Shown: positions 1 through 64,000 of the stretch, piece after piece
How positions within the stretch are numbered: position 1 is the first letter of the stretch
Layout: each line of letters opens with the position of its first letter
Assembly (NCBI GenBank): GCA_013202845.1
Contig: JABMPT010000013.1
Location: forward strand, 62,001-126,000
DNA from: Candidatus Woesearchaeota archaeon
Lineage (GTDB): Archaea > Nanobdellota > Nanobdellia > Woesearchaeales > GCA-2686295
Direction of reading: 5' to 3'
DNA length: 64,000 bases
Notes under the pieces: model-generated
What the model was told of the DNA's origin: nothing
What the model saw: only the letters and a program-made list of their open reading frames with translations
Databases searched by the model: none
Translations under genes and position numbers: made by a program

Positions 1-2077
1 CTGAAACAGAGTAGTCGATGTAGGCATCCATCTGTTCCAAATCGTCAAAGCTTGATAAAGAATCCACATCTAAGCCAACTACATGGAAAGTAATCTTGTT
101 CTTGTCATAATTATCTAAGGTGAATTCCCATGTGTGATTTATGTCGAATTGAACTCCTCCTTCTAAGAAAGTTGAGTTTATCTCCATGTCATCAATGTCA
201 TCTCCGCCTGATAGAATTATCTTTTCAGGGTCATTCCCAGGTCCTAGTTCTCGCATCAAGGTTCCTTCTATAGTGTAATTGCCAGGCACTAAGTCTAGAG
301 TGTTGGCTTGGATACCTTCAACATTTACAAACTTGATATACTCTGGTTCGCCTTCAGCAGCAACTCTTTCAAGCAATAAAAACAATTTTTCGTTATCATC
401 TAATGCAGAAGAGGATGTTCGAAATATCCAATCACCACTTTTAATCAAAGAATGTTTTTCGATAGCGACATTGAAGGTTTTTTCTTTTATCAGCTCTACA
501 TCGACAATTCCATCCACATCTAGGTTGGTCGAGAATGATGTTATAGAAGTCATGTATCCCTGTTTAGAAGCTGTGAAATAGCCGCCTAAACATATTGGAA
601 GTTGTGTAATTAGTTTTGCATCATCACCTATTTTAACAGAGTTTCCTAATACGCATAGTTCTTCAAAGCAGTGGTATGAAAGTGCAACATCGCCTAATGA
701 CTCTCCACTTACTGAGTCTTTTGTTCTTATTGTTATACCTCCTGAGTTTCTCTGTTCTAAACCACAGAAGTCAATAGAAACGTTTTCCTCTTCCTCTGCT
801 TCTATTTCTGGCAATGGTTCTCCTATCACAGGTTCATTATTTCTAAGATTTGCTTCTAACCCAAACTGTAAAGTAAATCCTTCATTGTTGAAAGCGTTTT
901 CATCCTCAAGGACCACAAGTACAGGATAGGATACGTCATAAGCGAATTTGTAATTATCAAATCCAAAATTAAAGAATTTGTTAGAAATCCTAAAATTCAG
1001 TTCTGGTTTTATTAATTGTCCTCCAGGCTTAACTTTTAGATACATCGGCCACCATCCCAAATAAACAAAATTGACATTATAATTATTCAATGTTGCCAGA
1101 TTTATTTTTGTGGAATTTAATAAGATCATCTTTTGATTATAAATAGCATTTATATATTCATCATCAGTAATGAAATAAGCTGAATTCTTGGCAAATAGAA
1201 CCTGCAAAGAAGGTATATAAGTCATTAACAATGTCTGCAAAGAACTCCTGACATCCTCAAGTAACCAATAATCCGGAGCTCCAAGAGTGATTTTTGAATC
1301 TCTAAAAGGCGGTAAAGTTGGATTCTCACCTATTGAACCAATAGCGATCGTCTCTCTTGTTATAGCCTCTAAGAACTTAGTTCTGTTATCAGCCCCATAG
1401 TTTACTATTTGAGTTGCTAGATCAAACATCTGTTTTAATTTCACATCCAGCTCTGCGGAATACATTGATATTTCTGAAACAACATCATTTTCATTTATAG
1501 TAACTTTGTTGTTAAGATTAACAACTATGGATGCTTCACCTATAGTTACTTTAGCAGCTATATTTTCTGACCTTGTTATATCAAATCCTCCTTCTTTGAA
1601 ATCCTCAAAATCATTAATACATGAGGGAAGATTGTTCACAATATATCTAGCTATTTGTGACTCTATTGAATTCACTGAATCTCCTGTTAAATCCGGCTTC
1701 TCACTATCAAACTGGCAACCAGATATGCAAGAATCAGGCGATTTCATATAATACCAGTAAGGAATAACCATGTCTGATCCTTCTACAAACTCAAAGCTAT
1801 TTCCTTTTGTTGGAAACCCTGGAATAGATACAATACCTGCCAGATGTGGATAAATATATCCTCCTTTCTCACCTAACTTTGAGATACCTTCTTTACCAAT
1901 TTCATACATACATGTTTCAACAAATTTCTTTATATGAGTATATTCCTGAGGAATTGTCTCTTCTGGTTCTGTTTCGTCACCAATTATTGTTGATCGGAAG
2001 TATAGTCCGCCACCTACTATTATTAGTAGAACTATTCCTAAAATCACAAATATTGTTATCTGACCTCTTTTTTTCAT
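1..2077 (-). CDS. Pilin-like surface protein, C-terminus cut off by window edge
   Basis: The minus frame is open from the ATG at 2077 to the window edge, about 692 codons, with no stop seen. The N-terminus is short and basic (MKKRGQ) and runs directly into about 20 hydrophobic residues. That is the layout of archaeal class III, type IV pilin-like signals, where cleavage next to the Gly-Gln would leave the helix on the mature protein. The rest is a long outward-facing region rich in Thr, Ser, Asn and acidic residues, with a Glu-rich linker near residue 425 and a few Cys pairs. The gene follows the 310-residue secreted protein by 2 nt, so it is the third gene of an operon starting at 5374. At close to 700 residues it is far larger than a structural pilin, so a pseudopilin-like adhesin is likelier than a filament subunit. 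Family not identified. Confidence 0.8.
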   Translation of the reverse strand, partial: MKKRGQITIFVILGIVLLIIVGGGLYFRSTIIGDETEPEETIPQEYTHIKKFVETCMYEIGKEGISKLGEKGGYIYPHLAGIVSIPGFPTKGNSFEFVEGSDMVIPYWYYMKSPDSCISGCQFDSEKPDLTGDSVNSIESQIARYIVNNLPSCINDFEDFKEGGFDITRSENIAAKVTIGEASIVVNLNNKVTINENDVVSEISMYSAELDVKLKQMFDLATQIVNYGADNRTKFLEAITRETIAIGSIGENPTLPPFRDSKITLGAPDYWLLEDVRSSLQTLLMTYIPSLQVLFAKNSAYFITDDEYINAIYNQKMILLNSTKINLATLNNYNVNFVYLGWWPMYLKVKPGGQLIKPELNFRISNKFFNFGFDNYKFAYDVSYPVLVVLEDENAFNNEGFTLQFGLEANLRNNEPVIGEPLPEIEAEEEENVSIDFCGLEQRNSGGITIRTKDSVSGESLGDVALSYHCFEELCVLGNSVKIGDDAKLITQLPICLGGYFTASKQGYMTSITSFSTNLDVDGIVDVELIKEKTFNVAIEKHSLIKSGDWIFRTSSSALDDNEKLFLLLERVAAEGEPEYIKFVNVEGIQANTLDLVPGNYTIEGTLMRELGPGNDPEKIILSGGDDIDDMEINSTFLEGGVQFDINHTWEFTLDNYDKNKITFHVVGLDVDSLSSFDDLEQMDAYIDYSVS

Positions 2078-2079
2078 TT

Positions 2080-3012
2080 TTATTCTATTAAATTTATTCT
2101 CTGGCAAAGTTTGCCGTTGTCTAAAGAGTGAAAGTCAAAGTAGTTGTACAAGTCATCATTCTTAAATACTAAGCACACCTTGTCATAATCATCTGTGAAA
2201 TTATATGTCTGTGTTCCTAAAGCCATAAATTCTCCTATTTGTAACACCTTAGTTTCTTCATTCTCAAGTATGGATCTTGACCCACCATTAGGCTCATAAA
2301 GTCTCACATCAACTTCCAAACCAGACTTTTTCTGCGAAGTAAGATACCAATCAACAAAATAATACTTCCAAGTAGTTCCATCCTGATCTTCAAAAGAAGT
2401 TGTTTTGTAAGCCTTGAGATAGGCTCCGTTTCTTACTTGAGAAGAACCTGCATCAGATACCATTATAGTCCTTGACTTATCAGTGTAACCTGTTAACAAG
2501 CAGAGGTTATTCTCCCAATTAGTAGCATCAAAAACTCTTCCAAGACCTTCTGAAAAGAATTTATCAAATGACTTTGTGTAAGAATCGCTTGCAGTCCAAT
2601 CAAAAATGGACCCAACAAAAGCAATTGATCTGCCAAGAGCAACTCCATAACCTATTGTGTCAAGTATATCTCCACCATAAGCTTCTTTGAGAAAGAAATC
2701 ATCGCGTCTCTTTTTATCTGCTGCAGCTTTTTCTTTTGCTTCTGCTTCCATCTCAGTAGTTGTCAAAATTTTAGGATTCCATTCTACCTGTCTTAGCTCC
2801 AATGATTGTTCAGACACAAGATCTTTTGAAGGTATTATTTCCACATAATTATCAGGCACTCCATCACCAGAATTGTCAACAGGTCCAAGAATAGTGTCAC
2901 CTAGAAAGAAATTGGTATATGGTTGATAGGGTTCAATATCCAGTAATTGCGCAAAAACAAAGCTGCAGCTAATCAAAGCTACCAAAATCCCAATCAATAT
3001 TTTATTATTCAT
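2080..3012 (-). CDS. Secreted protein of unknown function
   Basis: This 310-residue protein begins with a Sec-type signal peptide: MNNK, a hydrophobic core, and a likely cleavage site near FVFAQ at residue 21. A Lys/Glu/Ala-rich helical segment near residues 87-103 is followed by a Gly/Ala-containing stretch, then a probably beta-rich C-terminal half with three Cys. There is no transmembrane anchor after the signal. Its start overlaps the end of the upstream 789-residue gene by 8 nt, and its stop lies 2 nt before the pilin-like gene, so the three are co-translated. I do not recognise a family. Context suggests a periplasmic or surface partner of the pilin-like protein. Confidence 0.75.
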   Translation of the reverse strand: MNNKILIGILVALISCSFVFAQLLDIEPYQPYTNFFLGDTILGPVDNSGDGVPDNYVEIIPSKDLVSEQSLELRQVEWNPKILTTTEMEAEAKEKAAADKKRRDDFFLKEAYGGDILDTIGYGVALGRSIAFVGSIFDWTASDSYTKSFDKFFSEGLGRVFDATNWENNLCLLTGYTDKSRTIMVSDAGSSQVRNGAYLKAYKTTSFEDQDGTTWKYYFVDWYLTSQKKSGLEVDVRLYEPNGGSRSILENEETKVLQIGEFMALGTQTYNFTDDYDKVCLVFKNDDLYNYFDFHSLDNGKLCQRINLIE

Positions 3013-5374
3013 TGTTCTTCAAGGCATCCACTCTGCTACGCGCGTTTTGAAGAGCGCCATTAGTATAAGTGTTCATCTTCGCTTGCTCATAAAGAGATTG
3101 CAATGGTTTGAGCGCTTGTCTAGAGATTGCAGCCAAATGAGCAGCTTTCGCTAAGTAAAGACATGGTGCATGTAAAAGTGCTGAAGATCTTATTTGCGGA
3201 ACCCTACAAACGAGTGTGGCTGCTAAACCAGCCATGGCAAGAGGATCCCTAAGAGTTGTATGTACTCCGGCTGTGAAATCCTTTAACATATTGGTAAAAG
3301 GAAAAGCGTTCAAAGCTTCTCCAGTAATAAATCTGCATTTCTGGAAACCCCTAGTTTGCTGACAGGTTGATATTGGCACTCCGGCTGGGACACCTTCCAG
3401 GAGACAATCTAGATAAGAGGTTTCAATACCTCTAAGATTTCTTAAGTGCAGAGCTATGTCAGGAACACAAAGACTCAAAGAAGCAACAATTAAACTCTTA
3501 TCAGATGATAACTGATTTCTACAAGCATCCTTAGTTAGACTAACTAATGCATCTGGTGAAAACTTTGAGCACATAAGATCTTTATACTTCTCACCTATGC
3601 CTCCTAATGGACTATCTTTATCACAAGAAGCGATGTCACAATAATTTTTCCCAGCAACCTGTAGCCAATGAGTATTTGCATCACCAGTTACTTGATTAGT
3701 CTCTTTTATTACCTCTGATGTAGGACCAGGTTTTGCGTCAACACCAACTTTTATTTCATTATAAGCCTTATTGAACCCTTCAACTGCTCCTGTGAAACCT
3801 CTAGTATAACCGCAAGATTGTTTTATTAGATTACCAACTTCAATAAATGTATCCATTCTTTCACCAAATAACCAAGAATCACTTAATAATTTGTTTGCCT
3901 CTTCTATTATTTTATCTTTTGCATTCCCACCTTCTTTCAAAACAATACTAAAACTAATATTCTCTACTTCATAGTTTGTGTGATAATATCGTCCTTTTTT
4001 TGATCTTATCTTGATTATACATTCATACTCATATATTCCCGGGTCGTATTTCCTTGCAGCGACTTCTCCTACTATAAGTGGTGTTGTTGTGCCACGGAAT
4101 GCGTTGAAGAGTTTGAAATCATTCTCATTCAACACTGACTTGTTCTGTTTTGAAACACAAGACTCTGGTCTAATCTCTAATATTTCGACATCTCCAACTT
4201 TTGGTGATAATGGAATCTTATAGTATATTTTGACATCAGAAGTAGTATGCCTAATAACATCAGTGTTTAAAACAGCGGGCATTCCCTGAACAGTTCCAAC
4301 TGTCCATTCATCCAGTTCTACTGTTTCATTCAATCCCCACACTTCTTTTTCAAAAGTATCGATAACCATATTCCCTGCTGTGTCTTTTACATATAGTTCT
4401 GCACTGCCAGTATATGGACCGTCGCCTATAACTGGGGAAGAAACAGTACAAACCCACGTTCCGTCATCGTTCTCAGAGCAAGCTCCTGTCTCTATTTCAC
4501 CGCCAAACTCAGAGAAGTTTCCTTCAATGCTTACTTCTCCTAGGTTTTCTGTGACATTAACAATAACAACAAGAGTATCGCCTATCTTGACATATTCTTC
4601 ATCCTCGCTTCCAACAGTAACGTTTAATACTTCAGGCGCATCACTATCACACAACAAATCATTCCTTAAATTATTCGCAACTTTGTTGTAGGCATCATCC
4701 ATTGTTTCCAATGGTCTTATGCTCACTGGTATCCTCTGACCAGAATTACATGTAACCTTAGCAAAACCATAACAAGTCAATCCTTCACATTCATGCACAA
4801 ATCTCTTTTTGCCTGCTAATTCATACCTAACTATCTTCTTGTCAAAAGTCGCTTTTTCATCTCTGAAGTCAATCCTTATCTTTGAGGATATATCAGATGC
4901 TATGAAACATGTCGTGTTCAAACAGGTCTCTGTACCAATATAGGTCGCATTCGGCTCTGTATTGTCAATATCAAAAGTGTATGCTTCTTCTATCAGCACA
5001 CTATCTGTATCGTTGTGCAAGGTTATAGGTATGATAACTGTATCACCTGGCAGCAATAGAATTATCTTCCTTATGTAACAAGTATAAGTGTCATTCTCTT
5101 TCTCACAGGAACTTGCTTGCATGGCCTTGTTCTCATAACCGAGTTGCTGAACTAAGGCATCGTTCCTGTTCAAACCAGATAAATCTGTGCTCAACCATTT
5201 GAAATCAGAACCAGTAATAACCATTTTCAGGTCGATGTTTGGCACCCGACCCATTGAAACAGTTGTCAATGGCTTGCCATGACTCTCGAATTCCAAGAAC
5301 TCAAGCTCTGTAACTTCTAGAGCAGTAGCAAATGGTATGATTAGAAGTAATAGTATCAAGGATATTCTCTTCAT
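3005..5374 (-). CDS. Large secreted protein with Ig-like region and Cys-rich helical C-terminus
   Basis: The 789-residue protein starts with a signal peptide (MKRISLILLLLII, cleavage near TALE at residues 18-20). Residues up to about 470 look beta-rich, with many Asn-x-Ser/Thr sites and an Ig-like stretch near 250-345 that ends in a KDTAGN-type strand. From about residue 505 the protein becomes helical and rich in Cys, about 15 in total, ending in an amphipathic basic tail. It is the first gene of a three-gene operon. A TATA-like TCTATATATAG lies at about 5411-5421 on the minus strand, and AGAGGG about 10 nt before the ATG may serve as ribosome binding site. No enzyme motif was seen. Surface adhesion or assembly is a guess from context. 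Confidence 0.78.
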   Translation of the reverse strand: MKRISLILLLLIIPFATALEVTELEFLEFESHGKPLTTVSMGRVPNIDLKMVITGSDFKWLSTDLSGLNRNDALVQQLGYENKAMQASSCEKENDTYTCYIRKIILLLPGDTVIIPITLHNDTDSVLIEEAYTFDIDNTEPNATYIGTETCLNTTCFIASDISSKIRIDFRDEKATFDKKIVRYELAGKKRFVHECEGLTCYGFAKVTCNSGQRIPVSIRPLETMDDAYNKVANNLRNDLLCDSDAPEVLNVTVGSEDEEYVKIGDTLVVIVNVTENLGEVSIEGNFSEFGGEIETGACSENDDGTWVCTVSSPVIGDGPYTGSAELYVKDTAGNMVIDTFEKEVWGLNETVELDEWTVGTVQGMPAVLNTDVIRHTTSDVKIYYKIPLSPKVGDVEILEIRPESCVSKQNKSVLNENDFKLFNAFRGTTTPLIVGEVAARKYDPGIYEYECIIKIRSKKGRYYHTNYEVENISFSIVLKEGGNAKDKIIEEANKLLSDSWLFGERMDTFIEVGNLIKQSCGYTRGFTGAVEGFNKAYNEIKVGVDAKPGPTSEVIKETNQVTGDANTHWLQVAGKNYCDIASCDKDSPLGGIGEKYKDLMCSKFSPDALVSLTKDACRNQLSSDKSLIVASLSLCVPDIALHLRNLRGIETSYLDCLLEGVPAGVPISTCQQTRGFQKCRFITGEALNAFPFTNMLKDFTAGVHTTLRDPLAMAGLAATLVCRVPQIRSSALLHAPCLYLAKAAHLAAISRQALKPLQSLYEQAKMNTYTNGALQNARSRVDALKNNE

Positions 5375-5407
5375 GCAACCGACCCTCTTTTAACATAATT
5401 ATCGAGG

Positions 5408-5440
5408 TTATTCTATATATAGTTTTCTATTATAGAACTA
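5408..5440 (-). promoter_or_regulatory. Promoter region of the three-gene surface operon
   Basis: TTCTATA and TATAGAA arms at about 5412-5438 surround the TATA-like element that would drive the minus-strand operon starting at 5374. The inverted repeat may be an operator. The 137 bp gap between 5374 and 5512 holds two divergent promoters and nothing else that I can see. Confidence 0.4.
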
Positions 5441-5480
5441 TCTTATCTTGTCATCAATATTCAAATAATTTTTCTAAATA

Positions 5481-5514
5481 TTTATAAATTCTAAAACCAT
5501 ACATATCTGGTATG
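5481..5514 (+). promoter_or_regulatory. TATA box and palindromic operator over the start of the HTH_10 gene
   Basis: TTTATAAAT at 5481-5489 lies about 25 nt before the ATG at 5512, implying a leaderless transcript. ACCATACATATCTGGT at 5496-5511 abuts the start codon and matches 14 of 16 bases of the perfect palindrome at 6154-6169. The same stretch also contains CATAC-N7-GTATG (5498-5514). Its position downstream of the TATA box would suit repression. Confidence 0.6.
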
Positions 5515-6147
5515 TACAAATTTAGTTTTAAGGTTAGACATAAGGGTTGTCATGAAACAAGGTTTAGTTTAGATTTTCCAAAACACCACATAACTGTCAT
5601 TGATATTCAATCAACTGACCCTGAAGAGAAACAGTATTTCTACTACATCACAGGTTCTGCTAATAAGTTTGATGAAATAATAACTTATCTAAAGAAATCA
5701 AAAGGATATAAACTTGTAAAGGAAATAGAAAGATCAAGAGATACCCTACTATTATTAGTTGTTCTTCATCAGACAGGCTACATCCAAAATATAATCCAGA
5801 AACACCATGGCTTTTTCATCGAGCTGCACACAGTTTCTGAAGGTTATGAATACTGGCACGTTGGAGTTATCAAAAGAGAATCAATTGATGATATGCTTAG
5901 CGAATTCAAGAAAATGGGCGAACTAAAAGTGTTGCACATTGGAGAAGTTGAGTTTGAAAACACAATTCTTTCAAAGCAGCAGAAAAAAGTTTTTACTTAC
6001 GCTCATGAGCAAGGTTATTACGGAACTCCTAGAAAAACAACAATTGCAAAAATTGCAAAAGCTCTAAATCTAAACAGCTCCACAGTAGGAGAACATCTTC
6101 TAAAAGCAGAGAATAAAATCATCAATCTGAGTGCTAAAAGAATATAA
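5512..6147 (+). CDS. HTH_10 (Bat-type) transcriptional regulator
   Basis: This 211-residue protein ends, from about residue 152, in a helix-turn-helix of the bacterioopsin-activator type: LSKQQKKVFTYAHEQGYYG, then KTTIAKIAKALNLNSSTVGEHL. The N-terminal 150 residues form an unassigned sensor-like region of alternating strands and helices, starting with a Cys/His pair (HKGCHE). In characterised archaea HTH_10 proteins are DNA-binding regulators, usually activators. The ATG is covered by a palindrome repeated upstream of the next gene, so the protein probably regulates itself and that gene. The ligand is unknown. Confidence 0.85.
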   Translation: MYKFSFKVRHKGCHETRFSLDFPKHHITVIDIQSTDPEEKQYFYYITGSANKFDEIITYLKKSKGYKLVKEIERSRDTLLLLVVLHQTGYIQNIIQKHHGFFIELHTVSEGYEYWHVGVIKRESIDDMLSEFKKMGELKVLHIGEVEFENTILSKQQKKVFTYAHEQGYYGTPRKTTIAKIAKALNLNSSTVGEHLLKAENKIINLSAKRI

Positions 6148-6153
6148 AGCAAC

Positions 6154-6169
6154 ACCAGATATATCTGGT
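6154..6169. promoter_or_regulatory. Perfect 16 bp palindromic operator
   Basis: ACCAGATATATCTGGT is its own reverse complement. It sits 39 nt before the ATG at 6208 and just upstream of a TATA-like AATATATATTTT (about 6176-6186). A 14/16 copy overlaps the start of the HTH_10 gene. Upstream-of-TATA placement here contrasts with the downstream placement at the regulator gene. Confidence 0.65.
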
Positions 6170-6207
6170 ATAAGCAATATATATTTTGTTTGATTACTAA
6201 TACTACA

Positions 6208-6687
6208 ATGAATCAAACTAGTCATTTAACACAAGCAGATCATCAAAAACCTCTAGAAAAACAACTAATTCAAGCTGATTGGGGCGCAACACTAAGTTAT
6301 GGAGACCCTTTAATGCCCCCAATTTTTGAAAAAATAGCCTCACTAGCAACACTGGGCGAAGTAGGTCTTGAAGCATACGAACACATTAAAAGAGACCAAT
6401 TAAAAAAAGCAGAAAAAAGAGGTGAAAAATCGCCTTTAGAAAACCTTAGCCTAAAAGACATAAATTTATTCTATTCAATTAATAGAGCAGGCATTATAGA
6501 AATTGGACCTTTAGTAGAATACTGTTATTCTCCCCTTTACATAGATTACCCGCCAAAAATAACTCTGGAAAGCATGGAGGAGTTCGAACAATTAGCAGAT
6601 ACATCGGGACTAAAAATAATTCCAGAAAGAAGAATAACAATAGATTTAATTTACTTTTACGATACATTCAAGTTTGAAAAAAAATAA
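6208..6687 (+). CDS. Small cytoplasmic protein of unknown function, likely HTH_10 target
   Basis: I place the start at the ATG at 6208, which gives 159 residues; an in-frame TTG at 6190 is less likely because the TATA-like box ends at 6186. There is no signal peptide or membrane segment. The sequence is soluble and mixed, with a Lys-rich helix around residues 60-72. No family is recognised. The palindrome at 6154-6169 shared with the neighbouring regulator suggests that this gene is controlled by it. It ends 1 nt from the stop of the convergent metG gene. Confidence 0.7.
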   Translation: MNQTSHLTQADHQKPLEKQLIQADWGATLSYGDPLMPPIFEKIASLATLGEVGLEAYEHIKRDQLKKAEKRGEKSPLENLSLKDINLFYSINRAGIIEIGPLVEYCYSPLYIDYPPKITLESMEEFEQLADTSGLKIIPERRITIDLIYFYDTFKFEKK

Positions 6688-6688
6688 A

Positions 6689-9316
6689 TTAGCTTATCTT
6701 CCCATCAATATTCTTGTCAACTTTAACAGTTTCAGAACTAGTTTTCAAAGGTTTCCCCTCAAAGTAAGCTTGTCCATTTTTAGCAACTAACTTTACTTCG
6801 GAAAATTCAGGAAAAGTAATCTGCTTCTTGTTTGGATTTGCACCTTCAACCAACACAGAGTCACCTGGCTTAGAATTTTTAACAAATAGTACTCCAACTC
6901 CGCTTTTTTCATCACCCGCTGCCAAAAGCATGCCTTCTGATTTCTCACCACGTAATTTAGCATGCTGTAGATTGGTAACCACAACTATCTTCTTACCCTT
7001 CAATTCTTCAGGCTTGTAATGCTCTTTCAAGCCGGCAACGAGCTGTTTTTTCTCACCAACATCAATCTGCATAATATATAGTTTATCAGCATCAGGGTGC
7101 TGTTTTACTTCTTTTACTTCAGCAACTTTAAGATTCAACTTTGAAAAAGCGTTTTCTTTCTTTAGGCCCAAAATCTTATATGATCCATTGTTGAACTTGA
7201 TTATCAGATCGCAAGCCTTCTTAACAGAATCTCGCATTTCCTTATCAGAGAGTTTCTTGTTACCAAAAGCAACTAGTAAAACCGCTCTGCTCCTATTATC
7301 AGTGACTGTTTGTTGACATTGCTTTGAAAACCTTCCAAGCACTTTTTCATCATCAGCATAAACAACCTCTCCAGCTTTTAGTTTCTCAGAGATGTTGCCT
7401 AAAGAAACAAATGGTTCGTCCTTTGATAATCTCACAGAAACATCTCCTTTAATCTTGTTAACATCATGAGTGGCCATGGAAATACCTGTCTCAACTGACA
7501 CAACATTGTAAACATCCACTACAGTGTTGATCTGAGGTAATTGTCCCTTGTCCTTCACTAAGTTTATTAGATTAATGACAGAGTTAGGACTTTTTTTAAT
7601 ATCAAGGCCACTTTCCTTATCAATTCTTCTGTACTCATCGAGAACATCCTTCCTGGAAAATAGTTTGTTTCTTACTTCTTTTTTCAATCTTTCAAGACCC
7701 TCATGTTTCTTCTTCACACTAAGGCCATTAATAACCGCACATAAAACCTTCACTCCTCTTTTCTCAACTTCTGGTTTAACACTGTAATCAACATGCACAG
7801 GTTTTTCTTCTGACTGAACAACCTCAATTTTCCTAAGAATAATCTCTGCGTCACCAATTTTATGATTTTTCAGATTCACGTTCAAATCCTTAAATGTCAA
7901 GTCCTTAAGGTTCAACTGCTTCTCTATCTCAGATGAGAATATAGGAAGAATTGGTTTTAAAACAATTACAAGATCTTTAACCAAGTTTACACAAAGAGAC
8001 AATACTTCGTGAGCTTTTTTCTTATCTTTCTTGATTAAACTCCATGGTTCGTTATCCTGAAAGTATTTATTGCCAATTGCACTTATCTTGAGAATAGCAT
8101 TTACTGCATTCCTTAATTTATAGTTTTCATAAAGTGATAGTACTTCCTTAAACTTTGATTCGATTGGAGCTGTGAATTTATTATCTTTTGCAGCAATAAC
8201 TTTGCCATCAAAATTTTTGTTTAGGAATGATAAAGTTCTATAGATAAAATTAGCCACATTGCTAACCAATTCAGTATTGGCCCTCTCAACCAATAATTCT
8301 TCTGAATACTCTCCATCAGATTCAAAAGGCATGGTTCCGACTAAATAGAATTTGAATATTTCAGAACCATAGTTTTCTATTTGTGAAAAAGGTTCTACCA
8401 CATTTCCAGATGACTTGCCCATCTTTGTTCCACCAGATAATATAAATCCGTGAACAAAGAGTTTCTTTGGCAGTGGAATATTTGCAGACAATAGCATTGC
8501 AGGCCAGAATGCTGCATGAAATCTCAGAATATCTTTTCCAATTATATGAACGTCTGCAGGCCATATTTTGTTAAATTCTTTTTGATCTCTTCCATAACCT
8601 ATGCCTGTAATATAATTTGACAGGGCATCGCACCAGACATACATTATCTGCTCATCATCTCCAGGCACAGGAATTCCCCATGGAAGGGTTGTTTTTGGTC
8701 TTGAAAAACTAATATCCTTTGCATCTTTAAGAAATGATAATATCTCGTTTTTTCTTTCTTTTGGAACTACTTCGTATTCATTCGATTTGATTTTCTTGAT
8801 AAGTTCGTCCTTGTACTTTGATAGTTTAAAGAAATAATTCTCTTCATCAACAACTTTGATATTGAGTTTTGGATGATTTGGACATTTATTGTCTACAAGC
8901 TCTTTTTCTGTTTTGAAAGTTTCACATCCGACACAGTATAACCCTTGATAGTTTTTTTTGTAGATATCGCCTGATTTTGCCAGGTTTTTCCACAGTTCAA
9001 TTACACCTGGGTGGTGTACTTTTTTATCTGTTGTTCTTATAAAATAATCATATGAAATATTAAGCTCTTTGTACAATTTTTTGAAAACACCAACATGCTC
9101 ATCTAGAAATTTAGAAATCTCTTTTCCTGATTTCTTTGCAGTTTCCCAGTTCTTTGTACCATGTTCATCAGTTCCAGTCTGAAACCATACATCCTTACCA
9201 AGCAATCTGTGGAAACGTGCAACTACGTCGGCCTGTACAATTTCCAAGGCATGACCCAAGTGAGGGACCGAGTTTGGGTATGCAATCGCAGTTGTCACAT
9301 AAAATTTCTTTTTCAT
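6689..9316 (-). CDS. metG: Methionyl-tRNA synthetase with inserted B3/B4 domain and C-terminal tRNA-binding domain
   Basis: This 875-residue enzyme charges tRNA-Met. The Rossmann core carries the class I signatures HLGH (19-22) and KMGKS (298-302), and a zinc knuckle C128-x2-C131...C145-x2-H148. The anticodon-binding helical domain ends near 495. Residues about 515-715 do not belong to normal MetRS. They match the B3/B4 domain known from the PheRS beta chain and from free-standing COG3382 proteins: LPQINTVVDVYN, then GDVSVRL, GEVVYADDEKVLGR, then an RAVLLVAFG strand. Residues 725-830 are an EMAP-II/MetG-C type OB fold (EVKQHPDADKLY, LRGEKSEGMLLAA). Both ends are in one continuous frame. TATA CCTTTAAATA at 9340-9349 puts the RNA start at or near the ATG. 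The core call is certain; the role of the B3/B4 insert is open. Confidence 0.96.
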   Translation of the reverse strand: MKKKFYVTTAIAYPNSVPHLGHALEIVQADVVARFHRLLGKDVWFQTGTDEHGTKNWETAKKSGKEISKFLDEHVGVFKKLYKELNISYDYFIRTTDKKVHHPGVIELWKNLAKSGDIYKKNYQGLYCVGCETFKTEKELVDNKCPNHPKLNIKVVDEENYFFKLSKYKDELIKKIKSNEYEVVPKERKNEILSFLKDAKDISFSRPKTTLPWGIPVPGDDEQIMYVWCDALSNYITGIGYGRDQKEFNKIWPADVHIIGKDILRFHAAFWPAMLLSANIPLPKKLFVHGFILSGGTKMGKSSGNVVEPFSQIENYGSEIFKFYLVGTMPFESDGEYSEELLVERANTELVSNVANFIYRTLSFLNKNFDGKVIAAKDNKFTAPIESKFKEVLSLYENYKLRNAVNAILKISAIGNKYFQDNEPWSLIKKDKKKAHEVLSLCVNLVKDLVIVLKPILPIFSSEIEKQLNLKDLTFKDLNVNLKNHKIGDAEIILRKIEVVQSEEKPVHVDYSVKPEVEKRGVKVLCAVINGLSVKKKHEGLERLKKEVRNKLFSRKDVLDEYRRIDKESGLDIKKSPNSVINLINLVKDKGQLPQINTVVDVYNVVSVETGISMATHDVNKIKGDVSVRLSKDEPFVSLGNISEKLKAGEVVYADDEKVLGRFSKQCQQTVTDNRSRAVLLVAFGNKKLSDKEMRDSVKKACDLIIKFNNGSYKILGLKKENAFSKLNLKVAEVKEVKQHPDADKLYIMQIDVGEKKQLVAGLKEHYKPEELKGKKIVVVTNLQHAKLRGEKSEGMLLAAGDEKSGVGVLFVKNSKPGDSVLVEGANPNKKQITFPEFSEVKLVAKNGQAYFEGKPLKTSSETVKVDKNIDGKIS

Positions 9317-9339
9317 GATGAAACTTGAGAAGAGAGAAG

Positions 9340-9370
9340 TATTTAAAGGTTTTTACTAAGAATATTCTTA
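9340..9370 (-). promoter_or_regulatory. metG promoter with adjacent 14 bp palindrome
   Basis: Read on the minus strand, CCTTTAAATA (9349-9340) is a TATA box 24-33 nt before the metG ATG, so the mRNA is probably leaderless. Immediately upstream lies the perfect palindrome TAAGAATATTCTTA (9357-9370), a possible operator. Confidence 0.5.
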
Positions 9371-9382
9371 TTAGAATAAAAA

Positions 9383-9476
9383 CGATGGTATCGTCCATCG
9401 ACACTCAGAAATCAAAGATTTCTGGGTTCAGAAAGGTAATTCATTTCTGAGCACCTAGTGCGGCATAAAGCCACAC
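9383..9476 (+). ncRNA. Candidate structured RNA with four consecutive hairpins
   Basis: Four short stem-loops follow each other within 94 nt: CGATGG/CCATCG (9383-9400), CAGAAATC/GATTTCTG with an AAA loop (9406-9424), TCAGAAA/TTTCTGA (9428-9450), and GTGcGGC/GCCaCAC (9458-9476, or alternatively GCAC/GTGC at 9451-9461). This is a lot of perfect pairing for AT-rich spacer DNA, and no plausible reading frame covers it. It lies in the 505 bp gene-free stretch between metG and the HEPN/Abi_C cluster. Transcription and strand are not shown, and no known RNA family was recognised. Confidence 0.4.
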
Positions 9477-9650
9477 GGAAAATAAGAATAATAGTTGGGG
9501 TTACTATGGAAAGGAATAGAAAGACCTGATATTAGAAAATAATATACAAAAACATTCTGTTTTTGATTTTCTTTTTCAATATATGCATAGCATAATTGAA
9601 AAATAAATAAAAATAATTCAATATTCTATAAACACTTTTTTATCGTCTAT

Positions 9651-9704
9651 GCAGAGCAAGGCCCAGACGTCTGCAGATGTCTCCGAGACATCTGGAGCCT
9701 CTGC
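9651..9704. repeat. Nested imperfect hairpin upstream of the Abi_C/HEPN cluster
   Basis: Outer arms GCAGA (9651) and TCTGC (9700), middle arms GGC and GCC, and an inner perfect 10 bp arm CAGATGTCTC (9674-9683) / GAGACATCTG (9685-9694) stack into one long hairpin. A separate palindrome CAGACGTCTG (9664-9673) lies inside it. The stretch is GC-rich compared with its surroundings. It could be an RNA element, a remnant repeat or a protein-binding site. The rest of 9477-9821 shows nothing else clear beyond AT-rich promoter-like DNA. Confidence 0.5.
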
Positions 9705-9821
9705 CGAGATTTGACTCTTGAGAGGAATTCTTTAGTTGTTAGTGTGGAAAAAAGGATAATAAATCTAGAGGAAGTATAGATAAAGAGTAGATTTAAAAAT
9801 TATCATTACTTCTTTTTTTAA

Positions 9822-10742
9822 ATGAAAAGAATTGTGAATGGTCTGTTTTCTAAAAGAAATAAAGATATTTCTGAAAAAAGAACCAAAGACCTTCTTTCTG
9901 GGAATCAACTGATTAATGTTTGTAGACTAATGAGTTCATATGGATTAAATGTGTTTTCGGGTATGGGCGGAATAAGCTTAGGTCAGAATGAATTCACGAG
10001 CTCTGAGATCTTTTATAACCCTATAAGTGATTTCATAGATAAAGCTAAATATAAAATTGAGGATAATTATATGTTACCAATTAATGATTTACCTGGTGTT
10101 GTTAAATATTTTATTTCTTCTACAATTAACTCTTTTTTTGATTTGCTTGAAATTTATGGTGGTTGTATAATTGAGGCAGCAAAATTAACTAATAGATATG
10201 AATGTGTGCGTGGATTCGTAAGTGACATAAATGATTATTTCTCTGATATAGAGTTTGATTACAAACTAATATTTGAGAATAATAAGATAGAAGTGAGACA
10301 GAAAACTTTGAATTTTGCTCAAAAAGAAATAGTTGAATCATTACCAGAATTATTTGGTGAATTTGGTTTTGATAAGGTCGAAAAAGAGTTTAATAAAGCC
10401 TTACGTAAAAAAACAAGAGGGAACTATGAAGATTCAATAAGATTTTGTAATATGTCTTTGGAATCTACTTTGTCTCTTATGGGTGCTAGTGGTAAAGGAA
10501 CGGAATCAATGTATAAAGATTTATCTAAGAAACTAAAAATTCCCCAAATAATAGACAATCAAATTGACTTAGTGCGAAAACAAATTGCTAAAATTGAAGC
10601 TTTAAGATCTAAGAAAGGGCAGACTCATGGTGGAAAAAAAGATTATGTTCTGGATAACATAGAAGAGGTGTGTGAATTAACAATTAATCTGACAGGCTCA
10701 ATAATAATTTATTTGTTAAAACTATATAAAAAGAAAAAATGA
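9822..10742 (+). CDS. Abi_C-like (HEPN-type) abortive infection family protein
   Basis: The C-terminal third of this 306-residue protein (about 190-300) fits the abortive-infection C-terminal domain: a DSIRFCNMSLESTLSLM helix, a YKDLSKKL segment, then IEALRSKKGQTHGG. The R-x6-H of that last motif is the HEPN-type RX4-6H signature. The N-terminal two thirds are helical and unassigned. HEPN/Abi domains are commonly RNA-cleaving or tRNA-binding effectors in phage defence or toxin-antitoxin modules. The stop overlaps the next start as ATGA (10739-10742), so this gene opens a coupled five-gene cluster. TTTAAAAATTA at about 9791 may be its promoter. Confidence 0.7.
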   Translation: MKRIVNGLFSKRNKDISEKRTKDLLSGNQLINVCRLMSSYGLNVFSGMGGISLGQNEFTSSEIFYNPISDFIDKAKYKIEDNYMLPINDLPGVVKYFISSTINSFFDLLEIYGGCIIEAAKLTNRYECVRGFVSDINDYFSDIEFDYKLIFENNKIEVRQKTLNFAQKEIVESLPELFGEFGFDKVEKEFNKALRKKTRGNYEDSIRFCNMSLESTLSLMGASGKGTESMYKDLSKKLKIPQIIDNQIDLVRKQIAKIEALRSKKGQTHGGKKDYVLDNIEEVCELTINLTGSIIIYLLKLYKKKK

Positions 10743-11311
10743 AAGAAAAAGAATCAGTTAGCGATTTTGTGAGTGATAATGCACATTTATTTACTGTGGT
10801 AGGGATATTTGCTGCTATATCTGTTTATTTTAGCACATTTAAATTTATAGGAGGTTTTATTTCATTTATTACATTTGCTCTTTTTTTAATTCTTTGTTTT
10901 GAATTATTAACTAAATATATTGATGTAGAACCTGATGATAGAAGTGTAAAGTTACAGTTGTTTGGATTAACTTTTTTAGTGTTTGTTATTTTAGTATCTG
11001 GCTATCTTGTGAGTATTTACTTTTTACATTTTGTATTATATTCTTATATCATAGTGCTTATATCTATAATATTTTTAATCAACAAAGCTAAAGATAAATT
11101 TACAAGTTGTAAATACATGAAACAACTTAAGAAAACAAGTGAACAAAAATATAATTTATATAATTCTCTTTTTTTGATTATTTCTTTATGTCTACTTTTT
11201 TTGTTATTGTTTTTATATAATTATATTCTTGACCAAGTGTTTAATCAGACACATATCTCTCAGACTATAATTAATTATTTGATGAATAAAACCTTAAATG
11301 TGACTCTATAA
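10739..11311 (+). CDS. Polytopic membrane protein in the Abi_C/HEPN cluster
   Basis: This 190-residue protein has about five transmembrane helices: two between residues 15 and 60, two between 75 and 115, and one around 138-158. The loops are short and Lys-rich. Its ATG overlaps the Abi_C stop (ATGA). No family is recognised. In defence modules, small polytopic membrane proteins paired with nuclease-like effectors often act as sensors or membrane-disrupting effectors; that reading is inference from context. Confidence 0.75.
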   Translation: MKEKESVSDFVSDNAHLFTVVGIFAAISVYFSTFKFIGGFISFITFALFLILCFELLTKYIDVEPDDRSVKLQLFGLTFLVFVILVSGYLVSIYFLHFVLYSYIIVLISIIFLINKAKDKFTSCKYMKQLKKTSEQKYNLYNSLFLIISLCLLFLLLFLYNYILDQVFNQTHISQTIINYLMNKTLNVTL

Positions 11312-11323
11312 GAAGAAGATAAA

Positions 11324-11890
11324 ATGGATGAAAAAGAAATATCATATAAAGAAAAGATTTGGGGTGCTAAAAATTATTTTAAGACTCTGAAGAGAAGACA
11401 CAAATTAGCGGTAAAACTAAGAAAAGAATATACTGATATTTCCTATCTTATTTGTGTTGTTCATATAGAGAGTTTAGCTAATATTAAACATCCAAAAATG
11501 AACTCTGGAAAACGATTCAAAAAAATAATAAGAGAATTTGGCGGACAAACAGACGATTTTAATAAGAAATATGTTAATAGGGTTTGGCATTACTACAGAT
11601 GTAACGTAGTTCATGATATGCCTATACCTAGAGAATACTTTGAAAATGATGAAAAAGAAAGTTATGGTATTCTTGAGGAGAAATATTTTCCAGAAATAGT
11701 AAAAAGGAGTATTCCAAAGGAGTTCTTTCAAAGTAAATTCATAAAAACAGAGAAGATGCTTGAGATTACTAAGAACTGTCTTGACAATGTTGAAAAAGAA
11801 TTGAAAATGACTGATAAAAGCATATTAGTGTTTAAGGAGACTGCAGTAATAAAAAATTCTATTAAGACTGATTTTATATACAGAAAATGA
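11324..11890 (+). CDS. HEPN-like protein with RX4H motif
   Basis: The 188 residues are largely helical and basic. Residues about 89-104 read YVNRVWHYYRCNVVHD, which contains R-CNVV-H, an RX4H motif at the end of a helix as in HEPN ribonucleases; the following D is also common there. A helix with YLICVVHIESLANI near residue 42 would match the first HEPN helix. The assignment rests on this motif plus helical content, so it is tentative. The gene starts 12 nt after the membrane protein gene and overlaps the HNH gene by ATGA. Confidence 0.55.
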   Translation: MDEKEISYKEKIWGAKNYFKTLKRRHKLAVKLRKEYTDISYLICVVHIESLANIKHPKMNSGKRFKKIIREFGGQTDDFNKKYVNRVWHYYRCNVVHDMPIPREYFENDEKESYGILEEKYFPEIVKRSIPKEFFQSKFIKTEKMLEITKNCLDNVEKELKMTDKSILVFKETAVIKNSIKTDFIYRK

Positions 11891-12141
11891 AATTTAAAAT
11901 ATTTAAGAAGAAAGGTTATCAAGCCTATAAAACCAAAGACGGCAATAGAAAGACTATTTATTCTAGAGTTGCCGAGAAGAAGTATAAGTATGAACACATA
12001 CCAAAAGGATTTATCATACATCACATTGATGGTAATAAGAATAATAACAGGTCTAAAAACTTGATGTTGTTACATCAAAAAGACCATTACAGATTACACG
12101 TGAAAAAAGATATAAAAATTGAGGAAGTAAAGAAAAAATGA
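11887..12141 (+). CDS. Small HNH nuclease-like protein
   Basis: This 84-residue protein carries a compact HNH motif: IPKGFIIHHIDGNKNNN, then SKNLMLL, then DHYRLH. That gives the His-His-Ile-Asp-Gly, Asn and final His positions of phage-type HNH endonucleases. The N-terminus is basic (FKIFKKKGYQAYK). It overlaps the upstream HEPN-like gene and the downstream 23-codon gene by ATGA on both sides. It is likely DNA-binding and may be a nicking enzyme; a solitary HNH can also be a homing-type remnant. Confidence 0.75.
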   Translation: MKFKIFKKKGYQAYKTKDGNRKTIYSRVAEKKYKYEHIPKGFIIHHIDGNKNNNRSKNLMLLHQKDHYRLHVKKDIKIEEVKKK

Positions 12142-12209
12142 AATTTACGTTACAAGAATTGGGCATTGGTGCGTTGGCTCTATTAATACTTACCATAGTA
12201 TATCTTTAA
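12138..12209 (+). CDS. 23-residue single-helix membrane peptide
   Basis: ATG at 12138 overlaps the HNH stop as ATGA, the third such overlap in this cluster. The frame runs MKFTLQELGIGALALLI and ends in LTIVYL before TAA at 12207-12209. That is one hydrophobic helix with a charged N-terminus. Translational coupling and a clean membrane-helix composition argue that it is expressed. Small membrane peptides of this kind can be toxins or regulators of a membrane partner; the 190-residue membrane protein upstream is the obvious candidate. Confidence 0.5.
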   Translation: MKFTLQELGIGALALLILTIVYL

Positions 12210-12267
12210 TATAAAACTAAAATTATTTAAATACTTTTTTATGTACAATTAATGGGGGGTGTTTTAA

Positions 12268-12891
12268 GTGAAAAAGATACTTATAATATCTTTATTGTGT
12301 TTATTAATTCTTGTTATTAGTTGTAAAGGAAAAGTGGGTCAATCTTGTCCTGATGGTCGAACAGTTATTTTACCAAGTACTTGTTATTTTTGTGGAGATG
12401 GAGCTTGTGACACTTTTAATGGGGAAAGTGAGTACAACTGTATTGGTGACTGTATGGTTGAAGAAGAGAAGATTGATAGTTCAGAGAAATATGAATCATT
12501 TGTTATAAAAGTATATAGTGGAGTATATGGTTCGGTTAAGTTTCCAGAGTTACCAAGACATCCAGATTCTCAAACAACTTTGAATTTAATAGATGTTGTT
12601 GATGGTTTTTACAAGGGTGCTTGGATGGTTTTTTATACAGATTATGACGTTGAGCCTATAAGATGCCAAGTAAAAGAATATTATGATGGTGAATTTTTTT
12701 CTCAATTCACAGAAGACTTAAGCATTGTTTCCAGCGATAAACCTAATCATTTTGGATCTTTTACTGCCTTAAGGTATGAAGAAGATCTTAAACCAAAAAG
12801 GGTAAGATATGATTACTCTTGTACAGGTATAGAAAGTGATTTCCAATATGTAGGATCATATTTCATAAATTTGAATTACGAAGAATGGTAA
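12268..12891 (+). CDS. Lipoprotein of unknown function
   Basis: The GTG start at 12268 follows a strong GGGGGGTG ribosome binding site (12252-12259), and TATA ATTTAAATA lies at 12225-12233. The 207-residue protein has a lipoprotein signal with LVISC (Cys at residue 19). A short Cys-rich segment follows (CYFCGDGACD...YNCIGDC; residues about 37-61), typical of DPANN surface proteins, then a beta-rich domain. It overlaps the next gene by 7 nt, so the two are co-translated. Confidence 0.8.
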   Translation: MKKILIISLLCLLILVISCKGKVGQSCPDGRTVILPSTCYFCGDGACDTFNGESEYNCIGDCMVEEEKIDSSEKYESFVIKVYSGVYGSVKFPELPRHPDSQTTLNLIDVVDGFYKGAWMVFYTDYDVEPIRCQVKEYYDGEFFSQFTEDLSIVSSDKPNHFGSFTALRYEEDLKPKRVRYDYSCTGIESDFQYVGSYFINLNYEEW

Positions 12892-13583
12892 CTAAAACTT
12901 TTTGGGAATGCGAAAAATGTGAGAGAGAATTTAAAACAAAAAAGAAATGTTTAGCTCATGAAAAAACATGTAAAGGAAAGAAAACAATCACTCATTCTAA
13001 GAAAGATAACAAAGAAAACATTATTTTCTTCTCAATTATAGGAGCTGTTTTAATTGTTGCGCTCATCTTGTTAGCGCCAACTGAAACATTTGTCTATGAA
13101 GTTGAAGTTCCTTACACAACAACTGAGACTTACACAGAGACAGAACCTTATCAAACAGAAGAAGCATACACTGTCAAAGAACCTTATGAAACAACCGAAA
13201 CTTATGTTGACCAAGTGCCTATGGAAGAAAGCGTTCCATACACTGATTATGAAACAGTTGTTCATAACGCCCCTTTCGGAGAATATTATTCCTCCTGTGG
13301 GACTGATTGTGTTTGCACATATACAAGCTTTTGGACTGGGGGTTGTACACAATGCACTTGTTTAGTGGCAGTAACAAGATATAGAACAGAAATTGTTTAT
13401 GAAGAAGTTGAAAAGGAAAGACCAGTAACCAAATATCGAGATGTTACAAAGTACAGAACTGTCACAAAGTATAGAGATGTGGATAAAACAAGGGATGTTA
13501 TGAAAACTCGAATGGAAGAGAGAGAAATGGAAGTTAACTGGTTATTCGGATTTAAAACACCTTACAAAATTCACTTGTTTTAG
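12885..13583 (+). CDS. Membrane protein with cytoplasmic zinc finger and Tyr/Thr/Glu repeats
   Basis: The 232 residues divide into four parts. First is a zinc finger of C2HC type (C9-x2-C12...H25-x3-C29) in a basic region. Next is one transmembrane helix, about residues 44-65. The third part holds near-tandem repeats of the type PYxTTETYTETEP (about 73-115). Last come a Cys-rich insert (SSCGTDCVCTYTS; about 135-160) and a second repeat set TKYRDVTKYRTVTKYRDV (about 183-205). The fingers would be cytoplasmic and the repeats outside. It overlaps the lipoprotein gene and precedes the transglutaminase gene by 8 nt. The function is unknown; it looks like a tether or receptor-like surface protein. 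Confidence 0.75.
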   Translation: MVTKTFWECEKCEREFKTKKKCLAHEKTCKGKKTITHSKKDNKENIIFFSIIGAVLIVALILLAPTETFVYEVEVPYTTTETYTETEPYQTEEAYTVKEPYETTETYVDQVPMEESVPYTDYETVVHNAPFGEYYSSCGTDCVCTYTSFWTGGCTQCTCLVAVTRYRTEIVYEEVEKERPVTKYRDVTKYRTVTKYRDVDKTRDVMKTRMEEREMEVNWLFGFKTPYKIHLF

Positions 13584-13591
13584 TTTTCAAA

Positions 13592-14518
13592 ATGAACAAG
13601 ATTCATTATTTAGCAATCAGTATCATAGTTTTCTTTATTATTATATTTGGGTTAATAATTTATAATGAGAATAAAGAGTTTCAAGAAGAACAACTAGCCA
13701 ACGAACAAGAAATAGCAAGTGTAAAACAACAACAAACATCACTTGACAAAGAATTTCAAAAAAGTCAAGAAGTAAAAGAACAAGAACTGTTAACTGAAGA
13801 ACTAGAAACTTTAACCAGAGACCAAGACGGAGACGGACTAACATATCAACAAGAAGTAGAACTAGGAACAAGCGATAACCAAATCGATAGCGATGGGGAC
13901 AACATACCAGACCCAGAAGACGCTCACCCAAGCGGAGGAGGAAAGATACACACAATAACTGTTTACTGGACTCACAACGAATTAGTACACACAACGCAAT
14001 TTGGCATTCCAGAAGACAAATACTTATACTTAAAAAATCAAGAAAGAAACAGTTGTTGTGATGACTGGAGTAAATATTCCACTCCGAACGACCCAATAAT
14101 ACAAACAATCGCTAAAGACATAACAGATACTTCAATAAGCACAGGCGAAACCTGTAAAATCTGCATAGCAATAGACTTTGTTCAATCAATGATATATGAG
14201 TACGACATAGATTACATTGGCAGAAAAGAATGGCCTAAATACGCTATCGAAACAATTATAGATGAAAAAGGTGATTGTGAAGACACATCTTTTTTAATGG
14301 CTTCAATATTAGAAGCACTAAACTACGATGTCATACTACTTGATCTACCAGGACACATGGCCGTCGCCATCTGGTGTGATGATTGTGAAGGAGCATATTA
14401 TGATTACAAAGGAAAAAAATATTATTACTTAGAAACAACTGGACAAGCAGGTAACTGGGAGATAGGACGCATACCAGACAGTTATGAAGGAGTAAGCGCA
14501 ACCATAATAGAAGTATAA
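13592..14518 (+). CDS. Membrane-anchored transglutaminase-like protein
   Basis: The 308-residue protein starts with a membrane anchor (residues 5-25), followed by a Gln/Glu-rich coiled coil. A Ca-binding type-3 repeat follows (DQDGDGLTYQQE...SDGDNIPDPED, about 77-108). The transglutaminase-like core has GDCED, with the nucleophile Cys near 229, and PGHMAVAIW, with the His near 255. A Tyr-rich strand YYYLETTGQAG is in the place of the third catalytic residue. Such proteins cleave or crosslink surface proteins. The order lipoprotein, zinc-finger repeat protein, transglutaminase suggests one envelope unit. Confidence 0.8.
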   Translation: MNKIHYLAISIIVFFIIIFGLIIYNENKEFQEEQLANEQEIASVKQQQTSLDKEFQKSQEVKEQELLTEELETLTRDQDGDGLTYQQEVELGTSDNQIDSDGDNIPDPEDAHPSGGGKIHTITVYWTHNELVHTTQFGIPEDKYLYLKNQERNSCCDDWSKYSTPNDPIIQTIAKDITDTSISTGETCKICIAIDFVQSMIYEYDIDYIGRKEWPKYAIETIIDEKGDCEDTSFLMASILEALNYDVILLDLPGHMAVAIWCDDCEGAYYDYKGKKYYYLETTGQAGNWEIGRIPDSYEGVSATIIEV

Positions 14519-14529
14519 TGCCTCGAGCC
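14516..14529 (-). repeat. Possible degenerate tRNA 3'-end-like motif, copy 1
   Basis: The minus strand reads GGGCTCGAGGCATTAT, and 15302-15316 reads a similar GCTCGGGGCATTGTA; over 15 bases 13 match. The pair brackets the gene at 14537-15244. The resemblance to a tRNA acceptor end is weak and uncertain. Confidence 0.2.
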
Positions 14530-14536
14530 CTTTTTT

Positions 14537-15244
14537 CTATGGCAACAGAGCAGTCATTTTTCCTCGATACTCATTTTGAACCTTAACCAACCTATTACGC
14601 TCTGCTATTGCTTGACTAACCTTATCTATCTCTAAATCACCACCTTCATAATCTCCTTGCTCATAACTCTCACATGCAGACTCTTGATATTCACCTGTCT
14701 CATAATTTGCATAAGATATATGAAGAGTAGTATTACTTATAACTATCATGTATTCAACAAAACGCAATTTTCTTTCAAAACCAGACCGATTATACTTATC
14801 TTGTAAAAGCTCCTCTGATTTTGGCATTATTTCATTCAGAAGTATCTCTTCCATTCTTTCCCATAGGGCTTTTGCAGTATTAGCTTCCTTTATTGTATTA
14901 GAATAATGGCTTTTTGATTTTATGCAACTTGAAATGCAAGCAGTCCAATTACCATTGTTATAAGCAGTTCTGGCACTATTTGCCCAAAAATCACCTAATT
15001 CTGCAGAATCATTGATAACCATTTGTTGTTGCAATGCTCTTTTTTGTAAATTTAAAAGTTCATTACTATATCCTTTAAGTTCTTCAAACTGTCTTTCTAA
15101 TTCTTGCGATTTTTCCTGTTTTGCTATTTCTTCTTTAACAACAGACTTATTGTATGTTATAAAGGATATAAGAATTAATACTGCAACAAAGATAATAACC
15201 CATGTCCACGTTGAATGCATTTTCTTTATCTCTTTTTTCAGCAT
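14537..15244 (-). CDS. Membrane-anchored coiled-coil protein of unknown function
   Basis: This 235-residue protein has one N-terminal transmembrane helix (about residues 14-29). A coiled coil follows (KEEIAKQEKSQELERQFEE, to about 75). The remainder is a helical domain with two closely spaced Cys (about 103-107) and two Asn-x-Thr sites. TTTATATACTT at about 15268-15278 lies 25-30 nt before the ATG at 15244, so the start is probably leaderless. It is convergent with the transglutaminase gene. No known family. Confidence 0.7.
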   Translation of the reverse strand: MLKKEIKKMHSTWTWVIIFVAVLILISFITYNKSVVKEEIAKQEKSQELERQFEELKGYSNELLNLQKRALQQQMVINDSAELGDFWANSARTAYNNGNWTACISSCIKSKSHYSNTIKEANTAKALWERMEEILLNEIMPKSEELLQDKYNRSGFERKLRFVEYMIVISNTTLHISYANYETGEYQESACESYEQGDYEGGDLEIDKVSQAIAERNRLVKVQNEYRGKMTALLP

Positions 15245-15281
15245 ATTTTAAACAATCAAAAGAAGTATATAAATTTTTACC

Positions 15282-15401
15282 CTAAAAAATTGAACGAAAA
15301 ATACAATGCCCCGAGCGTGAATTCCCAACAATATCAATCTCTTTCTTCTTGTACTCCTCCCATCCCTCTGGAGTATGCACAAAAATCACTGTATTTGTCA
15401 T
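15282..15401 (-). CDS. Possible 39-residue protein or gene remnant
   Basis: ATG at 15399-15401 opens 39 codons (MTNTVIFVHTPEGWEEYKK...) to a TAG at 15282-15284. ATTAAATAC at about 15420-15428 is a TATA-like box some 25 nt upstream. The composition looks protein-like (GWEEYKKKEIDIVGNSRSG), so it may be a short gene or the 5' remnant of a longer one. There is no support from motifs. Confidence 0.3.
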   Translation of the reverse strand: MTNTVIFVHTPEGWEEYKKKEIDIVGNSRSGHCIFRSIF

Positions 15402-15466
15402 GAAGAAGTGTTTAACAGAGGTATTTAATAAGTGTTTGGGAGGGAAAAACGGAAGGATTGCGGGGA

Positions 15467-16264
15467 TTATTCTAAATATTGCCCTTTGTGAAGTTTTCTT
15501 GTATCTGCAGATTTAGCTGGAAATGCATTTGTTCCTTTTCTGACATACACTTTATGATTGTATTGATAAACTTCTTTTCTGTTCCATGCAGGTACTGATA
15601 AGAGGATTATTTCTTGACCTAAGACTTTTTGTTGTTTTATTTTGACATTTGGTGGCGAGGGGTCTATCGAATCTCTAATAGTGTTTTGTAAAGGCTGATC
15701 AAGTTCTTGTGCTCTTAAATCAGTACCCACTATTTTTCCACTATCTTCAACACCATATAAAATTATCCCTCCATTTTTGTTATGAAGCATAGCAGCTATT
15801 TCTTTGACTATTTTTTTGAATTCAGTTCCTGCAGCCTTAAATTCATGTATTTGGTTCTCTCCAGAGCTACAGATATCTATAATATTCTTCTCCGATGGAA
15901 AAGAAATATATGTAACTTTTTGAGTTCTTTTTTTATTCCTCTTTGTGACTATCTGAACAGTTTTTTGTGATTTTATAGGATTCTGAAAGTAAGATATTGG
16001 TATTTGTTTAACTAAAGAAACTTTTTCATATACTATAGAACCTTCTTTTTGAACTTTTCTTCCTTCCGAATCCTTTTTAATGTTTATTAAACCAACATCT
16101 TTTATTTTTCTAAAATCATTTAAGGTAGAAGTCAAACTTTTATTGGTTTTTCTTGCAATATCTTTCGCACTCATACGCCCATTTACTAACTTAAACACAT
16201 CTAATCTTTTTGGCGCATCAGAAAAAATAAATCTTCCTCTAGATATTATTTCTTGTATATCCAT
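15467..16264 (-). CDS. AlbA_2 (Schlafen-type) domain protein with N-terminal HTH
   Basis: Residues about 20-65 form a winged-helix (MSAKDIARKTNKSLTSTLNDF). Residues about 135-255 match the AlbA_2/Schlafen core: HEFKAAG, IAAMLHNKNGGIILYGVED, KIVGTDL, ILLSVPAW, VYVRKGTNAFPA. AlbA_2 proteins bind or cut nucleic acid (Schlafen) or act as regulators; several occur in defence contexts. It lies 9 nt after a series of four tiny HTH genes in the same direction, so it is the last gene of a five-gene operon from 17065. The bond it cuts, if any, is not evident. Confidence 0.82.
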   Translation of the reverse strand: MDIQEIISRGRFIFSDAPKRLDVFKLVNGRMSAKDIARKTNKSLTSTLNDFRKIKDVGLINIKKDSEGRKVQKEGSIVYEKVSLVKQIPISYFQNPIKSQKTVQIVTKRNKKRTQKVTYISFPSEKNIIDICSSGENQIHEFKAAGTEFKKIVKEIAAMLHNKNGGIILYGVEDSGKIVGTDLRAQELDQPLQNTIRDSIDPSPPNVKIKQQKVLGQEIILLSVPAWNRKEVYQYNHKVYVRKGTNAFPAKSADTRKLHKGQYLE

Positions 16265-16273
16265 TTTACTTTT

Positions 16274-16438
16274 TTACTTTCTAGAATATTTTTTCTTATC
16301 CAATAATTGACTTACTCTTCCTTTTGAAATTCCTAAAGCTTTACCAATAGCTGTGTTATCTATTTTCATTTTTTGAAGAGCTAAAATGATTAAAGCTTTT
16401 ATATCTTGCAATTCTTCTTTTAGTTGTATTTCATTCAT
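16274..16438 (-). CDS. Tiny HTH protein, fourth of the tandem array
   Basis: ATG at 16438-16436 overlaps the preceding stop as ATGA, and TAA is at 16274-16276, giving 54 residues. It starts MNEIQLKEELQDIKALI and carries a helix-turn-helix, NTAIGKALGISKGRVSQLL. It is plainly related in layout to the three HTH genes upstream: an N-terminal amphipathic helix, then an HTH, then a Lys-rich end. It has lost part of the linker between the two. It is followed by the AlbA_2 gene after 9 nt. Confidence 0.7.
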   Translation of the reverse strand: MNEIQLKEELQDIKALIILALQKMKIDNTAIGKALGISKGRVSQLLDKKKYSRK

Positions 16439-16632
16439 TTTTTCTTCCATCCTTTAGAAGTTCTAACACTACTTTCTGCAAGGCCAATAAAATCCCCTAT
16501 TTCTTTTGAGTTTAAACCACTTTGTTTTAAAACATAAACTTTTTTATCTCTATCATCCAAATTTTGAGAGATTATTATGCCACTTAATTTGTCAATTTTC
16601 TTACAAAGTATGTTAAATTGTTTTTCTTCCAT
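16435..16632 (-). CDS. Tiny HTH protein, third of the tandem array
   Basis: 65 residues: an N-terminal helix beginning MEEKQFNILCKKIDKL, then a sigma-70 region 4-like helix-turn-helix LKQSGLNSKEIGDFIGLAES, ending GWKKK. It starts 4 nt after the neighbouring gene ends and overlaps the next by ATGA. No further domain. It probably binds DNA as a dimer through the N-terminal helix, alone or with its paralogues. Confidence 0.72.
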   Translation of the reverse strand: MEEKQFNILCKKIDKLSGIIISQNLDDRDKKVYVLKQSGLNSKEIGDFIGLAESSVRTSKGWKKK

Positions 16633-16636
16633 AAAA

Positions 16637-16846
16637 TCACCTTTTCTTTTTTATTAAAGTTAATTCTTTAGAGATATGACCAGGCTTTTTTCCGAGAATT
16701 TGAGCTATTTTTGAAGGTCCTAAACCTGCTTGATCTAAAAGTATTATGTTTTCTCTTAATGTTTTATTTCTTATAAGTGACGCTGTCTGTATATGTATTA
16801 AAACATTTATTCCTTGCATTAATTCCTTGAATTGTTTTTCATTCAT
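16637..16846 (-). CDS. Tiny HTH protein, second of the tandem array
   Basis: 69 residues: MNEKQFKELMQGINVLI, a middle helix with IRNKTLRENIILL, then the HTH DQAGLGPSKIAQILGKKPGH and a basic tail ELTLIKKKR. The pattern GL-x3-[KE]I-x2-[IF]LG is shared with the first and third copies. It starts 3 nt after the stop of the first copy. Confidence 0.72.
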   Translation of the reverse strand: MNEKQFKELMQGINVLIHIQTASLIRNKTLRENIILLDQAGLGPSKIAQILGKKPGHISKELTLIKKKR

Positions 16847-16849
16847 TCT

Positions 16850-17065
16850 TTACACCTTCTTCTTTTTTAAGTAATTTAAAGTGACACTAACATTATTAGA
16901 GCTTTTACCTAAGATTTCACTAATCTCTTTCGGTGTTAAACCTACTGAAGATAATAATCTAACTTGTTCTTTGAAGTCTTTTTCATCTACAACACTTGCA
17001 GCTGTTAGTTTCACTAATAAACTAAGTTTATCCAAAATTTCTTTTTCTTTATTTATTTCAATCAC
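16850..17065 (-). CDS. Tiny HTH protein, first of the tandem array
   Basis: 71 residues: an N-terminal helix KEKEILDKLSLLVKL, then VRLLSSVGLTPKEISEILGK as HTH, then a basic end LNYLKKKKV. The start is a GTG at 17065-17063, with GTATAAAA about 20 nt upstream on the minus strand, so the message may be leaderless. It leads the five-gene operon that ends in the AlbA_2 gene. The exact start is the least certain part. Confidence 0.68.
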   Translation of the reverse strand: MIEINKEKEILDKLSLLVKLTAASVVDEKDFKEQVRLLSSVGLTPKEISEILGKSSNNVSVTLNYLKKKKV

Positions 17066-17231
17066 CCGCTTAATTTTTATACTATAATACTAGAATTATT
17101 ACTTAATTTAAAAAGGTTTCTATTTTGAGTATACTGACGAGCAAGAAAAATATTAGTTTTAACTATTAAAGTAATAAACATACTAAGAATAAAGTATCCT
17201 ATCGTCATAACTCTTTCTTAAAAATGATGCT

Positions 17232-17250
17232 ACTTACTAACTTAGTAAGT
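17232..17250. promoter_or_regulatory. 9-1-9 inverted repeat between the HTH operon and mrr
   Basis: ACTTACTAA C TTAGTAAGT is perfectly symmetric about 17241. It lies in the 307 bp gap between the divergent HTH-array operon and the Mrr gene, with no reading frame over it. It is a candidate operator for one of the tiny HTH proteins. The rest of the gap holds a TATA for each direction (about 17079-17088 minus; about 17343-17350 plus) and nothing else clear. Confidence 0.45.
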
Positions 17251-17372
17251 TATCAAAGAAATAAATATTTTTTGAGTTATATTTCAATCCTCCGAAAATC
17301 CTCCACCCTCACCGAAAAACCCACGGAATTCTTCCATAAACCCATATAAACCCCTTTCTAACAAATCCTTTC

Positions 17373-18365
17373 ATGAACATAGACAATTTATCAGGTTTCC
17401 AATTCGAAAGCTTCGTAGCTATAGTTCTTAGAAGAGCAGGTTACAAAAACGTTAGATTAGCCAAGAAAACAAATGACTTAGGTGCAGACATATTCATAGG
17501 TAAAAACATCTTAGTTGAATGCAAGCATAAAAAACAGGTCGGAAGACCTGTTTTGCAAAAGCTTCAGGGAGCAATGCTTCATTTCAAAAGAAACAAGGGA
17601 ATGATAGTAACTTCAGGAACCTTCACAAAAGGAGCAAAGGAATACAAGCCTGAAAACATCGAACTCATAAACGGGAAACAACTAAGAAAAATATGCGAAG
17701 ACAACAACATAATCATATTGAACGGAAAGATACAGGTAATAACCAACAAGGCAATAACACATCCAGACAGGAAAGAAATAAAGAAACTGATTACAAGCCA
17801 ACTAAAGAAGATAAAAGGATTCCAAAAAGCAAATATCAAAACAGAATACGACTACATTCCAGCATACCTGGTAAGGTACAACATCCACGAATACAAAGAC
17901 TTCACAGCAATAAACGGGATGACTGGAAAAGAACTAGAACATTTAGAATACTACTTCAAAGAAAAGCCAAAGACAGAAAAGAGGAAGATAAAAGAGCAAT
18001 ACGAATACACAGAAGAAGAACTAATAGAGAAAGCAAAAGAGATAATCACAAAGAAACACACAGAAACAACGATATACAAAGGAAGCAACAACCAAACATA
18101 CCAAAGACAAACAAAACCAAAAACAACAGACATAACAATTTTCGAAGCGATACCCCTATACCTGCCGATAATAAGGAATGAGATAAAAATAAAGAAAGAA
18201 GTTTATGAACAAGAGATTCTGGCAAAAGGAGATGATTTATTGTATCTGGAGAATGAGCTGGGAGAGTGTTCAATAACAAAGAGAAAACCAAAAATATTCA
18301 GAACATTATATCTTAACAAAGAAGGGAAGATAACTTGTTGGTTTCATAAAAAAGGTTTCTTTTGA
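17373..18365 (+). CDS. Mrr-type restriction endonuclease family protein
   Basis: The first 110 residues of this 330-residue protein form an Mrr_cat nuclease domain: GFQFESFVAIVLRRAGY (E12), DLGADI (D39), VECKHKKQVG (E49-x-K51), MIVTSGTFTKGAKEY and a final INGKQL. That places the PD-(D/E)xK residues D39, E49 and K51. Residues 130-330 are Lys-rich and unassigned, ending in a compact motif GECSITKRK...LYLNKEGK...CWFHKK. Mrr enzymes cut modified or foreign DNA; some archaeal relatives act in recombination. CATATAAA about 25 nt before the ATG suggests leaderless transcription. A copy of the C-terminal motif lies at 19350-19454. Confidence 0.85.
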   Translation: MNIDNLSGFQFESFVAIVLRRAGYKNVRLAKKTNDLGADIFIGKNILVECKHKKQVGRPVLQKLQGAMLHFKRNKGMIVTSGTFTKGAKEYKPENIELINGKQLRKICEDNNIIILNGKIQVITNKAITHPDRKEIKKLITSQLKKIKGFQKANIKTEYDYIPAYLVRYNIHEYKDFTAINGMTGKELEHLEYYFKEKPKTEKRKIKEQYEYTEEELIEKAKEIITKKHTETTIYKGSNNQTYQRQTKPKTTDITIFEAIPLYLPIIRNEIKIKKEVYEQEILAKGDDLLYLENELGECSITKRKPKIFRTLYLNKEGKITCWFHKKGFF

Positions 18366-18430
18366 AGAATAAAGTTAAATTTAAATAGAAGTTCTTACTT
18401 TATATGATTAATTGTGGGGAGATGTTTAAA

Positions 18431-19348
18431 GTGAAAAAACTATATTTCTCAATGTGTGTAATGCTATTAATTCTAATAACAAGTTGTACTACAAACAACA
18501 TTGAATCAAAGCAAATTCCTACTTCAGAGGAACTTCTAATTGAATCAAGACAAAAATCAAACAATCAAGAAATAGCAAGTATTGTATCATTTGATTCTGC
18601 TGATGAAGGAGAATTAATAAGATTCTACTTTCAAATAAAAGATACTTTAGGAAACAAAATAAGTACAGACGGAAAAATAGACTTAAAAATATTTGACAAC
18701 TTAAATAATCTTCTTTATGAAGATTCATTTATTGTTTATTCATCAAAATACGTAGATTATCAATTCCAATTAACAGGACAAAGTATAGGTAAAGCTTATG
18801 AATGGAGCATTTCAAAGGAAGATGTTAAGAAAGGAACATCAGATTATGGAAAAGCGGAAATAATTTTCACTAAAAACAACAAACAACTTACAGCCTCTAA
18901 TGACTTCGTAGCAATTCCTTTTTTTACAGAAGAAGAGATTAAACAAATTTACGAAGAAGATTATAACAAAAATAAAAAAATTGCTGAAGAGAAAATTAAA
19001 AGCTTAAAACTTGAGATAACTATAAAGAGTTTCGGATTTTATAAAGCACAAAGTTATTTAGACATAGAAGAATACTTGAGAATAGACTTACTAGTTAAGA
19101 ACATTGACAATGAGCCAAATTACTTTTGGCCTTCAAGCACAGTGCTTATAGACTCAGAAGGAAACCAATATGAAACTGCTTATGAAGGAACTATAGAAGG
19201 AAAAGAAATGTTTCCAAATACAAAACAAGAAGGATATATATTATTGGAAGGAGTACCAAAAACACTGAAATCTGCAAATCTAATATTTGATGCGGGATAC
19301 GATGAATACTTCGAAACAGTATACTTATACTATCAATTATCAATATAA
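18431..19348 (+). CDS. Lipoprotein with DUF4352-like C-terminal domain
   Basis: I place the start at GTG 18431, preceded by a GTGGGGAG ribosome binding site (18414-18421); an upstream ATG at 18404 is in frame but would put that site inside the gene. The 305-residue product has a lipoprotein signal ending ILITSC. It has two beta domains. The second (about 205-305) resembles DUF4352: EEYLRIDLLVKNIDNEP, then VLIDSEGNQYET, then a GYILLEGVP strand. It lies between the Mrr gene and a remnant of an Mrr tail. Confidence 0.72.
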   Translation: MKKLYFSMCVMLLILITSCTTNNIESKQIPTSEELLIESRQKSNNQEIASIVSFDSADEGELIRFYFQIKDTLGNKISTDGKIDLKIFDNLNNLLYEDSFIVYSSKYVDYQFQLTGQSIGKAYEWSISKEDVKKGTSDYGKAEIIFTKNNKQLTASNDFVAIPFFTEEEIKQIYEEDYNKNKKIAEEKIKSLKLEITIKSFGFYKAQSYLDIEEYLRIDLLVKNIDNEPNYFWPSSTVLIDSEGNQYETAYEGTIEGKEMFPNTKQEGYILLEGVPKTLKSANLIFDAGYDEYFETVYLYYQLSI

Positions 19349-19349
19349 G

Positions 19350-19454
19350 AACAAGCTAGAACAATGCAGAGTGACGAGAAGGAAGGCGTTGTTTTTTAAG
19401 AAGTTGTATTTAAGAAAGGATGGAAAAGTTGTTTGTTGGTGGCATGGGAAATGA
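19350..19454 (+). pseudogene. Remnant of a second Mrr C-terminus
   Basis: In the frame ending with TGA at 19452-19454 the DNA reads NKLEQCRVTRRKALFFKKLY, then LRKDGKVVCWWHGK. This aligns without gaps to the end of the intact Mrr protein (NELGECSITKRKPKIFRTLY, then LNKEGKITCWFHKK). It shares C, T, RK, LYL, K, GK, CW and H. No start or upstream nuclease part exists here; the lipoprotein gene ends at 19348. It is either the scar of a duplicated Mrr gene or the join left by recombination. Confidence 0.6.
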
Positions 19455-19478
19455 TAAAGAAAGAAATATGACTTGGAA

Positions 19479-20567
19479 TTATTCTCGTATATCTTCAAGT
19501 GAGAAATCAACCCATTCATAAATAGGAATTTTCATTGCTTTTACTCCGGTCTTGTTTAGTGTTGTTCTATAATCAACATCTCCAAATCCAGGAAGTCTAC
19601 GCATAACTCCCTGCGATGGACAATTATCACAAATAATTTTTATACTAATAGAAACCTCTTCATTTACATAATAAGCTTCTATTGGAAAATTCCATACATA
19701 ACCATGATTAGTTGTTTGTTGGTTAAATAATATTTCTTCTTCTTCTGTTTTGATAGCAAGTGAGAACAACCTTGATTCGCCAGGTTTAAGGCCTTCTTCT
19801 ACTAGCATATGTGGTTTGTCAGAGTTTTTTTCTAATCTATACAAATAAATGGCGCCGGTTTCTCTTAAGGGGTGGCTGTTTGTAACATTTATATACCATC
19901 TTCCTTCTGTTTCATTTACTGTTTCATTAAGTGTTAGAGTTACAGGAGTTGTTAACAAAAATGTTTTATTTAATGAATTCTCCGATAATTCTATAGTCTT
20001 TCTCGTATTTTCTGAGAAGAATATGAATGATAAAACAATAGCTAGAATTGTCAGTATTAGCTGAAAGAGGAACTTTTTATCTTCTCTTGAAAATTTTTTG
20101 ATAGAGTATTTTTTTGGAAGAAGTTTTTGTATATTATTGCTAATTAAGATGATAAATATTACTCCGCCAGATATGGTGATTAGTGTCATGTAAATGAAAA
20201 TAAAATAAATATTGTTATTGAATATACTTGCGAGGTAAAAACCAATATAAAACATTGTAGATATGAAAACAATTAGCACGGATAATGATATACCAAAGTC
20301 AAAGAGGAACTCGTGAGGAACTTTTTTCCTAAAGGCTAACTTGTGAGAATTAGCTACTCCTAAAGCGATGATGTAAAGCAGAAATATAATTAAAGCTATG
20401 TTAGTAAAAACACTTGCTATGACTTTAAGAACTGGTTCAAAGATTTGAAGTTCGACTTTATCCCCTAAATACTGCATTATCCCGAAGTTTATTGCAACGA
20501 GTATAGCCACTATTGTTACTCTTAAAGTTACTGGTTTACTATTGACTTTTTCTAAAACTTTTGTCAT
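19479..20567 (-). CDS. Polytopic membrane protein with outward-facing C-terminal domain
   Basis: The 362-residue protein has five or so predicted transmembrane segments within residues 15-190. The C-terminal half is hydrophilic and beta-rich, with repeated Asn-x-Thr/Ser sites (NETVNETEG, NVTNS) and a Cys pair CDNCPSQG near 318. No transporter or enzyme signature is recognised. It starts 76 bp from the divergent OLD gene, so the two share a promoter region at 20568-20642. Confidence 0.72.
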   Translation of the reverse strand: MTKVLEKVNSKPVTLRVTIVAILVAINFGIMQYLGDKVELQIFEPVLKVIASVFTNIALIIFLLYIIALGVANSHKLAFRKKVPHEFLFDFGISLSVLIVFISTMFYIGFYLASIFNNNIYFIFIYMTLITISGGVIFIILISNNIQKLLPKKYSIKKFSREDKKFLFQLILTILAIVLSFIFFSENTRKTIELSENSLNKTFLLTTPVTLTLNETVNETEGRWYINVTNSHPLRETGAIYLYRLEKNSDKPHMLVEEGLKPGESRLFSLAIKTEEEEILFNQQTTNHGYVWNFPIEAYYVNEEVSISIKIICDNCPSQGVMRRLPGFGDVDYRTTLNKTGVKAMKIPIYEWVDFSLEDIRE

Positions 20568-20642
20568 ATATAAACAGATTAAATATTTGATTTATAAATA
20601 TAATGCTTAAATATTTAAAGAATCATGATTTTTTCTTTATAA

Positions 20643-22499
20643 ATGGATGAAGAATTTTATAAAAAAGTTTTAGAAACAGAAGACTTCAAAGAATATAATT
20701 TCGAATCTGAGATTGAGAAAACTTTTTCTAAGATTAATATACTTGTCGGACAAAATAATTCTGGAAAAAGTCGACTTATAAGAAAGATTTTTGCTCATCC
20801 TTTATTTAAAGATACAAAAAGTGATGTTAATATTAACTCTATAAATAAAGTTGTTAAAGAAGCAAAGAACACCTTGTTAAAAGCGCTTCAAAGTTCTCAT
20901 ATAATTAGTGTTTCTGACCCAATCAAATTAACAGAAAAGATTATAGAAGAGAATTTGCAAACTTTAGAGGATCCTTTAGACTTCTCGAACAACATTTTTC
21001 CGGATATAAAAAGAATTAAAGAGTTCTTGGAAATGTTAGTTGTCACGAAACATATTGGCACTCACTCTTTTAAAATACACCCTATGAAAGATGTATTACT
21101 GCAAGGTTTTCAAAGCATGAAAGACCATTTAACATTTTTTAGTGAATTAGATGAATTGTATTTCTCAAAGGAAAATTTAGTTTATATTCCAATTCTTAGG
21201 GGTTTAAGGCCTCTTCAAGGACATACAGATGTATTTTATGATAGAACTACTGCAGATTATTTTAATAAAAGCAAGAAGCTCGGTAAAGGTTCTTTTGCAG
21301 ACTTGCTAAAAGATGAAGGCTTTGAAAATAGAATTATATTTACAGGTCTTACTTTTTATGAGAAAGTAAAAGAACTCAAAAATGAAGTTGAGGAAAAACG
21401 CCATCAAATTACTGGATTTGAGAAGTTTCTAGGTGAAAACGTTTTTGGGGAAAAAATAGAAATAACTGCTGTTGAAAGAACTGGTGTTGTGCATATCAAA
21501 ATAGGTAAAGAAACAGAAAGACCTATATATGATTTAGGTGATGGGATTCAAAGTCTTATAATTCTGACATTTCCCTTATTTATATACGAGAATGCAGTTT
21601 TCTTTATTGAGGAACCAGAGTTTATGATACATCCGGGTTTACAAAGGAAATACTTAGAATTATTACAACAAAATGATGGAACACAACAGTATTTTCTTAC
21701 AACACATTCGAATCATTTCTTAGATTTAACACTGGATTATAATCAAATTTCTATTCTAGCTACAAAAAAATTACCTGATGAAAAATTTGAAATTAAAGTA
21801 TTAAGCAGTGGTGACAAAGGGTTGTTAAGAGAATTAGGGGTGCAGAATTCTTCGGTTTTCTTATCAAATTGCACTATCTGGGTCGAAGGAGTTACAGACA
21901 GACTATATCTAAAAAAATATTTGGAATTATATTTCAAGAAAAATAAAATCAACTTTATTGAAGACATCCACTATTCTTTTGTTGAGTATGGTGGTAATAA
22001 TATAACCCATTGGTCTTTCTTGGATGAAGATACTGACAAAAAAACAATTAATGCTGAAAGAATTGCTGGAAAGGCGTTTGTCATAGTTGATAAAGATGGT
22101 GACACTAAATTAGAGCGAAAAGAGAAACTAGAGAAACAATTAGGTGATGATTTGTGTATTTTACCGTGTGAAGAAATTGAGAATACATTATCTTCAGAAG
22201 TCATAAAAGATATTATTAAGAAATATGAAAAAGGAATTGAAGACAAACAATTCTCAAATTTTAAATATAAAGATTATAAAAATCAAAAACTTGGTAAATT
22301 TATAGAAGAAAAAGCTTTTAAAGAGTACAGCCCAAAGAGAAAAGGAGGTTATAAAGAACCTTCTGGCACTCTTAAAGAGAAATTGTCTTTTTGTAATAAA
22401 GCATTAGATGTTCTGGAGGATGAAGATCAACTAACAGAAGAAGTCAGAAAGTTATTGAATAAAATAAAAGAGTTTATTGAACGAAACAATCCAAAGTAA
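20643..22499 (+). CDS. OLD-family ATPase with TOPRIM nuclease domain
   Basis: The 618-residue protein has an ABC-type ATPase interrupted by a helical region: Walker A GQNNSGKS (36-43), a GDGIQSLIILTFPL signature near 298, Walker B VFFIEEPEFMIHP near 320, and the H-loop TTHSNHFLD near 355. A TOPRIM nuclease follows: TIWVEGVTDRLYL near 415 and AFVIVDKDGD near 480. That domain order is the OLD (overcoming lysogenization defect) family. With no helicase partner next door it would be a stand-alone type. Such proteins are nucleases, often in phage defence. Confidence 0.9.
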   Translation: MDEEFYKKVLETEDFKEYNFESEIEKTFSKINILVGQNNSGKSRLIRKIFAHPLFKDTKSDVNINSINKVVKEAKNTLLKALQSSHIISVSDPIKLTEKIIEENLQTLEDPLDFSNNIFPDIKRIKEFLEMLVVTKHIGTHSFKIHPMKDVLLQGFQSMKDHLTFFSELDELYFSKENLVYIPILRGLRPLQGHTDVFYDRTTADYFNKSKKLGKGSFADLLKDEGFENRIIFTGLTFYEKVKELKNEVEEKRHQITGFEKFLGENVFGEKIEITAVERTGVVHIKIGKETERPIYDLGDGIQSLIILTFPLFIYENAVFFIEEPEFMIHPGLQRKYLELLQQNDGTQQYFLTTHSNHFLDLTLDYNQISILATKKLPDEKFEIKVLSSGDKGLLRELGVQNSSVFLSNCTIWVEGVTDRLYLKKYLELYFKKNKINFIEDIHYSFVEYGGNNITHWSFLDEDTDKKTINAERIAGKAFVIVDKDGDTKLERKEKLEKQLGDDLCILPCEEIENTLSSEVIKDIIKKYEKGIEDKQFSNFKYKDYKNQKLGKFIEEKAFKEYSPKRKGGYKEPSGTLKEKLSFCNKALDVLEDEDQLTEEVRKLLNKIKEFIERNNPK

Positions 22500-22627
22500 T
22501 TCTTTATGTTCTATTTACCTAAATAACCACACAAAATCAACCTTTTTGAGAGTGAAAATTAGAACATTTTTACTGGACAAGCATAAAAAACAATCAATTT
22601 ATAATTAATTTAATATTTTTTAATCTT

Positions 22628-22984
22628 ATGAACAGAATTGTTTTTTTCATAATAGTATTTTTTCTTCTAATACCTATAACCAATGCAGATATTGATATAA
22701 ACAAGCTCATTACAACTGGAAAGAAAATAGGAAAAGATTTTTTTATCAATAAATTAATTGAACAAACAAATGTTTCTAATATAGTTGGAGAATCTTTAAA
22801 TAGTTCTAACCCAAAATTATATAGTGATGTTCAAGAGCTATGTGAAAAAACAGCAAGCACTAGAACTTTTTTGTGGGTATTAGGTATTTTGAGTGTACTA
22901 GGATTAATCGCTTTTTATCCTGCAGGAATAATTCTGCTTATAGTAACATTCCTAACTTATTTAAACTACATTTGTCTTATTTAG
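22628..22984 (+). CDS. Small secreted/membrane protein of unknown function
   Basis: 118 residues: a signal peptide (residues 1-20, cleavage near TNADI), a 60-residue helical outside part, and two hydrophobic helices at the C-terminus (about 79-117). It lies 128 bp after the OLD gene with its own TATA-like TTAATATTTTTTAATC, and ends with a 4 nt overlap with the convergent lipoprotein gene. Not recognised. Confidence 0.6.
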   Translation: MNRIVFFIIVFFLLIPITNADIDINKLITTGKKIGKDFFINKLIEQTNVSNIVGESLNSSNPKLYSDVQELCEKTASTRTFLWVLGILSVLGLIAFYPAGIILLIVTFLTYLNYICLI

Positions 22985-23346
22985 ATTTTCTTATAAATAA
23001 CTAATATACTATCATTATCCTGCACCTGGTAAACATCGACACCTTCATTTATAGGATCATCATTCACATAGTAGACCCAAGAGAATTCGTCATTCGCGCA
23101 TACATTGTCAACACATGTAAGGTATTCTGTGAAAATAGTCTTTTTAGTTTCTACATCACATTTCTTTCTTAGAACATCCAGTAATGTCGCTTGTTTGAAG
23201 CCATACCTGGCTGTTTCGTTCCTTCCAAGAACACTTACTGTAAGAGAGACTTCTCCCTCACTTGCTTGCTTTTGACAGCTTATTAGACTTAAGCTTAGCA
23301 ATAAGCTCACGACAAAGAGCCCTTTCATTAAATTGTCCTTTTTCAT
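22981..23346 (-). CDS. DUF4430-type lipoprotein, probable vitamin-binding surface protein
   Basis: 121 residues with a lipoprotein signal ending LSLISC (Cys 24). The mature part resembles a small DUF4430 (transcobalamin C-terminal-like) domain: ATLLDVLRKKC, FSWVYYVNDDPINEGVDVYQ, DSILVIYKKI. The YxxGxxxYxxxxxD pattern near the end is typical. The start at 23346 lies 89 nt inside the ECF S-component gene in another frame; an ATG at 23328 is an alternative start. It is last in the operon starting at 25233. Confidence 0.72.
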   Translation of the reverse strand: MKKDNLMKGLFVVSLLLSLSLISCQKQASEGEVSLTVSVLGRNETARYGFKQATLLDVLRKKCDVETKKTIFTEYLTCVDNVCANDEFSWVYYVNDDPINEGVDVYQVQDNDSILVIYKKI

Positions 23347-23944
23347 GAATTAGTTTCCTCGCTTTTGGCAAACCCATAGCAAACACAACATTGCTTACCA
23401 AATGAATAAGTGTGAATGGTAATGCAGTGATGAAAACCATAAAACCGAATGGAAATATCAGCATGGAACTGAAGTTTAAAACCAATTCAAAGACTAATGT
23501 AGCTGCGATTGCTATCAATACTGTAGATACATAGCCAGACTTCTTCCTCAGGAAGCCACCTAGGAATCCTGCCATGCCAAAACCTGCCGCTTGGAACAAT
23601 GTCCATGGTCCGTGGCCTCCGAAAACAAAGAAGTTACTGGTTAGAAGCGCTCCTGCGCCCACAAGAAAACCTTTTTTCTTGCCGAACAACCATCCAGCCA
23701 GTAAAGCAAAGAAGGTTATCGGCTCGGCGCTTGGCAGTGCCTGCATAGGAACCCTCAATAGGCCAGCTCCAACAATGAAAGATATCAGTATTAATGCCTC
23801 TCGCAAATTTAAAATACTCAGCTGCTTCTGCAAAGCATGCAGAGCAACTCTCTGCTTCACATCTGTCTTCTGCTTGGTAGTTGTCTTCTGCTCTGTAGTT
23901 GTCTCTTGCTTCTTTTTTTGCTTAAGCTTCAGTTTCTGCTTCAT
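23258..23944 (-). CDS. ECF transporter S component (substrate-binding membrane subunit)
   Basis: The 228-residue protein has a Lys/Gln/Thr-rich cytoplasmic start (to about 33), then six hydrophobic helices. Features of vitamin-type ECF S components are LRVPMQALPSAEPITFFALL in helix 1-2, a SNFFVFGGHGPWTLFQ segment (about 118-133), and Gly-rich packing in AGFGMAGFLGGFL. It is flanked by two DUF4430 proteins. Its ATG overlaps the upstream stop (ATGA 23941-23944). The energising module (EcfA/EcfT) is not in the window. The DUF4430 pairing suggests a corrinoid or similar ligand, which is inference. Confidence 0.82.
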   Translation of the reverse strand: MKQKLKLKQKKKQETTTEQKTTTKQKTDVKQRVALHALQKQLSILNLREALILISFIVGAGLLRVPMQALPSAEPITFFALLAGWLFGKKKGFLVGAGALLTSNFFVFGGHGPWTLFQAAGFGMAGFLGGFLRKKSGYVSTVLIAIAATLVFELVLNFSSMLIFPFGFMVFITALPFTLIHLVSNVVFAMGLPKARKLIHEKGQFNERALCRELIAKLKSNKLSKASK

Positions 23945-25233
23945 TTTATCACTAAAAAGATTATCAATCCCAGCAAAACAATGTTTGCCAATACCAATAA
24001 TACTATATATGTGACTTTATAATTTGTTTTTATAGTTTCTGATTCCTGTGAAATATCTGGCATCACTTCGAAAGTTTCAGATGTTACTGTAGTGTACAAC
24101 AATTGCTCATCGCCAGAATCTTCTTGTTCACAGTCAACATTCAAAGTGGTGTGATACTCTTCTCTCTGGTCAGAGTACTGCACAGTTGTCTGCAAATCAA
24201 ATACTCCATCTGTATCTGAAGGAACTCTTATGGTCATTGATTTTGTTTCGCTGTCAGTTTCGTCAACCTCAAAAGTCCTTGTAACATCAATTTCAAGTTC
24301 TTGGTTTGTAATCTTCAATGTGACTTCTTCATCGTCCTTGCCAATGTTTATTGTTTTGACATCAAAAGTGAATGATCTGCCACAAAATAGTTCTTTGCTG
24401 TCAGGAACTATTGCAATGACTTCATGACTTTCCTTGTCAACATCAACTTTGAATTCAAGTATCTGCCTGTAAGGAATGTCTCTTTCACCAGTCACTGTAA
24501 CAATCAAGTCATATTTTCCTTCATCGACTTCCAATGGTATCTTGAATTTAAGTTCGATTTCTTCCTTGTCATCCTCATTAATATCAGTTGAGTCAGACTC
24601 TTCTTCCAAATCATCACCATCATCAATATCTTCTATTATACCTTCTATCTCTACATCCTCTAGCTCAAGGTCATTATCTAAGTTCTCTACCTTGAATACA
24701 AACAATAGTTCTGAGCCCGGTTTGACATCGATTGTGTCGCCCTCATCAATGCTGTCCTTATCATCATCCACATATGATTTCATACTATCAACTTCAATAG
24801 GATTATCACATAGAGAATCATAACTTGAGAAAGGTGGCTCTGTGATAGGATTGAACGAAGCGTCAAAAGCTGTGTATGAAATGCCTATTACCTTATCGTC
24901 CGTACTTATCTCATAATCAGATGCGCCGACCATTGCTGCTTCGAAACCAGTTCCTGCAGAGTTTATATGCCAGAATGACCAATACTCTCCTGTGTCTGCG
25001 TTGCTTGCAACTCCTTCAACTGACTCAAGGAAATAGCCAAAGCCGAAGTTCTGCCAGGTCATGTCCAAAGTTGTTTGCTGAAAAGCGTCGTATGCTGAAC
25101 CGCCGTCGTTGATATGCACACAATCTGTGTATAATGTTCCGTCCGCTAATAGAACAACAACTCCTGTGTTTGCTGCTAGTGAAGTAACAGCCAACAAGAG
25201 CATCATAACCATATATAATACTATTTTTCTCAC
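23941..25233 (-). CDS. DUF4430 surface protein with membrane anchor
   Basis: The start is a GTG at 25233 with a GGGGTG ribosome binding site a few nt upstream. The 430-residue protein has a signal peptide (to about 21). A DUF4430 (transcobalamin-like) domain covers about 22-125: SAYDAFQQTT, FGYFLESVEG, YWSFWHINSAGTGFEAA. Two CARDB/Ig-like acidic beta domains follow (about 140-380). A C-terminal transmembrane helix with a short basic end (about 405-430) anchors it facing outward. It leads the operon with the ECF S component and a DUF4430 lipoprotein, and faces a DUF4443-type regulator across a 68 bp gap holding two inverted repeats. Confidence 0.82.
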   Translation of the reverse strand: MRKIVLYMVMMLLLAVTSLAANTGVVVLLADGTLYTDCVHINDGGSAYDAFQQTTLDMTWQNFGFGYFLESVEGVASNADTGEYWSFWHINSAGTGFEAAMVGASDYEISTDDKVIGISYTAFDASFNPITEPPFSSYDSLCDNPIEVDSMKSYVDDDKDSIDEGDTIDVKPGSELLFVFKVENLDNDLELEDVEIEGIIEDIDDGDDLEEESDSTDINEDDKEEIELKFKIPLEVDEGKYDLIVTVTGERDIPYRQILEFKVDVDKESHEVIAIVPDSKELFCGRSFTFDVKTINIGKDDEEVTLKITNQELEIDVTRTFEVDETDSETKSMTIRVPSDTDGVFDLQTTVQYSDQREEYHTTLNVDCEQEDSGDEQLLYTTVTSETFEVMPDISQESETIKTNYKVTYIVLLVLANIVLLGLIIFLVIK

Positions 25234-25245
25234 ATATCACACCCC

Positions 25246-25264
25246 ATTGGATATTATATCCAAT
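25246..25264. promoter_or_regulatory. Perfect 19 bp inverted repeat, probable operator
   Basis: ATTGGATAT T ATATCCAAT is fully symmetric. It lies between the DUF4430 operon (start 25233) and the divergent regulator (start 25302). A second inverted repeat follows, AATAGAAAA (25262-25270) and TTTTCTATT (25290-25298), which frames the TATA region TTTATACTATTTAAA. These are the likely sites for the adjacent regulator. Confidence 0.65.
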
Positions 25265-25301
25265 AGAAAACTATTTATACTATTTAAACTTTTCTATTAG
25301 C

Positions 25302-25880
25302 ATGGTTGGCAACCTTCCAAACTATAAAGAAGAAGATGTCCTGAGGACTTTCCTGTATATTGAAGATAAACCAGTGAGCAGAGCAGAGCTGATGAAAAAT
25401 CTGGAATTAGGCGAGGGAACCATAAGAACCATACTAAATTTATTGAAAGAAAAAAAATTATTAAGATCGAACAGGCCAGGTCATTTTCTGTCAGGAAAAG
25501 GAAAAAAGATAAAAGAAAATATTATGGAAGAGCTGGACGGTCCAAAAAAACTCGCTTTGAAAGAATACAAAGGAATGAAGAGTTCAGGATTGCTTGTTAA
25601 GAACCCTGGCAAGAAAAAGATTAATCTCGATTTAAGGGATGAAGCTATAAGAGCAGGGGCTTACAGCTCAATACTGTTTATTTACGACAATAATTTGAAA
25701 ATACCATTCTTGGACTATGAGTACAAAAAGAACAATCCAAATGACTATAATCATTTAATTAATAATTTCAATCTAGAAAAAAATAATATATTAATAGTAA
25801 CTTTTGCAATAAACCATAGAACTTCTGAGAATTCAGCTTTGGCAGTAATGAAAAAGATAAAAAAAATTAATCTTTTTTAA
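25302..25880 (+). CDS. Winged-helix regulator, DUF4443-like
   Basis: This 192-residue protein has an N-terminal winged helix (AELMKNLELGEGTIRTILNLLKEKKLLRS, about 27-57, then a GHFLSGKGKK wing). The C-terminal domain (about 95-190) resembles the ligand-binding part of archaeal DUF4443 proteins: DEAIRAGAYSSILFIYDNN and a final IVTFAINHRTSENSALAVMK. It is divergent from the DUF4430/ECF operon and separated from it by two inverted repeats, so it most likely controls that operon and itself in response to the transported vitamin. Confidence 0.75.
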   Translation: MVGNLPNYKEEDVLRTFLYIEDKPVSRAELMKNLELGEGTIRTILNLLKEKKLLRSNRPGHFLSGKGKKIKENIMEELDGPKKLALKEYKGMKSSGLLVKNPGKKKINLDLRDEAIRAGAYSSILFIYDNNLKIPFLDYEYKKNNPNDYNHLINNFNLEKNNILIVTFAINHRTSENSALAVMKKIKKINLF

Positions 25881-26175
25881 TAATCTGTTTTGGCAATACT
25901 TCATATGCCTGTATGTAAGGCTTTCCTATCGAGTCAATCTTTATCAAATAAGATTGATCATTATGAGTTAACAAAGTTTCATCCAATCCTTGTTCATCTA
26001 TGTTTTCATAGGATATTTCCAAGTTATTTGGGTGAGCAAATCCTTCTGAAATTTTTGCTGCATTTATATTATTTTCATTTGAGATCCAAGTCATAGTTAG
26101 TATAAAACCACTACACGCAGCCCCTAACAAAAAATACGATCCTCTTCCGACAATCTTTGCAAGTTTATCAGTCAT
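25867..26175 (-). CDS. Small membrane-anchored protein of unknown function
   Basis: 102 residues with one transmembrane segment near the N-terminus (GSYFLLGAACSGFILTMTWI, about 12-31) and a hydrophilic, acidic remainder. It follows the HIT gene by 4 nt and is presumably co-transcribed with it. Its end overlaps the convergent regulator gene by 14 nt. No family recognised. Confidence 0.6.
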   Translation of the reverse strand: MTDKLAKIVGRGSYFLLGAACSGFILTMTWISNENNINAAKISEGFAHPNNLEISYENIDEQGLDETLLTHNDQSYLIKIDSIGKPYIQAYEVLPKQIIKKD

Positions 26176-26179
26176 TTTC

Positions 26180-26632
26180 TCACCTTTTATTATTTATAGA
26201 GTATATAATCTCATTCGCTATTGTTTCTAACAACGCATCGTTCTTAACGTCTTTAGCAAGAACAGGCATTTTCCCATAAGTTTCATCAACCCAAGTCTGT
26301 CCTGCAAACTCTCTTGGAGTCTCATATCTTGGCACATTATGATAATGTAAGTGTCTTACCTTGTTAGCAAGCATCATATGATTAATCATATCTGGCTGAA
26401 ATGACTCTCGCAAAGCGTATTCAAGCTCATTAACAGCAACAAAGTATTCTTCTTGCTCTTGTTTTTCTAAATCACTCAGATTTTCTATATGCCTATTCAA
26501 AGACAGAACAACACTTCCAAGTGTTGGTTGTTTAAAATTTAACAATAAAGTCCAATTCTCATAATTCTTAATCAAAGGTTTACCACTTGTTGGAATATCA
26601 CAATAACTGCAATCATCTAATTTTTCATTCAT
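26180..26632 (-). CDS. HIT (histidine triad) family protein
   Basis: I place the start at the ATG at 26632, behind GGAGGAAAAG, rather than at an in-frame codon 66 nt upstream, giving 150 residues. It has an N-terminal Cys pair (CSYCD) of the kind that binds zinc in many HIT proteins. The core has LGSVVLSLNRHIENLSDL and the triad HLHYHNVPRY, i.e. H-x-H-x-H. HIT enzymes hydrolyse or transfer nucleotidyl groups (Ap4A, AMP conjugates). It shares a short divergent promoter region with the TrmB gene. Confidence 0.85.
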   Translation of the reverse strand: MNEKLDDCSYCDIPTSGKPLIKNYENWTLLLNFKQPTLGSVVLSLNRHIENLSDLEKQEQEEYFVAVNELEYALRESFQPDMINHMMLANKVRHLHYHNVPRYETPREFAGQTWVDETYGKMPVLAKDVKNDALLETIANEIIYSINNKR

Positions 26633-26683
26633 TTTCTTTTCCTCCTTTTTAACTACTACAAACAGATAACAACCGAAACTTTT

Positions 26684-26711
26684 AAATATGTAAAACAACT
26701 TATAAAAGTTT
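26684..26711. promoter_or_regulatory. Shared promoter between HIT and TrmB genes
   Basis: ACTTTTAAATATGTAAAA at about 26680-26697 can act as TATA box in both directions. It lies about 20-25 nt before the TrmB ATG (26712), so that mRNA is probably leaderless, and about 55 nt before the HIT ATG, which has a ribosome binding site instead. Confidence 0.45.
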
Positions 26712-27482
26712 ATGAGCCTTGCAAACTTCCTAGATAAGCTAAAATTAAACAGCTACGAAAAAGAAATAATAGTATACTTAGCATTAGTTGATAACTCTAA
26801 TGCTCACACAATCTATAAGAACGTTCGTGTTCCTAAAGGAAGAATATATTCTGTTCTACAAGAATTAATTGAGAAAAACATTGTGAAAATAATACCAACC
26901 AGTCCAAAGAAATACGAAATACGAAACGTAAAAAAGACTTTAAAAGAATACTTAACAAGAAAACAAACAGAACTTGAAAAAAAGAAAGAAGAAGTAGAAG
27001 AATTGGAATTAGAACCAAAGAAATTCTTACTAGATAAAAAAGCACCATCTGTGAACTTGTTTACAGGCAGAGAAGAACATCTAGAAGCAGCAACCTCACT
27101 AAGAGAACACGCAAAGAAAGAAATATTACAAATAGCACCATTATTTATAGGAACATTCGCAAGCAATCTATCACTCTACAAAGCTTTGAAAAGAGGAGTA
27201 AAAGCTAAAGCAATAATACCTGCAGTGACTGATAAGAATAGGAAGAAAACAAAAGAAGCATTGAAACACGGTTGTGAAGTGAGAATTTCAGAGTCTGAAA
27301 AAATGATGAGTATGTTAATAATTGATTCTGAAGAATTTTTATTAGGAGTTAACAGACACGGACATCAAGAAGAAAGACTAACAATATACAGCAGAAACAA
27401 AGCAATTCTAGAAACAATGAAAGAAACATTCCTCAAACTCTGGGAAGAAGCAAAACCAATAAGTAAGAAAGAATTAGATTAA
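26712..27482 (+). CDS. TrmB-family transcriptional regulator
   Basis: 256 residues. The N-terminal winged helix is typical of TrmB: LKLNSYEKEIIVYLALVD, then AHTIYKNVRVPKGRIYSVLQ. A coiled-coil linker EYLTRKQTELEKKKEEVEEL follows (about 80-98). The C-terminal half is a phospholipase-D-like/TrmB effector domain with EILQIAPLFIGT and a VKAKAIIPAV strand. TrmB proteins usually respond to sugars or redox state. Natural targets are probably its own gene and the divergent HIT operon. Confidence 0.88.
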   Translation: MSLANFLDKLKLNSYEKEIIVYLALVDNSNAHTIYKNVRVPKGRIYSVLQELIEKNIVKIIPTSPKKYEIRNVKKTLKEYLTRKQTELEKKKEEVEELELEPKKFLLDKKAPSVNLFTGREEHLEAATSLREHAKKEILQIAPLFIGTFASNLSLYKALKRGVKAKAIIPAVTDKNRKKTKEALKHGCEVRISESEKMMSMLIIDSEEFLLGVNRHGHQEERLTIYSRNKAILETMKETFLKLWEEAKPISKKELD

Positions 27483-27514
27483 GTTAATAAATATAGCTTC
27501 ATTCCTGTTTTTTT

Positions 27515-27946
27515 ATGAGTGACCCGCTTAGCCTTTATGATATTTGTCAGGAATGTGAGAATGCTTGTTGTACAGAGCCAGGGCCACCATATGTCTTCGA
27601 AGAAGAAATTGATAGCATTATTAACTTAGGAAAAGGAAATTTCTTAGTAAAAGTTGAAGGAGAGGATTATTATACAATACCAAGGCCTAATGGTTGTCCT
27701 TATCTAGAAGGCGGCGATTGCTCTATCAATGAAGTCAAACCCAAGGATTGTAAAATATACCCAATAGGTTTCACTTTGGATTTGAAGCCAGGTATTTCCG
27801 TTGACTGCCCTGCAAAAGATGTTCTAAGTGAAGAATTCATTGAAGCTGCATTGAACATAATTGAAACACTGACTCCAATACAAAAAAGAATATTGCAAGA
27901 AACTTCTTTTAGAGATGGATACAGGTTTGAAGAGATAAAAAAATAA
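27515..27946 (+). CDS. YkgJ-family zinc/iron-chelating protein
   Basis: 143 residues with the family Cys pattern: DICQECENACC near the N-terminus, then GCPYLEGGDCSINEVKPKDCKIYP in the middle (about 70-92). The family is believed to bind an Fe-S cluster or zinc; members accompany many different pathways, so the role is open. It follows the TrmB gene by 32 nt on the same strand and ends next to the convergent zinc-ribbon gene. Confidence 0.82.
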   Translation: MSDPLSLYDICQECENACCTEPGPPYVFEEEIDSIINLGKGNFLVKVEGEDYYTIPRPNGCPYLEGGDCSINEVKPKDCKIYPIGFTLDLKPGISVDCPAKDVLSEEFIEAALNIIETLTPIQKRILQETSFRDGYRFEEIKK

Positions 27947-28345
27947 TTACTCTTTAAGCTTCTTCATCTTCTTAGTAACTGCAATCTTTGCATCACATTT
28001 CTCACAGTTGAAGATTACTGCTTTTGCACCTTTGATAGACTTTCTAATAAAAGGAACTTGTATTTCTCCAGGTTTCATGCATTCAGGACAAGTATATTGT
28101 ATATTGCAAGTCAGAGTTTCTTCGTACTCTATCTTTTCAACAGTGTGATTGCAAGCAGGGCAGACATACTCTTTAGCCCGAATTTTAGCCTTGCCAGTCT
28201 TTTCATCCTTAGGTTTGCCCATCAAAGCTTTGTGACATTTCGGACACTCTTCTTTGAAAACCCAAGCCATGGCCTTACCATTATCAATCGTTCTTCTAGT
28301 GAAATAAACACATTCATCCATACTCTCCGGAAACTTTAAAGCCAT
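27947..28345 (-). CDS. Zinc-ribbon protein of unknown function
   Basis: 132 residues with three CxxC knuckle pairs: CPKCHK (about 34), CPACNH (about 62) with CNIQYTCPEC (about 79-88), and CEKCD near 116. These give two zinc ribbons. The chain is basic and lacks membrane segments, like DPANN proteins of nucleic-acid or translation-related function. It starts 9 nt after the PLP-enzyme gene, so the two are likely one operon. Confidence 0.75.
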   Translation of the reverse strand: MALKFPESMDECVYFTRRTIDNGKAMAWVFKEECPKCHKALMGKPKDEKTGKAKIRAKEYVCPACNHTVEKIEYEETLTCNIQYTCPECMKPGEIQVPFIRKSIKGAKAVIFNCEKCDAKIAVTKKMKKLKE

Positions 28346-28354
28346 ATAACCACC

Positions 28355-29197
28355 TCACAGCTCCAATCTTTTAACCTCAATGCTTATCGCATTGTCCAAC
28401 ACCCTTATGTAGCGCGGACATTCGACAAACTCATAGTTATTCTCATTACAATACTTTATTAATTTTTCCTTTTCAGAATCAGAAGAGAATTTAACAATCA
28501 CATTAATACCAAGCTTATCCCTATGTATAACATCATATTCTGACAAGTCGTTGATTATCTTGTTTCTCCACATGTCATAGAACAATAATTTATCCTTCAA
28601 GTTGGTGAGCTTATCATGCAATTTCTCAAAGTTTATATCAACCTCAAACTCTTTCAGGAAATCATAATGCTTTTTTTCATTCGTAGCTATGAAAGCACCT
28701 TCCTCGACATTCAAAGGCTTCCACCTGCCGAAACTGCCGAAGACTACGTCTCCAACCTTTGCATGCTCAGTACCTATACTACCGGAAGCATCATTAATCA
28801 GGAATAACTTGTTTTTCTTTACTATTTTCTGGATATTATCCATATCCTGAAGTGCAAAATAGCCAGCCATTGAAGTAAGAAGCAAACAAGAATCTTTTTC
28901 CTTAATATTAGATACCAAGCCATAGTCTGTCTTCAGCTTTACCTCATTTAATTTTAACTTTTCTATGTATTTAGAATACGTCAACCAACCGCCCTGATCC
29001 TGGATAAGAACATTTTCATACCTCAAGGATTTAAGTAACTTCAAAGCAGCTAGAATAGCAGTATTGCCCCTTCTCACAAAAACTATGTGATTCTTGCCAG
29101 TAAGCTCTTGAAGCTTGGAAGTACATTCTTTTTTCATCTTATAAAAGAAGTTTTCTTCATTAATAAATATGTTGATTAAAGCTTCAACTCTATTCAA
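28355..29197 (-). CDS. PLP-dependent aminotransferase-fold protein (DegT-like)
   Basis: 280 residues, shorter than the usual 370-400. The PLP fold is visible as RRGNTAILAALKLL (cofactor phosphate site, about 43-56), LTSMAGYFALQDM, FLINDASGSIGT with the Asp that pairs with the ring N, and VVFGSFGRWKPLNVEEGAFI, where the Lys in GRWKPL is the likely Schiff-base residue. The C-terminal small domain is reduced. The substrate is unknown. It is co-directional with a zinc-ribbon gene 9 nt downstream. Confidence 0.7.
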   Translation of the reverse strand: MNRVEALINIFINEENFFYKMKKECTSKLQELTGKNHIVFVRRGNTAILAALKLLKSLRYENVLIQDQGGWLTYSKYIEKLKLNEVKLKTDYGLVSNIKEKDSCLLLTSMAGYFALQDMDNIQKIVKKNKLFLINDASGSIGTEHAKVGDVVFGSFGRWKPLNVEEGAFIATNEKKHYDFLKEFEVDINFEKLHDKLTNLKDKLLFYDMWRNKIINDLSEYDVIHRDKLGINVIVKFSSDSEKEKLIKYCNENNYEFVECPRYIRVLDNAISIEVKRLEL

Positions 29198-29252
29198 AGT
29201 AAAAATAATATTTATATACTAACTATATTAATAATATACATAGGTGATAATT

Positions 29253-29660
29253 ATGAAAAAAATTTTGATAGGATTATTAATAAGCATGTTGGTTTTTAGC
29301 GGATGCTTGACAGTAATAGAAGACACGCCTACTGAAGAAGAGATAATTACAAACTTTGAAGAATGCGCAGAAGCAGGATACGATGTTATGGAAAGCTATC
29401 CAAGACAATGCGCTGCAAACGGAGAAACATTCACAGAGGAAGTGATTATCGACAATGGTGGAATAGCTTTGACAAAGCAAGAGAACTGTGAATATCTAGA
29501 AGGAACATGGGTAGAAGGCTTTAACGAATGTGAATACATCTCTGAAGATCAATGCACAACTATAGGCGGAACTTTCAATGAATGCGCTTCAGCATGCAGG
29601 AATGACCCTGATGCAGAGATGTGCACGATGCAATGTGTTATAGTTTGTGAATTCGAATAA
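29253..29660 (+). CDS. Cys-rich lipoprotein
   Basis: I place the start at ATG 29253 because GGTGATAAT just before it is the ribosome binding site; the in-frame GTG at 29244 is part of that site. 135 residues: a lipoprotein signal (LVFSGC), an acidic stretch EDTPTEEEE, then about ten Cys in two repeats (EECAEAGYDVMESYPRQC and a DPDAEMCTMQC region). The first repeat resembles eight-Cys surface motifs common in DPANN archaea. Function unknown. Confidence 0.75.
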   Translation: MKKILIGLLISMLVFSGCLTVIEDTPTEEEIITNFEECAEAGYDVMESYPRQCAANGETFTEEVIIDNGGIALTKQENCEYLEGTWVEGFNECEYISEDQCTTIGGTFNECASACRNDPDAEMCTMQCVIVCEFE

Positions 29661-29680
29661 TTTAATTTTTTATTTTTTAG
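29661..29680 (+). terminator. T-rich terminator
   Basis: TTTAATTTTTTATTTTTTAG follows the lipoprotein gene directly. Archaeal transcription ends at such T-tracts without needing a hairpin. Confidence 0.5.
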
Positions 29681-29691
29681 AGAATTATGAC

Positions 29692-29755
29692 GCTCTGCTA
29701 CTCGCTCCAAGTCATAGAATGCCAAAGGCAGTCTCAAGGAGTTTAAGGGCAGAGC
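29692..29755. repeat. Long imperfect hairpin before tRNA-Thr
   Basis: GCTCTGC (about 29692) pairs with GCAGAGC (about 29749), CTCC pairs with GGAG inside, and a small GCCaaaGGC hairpin sits in the middle. The arm GCAGAGCAAG also occurs at 9651-9660. The stretch is richer in GC than its surroundings and has no open frame. It could be a structured RNA or a dispersed repeat. Confidence 0.35.
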
Positions 29756-29842
29756 AAGATATAATAAAACTATTAATTTTATAACTCTTTCTATTAAGAA
29801 TAAAGTAAACTTTAAATAGCCCTCTTAAATTTCCAAGACTAT

Positions 29843-29914
29843 GCCTCCGTGGCTTAGCGGTATAGCGTTGCATTGGTAATGCAGAGGTCCCGAGTTCGAT
29901 TCTCGGCGGAGGCT
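29843..29914 (+). tRNA. tRNA-Thr (GGT anticodon)
   Basis: A 72 nt cloverleaf with acceptor arm GCCTCCG/CGGAGGC, D-arm GGCTTAGCGGTATAGC, anticodon loop TTGGTAA (anticodon GGT), T-arm CCGAGTTCGATTCTCGG and discriminator T. No intron; CCA is not encoded. ACTTTAAATAG about 30 nt upstream is a good TATA box. Confidence 0.95.
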
Positions 29915-29925
29915 TATATTTTATT

Positions 29926-30177
29926 CTAGAGATATTTCATTGCTGTATGCCAGAACACATTAAACTTTGCTTCTTCTCGTTCTGATAGATTGCTGTTTGG
30001 CATACATTTGGCAACACTCCAGAAATAGTCAAAGGTTTCTCTCATATGTTTGTAATCAGTTGTCTTTACCAAACCATTTAGTCTACTCATACCTTCAATC
30101 ACGTTGAATTGCGTAACACAGATATCTGCTGCATTTCTGTATGTCATTTCTCCTAGGGATATGGTTATGTCCATCAA
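29926..30177 (-). CDS. Small helical protein of unknown function
   Basis: 83 residues, wholly helical and soluble (MMDITISLGEMTYRNAADIC...). It begins 3 nt after the stop of the PEP-mobile-domain gene, so it is the third gene of an HD/PEP-mobile operon. No motif recognised. Confidence 0.6.
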   Translation of the reverse strand: MMDITISLGEMTYRNAADICVTQFNVIEGMSRLNGLVKTTDYKHMRETFDYFWSVAKCMPNSNLSEREEAKFNVFWHTAMKYL

Positions 30178-30180
30178 AAC

Positions 30181-31200
30181 TCACTTCCTCTCTATTATCT
30201 CAACTATTTCTTTTTCAGAGTCAAATCGTACTTTATCCCCTGTTCTAAGGACTTTTGTCGCTATCTTTGTCCCTACAATTGTTGGAACTTTTGATTCTTT
30301 TGCTAGAATCGCAGCATGACATAATTGTCCACCTTCATCTGTTATAACTGCTTTACATTTAGCTATGAGAGGGTTGAATTGAGGTCTTGTCATTCCTGTC
30401 ACAAGGATGCTTCCTTCAGGAATGTCTCCTTGTTTGGAAGGATTTTTCACTACCACAACTTCCCCTTCAATATTCCCTGCATGGACTGTTATTCCTTTCA
30501 ACTTCGTTATAACCTTATAATCAACCTTGTCCTTTGCTAGTATGAACGCTTCTGCTTCTTCCAATTCTTTTCCTTTAATATTCACTTCTTTGAAGACTTC
30601 ATTCTCTCTTATGAAGAATAACCCTATATCTTCCATTTTTCCTTCATTCTCGTAGTGCGGTAGATAATCCAGGTTAAATCCCTTCATGTATGTTTCTACA
30701 TTTGGTACGACTCGTTCGCCATAAGAATAAGCGTCATCAAGCTCTTTTATAATCTCTTTTTTGTCTGGGTTCTGCAGATGTAAGTGGTATGTACCCCAGT
30801 AAGTTATCTGATGGTATGCAAAGAATATCCTGTATTGATCAGTGAATTCTTTTTTTTCCTTCAAAAATTCTTCTTTGTTCTTGACCTCTTCCATGAAATT
30901 GTTCATCCAATCAGTGTATTCTCTCAGTTTCTTTGCTACTTCAAATCCTTGTTTGTTCTTCAACAAGTACTTTCTTGCTGTTTGCTCAAACTCTCTGTGT
31001 TCTTTTGTCAACCTGTAAAATGTCGTGAAATCTCGATCTTTTACATGCCAGAACGTGATTGTAAATTCAGATCCTAAGAATTCTTTCAGGGTTTCAAGAT
31101 ATGTTTCCCCAAAAATAGAAGAAGTGTAGACACATAAGTCTCTACTTACATGCTTTTCAAAATCGTCAGATATTAATGATTTTATTTTCTCAAAGGACAT
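30181..31200 (-). CDS. Stand-alone PEP-utilising mobile (phosphohistidine) domain protein
   Basis: 339 residues. The last 100 residues are the phosphohistidine domain of PEP synthase/PPDK/enzyme I: GEVVVVKNPSKQGDIPEGSI, then VITDEGGQLCHAAILAKESK, then PTIVGTKIATKVL. The phosphorylated His is in LCHAAI. The first 240 residues are helical and unrelated to the ATP-grasp and TIM-barrel parts, so this is not a complete PEP enzyme. It overlaps the HD-domain gene by 11 nt. A paralogue is at 41366-42826. A role in phosphotransfer with an unknown partner is inference. Confidence 0.82.
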   Translation of the reverse strand: MSFEKIKSLISDDFEKHVSRDLCVYTSSIFGETYLETLKEFLGSEFTITFWHVKDRDFTTFYRLTKEHREFEQTARKYLLKNKQGFEVAKKLREYTDWMNNFMEEVKNKEEFLKEKKEFTDQYRIFFAYHQITYWGTYHLHLQNPDKKEIIKELDDAYSYGERVVPNVETYMKGFNLDYLPHYENEGKMEDIGLFFIRENEVFKEVNIKGKELEEAEAFILAKDKVDYKVITKLKGITVHAGNIEGEVVVVKNPSKQGDIPEGSILVTGMTRPQFNPLIAKCKAVITDEGGQLCHAAILAKESKVPTIVGTKIATKVLRTGDKVRFDSEKEIVEIIERK

Positions 31201-31897
31201 TTTCGATTCCCAGACTTTGCTTTGCTCTTTGTAAAGCTTCAGAATCTGTCAACTCCTCTAATTTTATAAGATTACCTATTTCTTCCCAGAACTTTAATGT
31301 TAAAACTAATCCAGAAACTTCATCAAAACCAGCTTCTTGATTCATTCTTGTAGCTGTTTCAGTATAAAATCCTTTTTTTTCAAGCTTGTCCAAGTAAGAT
31401 ATGGATTCTTCTGCTGCTTTTTCAGCACTCGTTGGAAACTGAGACCAGTATAATAACCATTCATTTATTCCGTGGACTCCTGCTTTGTTTAGAGTATCTG
31501 CGTCGTATAAAATTCTAGAAGTGTTTGTTGTATGTTCATCACCATTATGTTCTTTAACAGCAGTTGCAATTTCTTCAACTTCTGCTTGGTTGAATCCTAA
31601 TCCTGGCAAATGTTTCCTTACCAAGATACCTCCATTTTCCATATGTTTATTATATGGTCCTTTTGTGATTCCAGTATCGTGCATTAAGCCTGCAGGTATG
31701 AATAAAGTAACATCATATCCAACTTCATTATTTATTATATTTATCCCTGTTGAAGTATCCCATAATGCATGTGCGAAGTTGTGAACTTTGTCTTGTCCTT
31801 TTAGATATAGTTCTTCTGCTAGTGCGCTTACTTTTTGAAGTCTTGAGTCTATACAGAAGTAGCTTTCGACATTTTGCCCGTCATTTTCACTTCTCAT
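31190..31897 (-). CDS. HD-domain phosphohydrolase
   Basis: 235 residues. HD-family metal ligands are visible: KVHNFAHA (H39/H43), AGLMHDTG (H73-D74), VKEHNGDEH and LYDADTL (about 133). Such enzymes hydrolyse nucleotides or phosphoesters. It is the first gene of an operon with the PEP-mobile-domain protein (11 nt overlap) and a small helical protein, so its substrate may relate to that protein's phosphotransfer. Confidence 0.85.
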   Translation of the reverse strand: MRSENDGQNVESYFCIDSRLQKVSALAEELYLKGQDKVHNFAHALWDTSTGINIINNEVGYDVTLFIPAGLMHDTGITKGPYNKHMENGGILVRKHLPGLGFNQAEVEEIATAVKEHNGDEHTTNTSRILYDADTLNKAGVHGINEWLLYWSQFPTSAEKAAEESISYLDKLEKKGFYTETATRMNQEAGFDEVSGLVLTLKFWEEIGNLIKLEELTDSEALQRAKQSLGIENVL

Positions 31898-31959
31898 TCA
31901 ATAATTTAAACCAGAACTATTTATAAATTTTGTGATTATTTACTACCATTAAGTGATAA

Positions 31960-33078
31960 TTAGAATTTCTTCCCTGTCTTTCCCCTAGAAACTATCTGCA
32001 TGTGCGGATAGGCTATCTCCACATCCTTTGTTCTTGCAATATTGTGTAGGAAAGAAGAGTTTATCTCTGACTTCATCCTTCTAAGATTCTTGTAATGGGC
32101 TACATACCTCACATTCAATCCAACAGAAGAATCCCTTAACTCAACCCTTACTTCAGGTTCTTTCTTTATATCTTTGAAAGCTGTTTGTCTCATTCCTTCT
32201 ATCTTTTTCTTCTCTTCCTGCGCTTCTCCAAGTCTTTTCTCAATTATCTCCTTGTCAGAAAGGCTTTCTGTCTTCTGATGTTCTCTTTTAAGTATGTTCA
32301 AAGTCTCTAATACGTTCCTGTGCTGCTCGGAAGTATCATCTCTCGTGATCTTGACATATTTGTTGACAACCTTGAAAGTTGCGTCCTGTAGAATCTGTGC
32401 TGCTTTATTCCAATTGCTTTCGTAGGTCACATCCAATGACAAACCATCCCATAGATACTCACCGCTTTTAGTGAAATTCAATATAGGGCTCGTCAATACT
32501 TGTTCATTAGGAATTGTGATTATCTTACCGCTCAATTCATCTGTGTTTTCCAGTAATCCATCCATCACTGTATACATCATCTGTATTTCAAGAATATCTC
32601 CTCTCTCGTGTCCGACCTGAATCCTGTCACCTATTGTATAGGTTTTACTGAAGATTATTGTGATCCAACCGACAAAGTTCAGTATCGGCTTCTGCATGGC
32701 AAAGGTTATACCAAAACCTATCAATCCAACAGAGGTCAGCCAGACGCCAAGGTTCCCTATCATAACAGATAACATTCCAAGAATAGCTAGCATCCAAACG
32801 ACATATTTCACAATCGAGTTAACAGAGTAATACTCTTTCTCCTTACCTACAAATTTAAAGTATCTCTGCAGCATTGAATCAAAGAAAGAAGTGACTAGTT
32901 TAGCGAATAATATTATAATAACTATGGTTACTATCTTTGGAATCCAAGAAATCAATCCTTGAGTGAAAGTAGTATAATTTGCCAGAATGCTTTCATAAAA
33001 CTCGTCCCTTAAAGCGTATACAGTGAAGAATACAAGAAGTATCGCTCCAAGTAAAAAACCTTTATTTCTTCCTCTCAT
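31960..33078 (-). CDS. MscS-family mechanosensitive channel
   Basis: 372 residues with four N-terminal transmembrane segments (about 8-25, 38-62, 82-104, 108-130). The MscS core follows: a pore-helix LTSVGLIGFGITFAMQKPIL and the beta domain YTIGDRIQVGHERGDILEIQ and TIPNEQVLTSPILNFTKS. A long charged insert (about 235-310) precedes a final strand-rich end. These channels open under membrane tension to release osmolytes. No partner gene adjoins. Confidence 0.88.
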   Translation of the reverse strand: MRGRNKGFLLGAILLVFFTVYALRDEFYESILANYTTFTQGLISWIPKIVTIVIIILFAKLVTSFFDSMLQRYFKFVGKEKEYYSVNSIVKYVVWMLAILGMLSVMIGNLGVWLTSVGLIGFGITFAMQKPILNFVGWITIIFSKTYTIGDRIQVGHERGDILEIQMMYTVMDGLLENTDELSGKIITIPNEQVLTSPILNFTKSGEYLWDGLSLDVTYESNWNKAAQILQDATFKVVNKYVKITRDDTSEQHRNVLETLNILKREHQKTESLSDKEIIEKRLGEAQEEKKKIEGMRQTAFKDIKKEPEVRVELRDSSVGLNVRYVAHYKNLRRMKSEINSSFLHNIARTKDVEIAYPHMQIVSRGKTGKKF

Positions 33079-33183
33079 ACAAACCCTCTCTTTCCCTACT
33101 TAAGAAAATGAAGCTAATAGTATAAAAACTTTTCTACAAAAATTTTATAAACCAACAATAAGTATCAAATCCTGATAAGAGTT

Positions 33184-33322
33184 GCGAGGGTTGCAGAGTC
33201 TGGTCAAATGCGCAGGACTTAAGCCCATAAAAAGGACATGCATGTATTGAGCATGTAATAACCGTGATGGTTAGAAATCCTGTCCCTTAGTGGGTCCGGG
33301 GGTTCGAATCCCCTCCCTCGCA
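33184..33322 (+). tRNA. tRNA-Leu (TAA anticodon) with intron of about 53 nt
   Basis: Acceptor arm GCGAGGG/CCCTCGC, discriminator A. Anticodon stem CAGGA (33213-33217) pairs with TCCTG (33278-33282). Anticodon TAA is at 33220-33222. The long variable arm CCCTTAGTGGG marks a type II tRNA, and the T-arm is GGGGGTTCGAATCCCC. The extra sequence after position 37 (about 33224-33276) is an intron at the usual archaeal site, with internal hairpins ACATGC/GCATGT and AACC/GGTT. TTTTATAAA lies about 35 nt upstream. Confidence 0.93.
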
Positions 33323-33380
33323 TTTAATTCTAAGGAAAAATTTATATACTCTTAACATCAAAGACATAGTAGGTGATAAT

Positions 33381-33569
33381 ATGTGCTGTGATAAATGCAT
33401 GAAACTGTGCGGGGTTGTTCTGTTGATTTTAGGTATCTTGTTTTTGCTAGGAGACCTCGCTGTATGGAACTTCTGGAACATCCAGTGGTGGACAGTAGCA
33501 TTCTTGTTCGGCGGATTGGCAGCTCTTTGTACTGGCGGCTGTCCAATGTGTAAAGAAGCTAAAAAATAA
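33381..33569 (+). CDS. Small Cys-rich membrane protein
   Basis: 62 residues with a GGTGATAAT ribosome binding site right before the ATG. The start is CCDKCMKLC, then two hydrophobic helices (about 10-27 and 36-52), then GGCPMCKEAKK. The Cys pairs at both ends could bind a metal together. Short proteins of this layout are common in DPANN genomes; function unknown. Confidence 0.75.
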   Translation: MCCDKCMKLCGVVLLILGILFLLGDLAVWNFWNIQWWTVAFLFGGLAALCTGGCPMCKEAKK

Positions 33570-33575
33570 AAATTA

Positions 33576-33592
33576 TTTTTTTCTTTTTTTTA
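33576..33592 (+). terminator. T-tract terminator
   Basis: ATTTTTTTCTTTTTTTT follows the small membrane protein gene at 7 nt and reaches the end of the convergent lipoprotein gene. Confidence 0.45.
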
Positions 33593-34702
33593 ATCGCTAG
33601 GCCAGACTTCTATAGCAGCAATGACTTGTTCTACCCCTATGGTGTTGATGAACAACCCATCCAACTTAACATCGACGTTGTCTATAGATCTAACTTGCCC
33701 TTCTTCAAAAGTCTTCGTCACATCATTTAAATTAATGATGACGGTTGATGAATCTGAGTTCGCGCCTGTTAATTTCATAGTATTTGATTGTCCATTCATT
33801 TCAAACTCTACAGGTTCATTGAGATTCAATTCAAAGGATTCTTTCTCAAACACTTCTCTTTCTATTTCCAAACTCATCATTCTCTCATTGAAATTAAAAG
33901 AAGTTATCCTTATGAGCAGATTTCCGGCAACTGATATTTCATTGTTTTCGAAAACGCTTTCTTCATTATTAACTACAAGAGTTATTTCTTCAGCTGATGA
34001 ATCCATATCTTTTAATTCAATAATGTACTGGTTTTCATTCAAAAAAATTAATTTTTCTTCATCTTCTTCAAAAGACAGAGCAACTTCTTCATCCTCATAA
34101 GTTCCTATAATCACCGAAGTTGGATGTTCTCTAAGATATTTAAGCAAAAGATCATCACCTATTGAATGCTCAATTACCACAATCTTTCCTCTTGACATCC
34201 AAACATATATATTTTCATAAGGGTTAAAGTAAACATCATCTTCAATATAGGAAAGCTCTTCGCTATCAAGAAGTTCAAAATCATTATCTTCAAGATTATC
34301 CCCTAAGAAAGATATAAGGTTTCCGTCTATATTGTAAAGGACATATACTTCTGCTTTTGTTCTTCCATAAGAATAGGTTGCCTTATGACCATTTGCAAAT
34401 TCGTAGTCATATAACTCTTTATCACTAACAGAACTAGACCTTTTATAATCATACTCGCCGATTCTTTTTTCAAGTAAAACATCTGCAGCAGAAAAACTAA
34501 CAGTTGACTCAGACTCAGTTTCTTCCTCTTCAGGTTCCTCAGACTCCGGCTCTACAACAGGCTCATCGACAGGTTCCTCTTCAGCAGGAACTTCGGCATC
34601 CATAAGAGGATCTTCCAAAACAATTTCTTCTTCCTCATCTGAAGAGCAAGAAGCCAATAAAAGCGAAACAATTAGCAAACCAACAAATAATTTCTTCATC
34701 AT
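33590..34702 (-). CDS. Acidic lipoprotein, S-layer-like repeats
   Basis: The best start is the ATG pair at 34702/34699, behind GGTGGT; an in-frame TTG 12 nt upstream is less likely. The product is about 370 residues, with a lipoprotein signal (VSLLLASC). A very acidic linker EEEEIVLEDPLMDAEVPAEE and onward runs to about residue 70. A beta domain follows, then two similar C-terminal modules containing LVVNNEESVFENNEISVAG and VIINLNDVTKTFEEGQVRSI. Such paired modules occur in surface-layer-type proteins of related archaea. No enzymatic motif. Confidence 0.72.
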   Translation of the reverse strand: MMKKLFVGLLIVSLLLASCSSDEEEEIVLEDPLMDAEVPAEEEPVDEPVVEPESEEPEEEETESESTVSFSAADVLLEKRIGEYDYKRSSSVSDKELYDYEFANGHKATYSYGRTKAEVYVLYNIDGNLISFLGDNLEDNDFELLDSEELSYIEDDVYFNPYENIYVWMSRGKIVVIEHSIGDDLLLKYLREHPTSVIIGTYEDEEVALSFEEDEEKLIFLNENQYIIELKDMDSSAEEITLVVNNEESVFENNEISVAGNLLIRITSFNFNERMMSLEIEREVFEKESFELNLNEPVEFEMNGQSNTMKLTGANSDSSTVIINLNDVTKTFEEGQVRSIDNVDVKLDGLFINTIGVEQVIAAIEVWPSD

Positions 34703-34786
34703 TAATACCACCAATGTATCTTATGATTTAATCCTTTATAATTTTTTCTAAATCTTTAAAAACAAAACAACATTCCAAACAATATA

Positions 34787-35002
34787 ATGTTACCAGTGTA
34801 TAAGAGGAAATTGCTAACTGGATTAATGGTTCTCTTAGTGTTATTCGCACTCATATTCGTCCTAGCTCTTCTTGACCTGAAGAAAGGGGTGCCTGTTTTC
34901 GGCACTGGCCTTGAATACGACGTCGAAAACGTAGTAGTGATAATTCTCTCATTGCTTTCAATGATGAAAGTGATACAGGAGATAATAAGAGTCGAACACT
35001 GA
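34787..35002 (+). CDS. Small membrane protein of unknown function
   Basis: 71 residues with two hydrophobic segments (about 9-29 and 46-62) and a VPVFGTGLEYD loop between. It lies just upstream of the Pth2 gene on the same strand (38 nt gap containing a TATA-like TTTTTATAATAAC). Not recognised. Confidence 0.65.
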   Translation: MLPVYKRKLLTGLMVLLVLFALIFVLALLDLKKGVPVFGTGLEYDVENVVVIILSLLSMMKVIQEIIRVEH

Positions 35003-35040
35003 TAAAAACATTTTTATAATAACAAATTCTAATAAAGAAT

Positions 35041-35379
35041 ATGAAGCAAGCCATACTTATAAGGCAAGATTTGAAACTGCCTAAAGGAAAAGCTGCAGCG
35101 CAAGCAGCACATGCATCTGTAGAAGCAGTTCTAAGAAGTGAGAAAGAAAAAGTAAAGGACTGGAGAAAGGAAGGTATGGCTAAGATCGTGCTTAAAGTTG
35201 CAGATCTGAAAGAACTTCACAAATACAACCAGCTGGCAAAAGACGCTGGAGTCAGAACAGCTGTAGTAACAGATGCAGGAAAAACAGTTGTAGCACCAGG
35301 AACAACCACCTGCATAGCTATAGGACCTGATGAAGATGAAGAGATAGATAGTATTATTTCTGAATTGAAGCTGCTATAA
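35041..35379 (+). CDS. pth2: Peptidyl-tRNA hydrolase, type 2
   Basis: 112 residues, the usual archaeal length. Family motifs: KQAILIRQDLKLPKGKAAAQ at the N-terminus, AAHASVEAV, KIVLKVADLKEL, AGVRTAVVTDAGKTVVAPGT and TCIAIGPDEDEEID. It frees tRNA from prematurely released peptidyl-tRNA. It precedes the LysRS gene by 40 nt; a TATA-like TTTATATTATTTC in that gap suggests separate or additional transcription of lysS. Confidence 0.97.
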   Translation: MKQAILIRQDLKLPKGKAAAQAAHASVEAVLRSEKEKVKDWRKEGMAKIVLKVADLKELHKYNQLAKDAGVRTAVVTDAGKTVVAPGTTTCIAIGPDEDEEIDSIISELKLL

Positions 35380-35419
35380 TTCGAAAACTTTATATTATTT
35401 CTAAAAGTATAGAGAGACA

Positions 35420-36895
35420 ATGGAACCAGAAGACAATCTTATCAAGGAAAGGCTTAGAAAACTCAAAGATATCAAAGACGCTGGAATTAACCCTTATTCT
35501 TACAAGTATGACCAAAAACATAAAGCAGTTGATCTGCAAGCTAAATTCAAGAAGCTTAAGAAGGAAGAGAAGACAAGAACAAATGTGAGCGTTGCCGGAA
35601 GGATAAAGGTTCTAAGGAGGATGGGAAAGGCTACATTTGCAGATCTACAGGACGGCACTGGGAATATACAATTATACTTCAAACAGGACGACTTAGGAAA
35701 AAAGAATTACAAGTTCTTGAAAAAACTAGACATCGGAGACATAATAGGTGCCAAAGGAACCATATTTAAGACAAGGATGGGAGAAGTCACTGTATATGTA
35801 AAGAAATACGAATTACTAACAAAGAGCTTAAGACCATTACCAGAGAAATACCATGGCTTTAAAGATGTAGAGGCGAGGTACAGGCAGAGATACTTGGACT
35901 TGATATTCAACCCTGAAGTAAAGGAGACTTTCATCAAAAGGACTAAAATATATGATGCCATGAGAGAATTCTTAGTAAAAGATGGCTTCATAGAGGTGGA
36001 GACTCCAACATTACAACCAATCTATGGAGGAGCAACTGCCAAACCTTTCATCACAAAACATAATGCCTTGGATATGAACTTATATCTTAGAATAGCTGAT
36101 GAATTATACCTTAAGAGACTGATCGTTGGCGGCTTTGAAAAAGTGTTTGAGTTTTGCACGGATTTCAGGAATGAGGGCATTGACACAAAACACAACCCTG
36201 AGTTTGGGATGATGGAGACAATGTCAGCTTATGATGATTATGAAGACAGCATGAAAAGAGTAGAGAGGATGATAGTGTTCATAGCTAAAAAAGTGGTAGG
36301 CACAACAAAGATAAAATATCAAGGAAAAACAATCAACTTGAAACCACCATACAAGAGAGTGAAGATGGTTGACGCTGTGAAGAAAGAGACAGGACATGAT
36401 TTCCTAAAGATTAAAAGCATTGCAGAAGCCAGAAAGATAGCAAAGAAGCTAAAGGTTGATATAACCCCTGACATGGGAATTGGCGCGATACTGGCTGAAA
36501 TCTGCGATGAGAAATGTGAAGACAAATTCATACAACCAACAATATTATATGATTACCCTAAAGAGGTTTCTTCACTTGCAAAACAAACTAAGAAAAATCC
36601 TGACTTCACAGAGAGATTCGAATTAATAATCTGCGGCATGGAGTTTGGCAATATGTACTCAGAGCTTAATGATCCTCAAGTATTGAAAAAAAACTGGAAG
36701 AAAGCAGAGGAACGAGGCAAGAAAGGCGATGAAGAAGCTGAAAAAATGGATGAGGATTTCATAAGAGCATTAGAATACGGAATGCCACCAACTTCTGGTA
36801 TTGGTATTGGAATGGACCGCTTAGTGATGTTATTAACAGATTCTTCTTCTATAAGAGATGTTATTCTTTTTCCAACGCTAAGACCTGAAAATTAG
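35420..36895 (+). CDS. lysS: Lysyl-tRNA synthetase, class II
   Basis: 491 residues. N-terminal anticodon-binding OB fold (VSVAGRIKVLRRMGKATFAD, about 54-73; LQDGTGNIQLYF). The class II catalytic core has motif 1 VEARYRQRYLDL, motif 2 FRNEGIDTKHNPEF and motif 3 GIGIGMDRLVMLL. It ends in the LysRS-typical LFPTLRPEN. Most archaea use a class I LysRS, so the class II form is a useful taxonomic hint, though several archaeal groups have it. Confidence 0.97.
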   Translation: MEPEDNLIKERLRKLKDIKDAGINPYSYKYDQKHKAVDLQAKFKKLKKEEKTRTNVSVAGRIKVLRRMGKATFADLQDGTGNIQLYFKQDDLGKKNYKFLKKLDIGDIIGAKGTIFKTRMGEVTVYVKKYELLTKSLRPLPEKYHGFKDVEARYRQRYLDLIFNPEVKETFIKRTKIYDAMREFLVKDGFIEVETPTLQPIYGGATAKPFITKHNALDMNLYLRIADELYLKRLIVGGFEKVFEFCTDFRNEGIDTKHNPEFGMMETMSAYDDYEDSMKRVERMIVFIAKKVVGTTKIKYQGKTINLKPPYKRVKMVDAVKKETGHDFLKIKSIAEARKIAKKLKVDITPDMGIGAILAEICDEKCEDKFIQPTILYDYPKEVSSLAKQTKKNPDFTERFELIICGMEFGNMYSELNDPQVLKKNWKKAEERGKKGDEEAEKMDEDFIRALEYGMPPTSGIGIGMDRLVMLLTDSSSIRDVILFPTLRPEN

Positions 36896-36953
36896 AAATA
36901 TCAAAAACTACTTTTTAGAAAAGTTTTTAAAACACATTTTTTTCTCAACCAGT

Positions 36954-37316
36954 ATGAAAAAAACTATTGTTGGCCTTACAGAGAAAGTAAAACTTAATGG
37001 TAAGAATAAAAACAATGAGACAATAGTAGCTAGAATGGATACTGGAGCTACCAACAGCTCAATAGATTTAAACCTAGCCTCAAAACTGACTCTAGGACCA
37101 ATTATAGAATCAAAAGTCGTGAAAAGCACCCATGGAACAAGACTAAGACCTGTTATAGAAGCCGATATCGAGATTCATGGAAAAAAGATAAAAGAAAAAT
37201 TCACACTCGCAGACAGGAGTCATATGAGATTTCCTGTATTGATAGGACAGAATATCTTGAAAAAAGGATTCCTTGTTGATCCATCAAAAGAAATAAAGAT
37301 AAAAGAAAAGAAATGA
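36954..37316 (+). CDS. RimB-like retropepsin-type protease (ATP-dependent Zn protease family)
   Basis: 120 residues with a single aspartic-protease motif, RMDTGATNSSID (Asp 29), and matching strands VKSTHGTRLRPVIEADI and FPVLIGQNIL. This is the family found beside RimK genes in bacteria and archaea; one member, RimB, trims poly-glutamate tails. Its stop overlaps the RimK ATG by ATGA, so the two are translationally coupled and act together. Confidence 0.88.
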   Translation: MKKTIVGLTEKVKLNGKNKNNETIVARMDTGATNSSIDLNLASKLTLGPIIESKVVKSTHGTRLRPVIEADIEIHGKKIKEKFTLADRSHMRFPVLIGQNILKKGFLVDPSKEIKIKEKK

Positions 37317-38389
37317 AAGCAGCTATAATTAGCTTGGGAAGTGTAAGTTCCAAATGGACTGCAGAAGCGATGGACAAATACTTTGATGAAGTTGATGAAA
37401 TAAATCTTAGAGAGATAGAAATCAATTTTTCTGGAAAGAATTCCGAGGTTTTGTATGAAGGAAAACCATTGGGAGAATATGACTGCGTACTTGCAAAAGG
37501 ATCATTCAGATACGCACCTTTGCTGAGATCACTAACATCATTATTAAGAGACAAGACATATATGCCTTTGGAAGCATCAGCATTCACATTAGGACACGAT
37601 AAACTGCTGACACAGTTAAAACTTCAACAGCACAATATACCAATGCCTAGGACTTATCTCAGCGCAACCATAGAAGCTGCTAAGAAGATTCTCGAAAAAG
37701 TCAATTATCCTATAATCATGAAGTTTCCACAAGGAACACAGGGTAAAGGTATAATGTTTGCAGACTCCTTTGCATCTGCATCATCCATGCTTGATGCGTT
37801 GTCTGCTTTGAATCAACCATTCTTGATCCAAGAGTACATAGAGACAGGCGGAACCGACATTAGGGCTATAGTCGTAGGTAACAAGGTTGTCGCTGCCATG
37901 AAAAGAAAGGCTGATGTGAATGAGATAAGAGCAAATATTCATGCAGGTGGCGCTGGAGAAGCAGCAGAGCTTGACTCATATGCAAAGAAAGTTGCTGTCG
38001 ACGCTGCAAAAGCTATTGGTGCAGAGATCTGCGGAGTTGACATGCTTGAATCAGCCAAAGGACCTATTGTTATTGAAGTCAACATGAGCCCTGGTCTGCA
38101 AGGAATAACTGATATCACTAAAATAGATGTCGCTGATAAGATTGCCAAGCATCTGCACAAGAGAACTCTTGAACAGAGTGAGGAAGGAAAAACTAATGGG
38201 ACCGCCAAGATAATGGAAGATCTAGAGGCTGACAAAAAGAAAGAGATTATAAGCACTCTTGATTTCAGAGGCATCAGAATATTACTGCCTGAAGTAATTA
38301 CAAAAGTCGCAAATATTGAAGAGAGTGATAATGTCCAGATAGTTGCAGAAGATGGAAAAATAGTTCTTAAGAAATTTAAGATAAGTTAG
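37313..38389 (+). CDS. rimK: RimK-family ATP-grasp ligase with C-terminal AbrB-like extension
   Basis: 358 residues, about 60 more than usual. The ATP-grasp core shows TLGHDKLLTQLKLQQHNIPM, IIMKFPQGTQGKGIMF, LIQEYIETGGTDIRAIVVG and a metal site VIEVNMSPGLQGI. RimK ligases add amino acids such as Glu to proteins or cofactors. After about residue 285 comes a linker and then GIRILLPEVITKVANIEESD and VQIVAEDGKIVLKKFKI, which resembles a SpoVT/AbrB swapped-hairpin half. The coupled protease suggests a ligation/trimming pair. Confidence 0.9.
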   Translation: MKAAIISLGSVSSKWTAEAMDKYFDEVDEINLREIEINFSGKNSEVLYEGKPLGEYDCVLAKGSFRYAPLLRSLTSLLRDKTYMPLEASAFTLGHDKLLTQLKLQQHNIPMPRTYLSATIEAAKKILEKVNYPIIMKFPQGTQGKGIMFADSFASASSMLDALSALNQPFLIQEYIETGGTDIRAIVVGNKVVAAMKRKADVNEIRANIHAGGAGEAAELDSYAKKVAVDAAKAIGAEICGVDMLESAKGPIVIEVNMSPGLQGITDITKIDVADKIAKHLHKRTLEQSEEGKTNGTAKIMEDLEADKKKEIISTLDFRGIRILLPEVITKVANIEESDNVQIVAEDGKIVLKKFKIS

Positions 38390-38391
38390 AA

Positions 38392-38664
38392 TTACAAAAG
38401 GTTTCTTACGTTATCGATGTTTTTAGCCACTTCTTCGCCTTTCTTTGTCAATGAAAGAACTTTTAGTCTGCCCTGCTTCTCGAAGTTTACTAAACCTGCT
38501 TTGTTCATCTCCTGCAGAATCTTCACAACATGACTGTACGTGCAGTCAACAATTTTGGCAAGAGCAGAAGCATATATATCATTGGTTTTATTTAAGAGAG
38601 TAACGAGCATCATAGCTGGTTTTTCTCTGAAAAAAATGTTGAAAACTTTTTCCTTTCTCCCCAT
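38392..38664 (-). CDS. Small winged-helix regulator (MarR-like)
   Basis: The ATG at 38664 (MGRKEKVFN...) is preferred over a start 60 nt upstream, because a TATA-like GCATATAAATATTTAAATA lies at about 38694-38712. 90 residues: a single winged helix with ALAKIVDCTYSHVVKILQEM as recognition unit and GRLKVLSLTKKGEE as wing. It is convergent with rimK, with 2 bp between stops. The target is unknown. Confidence 0.8.
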   Translation of the reverse strand: MGRKEKVFNIFFREKPAMMLVTLLNKTNDIYASALAKIVDCTYSHVVKILQEMNKAGLVNFEKQGRLKVLSLTKKGEEVAKNIDNVRNLL

Positions 38665-38790
38665 TGTAAATCCCTTCTTATTATGATATGATATATTTAA
38701 ATATTTATATGCAATGTAATACATACAACAGATAATATATGTATGAATATATATATTGAATTAATCTTTTATATTTAAAGCTATCGTTTT

Positions 38791-38886
38791 TTAAGTCAGT
38801 AAATCAAACCTAGAGCCACAATTATTACAGATAAACTCGTTCTGGAAAGGCCTAAGCTTTGCACCACACACAGGACAAACATCCAT
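38791..38886 (-). CDS. 31-residue zinc-ribbon microprotein
   Basis: ATG at 38886-38884, TAA at 38791-38793. The peptide starts MDVCPVCGAKLRPF and continues FICNNCGSRFDLLT, giving two CxxC knuckles 14 residues apart: a minimal zinc ribbon. Such micro-ribbons are common and often unannotated in archaea. TATA-like GAAATATAG lies about 10-20 nt upstream. It may be free-standing or the remnant of a longer zinc-ribbon gene. Confidence 0.6.
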   Translation of the reverse strand: MDVCPVCGAKLRPFQNEFICNNCGSRFDLLT

Positions 38887-38926
38887 GGTATAAACTATAT
38901 TTCGAAGTTTAAAAAGTTAGTGGAAA

Positions 38927-40342
38927 TTAATTGTTTTTCTTTTCTGTGTGCAACAAACTCTTTATCCTGTTACCATATAGCTTGAAACGTTCTATCTCTT
39001 TGACAAAAAGGTTTTTCCCTTCTCCATACAATTGCTGTCTTTTCTGCTTATCCCTAATATAAGCACCCATAGTGTGTTTTGACTTTATAATCCTATGACC
39101 ATATTTTCTTAATGAACCAATTAATTCATTCGTCCTTTCACTCCAAAGCTCTGAAGAGATTACATGTTCCCCATCTTCTTCCACTAATTCAACCACTGCC
39201 TGTCCCCTAACATGGTCCTCAAGTACAGGCACATTCCTGGCAACACTCTTTCTAATATCATTAGCGAAAACATCTGCAAGGATGTTCCTACGCTGTCTTT
39301 CAGAAGGTAGGTAAATCTCAAATAAATTCAATAATTCGCTTATGTCTTCAGGTCTGCCTCTCTGATTATAGAGAGGCCTTATGATATTCTTCAACTGTTT
39401 CACTCTATAAGCTGCAGACTTTAAAAACAATTTTGTGTCAATAATTCCTCCAACATTTAGCTTATCAGAAGTCATAATATACTTCAATACTTTGAAATGA
39501 GTTTTTTTTGCCAGAACATATTCCTTCATACTCACAGGTTCGCCTATTTGTATATACACAGGTTTCATGAACAATCCTAACTTTAGAAAATCCATAAACA
39601 GATTTGATTTTTCAGCTTTCGCATCGCTATCACGCAAGAATTTCTCTTCTTCTGGAATAATTGTATATGTATTGCCAATCGGTACAAAGAGAACATCATC
39701 TACATGAGAACTAGCATCTGTCAATTTTTTTATGCCTGACTCCAAAACCATGCTCAGAAGAACAGTCTGAAAATCTTTTAGGTCGCCTTCTTTTGATCGA
39801 CCTCCTTCTGGAAAAAATAACATTGGCACATCATTCTCCATAAGAGCAGACACATATGATTTGATCCTGGTGGCATAGACCCCATTGTCACTAGGAAATT
39901 TTCTTTGTAATTCAAAAGCTCCGCTCCATTTAAACAATTGTCTCAATAAATCGTTTTTGTATAGATTATCTCCTGCTGCAAGAACAGGAAGAACATATTT
40001 TTTTCGAAAAAATTGCATACCTATGATTAAAGAATCAAGATTGCTAGCGTGACTTGCAACAATAACAACTGCTTTACCAGGTACATTTAATTTCTCAGGA
40101 GTTGCATCTTCATGAACATATAAGTGTACTTTTCCTAATATTGTTTTATGAGTATCGCCAATAGATGGAAGCAATACTCTTGAAAGCCCTGAAACAATAT
40201 GTAAGAACCATCTCTTATGATTAGCAGCTAACCTAAGCAATTCCTCTCTTTCTAACGCTATCTCTTCTTCGCTTAAAGAACCTCTATGCTCATTAATATA
40301 ATTCAAAGAAGTATCTATAACATCTTCTAGGTTATGCATCAA
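38927..40342 (-). CDS. Glycerol-3-phosphate acyltransferase-like protein (PlsB/PlsC superfamily)
   Basis: 471 residues. The acyltransferase signatures are HASNLD (H98-x4-D103), GAFELQRKFPSDN (block II with the phosphate-binding Arg region), LFFPEGGRSKEG (block III) and VLFVPIGNTYTIIPEE (block IV). The length and block spacing look closer to PlsB-type enzymes than to short PlsC. A helical C-terminal 170 residues is unassigned. Archaeal membranes are ether lipids, so the acyl acceptor and product are unclear; fatty-acid-type lipids or scavenged lipids are possible. Confidence 0.8.
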   Translation of the reverse strand: MMHNLEDVIDTSLNYINEHRGSLSEEEIALEREELLRLAANHKRWFLHIVSGLSRVLLPSIGDTHKTILGKVHLYVHEDATPEKLNVPGKAVVIVASHASNLDSLIIGMQFFRKKYVLPVLAAGDNLYKNDLLRQLFKWSGAFELQRKFPSDNGVYATRIKSYVSALMENDVPMLFFPEGGRSKEGDLKDFQTVLLSMVLESGIKKLTDASSHVDDVLFVPIGNTYTIIPEEEKFLRDSDAKAEKSNLFMDFLKLGLFMKPVYIQIGEPVSMKEYVLAKKTHFKVLKYIMTSDKLNVGGIIDTKLFLKSAAYRVKQLKNIIRPLYNQRGRPEDISELLNLFEIYLPSERQRRNILADVFANDIRKSVARNVPVLEDHVRGQAVVELVEEDGEHVISSELWSERTNELIGSLRKYGHRIIKSKHTMGAYIRDKQKRQQLYGEGKNLFVKEIERFKLYGNRIKSLLHTEKKNN

Positions 40343-40502
40343 AATCAGTAATCAAACTATATATAAAAACTTAATCAAAAACTTGCTTTTCAGCGATATT
40401 AAAGTTATATCTATATTAAAAAAAATAAAGTATTTTGGATTAATGGAAACCCCAATATATTTTTGTAAGAAAACTTAATTGACAATATTCATATAAAAAT
40501 AA

Positions 40503-40535
40503 ACGCCCATGCGGAGAACAACGAAACGAAATCTA
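40503..40535 (-). repeat. Degenerate tRNA-Arg 3'-end-like fragment, outer copy
   Basis: CGCCCATGCGGAGAACAACG resembles the reverse complement of the tRNA-Arg 3' end (CGCCCCTGCCGAGAATCGAA): CGCCC, TGC and GAGAA match at the same spacing, then it diverges. It lies right after the SfsA gene. The 196 bp gap 40343-40538 otherwise holds only AT-rich promoter-like DNA. Confidence 0.35.
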
Positions 40536-40538
40536 ATT

Positions 40539-41264
40539 CTAAAATAGATTTAGTTTGAAATATTTTTCTAGGCTGACACCTTTTTCATTTATCTTTAGGT
40601 TGGCCTGCCAGTTCTCAACTCCCTTCTGCTGAGATCGATTCGCTGCATGAATTATTTTCCGGTTATCTTTGTCCAAAGCCGGACGCACAAAGGGCTTTGC
40701 ATCATACATATAACAAAGCAGTATGATGGCTCGTGAATTTTCATCTATGCTGTCAGCCAAGTCATTAAAATGTTTGATTAGACGGTCAAATGAGTCAAAT
40801 TTAGAATGAGTTCTCCTGGGAACATTGCTAGTCGGCAACATTATCAAAGGCATCTTAACCTCCAAGTAATCATTTCCTACTTTGAAATCTATTCTGGAAG
40901 CTCCCAGTTTACTCTCCCGTCTTACATCACTCTCTTTTTTCACTAAATTGGAAAAGAAATTATTTTTTATGAAAAACTCGATGTATCGGTTTATTTTGGT
41001 TTGATTTATGCCAATCCAAGTCCTGTTGGCTTTGTTTAAAGAGTCTAGAGATATAGCCTCTACTGTGAAGTCTGTGGAACGGTTGGGAGTATTGGCCTTT
41101 GAAACCAGACAGGGGATGTCCTTAAAGTCCACATCTCCAATCCTTCCTGTTGAAGGGCAGTGGGACTTGTGAATTTTGCCATTAATTTCAACCATTATAA
41201 TAAATCTGTTGGGTCGAGATTTTATTAGTCCTTCCGTCAGTTTTTCTTCAAATTCATAGTCCAT
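40539..41264 (-). CDS. sfsA: SfsA-family DNA-binding/nuclease-like protein
   Basis: 241 residues. The SfsA family (sugar fermentation stimulation protein A) is visible as GLIKSRPNRFIIMVEINGK, SHCPSTGRIGDV, TWIGINQTKINR, KLGASRIDFKVGNDYLEVKM and a final HLxxL-like helix before ILLCYMYDAKPFVRP. The SRIDF...LEVKM part holds the D...E-x-K of a PD-(D/E)xK nuclease fold. The family binds DNA or nucleotides; the function is unsettled. The gene is bracketed by two degenerate tRNA 3' ends. Confidence 0.85.
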   Translation of the reverse strand: MDYEFEEKLTEGLIKSRPNRFIIMVEINGKIHKSHCPSTGRIGDVDFKDIPCLVSKANTPNRSTDFTVEAISLDSLNKANRTWIGINQTKINRYIEFFIKNNFFSNLVKKESDVRRESKLGASRIDFKVGNDYLEVKMPLIMLPTSNVPRRTHSKFDSFDRLIKHFNDLADSIDENSRAIILLCYMYDAKPFVRPALDKDNRKIIHAANRSQQKGVENWQANLKINEKGVSLEKYFKLNLF

Positions 41265-41304
41265 GAAAAGTTAAAAAAATAATTAACTTATAAATGTTAA
41301 GAAA

Positions 41305-41340
41305 ACGCCCCTGCCAGGAATTGAATCCTAATCAACTCTG
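41305..41340 (-). repeat. Degenerate tRNA-Arg 3'-end fragment, inner copy
   Basis: CGCCCCTGCCAGGAATTGAA matches the reverse complement of the tRNA-Arg 3' end at 42924 for the first 10 bases exactly. It then still follows a T-arm pattern (GGATTCAATTCC on the minus strand). The rest of a tRNA is missing. It lies between the SfsA gene and the PEP-mobile-domain gene. Confidence 0.6.
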
Positions 41341-41365
41341 GAATTATATTTAGAAAGTGTGAGTT

Positions 41366-42826
41366 TTATTTTCTTTTAATTATTTTAACTACGCCTTTAT
41401 CGGCGTTAACTTCTACATAATCACCATCTTTCAAAACTTCTGTCGCGACTTTTGTCCCTATAATGCATGGAATCCCTAATTCCCTGCTGACAATTGATGC
41501 ATGACATGTGATTCCTCCTACATCTGTCACAATTGCAGCGGCTTTCTTCATTGCAGGAACTATTCCTGGATCAGTCATATATGCTACTAAGATATCTCCT
41601 TCATTAAACTTTGTCATGTCTTCAGGTTTTAAAACTTGTTTTACAATACCTTTAGCAAATCCTTGAGAAGCACAGCTACCTTTAATCTCCTTAATAGAAG
41701 CTATATCAATTTCTTGTTCAACCTGATTAGAAATTTCAGTCGCTTCTTTTCCAATCAGAAAATCAGCTTTATCTTTATGGAAATGAACAACACTATACTT
41801 AATACGTTCATCCAGTAAGTTTGCGTCTACTTTATTGCCATTTAGTGCCTTTGTTATTTCTTCACAATTCATATGCCTTAGTTGAATTTTATTCAGATTT
41901 AGTCTATCGGCAATCTCTTTCATTAATCTGTCCGTACAACCATAGAACCTTATTTTTACTTCCCTTAGATGAAACTTCCAAAACATGAGTTTGGTTGCAG
42001 CAGAAAACCAATGTTCTTCCCCTGAAGACATATTTAATAGATTTCTCAATTCCTTCTGTCTATCAACAAGTTTTTTTCTTTTTTCAACAATTTTGTTTAA
42101 TTCTAATTTAGGATTTAGTTTGCTTTTCACTGCATCAGAAAGAAGATTAACAAAATATTCTTTTTTTACTAATTCACCTTCTTGCTCATATTGTATCCAA
42201 AAATATTTTTTTAAGTGTGAATCAAGAATTTTATCTATTTGACTCGGATCTTTTGAATATGTTACAAGCATTTTAAGAAAATCTTCTTCCTGTTTTTGCA
42301 CCCAAGAAATTTCTTGAGAAGTGGTAAAAATAACATAGGCTTCATTAATTGAAATATCTGTGTTCTTGCATATTTTTTCTAAGATCTTTTTTAATTTTTT
42401 ACTAAATAGTTCATGGTAAAATTCTGCTGCCAATATAAGTGCATCATAATAATTAAATTTCTCTAATTGCACTATGACCTTTTGGAATACTTTTGCCAAC
42501 TCATTACTAGATAAAGATTTAAAATTTGTTTTTAGCAATTTATCTCCATATGATATTAAATTTGATTTTTCAGCAAAGAGTCCAGCTATAATCATGTGTA
42601 CATATTCTGGATTTTGCATTTTTTTCATTGCTAAAAGTCCTACATTATACCATTTATTACTATCAACTATCATTCTTGATTTTTTATTCTTAAACTCTAC
42701 AAAGAAATCTAAATCTTGGTCAAATTTCAGAACTTTCGGAATATACTTGGACATAGTTGAGAATATAGAGTAAATCCCAATCAAAGGACTTGCTCCACTT
42801 CTTCTTGTAATAATCTTAAAAACCAT
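41366..42826 (-). CDS. Stand-alone PEP-utilising mobile domain protein, second copy
   Basis: 486 residues. The last about 100 form the phosphohistidine domain: GFAKGIVKQVLKPEDMTKF, VAYMTDPGIVPAMKKAAAIV, TDVGGITCHASIVSRELG (His in TCHASI) and IIGTKVATEVLKDGD. The first 380 are helical and unassigned. No ATP-grasp or PEP barrel is present. The C-terminal domain is clearly paralogous to 30181-31200. It lies between the intact tRNA-Arg and a copy of its 3' end. Confidence 0.82.
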   Translation of the reverse strand: MVFKIITRRSGASPLIGIYSIFSTMSKYIPKVLKFDQDLDFFVEFKNKKSRMIVDSNKWYNVGLLAMKKMQNPEYVHMIIAGLFAEKSNLISYGDKLLKTNFKSLSSNELAKVFQKVIVQLEKFNYYDALILAAEFYHELFSKKLKKILEKICKNTDISINEAYVIFTTSQEISWVQKQEEDFLKMLVTYSKDPSQIDKILDSHLKKYFWIQYEQEGELVKKEYFVNLLSDAVKSKLNPKLELNKIVEKRKKLVDRQKELRNLLNMSSGEEHWFSAATKLMFWKFHLREVKIRFYGCTDRLMKEIADRLNLNKIQLRHMNCEEITKALNGNKVDANLLDERIKYSVVHFHKDKADFLIGKEATEISNQVEQEIDIASIKEIKGSCASQGFAKGIVKQVLKPEDMTKFNEGDILVAYMTDPGIVPAMKKAAAIVTDVGGITCHASIVSRELGIPCIIGTKVATEVLKDGDYVEVNADKGVVKIIKRK

Positions 42827-42923
42827 TTTTTCACAGATTGGATACCATTTCCTCTACTTCTTCGTTTACTTAATTGAACTTCATTCTTTATATAGTTTTA
42901 TAGGAATTAAACACAAAAAAATA

Positions 42924-43008
42924 CGCCCCTGCCGAGAATCGAACTCGGGTCTCAAGGTCCGCAACCTTGTATTCTTTATGGCCTAAGCATCCACTAGACT
43001 ACAGGGGC
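42924..43008 (-). tRNA. tRNA-Arg (GCG anticodon), enlarged between D-arm and anticodon arm
   Basis: On the minus strand the acceptor arm GCCCCTG/CAGGGGC, D-arm GTCT...AGGC, anticodon arm CAAGG-TTGCGGA-CCTTG (anticodon GCG), T-arm CCGAGTTCGATTCTCGG and discriminator G are all present. The gene is 85 nt long, because about 11 nt (CATAAAGAATA) separate the D-stem from the anticodon stem where one base is normal. This may be an unusual intron or insertion. Copies of its 3' end occur at 41305 and, weaker, at 40503. Confidence 0.9.
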
Positions 43009-43046
43009 AATGAACATAATAAAAAAGATATCTTTAAAAAGATTAT

Positions 43047-43511
43047 TTATTTTAAACAAGCAGATTCAATAACAAAACCTTCATAAGCTTTTTCTTCAGC
43101 TTCAGAACCACCAAGATTTCCTACTTCTGGACCATGATATATAGTGCTCGTCCTTTTTGCAAATGAACCAACACAACGATTAAAAAATATTCCTTCATAA
43201 GCAACTCTTAAATCAGACAAAGGAACACCTGCTTCAATACTAATGGATAACATTAAATTTGATGGAGAATTAAAATCATTACTATTAGCTAAAGGAATCC
43301 AAATATCCAACACTTCCCTAGGATAAATATGCCTATAATTAGCCTTTGAAGTGTAAGGTATAGGAATAACAGGTTTAGACAAACTATCTGTGAATATAGT
43401 TGAAAAAACAATTGACTCTATGAATTCACCAGTCATAAAAGGAGTTCTAAAATCAGGATTAGCTATAATTAAAGCATCAACCGATTCCAGAGTTTTTCTA
43501 ATTTGATTCAT
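43047..43511 (-). CDS. Protein of unknown function
   Basis: 154 residues, soluble, mixed alpha/beta, no motif recognised. It contains a Pro-rich PVIPIPYTSKANYRHIYPRE stretch (about 47-66) and a C-terminal YHGPEVGNLGGSEAEEKAY. It begins 23 nt after the MnmC-like gene and may be transcribed with it. Confidence 0.6.
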   Translation of the reverse strand: MNQIRKTLESVDALIIANPDFRTPFMTGEFIESIVFSTIFTDSLSKPVIPIPYTSKANYRHIYPREVLDIWIPLANSNDFNSPSNLMLSISIEAGVPLSDLRVAYEGIFFNRCVGSFAKRTSTIYHGPEVGNLGGSEAEEKAYEGFVIESACLK

Positions 43512-43534
43512 AGCAAATCGGAAAAGAATCTATT

Positions 43535-44182
43535 TTAAAAAACTTTAGTCGCTATAGTAGAAGGAGCTCTCCGACCGATAGATGGGCCATCTTTCACATC
43601 AAAGCCTGCTCTGACAAGGTTTATCCTAACAAATGTCGCACAAGAGTATGTAGCTAGTACACCATCTTTCTTAATCTTAGCAGCTATGTCTTTGAAGAAT
43701 TCTTCACTCCACATTTCAGGAGTTTTTGCAGGGGAAAAAGGATCAAAGAAACAGACGTCAAATTCACCTTCGAATTTTTTTATAGTTTTGCGAGCATCAC
43801 CAAATATTAACTCTATAGATATATTATCATTCTTAAAATAATTATTTTTTATTTTCTTAATGAATTCATAACTCTTGAAACTAGGATTCAAATCCTTCAT
43901 GCTTTCAAACAAGCTGTCATCCAGCTCCAAACCAACAATAGCTATCTTGCATTTAGGGTTTGCTTTCAGTATTGCGTCTATGGCTGCAGCAGAATTATAT
44001 CCTATCCCAAAACAGACATCCAATATCTTCACTTCTCCTTTCTTGGCAAGTTGAGCAATTTTTGTGGGCTCCGCATATTTTTTTATGGCTTCTTCTTCTG
44101 CTCCAGATACAGAATGGTATGCTTCACCAACCTTTTCATTGACAAAAGTGAAAGAGCCATCGCCTGTTTTTATTTTCTTCAT
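43535..44182 (-). CDS. MnmC-like SAM-dependent methyltransferase
   Basis: 215 residues. It matches the methyltransferase half of MnmC (DUF752 type): TGDGSFTFVNEKVGEAYHSV at the N-terminus, SAM site ILDVCFGIGYNSAAAID, acidic strand IVGLELDD, and the hallmark CFFDPFSPAKTPEMWSEEFF, then GVLATYSCATFVRINLVRAG. The oxidase half is absent. In bacteria this domain completes methylaminomethyl-uridine at the tRNA wobble position; a tRNA substrate is likely here too. Confidence 0.87.
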   Translation of the reverse strand: MKKIKTGDGSFTFVNEKVGEAYHSVSGAEEEAIKKYAEPTKIAQLAKKGEVKILDVCFGIGYNSAAAIDAILKANPKCKIAIVGLELDDSLFESMKDLNPSFKSYEFIKKIKNNYFKNDNISIELIFGDARKTIKKFEGEFDVCFFDPFSPAKTPEMWSEEFFKDIAAKIKKDGVLATYSCATFVRINLVRAGFDVKDGPSIGRRAPSTIATKVF

Positions 44183-44205
44183 GGAGAAAGAGAAATAATG
44201 ACTCT

Positions 44206-44682
44206 TTATAAAATTAATTTTAATAGCAAAAATATAATGAGTATAACCAAGAAAAAATAATACTTAGCAAATAATCCACTAATCAAACTCAAACATTTCT
44301 TTTCTTTGGATTCTAGCAAAAACAATGAACCTGTTGGAAAGCTATAGAAAAACACCAACGCAGGAATAATAGAAGACATGGTGTAAAAGCTTATGAACAA
44401 GAAAACAGCAGAGAAGAAATACATCATTTTGCTGTAATCCTTCTTCATCTGAAACAATATCAAGGAGAAGAAAACCAAGAACAAAAGCCCAAGCAGCCAA
44501 AAACCGAATTCATAAAAGATAAAGAACACAACAAGTATGAACATGATTTTCTGTAGAATAACTAGATATTTCCTGCCAGGCTTCAACTCTTCCTTAGCAA
44601 AATAACCAATCAACAAACCTACAAATAATCCTAGAAAACAAACTATCGAAACAATCAAGTCTAGTACTATGTCGGAGGCCAT
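44206..44682 (-). CDS. Polytopic membrane protein next to a pilin-like gene
   Basis: Starting at ATG 44682 (an in-frame TTG lies 12 nt upstream), it has about 158 residues and four to five hydrophobic helices, with a KPGRK loop and an LESKEKKC loop. It overlaps the end of the pilin-like gene by 16 nt. No family recognised; perhaps the membrane partner of the pilin-like protein. Confidence 0.68.
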   Translation of the reverse strand: MASDIVLDLIVSIVCFLGLFVGLLIGYFAKEELKPGRKYLVILQKIMFILVVFFIFYEFGFWLLGLLFLVFFSLILFQMKKDYSKMMYFFSAVFLFISFYTMSSIIPALVFFYSFPTGSLFLLESKEKKCLSLISGLFAKYYFFLVILIIFLLLKLIL

Positions 44683-45086
44683 TCTTGTCCACAATTATAA
44701 CCGCTTACATTCAAGTCAGGACTTCCTAAGCTAATCCATCCTACACCTAATTCATTAACTATAACCTTTACTTGCGGTGGATCATCATTTGTTTCTACAA
44801 ATACGCAGAAATCACCTGCTATACCCAAATCTTCCTTCAAAGTTTGGTAATCCTCTGCTGACAATTCCAAGAAAACAGTGTCATTAAATTCTCCAAGGTC
44901 TTCATTAACAAGACCCATCCCGAACAATTTAGCAGCAACGTAATCAGCCTTGTTAGCAAAATCCTCTACAGTAGACTCTTTCTCGCCTCCTATAAGAGAG
45001 TAGAAAACGACCATGATAAGCACAAAAACCATTAATCCTATGACAAGGTCAATTGACCATGCCTGTGCCTTTTTAGAAAATCTCAT
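44667..45086 (-). CDS. Type IV pilin-like protein
   Basis: The ATG at 45086 follows a GGGGTG ribosome binding site; an ATG 21 nt upstream is in frame but would include that site. 139 residues: MRFSKKAQAWSIDLVIGL, i.e. a basic start, KKAQ, then a hydrophobic helix continuing VFVLIMVVFYSLI, as in class III signals. The globular part has one Cys pair and ends GYNCGQEWPPT. It is followed by an overlapping membrane protein gene. Confidence 0.72.
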   Translation of the reverse strand: MRFSKKAQAWSIDLVIGLMVFVLIMVVFYSLIGGEKESTVEDFANKADYVAAKLFGMGLVNEDLGEFNDTVFLELSAEDYQTLKEDLGIAGDFCVFVETNDDPPQVKVIVNELGVGWISLGSPDLNVSGYNCGQEWPPT

Positions 45087-45184
45087 TATACACCCCTTGA
45101 GCCACATTAGAAGACCATAGTTTAAAAAAGTTTCTCTTTTTGATAAACCTTTTTAAAAAACCCTTCTTTCAATAATTACATGAT

Positions 45185-45207
45185 AGTTAGAAACTAGCTT
45201 TCTAACT
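45185..45207. promoter_or_regulatory. Perfect 9 bp inverted repeat upstream of rtcA
   Basis: AGTTAGAAA (45185-45193), loop CTAGC, TTTCTAACT (45199-45207). It lies between the likely promoter and the rtcA ribosome binding site GGAGG (45220-45224), so it would be in the 5' leader as a stem-loop. Confidence 0.5.
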
Positions 45208-45230
45208 CCATAATTTTGCGGAGGAAAATT

Positions 45231-46268
45231 ATGATAAAGCTTGATGGCTCTTTTGGGGAAGGCGGTGGAGCAATCCTTAGACAGGCTCTTGCTCTCAGTA
45301 CTTTGACAGGCAAACCTTTTGAAATCAACAATATTCGCAAGGGAAGACCAAAGCCTGGTTTGAAAGCGCAGCATATGCATTCCATCATTGCTTTGGAAAA
45401 AATCTCTGATTGTTCTGTAACTAACTACGAAGTTGGCTCTGAAAAATTAAAATTCATTCCAGGAGAAGTAAAGAACAAAACTATTGAGGTGGATGTCAAA
45501 ACTGCCGGTTCGATAACTTTGCTATTACAATCTTTGGTTCTTCCAATCGTTTTTTCAGGAAAAACAGTTACCATGAACATAATCGGTGGCACTGATGTCA
45601 AATGGTCGCAGCCAGTTGATTACTTTGCAAATGTGTTCGTGCCTCGATTAAGGCAATATGCAGATATCGATGTCAGAACTATGCTTCGAGGTTATTATCC
45701 TAAAGGTGGTGGAAAAGTAACTATTAAGATAAAGAGCAAGGCAATAGGCGCAGAGATAGAACCTTTGGAACTTACAGAAAAAGGAGAATTATTGCAGGTT
45801 CGAGGCGTTTCACATGCTTCAACTGATTTGACAAATGCTCAAGTAGCAGACAGGCAGGCTGCAAGTGCAGAATTGCTTTTATCAGATCTTAGAGTTCCTG
45901 TAAGGATAACAAGGCAGTACAGCAATACATTCAGCACAGGTTCAGGAATAACAGTATGGGCAATTTATAGCCAAGAAGGAAAGGATATATCGGTACCGAT
46001 AGTGTTAGGAGGAGATGGATTAGGAGCACCAAAGAAAAAATCAGAGGATGTAGGAAAAGAAGCAGCGCTAAACCTGAAAAAAGAGATAAATTCAGGAGCT
46101 GTCGTCGACAAATACCTCACAGATCAACTAATACCACTACTAGGCATCACAAAAGGAGAAATATTAACTTCTAAAATAACAAAACACACAGAATCAAATA
46201 TTTATGTTACAGAGAAGTTCTTAGATGTAAAGTTTGAAATAGAAAGAAATGTTATAAGAATTAAATAG
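45231..46268 (+). CDS. rtcA: RNA 3'-terminal phosphate cyclase
   Basis: Start at ATG 45231, 6 nt after GGAGGAAAA; an in-frame TTG at 45216 lies before that site. 345 residues. RtcA motifs: DGSFGEGGGAILRQALALS, GRPKPGLKAQHMHSI, KTAGSITLLLQSL, RGYYPKGGGKV, and near the C-terminus TKHTESNIYVTEKF with the catalytic His around residue 321. It converts RNA 3'-phosphate to 2',3'-cyclic phosphate using ATP. No RtcB gene is in the window. The end overlaps the convergent subtilase gene by 8 nt. Confidence 0.96.
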   Translation: MIKLDGSFGEGGGAILRQALALSTLTGKPFEINNIRKGRPKPGLKAQHMHSIIALEKISDCSVTNYEVGSEKLKFIPGEVKNKTIEVDVKTAGSITLLLQSLVLPIVFSGKTVTMNIIGGTDVKWSQPVDYFANVFVPRLRQYADIDVRTMLRGYYPKGGGKVTIKIKSKAIGAEIEPLELTEKGELLQVRGVSHASTDLTNAQVADRQAASAELLLSDLRVPVRITRQYSNTFSTGSGITVWAIYSQEGKDISVPIVLGGDGLGAPKKKSEDVGKEAALNLKKEINSGAVVDKYLTDQLIPLLGITKGEILTSKITKHTESNIYVTEKFLDVKFEIERNVIRIK

Positions 46269-49200
46269 TTTTAACTGCTTTTGCGTCTGTTGAAACCTTT
46301 TTCTCAGCTGTTTTCACTTCTTTCTTTTTCTCTGCTTCTTTCTTTACTAATTTCTTTTTCTCTACTTTTTTCTCTGCTTCTTTCTTCTCTTCTTTGACCA
46401 CGTCTTTCTTTTCTTCTTCGTTAATCTCTTTGACAAGTTTCTTCTTGTCTGGTTTCTTTAAGTCCTTGTCTTCAATTGTTTTAGGAGTTGGCTTAACGAT
46501 AAGCTCATCTGTTTTTACAAACGGCTTTATCTTCACTAGCTTTGTATTGATTAAAAAGATTAACTTCTTCTTACCAACAACCATGCCGTCATAAGTAGCA
46601 GTTAACTCTAACTCTAAAGAATCCTTCCTAACACTATCTAAAGAAACAGTCGTATCAGGCTTATCTCTAAGTTTAAGACTCAAAGTCTCACCATTAATAA
46701 CAGCTTTAACAAGACTACTACTCTTTGTAACAACCCACTCATAATCATCAACCGCAGAAGATTCTAACCGCCCATGATAACGAGACAAATCAACTACCAC
46801 AACTTCATTGCCAACTGATTGTCTAACACTCTGAGTATCAAAAATCCTATCAACCAACATGACAACATCAAGTATGTTGATTGAGCCATCATAATTAAGA
46901 TCAGCTAAAGACAACTGTTCATCTGTTGGGTCTATAATACCTAATATTATATCAACCATCACTAATACATCCTCAACAGTTAATTGATGGTCAAAATTAA
47001 GATCTCCCAACTCATATCCTATAACTTCAATATTGAATACTTGGTAAGAAAACAATTCATAATCTGAAACAGAAACATTAACAAAATGAGTTCCTGCTTC
47101 TGATGGAATCCATTCTATCAAACCAGTGGCATCGATACTCATACCAGCAGGTGCTTGAGTTAAAACATATGTTAAATTATCACCATCAACATCTGAAGCT
47201 TGAACTTGTACTTCAAATGAAGTTCCTGCCATTATGATTCCATCGTCTATTGGTTCAACATCAGGAGCATCATTAACAGGATTTATTGTTAAAGCAACAT
47301 CCTGACTTTCAAATAATCCTTCAGAGTCATACAACCTGAAAGTCATGGTTGTTGAACCATGGGCATTTGCAACTGGAGTTATTTCTAGCAAATTATTTGC
47401 TTCTGAAACAAAGTTTAGTTCAACTAATGTTCCATCAATAACTGTAACAGTCCAGTTCATGTCTGAAGGATCATCATGATCATCATTTGCATGCAGTGAT
47501 AAATCAATCACCCAAGTTTCATCATCTTCATTAGCTGTTTGATCTAGAATAGTAGGTGCAATCCAAGGTGCTTCATTAGATGGAACAATATATGCTCCAA
47601 CTATTTCAAGTTCTACTACAACAGTTCCATTGCCAACATCAGACATAAATAAATCTTCAATGTAAATATCAAGTCCGCCAATGGTGTAAGTTACACCTTC
47701 TACAATAGTTTCAACATCATCATTAACAGACATGATTGCATAATTATCCGCTGAATTTCCACCAATAACAGTTAAAACATAGTTTTGATCAAACAAATCC
47801 AAACTAAATGGAGCATCTAATTCTAAAATTAACTCTATTCCATCAACATCAATATCAAAGTATTGTTCATTAGATATGTTTCCATCTGAAACACGTATTC
47901 CAAGAGGATAATAGCCATTAGCTTCATCAGGAGTCCACTCAACAAGTCCATAGTCATTGATAGTCATACCTTCAGGACCATAAATCAACGAATAAGTTAA
48001 GTTATTTCCATCAGGATTCATAACTTCAACTTGGTATGAAAATGTTTCTCCAAGTGTGATCTCATCATCAGGTGTTGAAACTATGTCTAGGTATGCTGCA
48101 AAGTCTAAATAGCTGTAATTATTTGTTGTATAATATATATATTCATATTCATAAGTATTTCCATGACTAATATACACATAACTCACATAGTAAGGACCAT
48201 CAGTTCCTTCACGTAATATGTCATCACCATTAAAATCAATAGATACATTATTCAAACCAACACTTAGATTATGTGAATCTCCAGAGTAATCTATATATTC
48301 TCCATCTAATGTATTTAGTTGAGCTAAAAAATCATAGTCTCCTGAAACCTCTACATCCACTTCTAATGTCAATCTTAAGATGTCATAAGATCCATCTCCA
48401 TCAAGATCAACTCCTTCATCCCACATATTACTTGTCAAAGTCGCAGGCACATGCTCAAAATCAGTATAGTTGTAAGCAGCTGTTTGATAAGGATCATTTA
48501 TCCATTCTATTTCAACATAGCCGCTACCTTCAACATGTTGTGATAAAGACAAGTAATCTAAGTTGTAAGGACCATCAAAGCCTTGGTTATATATTTGTTG
48601 GCCATAGAATGAAAGTTCAACTTCTGTAACTCCCGATTCAAGAATCACATATTCTGATTCATAGTCAATCCACATTCCTGACAATGAACGTAAGCTTCCA
48701 GCTAACCTATAACTTCCAGGAACTGATACTGACACTGGAACAGCTATGACTAATTCTTCATATAAACCATTGTCATCAGCGTCGTTTGCATAATCAGTTA
48801 TGTTCTCTAAAACTATGCTTGCTCCAGCATGTTCAAATTCTTCATAAGAGTAAGCAGCTGTTTGATATGCTTCTTCATATCTCCATTCGAATTCATAATT
48901 ATCTCCTTCAATATCAAAGTCAATATCAACAGTATAAGGACCATCTTCTTCTTCGGAGTATATTTCCAATCCTGAGAAATCAACTGTTATTGTTTGAACT
49001 CCTACTTCAAGCAAACCAGCGTAATCTGAGTAGGCTACATAATTACCATTAAGTGATCTAAGAACGACATCAATATCATATTCATCTGCTTCAGTCACGT
49101 TAACATCAAAAGATAGACTTAAGACATCATAGTAAGAGTTACTGTTTTCGTCAACAACTTCTTCTACAAAATTTCCAACAAGTGTTACTGGAGGAAATTC

Positions 49201-52200
49201 AAACTCTTCATAGGAATAAACTTGTGTGTCATAAACATCATAAAAATACAAATCATCCCAGTCATCTGTTGATAAATCATCTTCATCAACATTCATTAAA
49301 GTTTCTTCATAAGCAGCTTTCATATCAAGTCTTTCTTGCTCAAGGTCTTCAAGACTGACTTCATATCCATCAAACATTTTTTCTATGTGAAGATAATCAA
49401 CAGTGTAAGGACCGTCTAATTCTGACATGTAGATTGGTATTCCTGGAAAAATCAATTCAATCTCATTATAACCTGCATCTAAGTCAAATTCTCCGTAGAA
49501 GTTTCCCATGTAGTAGTCGCTGTTGAAATCATAATGTTTCTCTAGGCTAGAGTAGACATAGTATTCTCCAGTTTCTTCAACAACTAGTTCTACGTTCACA
49601 ACTAATTCATCGTATAAGGTGTTGTTATTTGTGTCAACTCCATAGTCTGTAATATTCAATAGCTGTGCGAACAATGGTTCGAAGTCTTCATAAGAATAAG
49701 CACCTGTCTGATACATATCATAATCTATGAATACCTCTTCACTATAGCCAGCTATTAATTCATAGAATCTTATTCTTTCAACATTGTAAGGACCATTTTC
49801 TTCTTGCGATCTAATGTCCATTCCTGAATAATTGAATTGTATTATGTGAATTCCAGTTTCATAGTATTGTTCCTCTGTATAAAAATAATCTATGTTCTGT
49901 CCAGATGGAGCTTCCAGTCTAGCATAACCATAATAAGTTCCTGCTTCTTCAACAATCATTTGTGCTTCAATAACTAAATAGTTGTAATACCCATCAGCAT
50001 CAGTATCAACTCCAGAGTCTGTGAAGTTAACAAGGCTTATAGGTGGACGTTCAAAATCAGTATAACTGTAAGCTAGTGTTTGATAAACATCATGAAGATG
50101 TACTAATTGTTCAGATTCACCTTCTCCTTCTTGATATAAAGATACATGATTTAAATTGTATGAACCGTTAACTTCACTTTGATATATATATTCACCATTA
50201 AAAGTAAGAGTCATTTCTTGAATTCCTGTTTCTAAGTATGCAGAAATATAGTCATCTGTAATAGCATCATAACCATTTTCTAGATAACCTCTTAAACTGT
50301 ATTCTCCTGCAACAGAAACATTTAAAGGCATTGTGATCAAAAGCTCGTCGTATTGACCATCTCCATCAAGATCAGTTACTGCCTCTGAAATGTTCTCTAT
50401 CATCAAACTTGCACCAGGATGCTCAAATTCTTCATAAGAATAAGCAGCTGTCTGATAAACTGAATCATAATTCCACTCAATTTCAGTAGAACTACCTGCT
50501 GAGCCACCTGCTTCTTCAGTCTCAAAATCCACAAATAAAGAGTAAGGGCCATTCTGGCCTTCCAGGTAGATTTCAAGTCCTGAGAACTCAGCAGTTACTA
50601 CATGAACTCCTTCTGTAAAGTAATCATAAATATAGTCTCCATCGATGTAATCATTTCCATCAGAGGTTCTAAGATTAAAGCTAATATCATAATCTGCAGC
50701 TTCAGTAACATTTATGTCAAGTGAAATTCTCAAAACATCATAGTAAGAGTTATTGTTTTCATCGACAACTTCTTCTGTAAAGTTTCCAACCAAAGTTACT
50801 GGAGGTCTTTCAAAATCTGAATGATTATAATCATTAGTTGTATATACTTCATAATAAGGTCTTACTAAATTATTTTCATCATCATATAATATAACTCTGT
50901 CAATACTAAACGGTCCATCATAAGCAGATACAAATATATCCACTCCATTAAAATTAATTGTTGGAGTATGTACTCCTTCTTCAAAGTAAAATTCTTCCCA
51001 AGCATTAATGACTAAATACCCATTATAGTTTATATATGCAGATATATTCATTTCTTCAGCTTCTTCTATGATTTCTTCTACTTCTGTTGGATCAACAACA
51101 GGGTATAAACTCTCAAGTCTTACTGAAATCTCATATCCTCCTTCATCTGTAACTTCAACTTCAGGTTGGAATCCTAAGTATTCATATAAGCCATTTCCAT
51201 CAACGTCAACTCCAGAATCAGAGAAGTTCAATGTTAAAGAAATTGGCGGCCTCTCAAATTCGTCATAAGAGTAATTAAAAGTAGTATATGTCTCTTGACT
51301 GCCAGCTCTGTAATAAAATTCATCTCCACTATCAGTCTCTCCTTCTATATCAATATAGCCTAAATAATATGGCCCATTAACTTCTGAAAGATATATTTGA
51401 TATCCTTGTGCTGTAAATGTAACCCAGTAAGTTCCTGGATCAAAATACTCAAATACTTCCTCATAATAAAATGTGTATGGCATCAATCCCCATTCAGGAA
51501 TCTCTTCCACTCCATACAGATGACCTTGGAATTCGTATTCTCCTGATTCAAGAACTTCAACTTCTGCGTTTACTCTTAATTCATCATAGTGTCCATCACC
51601 ATCCAAATCAACAACTTCTTCTGTGAAGTTTCCTGTTAGAGAAACTGGATATGGTTCAAAGTCATCTGCATTGTAGGCAGATGTTTCATAGTAAAGAGGA
51701 AAACTATAAGCATCGTCATCATAAAACTCTCCGTTTTCGTTTTCATCTTTTGAAATAAATAGATCTGTTATTCTATAAGTCATATTGGTATGCCCAGTTA
51801 TAGATATATCATGTGCATCAAATTCAAGCGTGATGTTATTTAGACCTTCTTCAAGAACATAATAGCCTTCAAAATAAGTCACACCATCATAGTTCTCATC
51901 TCGCAGACTGGAGATTATAGTATACATTCCACTTTCAGTAACATTCGCTAAAACTATTAGGTTTAATGAGTCATAAAAACCATTACTGTTTTCATCAGGT
52001 GTTTCTTCAGCAACAACTTCTAATGGTATAATGCTTGTTGGATCAAAGTCTGTGTAAGTATAATTATCTGTAAAGTATTCTGCGTCAAAGCTTTGACATC
52101 CATATGCACCACAAAGTCTTAAGTTATAGACTTCAAATGGTCCTTCTGCTTGAGCAGGAAATAACTCTTCACTTGAAACATACATTTCAACAGTTTGTTG

Positions 52201-54132
52201 TCCTTGTTCTAAGTCAAGTATATCTGCGCCTGCATAGAAAACTTTGTTATTATCATCTTTTAGAGTTGCATATACATTTCTATCTGCAGATATCTTATCC
52301 ATAGAGAGTTCAACAACTAATGCATCATAATAAGTATCATTGTCCTCATCAAATCCATAATCTAAGAATGAATCATAGTCAAAAGGATCTGCTCTATAAT
52401 AATAGTTTATTAACATAATTGGTATGTGATAATTCTGATTCACACCTGAAATCATAATTTGTGATTCTACAAAACCTACTGGTGAAACATTTGCCATGTC
52501 AATTGTTAATGTAACGTCAGCAGTTTCTCCAGGTTGTAATTCCATTGAACTTACATCAATACTAATTATATCATTATATAGTGTAAAATTTTGGTCTTCT
52601 AAATCTGTTAAAGAAAGGTCAAATGTGTGTGCTTCATCTTTCATATTTTTGATTGTAAATGTTTTTTGGAGAAAAGTTTCATTATCTTCAAGGTTCATAA
52701 TGTTAAATCCAACACTTTGAGGGAAGGTTGCGATCTCAGCATCATAAGCATTAACCAAATCAATTCTTCCTGCACCTTGTGTCAAAGCATCTTCACCAAT
52801 ATCAACTGCAGTTGTCATTAACATTGATTTAACTTCTAAAGGTTCTAGTTCTGGTCTTGCTTGCAATAGTAATGCTGCTGCTCCTGCTACATGTGGTGCA
52901 GCCATACTTGTTCCGCTAATTGCAGTATGTTCCCCATCTCCAAGACATTCATTTTTAGCCCATGCATCTTCCCATTGTGCAGCACAAATCTGGTATCCTG
53001 GCGCTACAACGTCTGGTTTTATCAAGTCTTCTTCAGGCCCTCTTGAGCTAAAGTAAGCCATTCCATCTGTTTTTGTTGATGCTCCTACAGTGGTTGCATT
53101 TTCAGCACATCCTGGGCATCCTATTCTACCATAATTATATGAGTTTCCTGCTGAAATTGTTGCTACAACTCCTGCACTTACTGCTGCTTCAACTGCTAAG
53201 GCTGCTGGATCAGTGTAGGGATCACCACCACTATGTCCAAGACTCATACTAAGAATGTCATAATGGTCTTCAGTATTTCCATCTTGATTTGGATCTGCAG
53301 CTCTTTCTATTCCTAATATAACATTTGAAGTTGATCCTGAACCACCTGAACTAAGAACTTTATAAGCAGCCAGCTTTGCTCCTGGAGCAACTCCTTGAAG
53401 TACTCCATCTCCTGCTGCTGTTGATGCGACATGTGTTCCATGTCCGTGATCATCCATTGGATCTGAATCATCATTGTAGAAATCATATCCATCTATAACT
53501 TTACATCCTGCTCCAAAGCAATCTCCAATGTCTGGGTGATTATAATCAATTCCAGTATCGATGATTGCGATTGTTACTCCTTCTCCTGTTACTGGAAGAC
53601 CGTTTGAATCTGTATAATTCCAAACATCGTCCGCGTTTATTAGTGGGACTGAGTCATATAGTGTTGTGTTGACTGTTGCATCTAAGAATACATATTCTAC
53701 TAGATCTAAGTTTTCTAGTTCTTTTATTTGATCTTGAGTTAGGATTGTCGCAAATGAGTCTATAATTTTAAGGTCTTTTACATCTGATTGAGGTTTGACG
53801 TCTTTTGTTACTGCTTTTCTTGCAGCTGTGAATCGTGCTTTCTTCATCTCTATAGAATCTTCTTTTAAGAAAGGAGTTCTCATTATAGATATAGAATCAG
53901 TTGTTGCAACTTCTCTAAGAGCAGATACTTTTGAAACTTCCTGCAGTTTCATCTTTACAATAACAGGTATTCCTGCGTCAGTTACTTCTGCGTTTCTTGC
54001 TGCTGCTTCAGCGTCTAGAAGTATAGGATCAATTTTTTCAAATCGAATTGTCGGTTCTATTGCTGCTAATGCTGTTTGTGTTAGTAGAATAGCGATTAGA
54101 AATGTTACTAGAAACATTCTGTTTAGTCCCAT
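46261..54132 (-). CDS. Giant secreted subtilisin-like protease with tandem Ca-motif repeats and dockerin-like end
   Basis: Starting at ATG 54132 behind GGAGGG (54143-54148), it has 2623 residues. Signal peptide to about 24, then an inhibitor-like propeptide (about 50-155). Peptidase S8 domain: IAIIDTGID (D192), DDHGHGTHVA (H231), TISAGN (N330), AISGTSMAAPHVA (S409). Then come a beta domain and eleven repeats of roughly 110-180 residues, each opening with a D-x-[DN]-x-[DN]-G/N-x-Y motif (e.g. VDLDGDGQYDEL) and closing YxTxAYSYxDFE (about nt 48100-52400). Two cadherin-like domains follow, then a dockerin-like pair (LGDLNFDHQLTVEDVLVMVD and LADLNYDGSINILDVVMLVD, about nt 46860-47010). It ends in a Lys/Glu-rich tail. 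No membrane anchor. Confidence 0.93.
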   Translation of the reverse strand: MGLNRMFLVTFLIAILLTQTALAAIEPTIRFEKIDPILLDAEAAARNAEVTDAGIPVIVKMKLQEVSKVSALREVATTDSISIMRTPFLKEDSIEMKKARFTAARKAVTKDVKPQSDVKDLKIIDSFATILTQDQIKELENLDLVEYVFLDATVNTTLYDSVPLINADDVWNYTDSNGLPVTGEGVTIAIIDTGIDYNHPDIGDCFGAGCKVIDGYDFYNDDSDPMDDHGHGTHVASTAAGDGVLQGVAPGAKLAAYKVLSSGGSGSTSNVILGIERAADPNQDGNTEDHYDILSMSLGHSGGDPYTDPAALAVEAAVSAGVVATISAGNSYNYGRIGCPGCAENATTVGASTKTDGMAYFSSRGPEEDLIKPDVVAPGYQICAAQWEDAWAKNECLGDGEHTAISGTSMAAPHVAGAAALLLQARPELEPLEVKSMLMTTAVDIGEDALTQGAGRIDLVNAYDAEIATFPQSVGFNIMNLEDNETFLQKTFTIKNMKDEAHTFDLSLTDLEDQNFTLYNDIISIDVSSMELQPGETADVTLTIDMANVSPVGFVESQIMISGVNQNYHIPIMLINYYYRADPFDYDSFLDYGFDEDNDTYYDALVVELSMDKISADRNVYATLKDDNNKVFYAGADILDLEQGQQTVEMYVSSEELFPAQAEGPFEVYNLRLCGAYGCQSFDAEYFTDNYTYTDFDPTSIIPLEVVAEETPDENSNGFYDSLNLIVLANVTESGMYTIISSLRDENYDGVTYFEGYYVLEEGLNNITLEFDAHDISITGHTNMTYRITDLFISKDENENGEFYDDDAYSFPLYYETSAYNADDFEPYPVSLTGNFTEEVVDLDGDGHYDELRVNAEVEVLESGEYEFQGHLYGVEEIPEWGLMPYTFYYEEVFEYFDPGTYWVTFTAQGYQIYLSEVNGPYYLGYIDIEGETDSGDEFYYRAGSQETYTTFNYSYDEFERPPISLTLNFSDSGVDVDGNGLYEYLGFQPEVEVTDEGGYEISVRLESLYPVVDPTEVEEIIEEAEEMNISAYINYNGYLVINAWEEFYFEEGVHTPTINFNGVDIFVSAYDGPFSIDRVILYDDENNLVRPYYEVYTTNDYNHSDFERPPVTLVGNFTEEVVDENNNSYYDVLRISLDINVTEAADYDISFNLRTSDGNDYIDGDYIYDYFTEGVHVVTAEFSGLEIYLEGQNGPYSLFVDFETEEAGGSAGSSTEIEWNYDSVYQTAAYSYEEFEHPGASLMIENISEAVTDLDGDGQYDELLITMPLNVSVAGEYSLRGYLENGYDAITDDYISAYLETGIQEMTLTFNGEYIYQSEVNGSYNLNHVSLYQEGEGESEQLVHLHDVYQTLAYSYTDFERPPISLVNFTDSGVDTDADGYYNYLVIEAQMIVEEAGTYYGYARLEAPSGQNIDYFYTEEQYYETGIHIIQFNYSGMDIRSQEENGPYNVERIRFYELIAGYSEEVFIDYDMYQTGAYSYEDFEPLFAQLLNITDYGVDTNNNTLYDELVVNVELVVEETGEYYVYSSLEKHYDFNSDYYMGNFYGEFDLDAGYNEIELIFPGIPIYMSELDGPYTVDYLHIEKMFDGYEVSLEDLEQERLDMKAAYEETLMNVDEDDLSTDDWDDLYFYDVYDTQVYSYEEFEFPPVTLVGNFVEEVVDENSNSYYDVLSLSFDVNVTEADEYDIDVVLRSLNGNYVAYSDYAGLLEVGVQTITVDFSGLEIYSEEEDGPYTVDIDFDIEGDNYEFEWRYEEAYQTAAYSYEEFEHAGASIVLENITDYANDADDNGLYEELVIAVPVSVSVPGSYRLAGSLRSLSGMWIDYESEYVILESGVTEVELSFYGQQIYNQGFDGPYNLDYLSLSQHVEGSGYVEIEWINDPYQTAAYNYTDFEHVPATLTSNMWDEGVDLDGDGSYDILRLTLEVDVEVSGDYDFLAQLNTLDGEYIDYSGDSHNLSVGLNNVSIDFNGDDILREGTDGPYYVSYVYISHGNTYEYEYIYYTTNNYSYLDFAAYLDIVSTPDDEITLGETFSYQVEVMNPDGNNLTYSLIYGPEGMTINDYGLVEWTPDEANGYYPLGIRVSDGNISNEQYFDIDVDGIELILELDAPFSLDLFDQNYVLTVIGGNSADNYAIMSVNDDVETIVEGVTYTIGGLDIYIEDLFMSDVGNGTVVVELEIVGAYIVPSNEAPWIAPTILDQTANEDDETWVIDLSLHANDDHDDPSDMNWTVTVIDGTLVELNFVSEANNLLEITPVANAHGSTTMTFRLYDSEGLFESQDVALTINPVNDAPDVEPIDDGIIMAGTSFEVQVQASDVDGDNLTYVLTQAPAGMSIDATGLIEWIPSEAGTHFVNVSVSDYELFSYQVFNIEVIGYELGDLNFDHQLTVEDVLVMVDIILGIIDPTDEQLSLADLNYDGSINILDVVMLVDRIFDTQSVRQSVGNEVVVVDLSRYHGRLESSAVDDYEWVVTKSSSLVKAVINGETLSLKLRDKPDTTVSLDSVRKDSLELELTATYDGMVVGKKKLIFLINTKLVKIKPFVKTDELIVKPTPKTIEDKDLKKPDKKKLVKEINEEEKKDVVKEEKKEAEKKVEKKKLVKKEAEKKKEVKTAEKKVSTDAKAVKTI

Positions 54133-54306
54133 TTTGTTTTGTCCCTCCAAAAAATCGTGAATAATTACTGTTTTTAAAGTTGTTTATAACTTCAAAACAA
54201 ATTGCAGAAACAAGACGATATTTATAAACGTTTAGTCAATCTAACTACTTTCTAAGGACGAATAAAAAGATATAGCTTTATTAATAATAAACAGTTTCCC
54301 TCAAAC

Positions 54307-55413
54307 ATGAAAGTTGGGGAAAAACATTATCGAACAATCTGGGTGAAAAAAGGAGATAATAAAACAGTCCAGATAATCGACCAAAGAAATTTGCCTCATG
54401 AGTTCATAATCGAGGATTTGAAAACAGTTGAAGAAACAGCTCGAGCGATCAAAGACATGCATGTGAGAGGTGCTGGGTTAGTTGGAGCAACAGCGGGTTT
54501 CGGGATATACTTCGCAACATTGCAAGCTTCTAAAGAGAATTTTGATGAGGACGTGAAAAAGTTAAGTGAAAAAATACTAGCCACCAGACCAACAACAAAC
54601 AATATTTCATACGCTGTTAAAAAACAATTGAGAGCTATGAAAAAAGGAAAAACAGTGCAGGAAAAAATCTCTATAGCGCTAAAAACAGCACAAGAAATAA
54701 CAGATGAAGATGCTGAATTCTGCAGAAGATTAGGCGAACATGGTTACAAAATCATTGAAGAAATAAGCAAAAAGAAGAACGGAGAACCAGTTAATATTCT
54801 GACACATTGCAATGCTGGCTGGCTCGCGTTTGTCGATTACGGAACTGCAACCGCGCCAATCTACGAAGCTTTTAACAGAGGAATAAATGTTCATGTCTGG
54901 GTTGATGAGACAAGGCCAAGAAATCAAGGAGCAAGACTAACTGCATGGGAACTTTCAAACCATGGAGTTCCTCACACAGTCATTGCAGACAATGTTGGAG
55001 GCCATTTGATGCAACACGGCATGGTTGACATGGTCATCGTAGGAACTGACAGGACAACCCATACTGGAGATGTTGCGAACAAGATTGGAACCTATCTCAA
55101 GGCTTTGGCTGCAAAGGATAATAATATTCCATTCTACGTTGCACTACCATCCTCGACTTTTGACTGGGAGATGAAAGACGGTGTTAAAGAGATACCCATC
55201 GAAGAAAGGGGGAATGAAGAAGTGAAATACGCCCAGGGATTACTAGATGGAAAAGTACAAAAAGTACTATTAACGCCTAAAGATTCTCCTGCTGCAAATT
55301 ATGCTTTTGATGTCACACCAAGAAGATTAATCACAGGATTGATCACAGAGCGCGGCATCTGCGAAGCAAGCGAGAAAGGAGTACTGGGGCTATATCCAGA
55401 GAAGAAAAAATGA
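54307..55413 (+). CDS. mtnA: Methylthioribose-1-phosphate isomerase-like enzyme (MtnA family)
   Basis: 368 residues. MtnA signatures: DMHVRGAGLVGATAGFGI, LTHCNAGWLAFVDYGTATAP (active-site Cys), DETRPRNQGARLTAWEL, VGTDRTTHTGDVANKIGTY (Asp) and FYVALPSSTFDW. MtnA isomerises 5-methylthioribose-1-phosphate (or 5-deoxyribose-1-phosphate) to the ribulose form. Ribose-1,5-bisphosphate isomerases and eIF2B are related but lack the exact DETRPRxQGARLTAWEL string. The stop overlaps the class II aldolase start by ATGA. Confidence 0.92.
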   Translation: MKVGEKHYRTIWVKKGDNKTVQIIDQRNLPHEFIIEDLKTVEETARAIKDMHVRGAGLVGATAGFGIYFATLQASKENFDEDVKKLSEKILATRPTTNNISYAVKKQLRAMKKGKTVQEKISIALKTAQEITDEDAEFCRRLGEHGYKIIEEISKKKNGEPVNILTHCNAGWLAFVDYGTATAPIYEAFNRGINVHVWVDETRPRNQGARLTAWELSNHGVPHTVIADNVGGHLMQHGMVDMVIVGTDRTTHTGDVANKIGTYLKALAAKDNNIPFYVALPSSTFDWEMKDGVKEIPIEERGNEEVKYAQGLLDGKVQKVLLTPKDSPAANYAFDVTPRRLITGLITERGICEASEKGVLGLYPEKKK

Positions 55414-56015
55414 GTGACGAAGAAGGATATGTAAAATACAGCGCACATCTAGTAAAAGAATTAGTTCTGCCTGAAGAAGCTTTGCAAAACCTCAATCTTT
55501 GGAGAGGGAAAATGTTGGATTTGAACCTGATTGGAATGTATTCCAATGGCATAGGGTTCGGAAACATCAGTGAAAAAATGGGTGATGATTTCATAATCAC
55601 AGCCACCGCAACAGGTGGAATAAAAAAATTATCAGCAAAATATTATCCTAAAGTCACAAGTTATAATCTTGAGACAAACTCAGTGGAGTATGAAGGTCTT
55701 GAAGCACATCCACCTTCTTCAGAAGCGATGACACATGCGGCAGTGTACGAATCAGATCCTGCAGTTAGAGCAATCATACATGTCCATAACTTGGAGATGT
55801 GGAAGAGAATTCTCAACAAGGTTCCCACAACTTCTAAAGATGCAGCTTATGGTACTCCGGAGATGGCTAATGAGATAATACGCCTTTTCAGAGAGACTGA
55901 TGTCAAGGATAAAAAAATATTAGCCATGGCTGGTCATGAAGAAGGAATAATCACTTTCGGAAAAGACTTAACAGAAGCAGGCAATATAATGCTTGAATAT
56001 TTCTCTAAGCACTAG
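55410..56015 (+). CDS. Class II aldolase family protein
   Basis: 201 residues. Class II aldolase/adducin fold: GMYSNGIGFGNISEKMGDDF, TATATGGIKKLS, EGLEAHPPSSEAMTHAAVYE (catalytic Glu region), AIIHVHNLEMW (zinc His pair) and ILAMAGHEEGII (third His). Coupled by ATGA to MtnA, it should split methylthioribulose-1-phosphate or 5-deoxyribulose-1-phosphate into dihydroxyacetone phosphate and an aldehyde (the DHAP shunt), or dehydrate it as MtnB does. Which one cannot be told from sequence alone. Confidence 0.88.
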   Translation: MSDEEGYVKYSAHLVKELVLPEEALQNLNLWRGKMLDLNLIGMYSNGIGFGNISEKMGDDFIITATATGGIKKLSAKYYPKVTSYNLETNSVEYEGLEAHPPSSEAMTHAAVYESDPAVRAIIHVHNLEMWKRILNKVPTTSKDAAYGTPEMANEIIRLFRETDVKDKKILAMAGHEEGIITFGKDLTEAGNIMLEYFSKH

Positions 56016-58011
56016 TAGAAATCACAGCTAAATAGATATCGTCGTATAATTCTCTTATAGAATTGTAAAGCATCTCTTTGTGAGTTGGGTCCATGTCTGC
56101 ATCGGTGAATTTACCCCTTATCTCAGAATACAGTCTTTTTGCATCATTTAACTGGCTCATGCTAACCATTTTTCTGCAGGTCTCAATTAAATTGTAGAAA
56201 TCCTGAACTTCCTGATTGAGCTCTGTGACTGGCTCTTCAACTTCATCAGTATATTTAGAATGAATATATTCTTTGAAGCCACCGGATTCTATCTCTTTCC
56301 TGTCTTTTCCCAATTGTTTCTCTTCTAACACTATCTCATGCTCGATCTCTCTGACTTCTGCAAGTTTCTCCTTTGTCTCGTGCTCCTTGTACAATAGGTT
56401 ATCTTTTATAGCATGAAGGTCTTCCCTGTCAGCTGCGAGATGGTCTTCCATAGCCTTGACTTCTTTTTCTCTCAAATCCACTTCTTTCAACCTGGTGTTC
56501 AAGTCTCTTATTTCAAGTTTCAACTCTTTCTCTCTTGCCAATAAATTTTCTTTTTGCTTTTCTAGTTTTTTAATATTTGAGACTAATTGTTTATCCCTTG
56601 TGACTAACTCTTTATCTCTTTTTTCCAGAGCTTCATTCTGCGCTTTTAGCTTTTTCTCTTTTGCTCTTAAACCATCAACTTCTTTACTCAATTTCTCATC
56701 TTTTCTCTCAAGGGCTTCTTTCCTTCTCTTCAAAAAATTCCCTTGCTCAAGAAGTCCTTTTGCTTCAGCTCTTTTTTTGTTGAACTTATCCTTTGTTTCA
56801 TTGAATTGTTCGAGTTTAGAATTATACTCAGCTACTAATTTCTTGGCGTTGTTCTCAGCTCTGTGCAAATTTATCTTTTCTCTCTGCAAGCGCTTATCAA
56901 TGACCTCCTGGATGCCATCTTCAATTAATTTGTTAAAATCTTTTTCTTTCTGCTTCAAAGCAGCATTGAATTTCTTTAGTTTTTGTTCGTACCGTTCTGA
57001 TTTCTTCACACTTCTGTCAATATCCTTTTTCTGAGAGCTCAACTCATACTTCTTATCAACAATGTCTTTCTGCAATCCTTGACCATATTCCTTCAGCAAT
57101 TCCTTCATCTTCTGTTTTAGAACATTGTTTCTCTGCAACTCGGCTTTTTTCTCATCTGCCAATATCCTGTTTACCCATTTCAAGAACGCTTTTTTGTTGG
57201 CCTGCACCCTATGGTCAAACTGTTCATCTTCAATTGATTTTACAGCTGCAAGCAAATCCTTCATCGATTTTATTAGCTTTTCATTGTGATGGATTATGTA
57301 TGCTGTCGGTCCTTTCTGCAGGGCTTTCTTTGGATGCACAACTATCATGTCAAGTTCTTTCTGGATCAACTCCTGTTCTCTTTCAACTGACTTGAAGTAC
57401 TGCTCTATAACCCTGTCTACAGGAGATTTCATTTTAGGGATTTTAGCTTTTTTCAAGACAATTTTTCCTTTCTTGATAGGCGGAGCATGAGGAGAAATCT
57501 CTTTTGGATGCTTAAGCACCTTCTTTGGCTTTAAAGCTTTTGTCTTTAGCTTTGAAGGAGCTTTTAGATGTGATGGATCTTCAACATCCCATCTTGGAGC
57601 ATCAACTGTTGGTTCTTGAACTTTATCAGCAACATGTTCCTCAGTCCACTTAGCGGGTTTGAAAGCTGGAGCTTCAACTTTAGGCTCTTCTTTCTTAGCT
57701 TCCTTCTCGCTCAAAAGTTTACCTTTTGGCGCACCAGCAACTTTGTTGCTGAGTGTTTCTTTTTTAGCAGCTTTCTTTTTCTCTTTCTTTGTAGGAATCT
57801 TGAAATCCTCTCTTAATTTGTCAAGGTCCAGATCAGGTTCTTTTGGCTCTTTGATTTCTTCTTCTTTCACAGCAGGTTCTTTCTTTACAAACATTCGTTT
57901 GAAGAAACCGTCTTTCTTAGAATCTTCTTTTTTTGGAGCTGGCTCTTCTTTAGCCTCATCTTTTGAGAACTTTGGTGGTGGCGGTGGTGCTATATCGACA
58001 AGTTTAGCCAT
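56005..58011 (-). CDS. Long coiled-coil protein of unknown function
   Basis: 668 residues. Residues 1-200 are low-complexity, Lys/Glu/Pro-rich, with a PPPPPKF start and an FFKRMFVKKEP motif. Residues about 205-285 hold a small helical domain. From about 285 to 580 comes a continuous coiled coil (e.g. LEKQKENLLAREKELKLEIR). The C-terminal 75 residues form a helical domain (DFYNLIETCRKMVSMSQLND through IRELYDDIYLAVI). No signal peptide. It is probably structural or scaffolding; this C-terminal domain style recurs in DPANN coiled-coil proteins. Confidence 0.72.
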   Translation of the reverse strand: MAKLVDIAPPPPPKFSKDEAKEEPAPKKEDSKKDGFFKRMFVKKEPAVKEEEIKEPKEPDLDLDKLREDFKIPTKKEKKKAAKKETLSNKVAGAPKGKLLSEKEAKKEEPKVEAPAFKPAKWTEEHVADKVQEPTVDAPRWDVEDPSHLKAPSKLKTKALKPKKVLKHPKEISPHAPPIKKGKIVLKKAKIPKMKSPVDRVIEQYFKSVEREQELIQKELDMIVVHPKKALQKGPTAYIIHHNEKLIKSMKDLLAAVKSIEDEQFDHRVQANKKAFLKWVNRILADEKKAELQRNNVLKQKMKELLKEYGQGLQKDIVDKKYELSSQKKDIDRSVKKSERYEQKLKKFNAALKQKEKDFNKLIEDGIQEVIDKRLQREKINLHRAENNAKKLVAEYNSKLEQFNETKDKFNKKRAEAKGLLEQGNFLKRRKEALERKDEKLSKEVDGLRAKEKKLKAQNEALEKRDKELVTRDKQLVSNIKKLEKQKENLLAREKELKLEIRDLNTRLKEVDLREKEVKAMEDHLAADREDLHAIKDNLLYKEHETKEKLAEVREIEHEIVLEEKQLGKDRKEIESGGFKEYIHSKYTDEVEEPVTELNQEVQDFYNLIETCRKMVSMSQLNDAKRLYSEIRGKFTDADMDPTHKEMLYNSIRELYDDIYLAVISTSA

Positions 58012-58108
58012 TAATATTCCCTCTTTTCCCCTAAATTAATATCATTATAATAAGACGCTAGTATTTATACCTTTCGATTTTTAAGCTTTAGTTATAAACT
58101 AACCATAT

Positions 58109-58321
58109 TTAATTAAAAAACATTATTTTCACCCAGCGAATTCCAAAAACTACTGCCAAAACAAGGTACCAGTACCAATCAACTTTTAGCACTAATTCAA
58201 GAAATGCAGGCCATAAAGTTATAACACATAGAGTGGCGAAAATCGCTGCAATTTGAGCTAGCTTGACATCATACCACTTAATCTTTTTCATAATGTTCTC
58301 TGTCCATATAGCAAAATTCAT
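58109..58321 (-). CDS. Small two-helix membrane protein
   Basis: 70 residues with two hydrophobic segments (about 21-41 and 46-60) joined by a short acidic turn; a GGAGGC ribosome binding site lies 6-11 nt before the ATG. It is followed by AT-rich DNA up to the coiled-coil gene. Not recognised. Confidence 0.6.
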   Translation of the reverse strand: MNFAIWTENIMKKIKWYDVKLAQIAAIFATLCVITLWPAFLELVLKVDWYWYLVLAVVFGIRWVKIMFFN

Positions 58322-58441
58322 TTTTTAGCCTCCTTGCTCATTATTAGTTTATTTATTTATAAATCCTCCTCTTTATAGCCAAAGTCTAATGTTTAAAGGT
58401 TTTAATAAAATATTTAAACATTCAAAAACATTAAGGAACCA

Positions 58442-58795
58442 ATGGCAAAGACCAAGGAATCGGATTTCTATCAACTGGTGGCTTACATTAACAAGCTGTC
58501 AGGCAGGATATCTGAGATAGAGGATGAGTCAAAAGATGTCCTGAAAGAGAGTTCTAAAAAAGGTTCTGAACTGAAAAAGATAGTTGCAGGTTTGAAGTCT
58601 GAGATTGAGCAGTTGAAAAAAGCATCCGGTTCTGCAAAAGAGATTATTGAAAGACAGAAAAACATAATCTCAAACCTAGCAAAGAATTTCAAAGACATAA
58701 CAAAAGATGAACAATTTGAACGTTTGAAAGGAAAGATCGATGCCTGGGGTCCGGACAGAATTGCAACTAGGAAAGAGTTGAAGAAGAGTCTTTAG
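58442..58795 (+). CDS. Small coiled-coil protein
   Basis: 117 residues, almost all coiled coil (LSGRISEIEDESKDVLKE, LKSEIEQLKKASGSAKEI), with a short C-terminal GKIDAWGPDRIATRKEL. TATA AATATTTAAACA lies about 20-30 nt upstream. It overlaps the convergent DUF1385 gene by 29 nt. Unknown function; possibly partners with the 668-residue coiled-coil protein nearby. Confidence 0.65.
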   Translation: MAKTKESDFYQLVAYINKLSGRISEIEDESKDVLKESSKKGSELKKIVAGLKSEIEQLKKASGSAKEIIERQKNIISNLAKNFKDITKDEQFERLKGKIDAWGPDRIATRKELKKSL

Positions 58796-59663
58796 TTTCT
58801 GCTTTCAATGCTGCTTCTAATGATTTTATCGCCACTTCTATTTGATCATCTGCAGGTTTTTTCGTTGTTATCTTCTGCAACAGCATTCCAGGAGCAGCTA
58901 TTATCTTGAATATTTTTTTGTTGTAATGCACTCCTGAAACTTTCAATATTTCATATGAAACTCCTGCTATTACTGGCAGCAATAATATCCTCAGAAAATA
59001 TTTCATCCAGAATCCAGTGCCAAGAGGTATGAACATATAAAACACTATGCTTATGACCACTACCAATAAAAGAAACTCTGTTCCGCACCTTGGATGCGTG
59101 GTTTGGTATTTGCGAACATTCTTCACAGTAAGGTCTTTCTTTGCCTCATAGCAATGAACAGCCATGTGCTCTGCGCCGTGATACTCGAACATCCTCTGCA
59201 CATCCTTCATCAGAGAAAGAGCCCATAAATACCCTAAAAAAATTCCCAGTTTTATGACACCATCAATGAGATTAAACCAGAAATTGTTAAGTTCAAGAGT
59301 TTTCTTGAAAAAATGAGCGAGAAGTAATGGTAAGAACTTGAATATTAACAGAACCGCAACTATTGAAACTATCAAAGTGAAGACAAGTTCCTTTTTTGTC
59401 AACTTTTCTTCTTCCTCTTCCAATGCTTCGTTAGCAGAATAAGTCAATGCCCTAGTTCCAAGCACAACAGTTTCCCCTAAAACAATAATACCACGAATAA
59501 AAGGAAATCCAAGAAACTTGTTTCTTTTAGTCACAGAAACGTACTTCTGCGTCTTGACAGATATCTTCTTATTAGGTTTTCTGACAGCAACAGCATAATG
59601 ATTCGGCGCTCGCATCAACACGCCTTCTATAACTGCCTGTCCTCCAATCAAAGGTTTTCCCAT
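58767..59663 (-). CDS. DUF1385 (YqhQ-like) membrane protein
   Basis: 298 residues. Family motifs: IGGQAVIEGVLMRAPNHYAV at the N-terminus, PFIRGIIVLGE, EYHGAEHMAVHCYE and THPRCGTEFLLLVVVISI. Five or so transmembrane segments fall between residues 90 and 255. DUF1385 is widespread in Firmicutes and some archaea; conserved His/Cys/Arg in the EYHGAEH and HPRCG segments look enzymatic. The function is not established. Confidence 0.88.
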   Translation of the reverse strand: MGKPLIGGQAVIEGVLMRAPNHYAVAVRKPNKKISVKTQKYVSVTKRNKFLGFPFIRGIIVLGETVVLGTRALTYSANEALEEEEEKLTKKELVFTLIVSIVAVLLIFKFLPLLLAHFFKKTLELNNFWFNLIDGVIKLGIFLGYLWALSLMKDVQRMFEYHGAEHMAVHCYEAKKDLTVKNVRKYQTTHPRCGTEFLLLVVVISIVFYMFIPLGTGFWMKYFLRILLLPVIAGVSYEILKVSGVHYNKKIFKIIAAPGMLLQKITTKKPADDQIEVAIKSLEAALKAETKDSSSTLS

Positions 59664-59716
59664 GGAGAAACGGATTAAATAATTAGTATAAAAAGTTAGT
59701 GATTAGAACTTCTAGA

Positions 59717-60223
59717 TTACAATCCTAAAGATTTAAGAACTTCGCCAATCTGAACTGCACCACCAGACAGGTTCTTGTCTTTCGAAAGCTTATATTTGGC
59801 AACAATTTGATAGAGAATATTTAGCTCAGACACTAGGATATTAATCTCTTTTAACCTTGTCTTATCAACATTATCAGCTGAACAAGAAATACCTAGCTCA
59901 TTAAGCCAAGAAAAGTCTCCTAACAACTCAGCATCAGTAATCTTTCTCTGTTCTTCCAAACCCTCATCAACAAGTTCATCCAGTTTAGCATTATAATCCC
60001 CAATTGTTCTATAACCTCTGCATTCTTCAAACAGCTTAAACAAGGATGTAATACCTTTTTTGAGACTTTCATCAGCTATCTCTAGAAGCAAATCATTATA
60101 ATGTCTTATTCTCTTACCAATAACCATCTCTGCAAGGGTCAATTCCTGATAAGAAAGAGGCTTGTCAAGATAATCATCAATATTATGACTATGATAAACT
60201 GGTTTACCCCCCATTGCAGTCAT
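59717..60223 (-). CDS. Soluble helical protein of unknown function
   Basis: ATG at 60223 is preferred; an in-frame TTG lies 12 nt upstream. About 168 residues, mostly helical and acidic, with GGKPVYHSHNIDD near the start and a LTLAEMVIGKRIRHYNDLLL helix. It starts 18 nt after the CYTH gene stop and is probably in its operon. No family recognised. Confidence 0.6.
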   Translation of the reverse strand: MTAMGGKPVYHSHNIDDYLDKPLSYQELTLAEMVIGKRIRHYNDLLLEIADESLKKGITSLFKLFEECRGYRTIGDYNAKLDELVDEGLEEQRKITDAELLGDFSWLNELGISCSADNVDKTRLKEINILVSELNILYQIVAKYKLSKDKNLSGGAVQIGEVLKSLGL

Positions 60224-60241
60224 GGTAATGAACAATATATT

Positions 60242-60778
60242 TTAAGTTTTTTTATTTTTCTTTTTATAATATTTTATTAGTTTTGGGCCACCCCACTTCT
60301 TACAATCCTCTTTTTTAAAACCAAGAAGTTCAACATATTTGTAGATTGTTTCAACATCAGGCCCTTCTATTTCCAAGAATTCTGGGATATAAGAGTACTC
60401 ACCTGTTAATTTGTCAAGCTCAAAGTGAACTTTGTCTATAACATAGCTTGTCCTGTGCTTTTCAAAGCCCTGCCAGCAATGAAAGCCCAACAATTTAAGG
60501 ATCTGCTTCATCTTTTCAAAGTCTGAGACCTCAACCTCATATTCATCACGAACTTTGGCTTTCTCACTCTTAACATGCTTCTTAAGAGTCAGAGTTGATT
60601 TAGAACCACTCTTTCTTAGCCTGAATAAGCCTTTAGACTTGTGTATAGGATCATCTTCAAAATCAAATAGCATTGAATCAACTTTGTCATCAAAAACTTT
60701 CTTAGCGCCTAAAGAAACCAGCCTCTTTTCTAATTCTTTCCTGTCTATCTCCAGAATTTTTACTTCAATTTCTCTCAT
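60242..60778 (-). CDS. CYTH-domain protein (CyaB / class IV adenylyl cyclase-like)
   Basis: 178 residues. The ExExK signature is at residues 3-7 (EIEVK). Tunnel-lining strands follow: MLFDFEDDPI, GLFRLRKSGSKSTLTLK, VRDEYEVEVSDFE, KHRTSYVIDKVHFELDKL and FLEIEGPD. CYTH enzymes act on triphosphate substrates: archaeal members may be class IV adenylyl cyclases or thiamine-/tripolyphosphatases. Which one is unknown. It leads an operon with the helical protein downstream. Confidence 0.87.
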   Translation of the reverse strand: MREIEVKILEIDRKELEKRLVSLGAKKVFDDKVDSMLFDFEDDPIHKSKGLFRLRKSGSKSTLTLKKHVKSEKAKVRDEYEVEVSDFEKMKQILKLLGFHCWQGFEKHRTSYVIDKVHFELDKLTGEYSYIPEFLEIEGPDVETIYKYVELLGFKKEDCKKWGGPKLIKYYKKKNKKT

Positions 60779-60858
60779 AATTAAAGCTCATAACAAATAG
60801 TATATATAAATTACCATTTTACAATAAATTTTTAAATTTGTCATTCTTTGCCATTTTA

Positions 60859-62130
60859 ATGAAGTACATCGCAGACCTTCATATACATTCTAGATATAGC
60901 CGGGCGTGTTCAAGCCAGATAGATGTAAAAGTTCTCGAGAAATGGGCAAAGATTAAAGGTGTTCATATGCTTGGCACAGGTGACTTTACACATCCTGACT
61001 GGAACAAAGAGCTGAAGGATTATTTGGTCGAGGACGGCTCTGGAATTCTGAAAACAAGCTCTGGATTTCCATATGTTCTTCAGACCGAGATATCGCTAAT
61101 GTACAGCCAGGCAGATAAAGGGAGGAGAGTTCATATTGTAGTTCTTGCACCAAGCTTTGAAGTTGTTGACCAGATCATCGAGTATTTGCAAAAGCACGGC
61201 AGACTGGACTATGATGGCAGACCAATTTTCAAGATATCTGCGCATGATTTTGTATACGAGATGAGAAGGATATCATACGATATTGAGGTTATACCTGCAC
61301 ACATCTGGACACCATGGTTCAGCTTGTTTGGCTCGAAATCAGGCTTTGACTCACTGCATGAATGTTTCAAAGACCAGGAACAGTATATCCACGCTATTGA
61401 AACAGGTCTGTCCTCTGACCCGCCAATGAACTGGAGGTTGAAGCAGTTAGACAAGATAAACATTGTCTCGTCCTCAGACATGCACAGTTTCTGGCCCTGG
61501 AGAATGGGAAGGGAAGCGACAATATTTGAGTTAAAAGAGTTGACTTACGCAAAATTATTAAGAGCTTTGAGAGCAGGAGAGGGCTTGGCAGGAACTGTGG
61601 AAGTAGACCCTAGCTACGGAAAATACCACTTTGACGGCCACAGGAACTGCAATATTGTAATGGATCCAAAAGAAACCCTGAAGCATAAGAACATCTGTCC
61701 AGGTTGCAAGCGAGAAATGACATTAGGAGTTGCATATCGAGTTGAGCAATTAGCTGACAGGGAAGAAGGCTACAAAAAACCAGATGCAAAACCCTTCCAT
61801 ACCTTGCTCCCGTTATCAGAGATACTGGCTGCGATTATGAACAAAACTATTTCTGCAAAGATAATATGGAAGGAATACAATAAATTGTTGAAGAGGTTCG
61901 GCTCAGAGTATAATATATTATTCGATGCTCCTGAAGAAAAAATCAAGGAAGAAACACATCCAAAGATTGCAAAAGCTATAATGGATAACAGGGCTGGTAA
62001 ATTAAAAGTTAAGCCTGGCTATGATGGAGTTTATGGAGAACTAGAAATTGACAGCATCGAAGAAAAAGAAGTTGTCGAAGAAGAGAAGAAGCCAAAACCA
62101 ACGCAGAAAGGACTTGGTGAGTTTTTCTAA
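60859..62130 (+). CDS. Endonuclease Q (PHP-domain deaminated-base endonuclease)
   Basis: I place the start at ATG 60859 (MKYIADLHIHS), 21 nt after an in-frame TTG. 423 residues. PHP-domain signatures: DLHIHSRYSRACS, MLGTGDFTHPDWNKEL, VLQTEISLMYS, VIPAHIWTPWFSLFGSKSGF, ETGLSSDPPMNWR and SSSDMHSFWPWR. A zinc knuckle CPGCKREM follows near residue 288. The C-terminus QKGLGEFF is a PCNA-interacting (PIP) peptide. EndoQ nicks DNA 5' to uracil, hypoxanthine or abasic sites to start repair. Confidence in the family is high. Confidence 0.93.
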   Translation: MKYIADLHIHSRYSRACSSQIDVKVLEKWAKIKGVHMLGTGDFTHPDWNKELKDYLVEDGSGILKTSSGFPYVLQTEISLMYSQADKGRRVHIVVLAPSFEVVDQIIEYLQKHGRLDYDGRPIFKISAHDFVYEMRRISYDIEVIPAHIWTPWFSLFGSKSGFDSLHECFKDQEQYIHAIETGLSSDPPMNWRLKQLDKINIVSSSDMHSFWPWRMGREATIFELKELTYAKLLRALRAGEGLAGTVEVDPSYGKYHFDGHRNCNIVMDPKETLKHKNICPGCKREMTLGVAYRVEQLADREEGYKKPDAKPFHTLLPLSEILAAIMNKTISAKIIWKEYNKLLKRFGSEYNILFDAPEEKIKEETHPKIAKAIMDNRAGKLKVKPGYDGVYGELEIDSIEEKEVVEEEKKPKPTQKGLGEFF

Positions 62131-62564
62131 TTCTTATAGAATACCCCTTCCTTGTAATTCTCAAAAACCTTTTCGCTTGGAAAATAAATCGGTGACGGCA
62201 ACTCGTTAAGGTCAAACCATTTCCACTCTGTTATTTCATCAGGTTCCAACACTTGTGCTTCTCCTTCAGAATCTTCGCATAGAAAACCTGTTGTCACGAA
62301 GTGAGCGCCTTCGACAATGTCATTTGTTAAGGTTATGACTTTCATACTCTTGACTTTAATACCTGTTTCTTCCATCACTTCTCTTTTGGCACCTTCTTCA
62401 AATGTTTCGCCAAAGTGAAGCTTGCCGCCTGGCATTGTCCACTTCCCAGCACCTTCCAGTAAACTATCTGCTTTTTCAGGATCGTCATGGCGTCTGCCAA
62501 GTAATACCTTACCATCTCTAAGAATCATCACTCCAAAACCTACACCAATTTTTTTATCCCCCAT
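62127..62564 (-). CDS. Nudix hydrolase
   Basis: 145 residues with the Nudix box GGKLHFGETFEEGAKREVME-ETG, fitting G-x5-E-x7-REVxEExG. The N-terminal strand is GVGFGVMILRDGKVLLGRRH. The fold end WKWFDLNELPSPIYFPSE resembles ADP-ribose or nucleotide-sugar type Nudix enzymes. The substrate is not deducible. It overlaps the convergent EndoQ gene by 4 nt; a role in clearing damaged nucleotides would fit that neighbour but is inference. Confidence 0.9.
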   Translation of the reverse strand: MGDKKIGVGFGVMILRDGKVLLGRRHDDPEKADSLLEGAGKWTMPGGKLHFGETFEEGAKREVMEETGIKVKSMKVITLTNDIVEGAHFVTTGFLCEDSEGEAQVLEPDEITEWKWFDLNELPSPIYFPSEKVFENYKEGVFYKN

Positions 62565-62597
62565 AGAAAAGCTGATAAAAAATAATCATTAATAAAT

Positions 62598-63527
62598 TTA
62601 TCGGGAGTTAATCTCAGACACAACTGCATCAGCCCATTTTTCACCATGCATATGTTTTCCATACAACACTAAACCAGCGTGACATGGAGGAGTAAAGTCT
62701 GTCTGCATTGTTTCTTTTGTTAAATAATTGTACAACCCAGATTCATTAGCTGGAGCAAAAGCGACATCAACAGAATCATTCGGACGTTCTTCTAATGGTC
62801 TACTATTAACTTGTTCTCTTACTTCTTGTGAAGACACATTTATAGGAATATAACCAGTTAAATTTGGTTTTCTTGGAAATGAAAGTTGATCTTCTGTTAA
62901 TCCCAAAAATCTAAAGTCAGCTGGATTATATTGATCTTGAGAAACCATTATTTCTTCAGCAATTTCATCAATCTGATATTCTACAACCTTAGTTGTAACT
63001 AATTCAATGTCTCCGCCTTGATTATGATAAATATTTGGGTATACATTGGTATCCCCTCTAACAGTCAATGTCAGAAGTCCATCGGTTGTTATTACAAAAG
63101 TATCAATCCCTAAAGCAGGTCTGGGTAAAAGAATTCCTGCCTCGGCATACATATCCTTTATTGTATCATCATTCAAAGCTCTGTTATAAGGATAAAATGA
63201 TTGATCAACCATTATCTTGACAGAATCATTCTTTTGTAAATAACCAACCATGGTTACAACCGGTCCTGGCCACATATCAGGTTTGTCTCCTTTGTATATT
63301 GCGTTTAAAGGATTCTTAGAACTGTCTAAATGATAAGGTTTTATAATCCACCCTTCGTCTGGTTTATTAACCTTCTCAAATTGATCTTGTAATTGTTTGC
63401 CCCAATTAGTTCTTATTATCTTACTAAGACCAAGAGGTTTTTTAGTAGGATAACTAACAAATTTTATATTTTTACCATCGATTGGCATCTCAAAATCTTG
63501 AACTATGTTCCAAGTATCTGTTTTCAT
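62598..63527 (-). CDS. Protein of unknown function
   Basis: 309 residues, soluble. Strand-rich segments LGIDTFVITTDGLLTLTVRG and YHNQGGDIEL near 138-175 resemble a divergent Nudix-type sheet, but no Nudix box is present. An N-terminal DTWNIVQDFEMPIDGKNIKF and a Cys-His end PPCHAGLVLYGKHMHGE are visible. It lies between the Nudix gene and the PAC2 gene on the same strand, with 33 nt gaps. Confidence 0.65.
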   Translation of the reverse strand: MKTDTWNIVQDFEMPIDGKNIKFVSYPTKKPLGLSKIIRTNWGKQLQDQFEKVNKPDEGWIIKPYHLDSSKNPLNAIYKGDKPDMWPGPVVTMVGYLQKNDSVKIMVDQSFYPYNRALNDDTIKDMYAEAGILLPRPALGIDTFVITTDGLLTLTVRGDTNVYPNIYHNQGGDIELVTTKVVEYQIDEIAEEIMVSQDQYNPADFRFLGLTEDQLSFPRKPNLTGYIPINVSSQEVREQVNSRPLEERPNDSVDVAFAPANESGLYNYLTKETMQTDFTPPCHAGLVLYGKHMHGEKWADAVVSEINSR

Positions 63528-63560
63528 AAACAGCCAGAAATTAGAAGTAGTTTATATAGT

Positions 63561-64000
63561 TTAACCCAGATAACTCATATATTTCTTATCGCTCTCTTCT
63601 GTTGTCTTTGTGGTTTGCTGCATCAATGTTTTGAGTTTGCTCTCGAAGTCCACTGCCTGTTTCATCAAAGGCTTGTAGTCAACCTTCAAACCAAGGTATT
63701 TATCCAAAACCTCTATGACTTTCGCAGCTGCTTTGCTGTCTGGCAAGGCAGAATTTGTTTCTGCAAAGATGCATACAGCATCATCGTGTTTCAGCATTAT
63801 ACTAGAGGTGACACCGACAACTATGCTTTCATCTATCGGTTTCAAGCCGACTTTTTTCAAGGCATCATCACCAAAGTAGAATAATTGAGTATCTTTATCA
63901 GACATCATTGCCTGCGATGCAACCCCTTCAATGCTTATTATTTTCTTGGCCTTTACCTGTTCGGCCATTTCAAGTATTGCTTCTGCAATATCCCATTCTT
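63561..64000 (-). CDS. PAC2-family (proteasome assembly chaperone-like) protein, N-terminus cut by window edge
   Basis: The frame continues in phase from an internal ATG at 63968 to the right edge (EWDIAEAILEMAEQ...), so the true start is outside the window. The visible part matches the PAC2/DUF75 family: KIISIEGVAS, SIVVGVTSSIMLKHDDAVCI, FAETNSALPDSKAAAKVIEV and a C-terminal helix. Archaeal members assist proteasome assembly or act as ATP-independent activators. A TT-rich gap separates it from the 309-residue gene. Confidence 0.8.
   Translation of the reverse strand, partial: EWDIAEAILEMAEQVKAKKIISIEGVASQAMMSDKDTQLFYFGDDALKKVGLKPIDESIVVGVTSSIMLKHDDAVCIFAETNSALPDSKAAAKVIEVLDKYLGLKVDYKPLMKQAVDFESKLKTLMQQTTKTTEESDKKYMSYLG

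What the first reader, a model, noticed from the sequence alone, without database searches (positions are those of the whole stretch)
15467..17065. Four tandem tiny HTH genes feeding into an AlbA_2 (Schlafen-type) gene
Proteins of 71, 69, 65 and 54 residues share a layout: an N-terminal amphipathic helix, a GL-x3-EI-x2-ILG helix-turn-helix and a Lys-rich end. They are packed with 3-4 nt gaps or an ATGA overlap and are followed 9 nt later by an AlbA_2 protein. Serial paralogues this small look like a hetero-oligomeric DNA-binding set. The operon sits in the accessory island beside an Mrr nuclease.
Basis: partly seen in the sequence, partly recalled or inferred. Interest (0 to 1): 0.76.

Follow-up and report, generated by a model that had tools for sequence, protein, structure and literature searches.

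The report
Tiny DNA-binding arrays with swappable toxins
The window carries one copy of an apparently undescribed gene system of tiny archaea and small-genome bacteria, in which a row of several different miniature DNA-binding proteins is accompanied by an exchangeable, probably RNA-cutting or membrane-acting 'effector', so it looks like a self-defence or addiction module that current defence-gene catalogues do not recognise.

Summary
In detail: four tandem genes (71, 69, 65 and 54 aa; spacings 3, 4 and -4 nt) run into a 265-aa wHTH + AlbA_2 gene 9 nt downstream. It is one instance of a wider system. I found 19 such loci: 13 in the window's archaeal phylum and 6 in the phylum of a genome labelled 'bacterium'. 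They hold 84 tiny HTH proteins, 1-7 per locus, in about 30 subfamilies. 80 of 84 have their nearest relative in another array, so arrays are sets of distinct, reshuffled subunits, not recent duplicates. Each ends in, or contains, a larger protein: a wHTH or AROD-like adaptor joined, in most loci, to an exchangeable effector (AlbA_2, Swt1-HEPN, Ymh-HEPN, an unassigned C-terminus, or a TM helix). All 10 strong AROD-like adaptor hits in 751 genomes lie in array loci. Eight loci touch R-M, methylase or nuclease genes; one sits between hsdS and hsdR. No family model, phage or plasmid record, or searchable paper describes it. Best reading: an abortive-infection-like conflict module, with the HTHs as a DNA-bound regulator/sensor and the larger protein as toxin. 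Function is inferred.

The parts
16850..17065 (-). T1, 71-aa tiny HTH protein (subfamily C): 23-residue N-terminal helix followed by a three-helix HTH
   Evidence: ORF; AF2 model pLDDT 85 with helices 3-25, 30-39, 44-51, 55-69; nearest relative L064_T2, 71% identical, in another array
16637..16846 (-). T2, 69-aa tiny HTH protein (subfamily C, also near D/J)
   Evidence: ORF; 34% identical to T1, E 2e-9 in its own genome
16435..16632 (-). T3, 65-aa tiny HTH protein (subfamily B, with a ...GWKKK end)
   Evidence: ORF; orthologues in L031, L032, L065, L069, L070, L073
16274..16438 (-). T4, 54-aa short-type HTH protein (subfamily I); ATGA overlap with T3; alternative start at 16450
   Evidence: 65% identical to L073_T1
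15467..16264 (-). Terminal effector, 265 aa: N-terminal wHTH, linker, C-terminal AlbA_2 (Schlafen core)
   Evidence: PF04326 E 2.8e-19; 48-59% identical to the corresponding proteins of L003, L074, L081
16055..16219 (-). wHTH adaptor of the effector (residues about 16-70)
   Evidence: HTH_20, Csa3/CasR wHTH profiles at E down to 1e-6
15524..15859 (-). AlbA_2 domain (residues 136-247) with invariant E136, E141 and D174, the pattern of the SLFN13 carboxylate triad
   Evidence: E205/E210/D248 of rat SLFN13 in PMC5862951
17232..17250 (.). Perfect 9-bp palindrome ACTTACTAA-c-TTAGTAAGT between the operon and the divergent Mrr gene; candidate operator
   Evidence: 3% of shuffled upstream regions have one as long; its 17-nt core is the only match in the genome at up to 2 mismatches
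17373..18365 (+). Neighbour, not shown to be a part: divergent Mrr-type nuclease
   Evidence: PF04471 E 1.9e-26; PADLOC PDC-S02 and mREase_IV

Best explanation
This is a modular conflict (defence or abortive-infection-like) system. The tiny HTH proteins, each with one N-terminal helix that could mediate oligomerisation and one HTH, are distinct subunits that probably assemble together on DNA. They repress their own operon and hold the larger protein, which docks through its own wHTH or AROD-like adaptor, in an inactive state. When invading or disturbed DNA, or loss of an adjacent restriction/methylation function, dissolves or re-routes that assembly, the effector is released. In this window the effector would be an AlbA_2 (Schlafen-type) RNase; elsewhere it is a HEPN RNase or a membrane segment. 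Shown: the operon, the recurrence, the subunit diversity, the reuse of adaptors with different effectors, the conserved catalytic motifs and the R-M/nuclease context in 8 loci. Inferred: hetero-oligomerisation, repression, trigger, RNase activity and defence function.
For: Recurrence: 18 further loci with 1-7 tiny HTH genes plus a larger adaptor protein; 83 of 85 neighbouring gene spacings lie between -25 and +20 nt. Linkage: of 751 genomes searched in two phyla, all 10 strong hits of the AROD-like adaptor (E <= 1e-19) lie in array loci, and nearly all tiny-HTH hits at E < 1e-7 lie in arrays. Distinct subunits: 80 of 84 tiny proteins have their nearest relative in another array; within-array excess is nil (4 against 4.0 expected; little changed after removing close arrays). 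Effector exchange: the wHTH adaptor is joined to AlbA_2 (window, L003, L074, L081) or Swt1-HEPN (L031, L064, L065); the AROD-like adaptor to Swt1-HEPN (L070, L072, L081), Ymh-HEPN (L080), an unassigned C-terminus (L066, L068, L071, L073) or a TM helix (L079, L083). Catalytic residues: R-x4-H in every Swt1/Ymh HEPN; E-x4-E...D in all four AlbA_2 effectors. Context: HsdS/HsdR flank L072; type IIG R-M and a second AlbA_2 gene in L068; methylase and GmrSD in L070; methylases in L071, L074, L079; NucS-type in L082; Mrr next to the window array. The HEPN domain matches the defence-candidate model PDC-M34B, E 4e-37.
Against: No experiment and no expression data. No array was found in the phage or plasmid collections, and the viral-contig hits were unrelated HTH genes, so mobility is only implied by accessory distribution and by recombinase genes near L003, L031 and L032. 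L074 keeps the AlbA_2 protein with a single N-terminally truncated HTH protein, so a full array is not always needed in cis. Several larger proteins lack a recognised catalytic motif (L066, L068, L073, L082; L032 doubtful). The background frequency of R-M genes in these genomes was not measured. DNA contact and oligomerisation are unproven, and the AlbA_2 model was too poor to check the fold (pLDDT 34).
Confidence: 0.5

Rival explanations
1. An addiction (type II toxin-antitoxin-like) module: one or more tiny HTH proteins are direct antitoxins of the RNase, the rest being regulators; the benefit is persistence of the island rather than antiviral defence.
For: Small DNA-binding genes upstream of one RNase-type gene with overlapping frames; HEPN toxins are classic TA toxins (PMC3710099); patchy accessory distribution, absent from the other sampled members of the same genus; a unique upstream palindrome as a possible autoregulation site.
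Against: Known TA pairs have one antitoxin, not 3-7 different co-operonic paralogues; effectors include a TM segment; no plasmid occurrence.
Confidence: 0.25
2. A transcriptional or R-M-accessory regulator set: the tiny HTHs and the wHTH-AlbA_2 protein form a regulator complex controlling neighbouring restriction genes; AlbA_2 acts as a nucleic-acid-binding rather than cleaving domain.
For: Array between hsdS and hsdR in L072; methylases or nucleases beside several arrays, Mrr divergent from the window array; all parts look nucleic-acid-binding.
Against: Neighbouring R-M types differ from locus to locus (type I, IIG, N6_N4 and C5 methylases, GmrSD, Mrr) and many loci have none; the exchangeable part is a set of RNase-type or membrane domains with conserved catalytic residues, which a regulator would not need.
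Confidence: 0.15
3. The arrays are recent tandem duplicates of a mobile HTH gene with no joint function.
For: Serial paralogues of one fold.
Against: Nearest relatives are in other arrays for 80 of 84 proteins; dS saturated while dN is low; an effector gene is conserved.
Confidence: 0.02

Closest known systems
PADLOC candidate system PDC-M34
   Same: Its B component (PDC-M34B) is the Swt1-like HEPN found at the end of several arrays (E down to 4e-37).
   Different: Its partner PDC-M34A is a 208-position protein with no significant match in six array genomes (best E 0.06); the PDC-M34B match covers only the HEPN domain, not the adaptor or the tiny HTHs, and the window's effector is AlbA_2.
Schlafen / AlbA_2 proteins (SLFN13-type tRNA/rRNA RNases; prokaryotic AlbA_2 proteins)
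   Same: AlbA_2 domain with E-x4-E...D matching the SLFN13 triad (PMC5862951).
   Different: A short AlbA_2 protein with an N-terminal wHTH, in an operon with tiny HTH arrays; I found no described relative of this arrangement.
Type II toxin-antitoxin modules (including HEPN-MNT)
   Same: Small regulator genes closely packed with an RNase-type gene.
   Different: Usually three to seven different HTH subunits instead of one antitoxin; no nucleotidyltransferase; effector exchange including TM segments.
Archaeal RPA N-terminal AROD domain (PMC10122647)
   Same: The adaptor of ten of the larger proteins is homologous to AROD: best PDB hits 8AAJ and 8AA9 (E 2e-4); next-best genomic hits include RPA N-termini.
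   Different: Joined to HEPN, TM or unassigned domains instead of an OB fold, and also present in genomes of the 'bacterium' phylum. The window's own effector uses a wHTH adaptor instead.

Membership tests
SLFN_AlbA_2 (PF04326) domain family | Match to the family model above its curated cut-off | tested here: met
   70.2 bits against a cut-off of 25.3, residues 136-247
SLFN_AlbA_2 (PF04326) domain family | Catalytic carboxylate triad as in SLFN13 | tested here: met
   E136, E141, D174 invariant in four homologues; the E-x4-E spacing is identical and D lies 33 instead of 38 residues on; a pattern match, not a structural superposition
SLFN_AlbA_2 (PF04326) domain family | Fold | tested here: inconclusive
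   AF2 model pLDDT 34 with a two-sequence alignment
PDC-M34 (PADLOC candidate) | PDC-M34B HEPN protein | tested here: not met
   Absent from the window's genome; present in some other array loci
PDC-M34 (PADLOC candidate) | PDC-M34A partner | tested here: not met
   No significant match in six array genomes, best E 0.06
Type II toxin-antitoxin module | Small DNA-binding gene overlapping or abutting a toxin gene | tested here: met
   Spacings
Type II toxin-antitoxin module | Two-gene organisation, one antitoxin per toxin | tested here: not met
   Four HTH genes here; three to seven in most other loci
Type II toxin-antitoxin module | Toxicity and neutralisation | not testable with these tools
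   Needs expression assays
Known HTH families (Sigma70_r4, MarR, LuxR/GerE and others) | Score above the curated cut-off of any Pfam or NCBIfam HTH model | tested here: not met
   All four proteins score below every cut-off; PHROGs give weak matches at best
Known anti-phage defence systems (PADLOC-DB) | A tiny HTH protein or the whole locus matches a model | tested here: not met
   T1 has none; ten array HTHs gave only weak matches

The most novel reading that the evidence does not exclude
A new kind of immune or checkpoint architecture: a combinatorial set of one-domain HTH proteins reads the state or identity of DNA, and a larger protein carrying either a wHTH or an RPA-like AROD domain couples that reading, perhaps through OB-fold ssDNA-binding proteins at replication sites, to an exchangeable killer domain. 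The system would be shared by ultra-small archaea and small-genome bacteria and missed by current defence catalogues.
Probability: 0.3. Interest if true: 0.92.

Novelty: new variant of a known kind. Interest (0 to 1): 0.77.

Why it matters
[quoted passage not shown] A recurrent multi-gene module with exchangeable RNase-type or membrane effectors, whose HTH parts PADLOC does not recognise, would fill part of that gap. Its tiny one-domain subunits make a testable case of a multi-paralogue DNA-binding assembly, and the AROD-like adaptor ties it to the replication protein RPA.

Tried and rejected
Recent tandem duplication: rejected. AlbA_2 as obligatory partner: rejected, other effectors occur. 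Phage or plasmid origin: tblastn of T1 in phages and plasmids and of three larger proteins in plasmids gave nothing; one cyanobacterial plasmid matched a fourth, in the HEPN region, and had no array; viral-contig hits to T1 were an unrelated 97-aa phage HTH protein. PDC-M34 membership: partner missing. Alignment A3 was too diverse for a viral-contig scan. G009 and G029 hits to T1 lie in longer frames of 332 and 446 aa; the G009 region showed no array. The AF2 model of the AlbA_2 effector is unusable and was not used for fold searches. Foldseek with the T1 model gave HTH-level similarity only (no E <= 0.001). Literature searches found no description; the library lacks bioRxiv and most subscription journals.

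Full report
OBSERVATION. The four small genes and the AlbA_2 gene are present as described, on the minus strand, with spacings 3, 4, -4 and 9 nt. The 265-aa protein has an AlbA_2 domain at residues 136-247 (E 2.8e-19) and an N-terminal wHTH. T1-T4 match no Pfam or NCBIfam HTH model above its cut-off. T1 is modelled well (pLDDT 85): a 23-residue N-terminal helix and a three-helix HTH; solved structures match only at HTH level. T1-T3 are related over their length (families C and B, hhalign probability 98; reversed-profile maximum 2.5). T4 is a shorter type whose kinship with the others rests on the HTH and is not above the similarity seen between unrelated HTH types.

THE SAME ARRANGEMENT ELSEWHERE. 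A scan of GTDB genomes with the AlbA_2 protein found one relative, in a genome labelled 'bacterium' (L003, JAUVYE010000002.1; a neighbouring gene carries a DnaA-like domain by my reading): four tiny HTH genes (73, 71, 68, 56 aa) and a 264-aa AlbA_2 protein, 48-49% identical, in the same order. T1 also found multi-HTH operons in archaeal relatives. Profile searches then found arrays in 6 of 288 genomes of the window's order, the window's own included, 11 of 371 of its phylum and six of 380 genomes of the L003 phylum, L003's own included. The window's genome is archaeal by content (PTH2, TrmB, DUF4443); its 1.2 Mb size and diverse small-genome relatives suggest DPANN (inference). The second phylum has genomes of 0.5-2 Mb and is probably Patescibacteria/CPR; the tool gave no name.

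ANATOMY OF THE SYSTEM. In 19 loci (curated; three start codons there were misplaced slightly, without effect on the comparisons) there are 84 tiny proteins of 52-104 aa, 1-7 per locus, and at least one larger protein; 83 of 85 spacings lie between -25 and +20 nt, 50 being overlaps. The larger protein usually follows the tiny genes; in L066, L081 and L082 further tiny genes come after it. Average-linkage clustering gives about 30 subfamilies, and most arrays contain each at most once. Nearest relatives lie in other arrays for 80 of 84, and the result hardly changes after removal of closely related arrays; window T1, T3 and T4 each have their nearest relative in a different array (L064, L070, L073). 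Subfamilies mostly separate the archaeal from the 'bacterium' loci (F and M are exceptions or near-exceptions), while the AlbA_2 and Swt1-HEPN effectors occur in both. So effectors and HTH sets re-associate, and exchange between the two groups need not be recent. dN is 0.10-0.45 with dS above 1.6 or saturated.

EFFECTORS. (i) wHTH + AlbA_2: window, L003, L074, L081. (ii) wHTH + Swt1-like HEPN: L031, L064, L065 (PF18731, E 9e-6 to 1e-4, just below the curated cut-off). (iii) AROD-like adaptor + Swt1-like HEPN: L070, L072, L081. (iv) AROD-like adaptor + Ymh-type HEPN: L080; a Ymh-type HEPN with an unassigned N-terminus: L069. (v) AROD-like adaptor + an unassigned C-terminus: L066, L068, L071, L073. 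(vi) AROD-like adaptor + C-terminal TM helix: L079, L083. (vii) unassigned: L032, L082. All Swt1 and Ymh HEPNs keep R-x4-H, the motif of active HEPN RNases (PMC3710099). All four AlbA_2 proteins keep E-x4-E and the downstream D, as in SLFN13 (E205, E210, D248; PMC5862951). The same adaptor with different effectors and the same effector on different adaptors is a usual signature of conflict systems (general knowledge).

THE ADAPTOR. Leave-one-out profiles recover the AROD-like adaptor in ten of eleven proteins tested (L069 excepted). In 751 genomes its ten strong hits are all in array loci. The next-best hits, E 6e-8 to 1e-5, are the N-terminus of archaeal RPA in the two cases I read, and in the PDB the best hits are the AROD domain of Pyrococcus abyssi RPA (8AAJ, 8AA9). 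AROD is a three-helix domain that binds OB folds and takes part in RPA-RPA contacts (PMC10122647). Whether the adaptor still binds an OB fold is unknown. The window's protein uses the wHTH adaptor instead.

CONTEXT. The window array lies 307 nt from a divergent Mrr nuclease. The same stretch holds an HNH gene (11887-12141) and an OLD/GajA-like gene (20643-22499). Elsewhere: between hsdS and hsdR (L072), beside type IIG R-M and a second AlbA_2 gene (L068), methylase and GmrSD (L070), methylases (L071, L074, L079) and NucS-type (L082); recombinases near L003, L031 and L032. DPANN archaea are reported as poor in R-M (PMC12988326), so this company is notable, but I did not measure the background. 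Other sampled members of the window's genus lack the array, so it is accessory. In L074 the array is reduced to one HTH gene without its N-terminal helix, next to a truncated C5 methylase.

REGULATION. A perfect 9-bp palindrome unique in the genome lies at 17232-17250. Long perfect palindromes, rare in shuffled sequence, also occur upstream of the arrays in L031, L065, L071, L073 and L083; the shuffles kept only base composition, so this is a weak hint of autoregulation.

KNOWN SYSTEMS. PADLOC models do not recognise the arrays; the Swt1-HEPN matches PDC-M34B, but PDC-M34A (208 positions) is missing. No paper in the library describes such arrays as far as my searches went.

VERDICT. The system is real and, as far as these searches go, undescribed (about 0.9). 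That the larger protein is a toxic effector: about 0.75. Anti-virus or anti-element function: about 0.55. A joint DNA-bound hetero-oligomer of the HTHs: about 0.5. I file it as a new variant of the known kind 'exchangeable-effector conflict module', because the function is inferred, although the array architecture has no described counterpart that I found.

Noticed in passing
window 20643-22499 (+): 618-aa OLD/GajA-like ATPase with an OLD-type TOPRIM match; likely a separate defence gene in the same accessory stretch.
   Followed up: partly
window 11324-12141 (+): A 188-aa protein containing YRCNVVHD (R-x4-H, HEPN-like) directly overlapping an 84-aa HNH_3 endonuclease; no Pfam match for the first.
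   Followed up: no
L074:4842-5643: A C5-methylase reading frame stops early and overlaps an N-terminally shortened tiny HTH gene before an intact AlbA_2 effector; looks like a rearrangement junction of an array.
   Followed up: partly
L081:4256-6930: One locus carries both effector types, wHTH-AlbA_2 and AROD-like-Swt1-HEPN, in tandem behind the array, with a further tiny HTH gene after them.
   Followed up: partly
L079:5409-5858 and L083:5401-5799: Larger proteins consisting of the AROD-like adaptor plus a C-terminal transmembrane helix.
   Followed up: partly
L068:3815-4675: 286-aa protein with several successive HTH-like repeats immediately upstream of the array (ends 4 nt before the first tiny gene); scored by the tiny-HTH profile.
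   Followed up: no
L082:2662-8683: Similar sequence stretches appear on both sides of the array (ORFs at 4218-4498 on + and 8066-8683 on -, sharing SGDTKNYEGNLWGPNNGTGG-like residues) next to a serine-recombinase-like gene; may be an insertion cassette.
   Followed up: no
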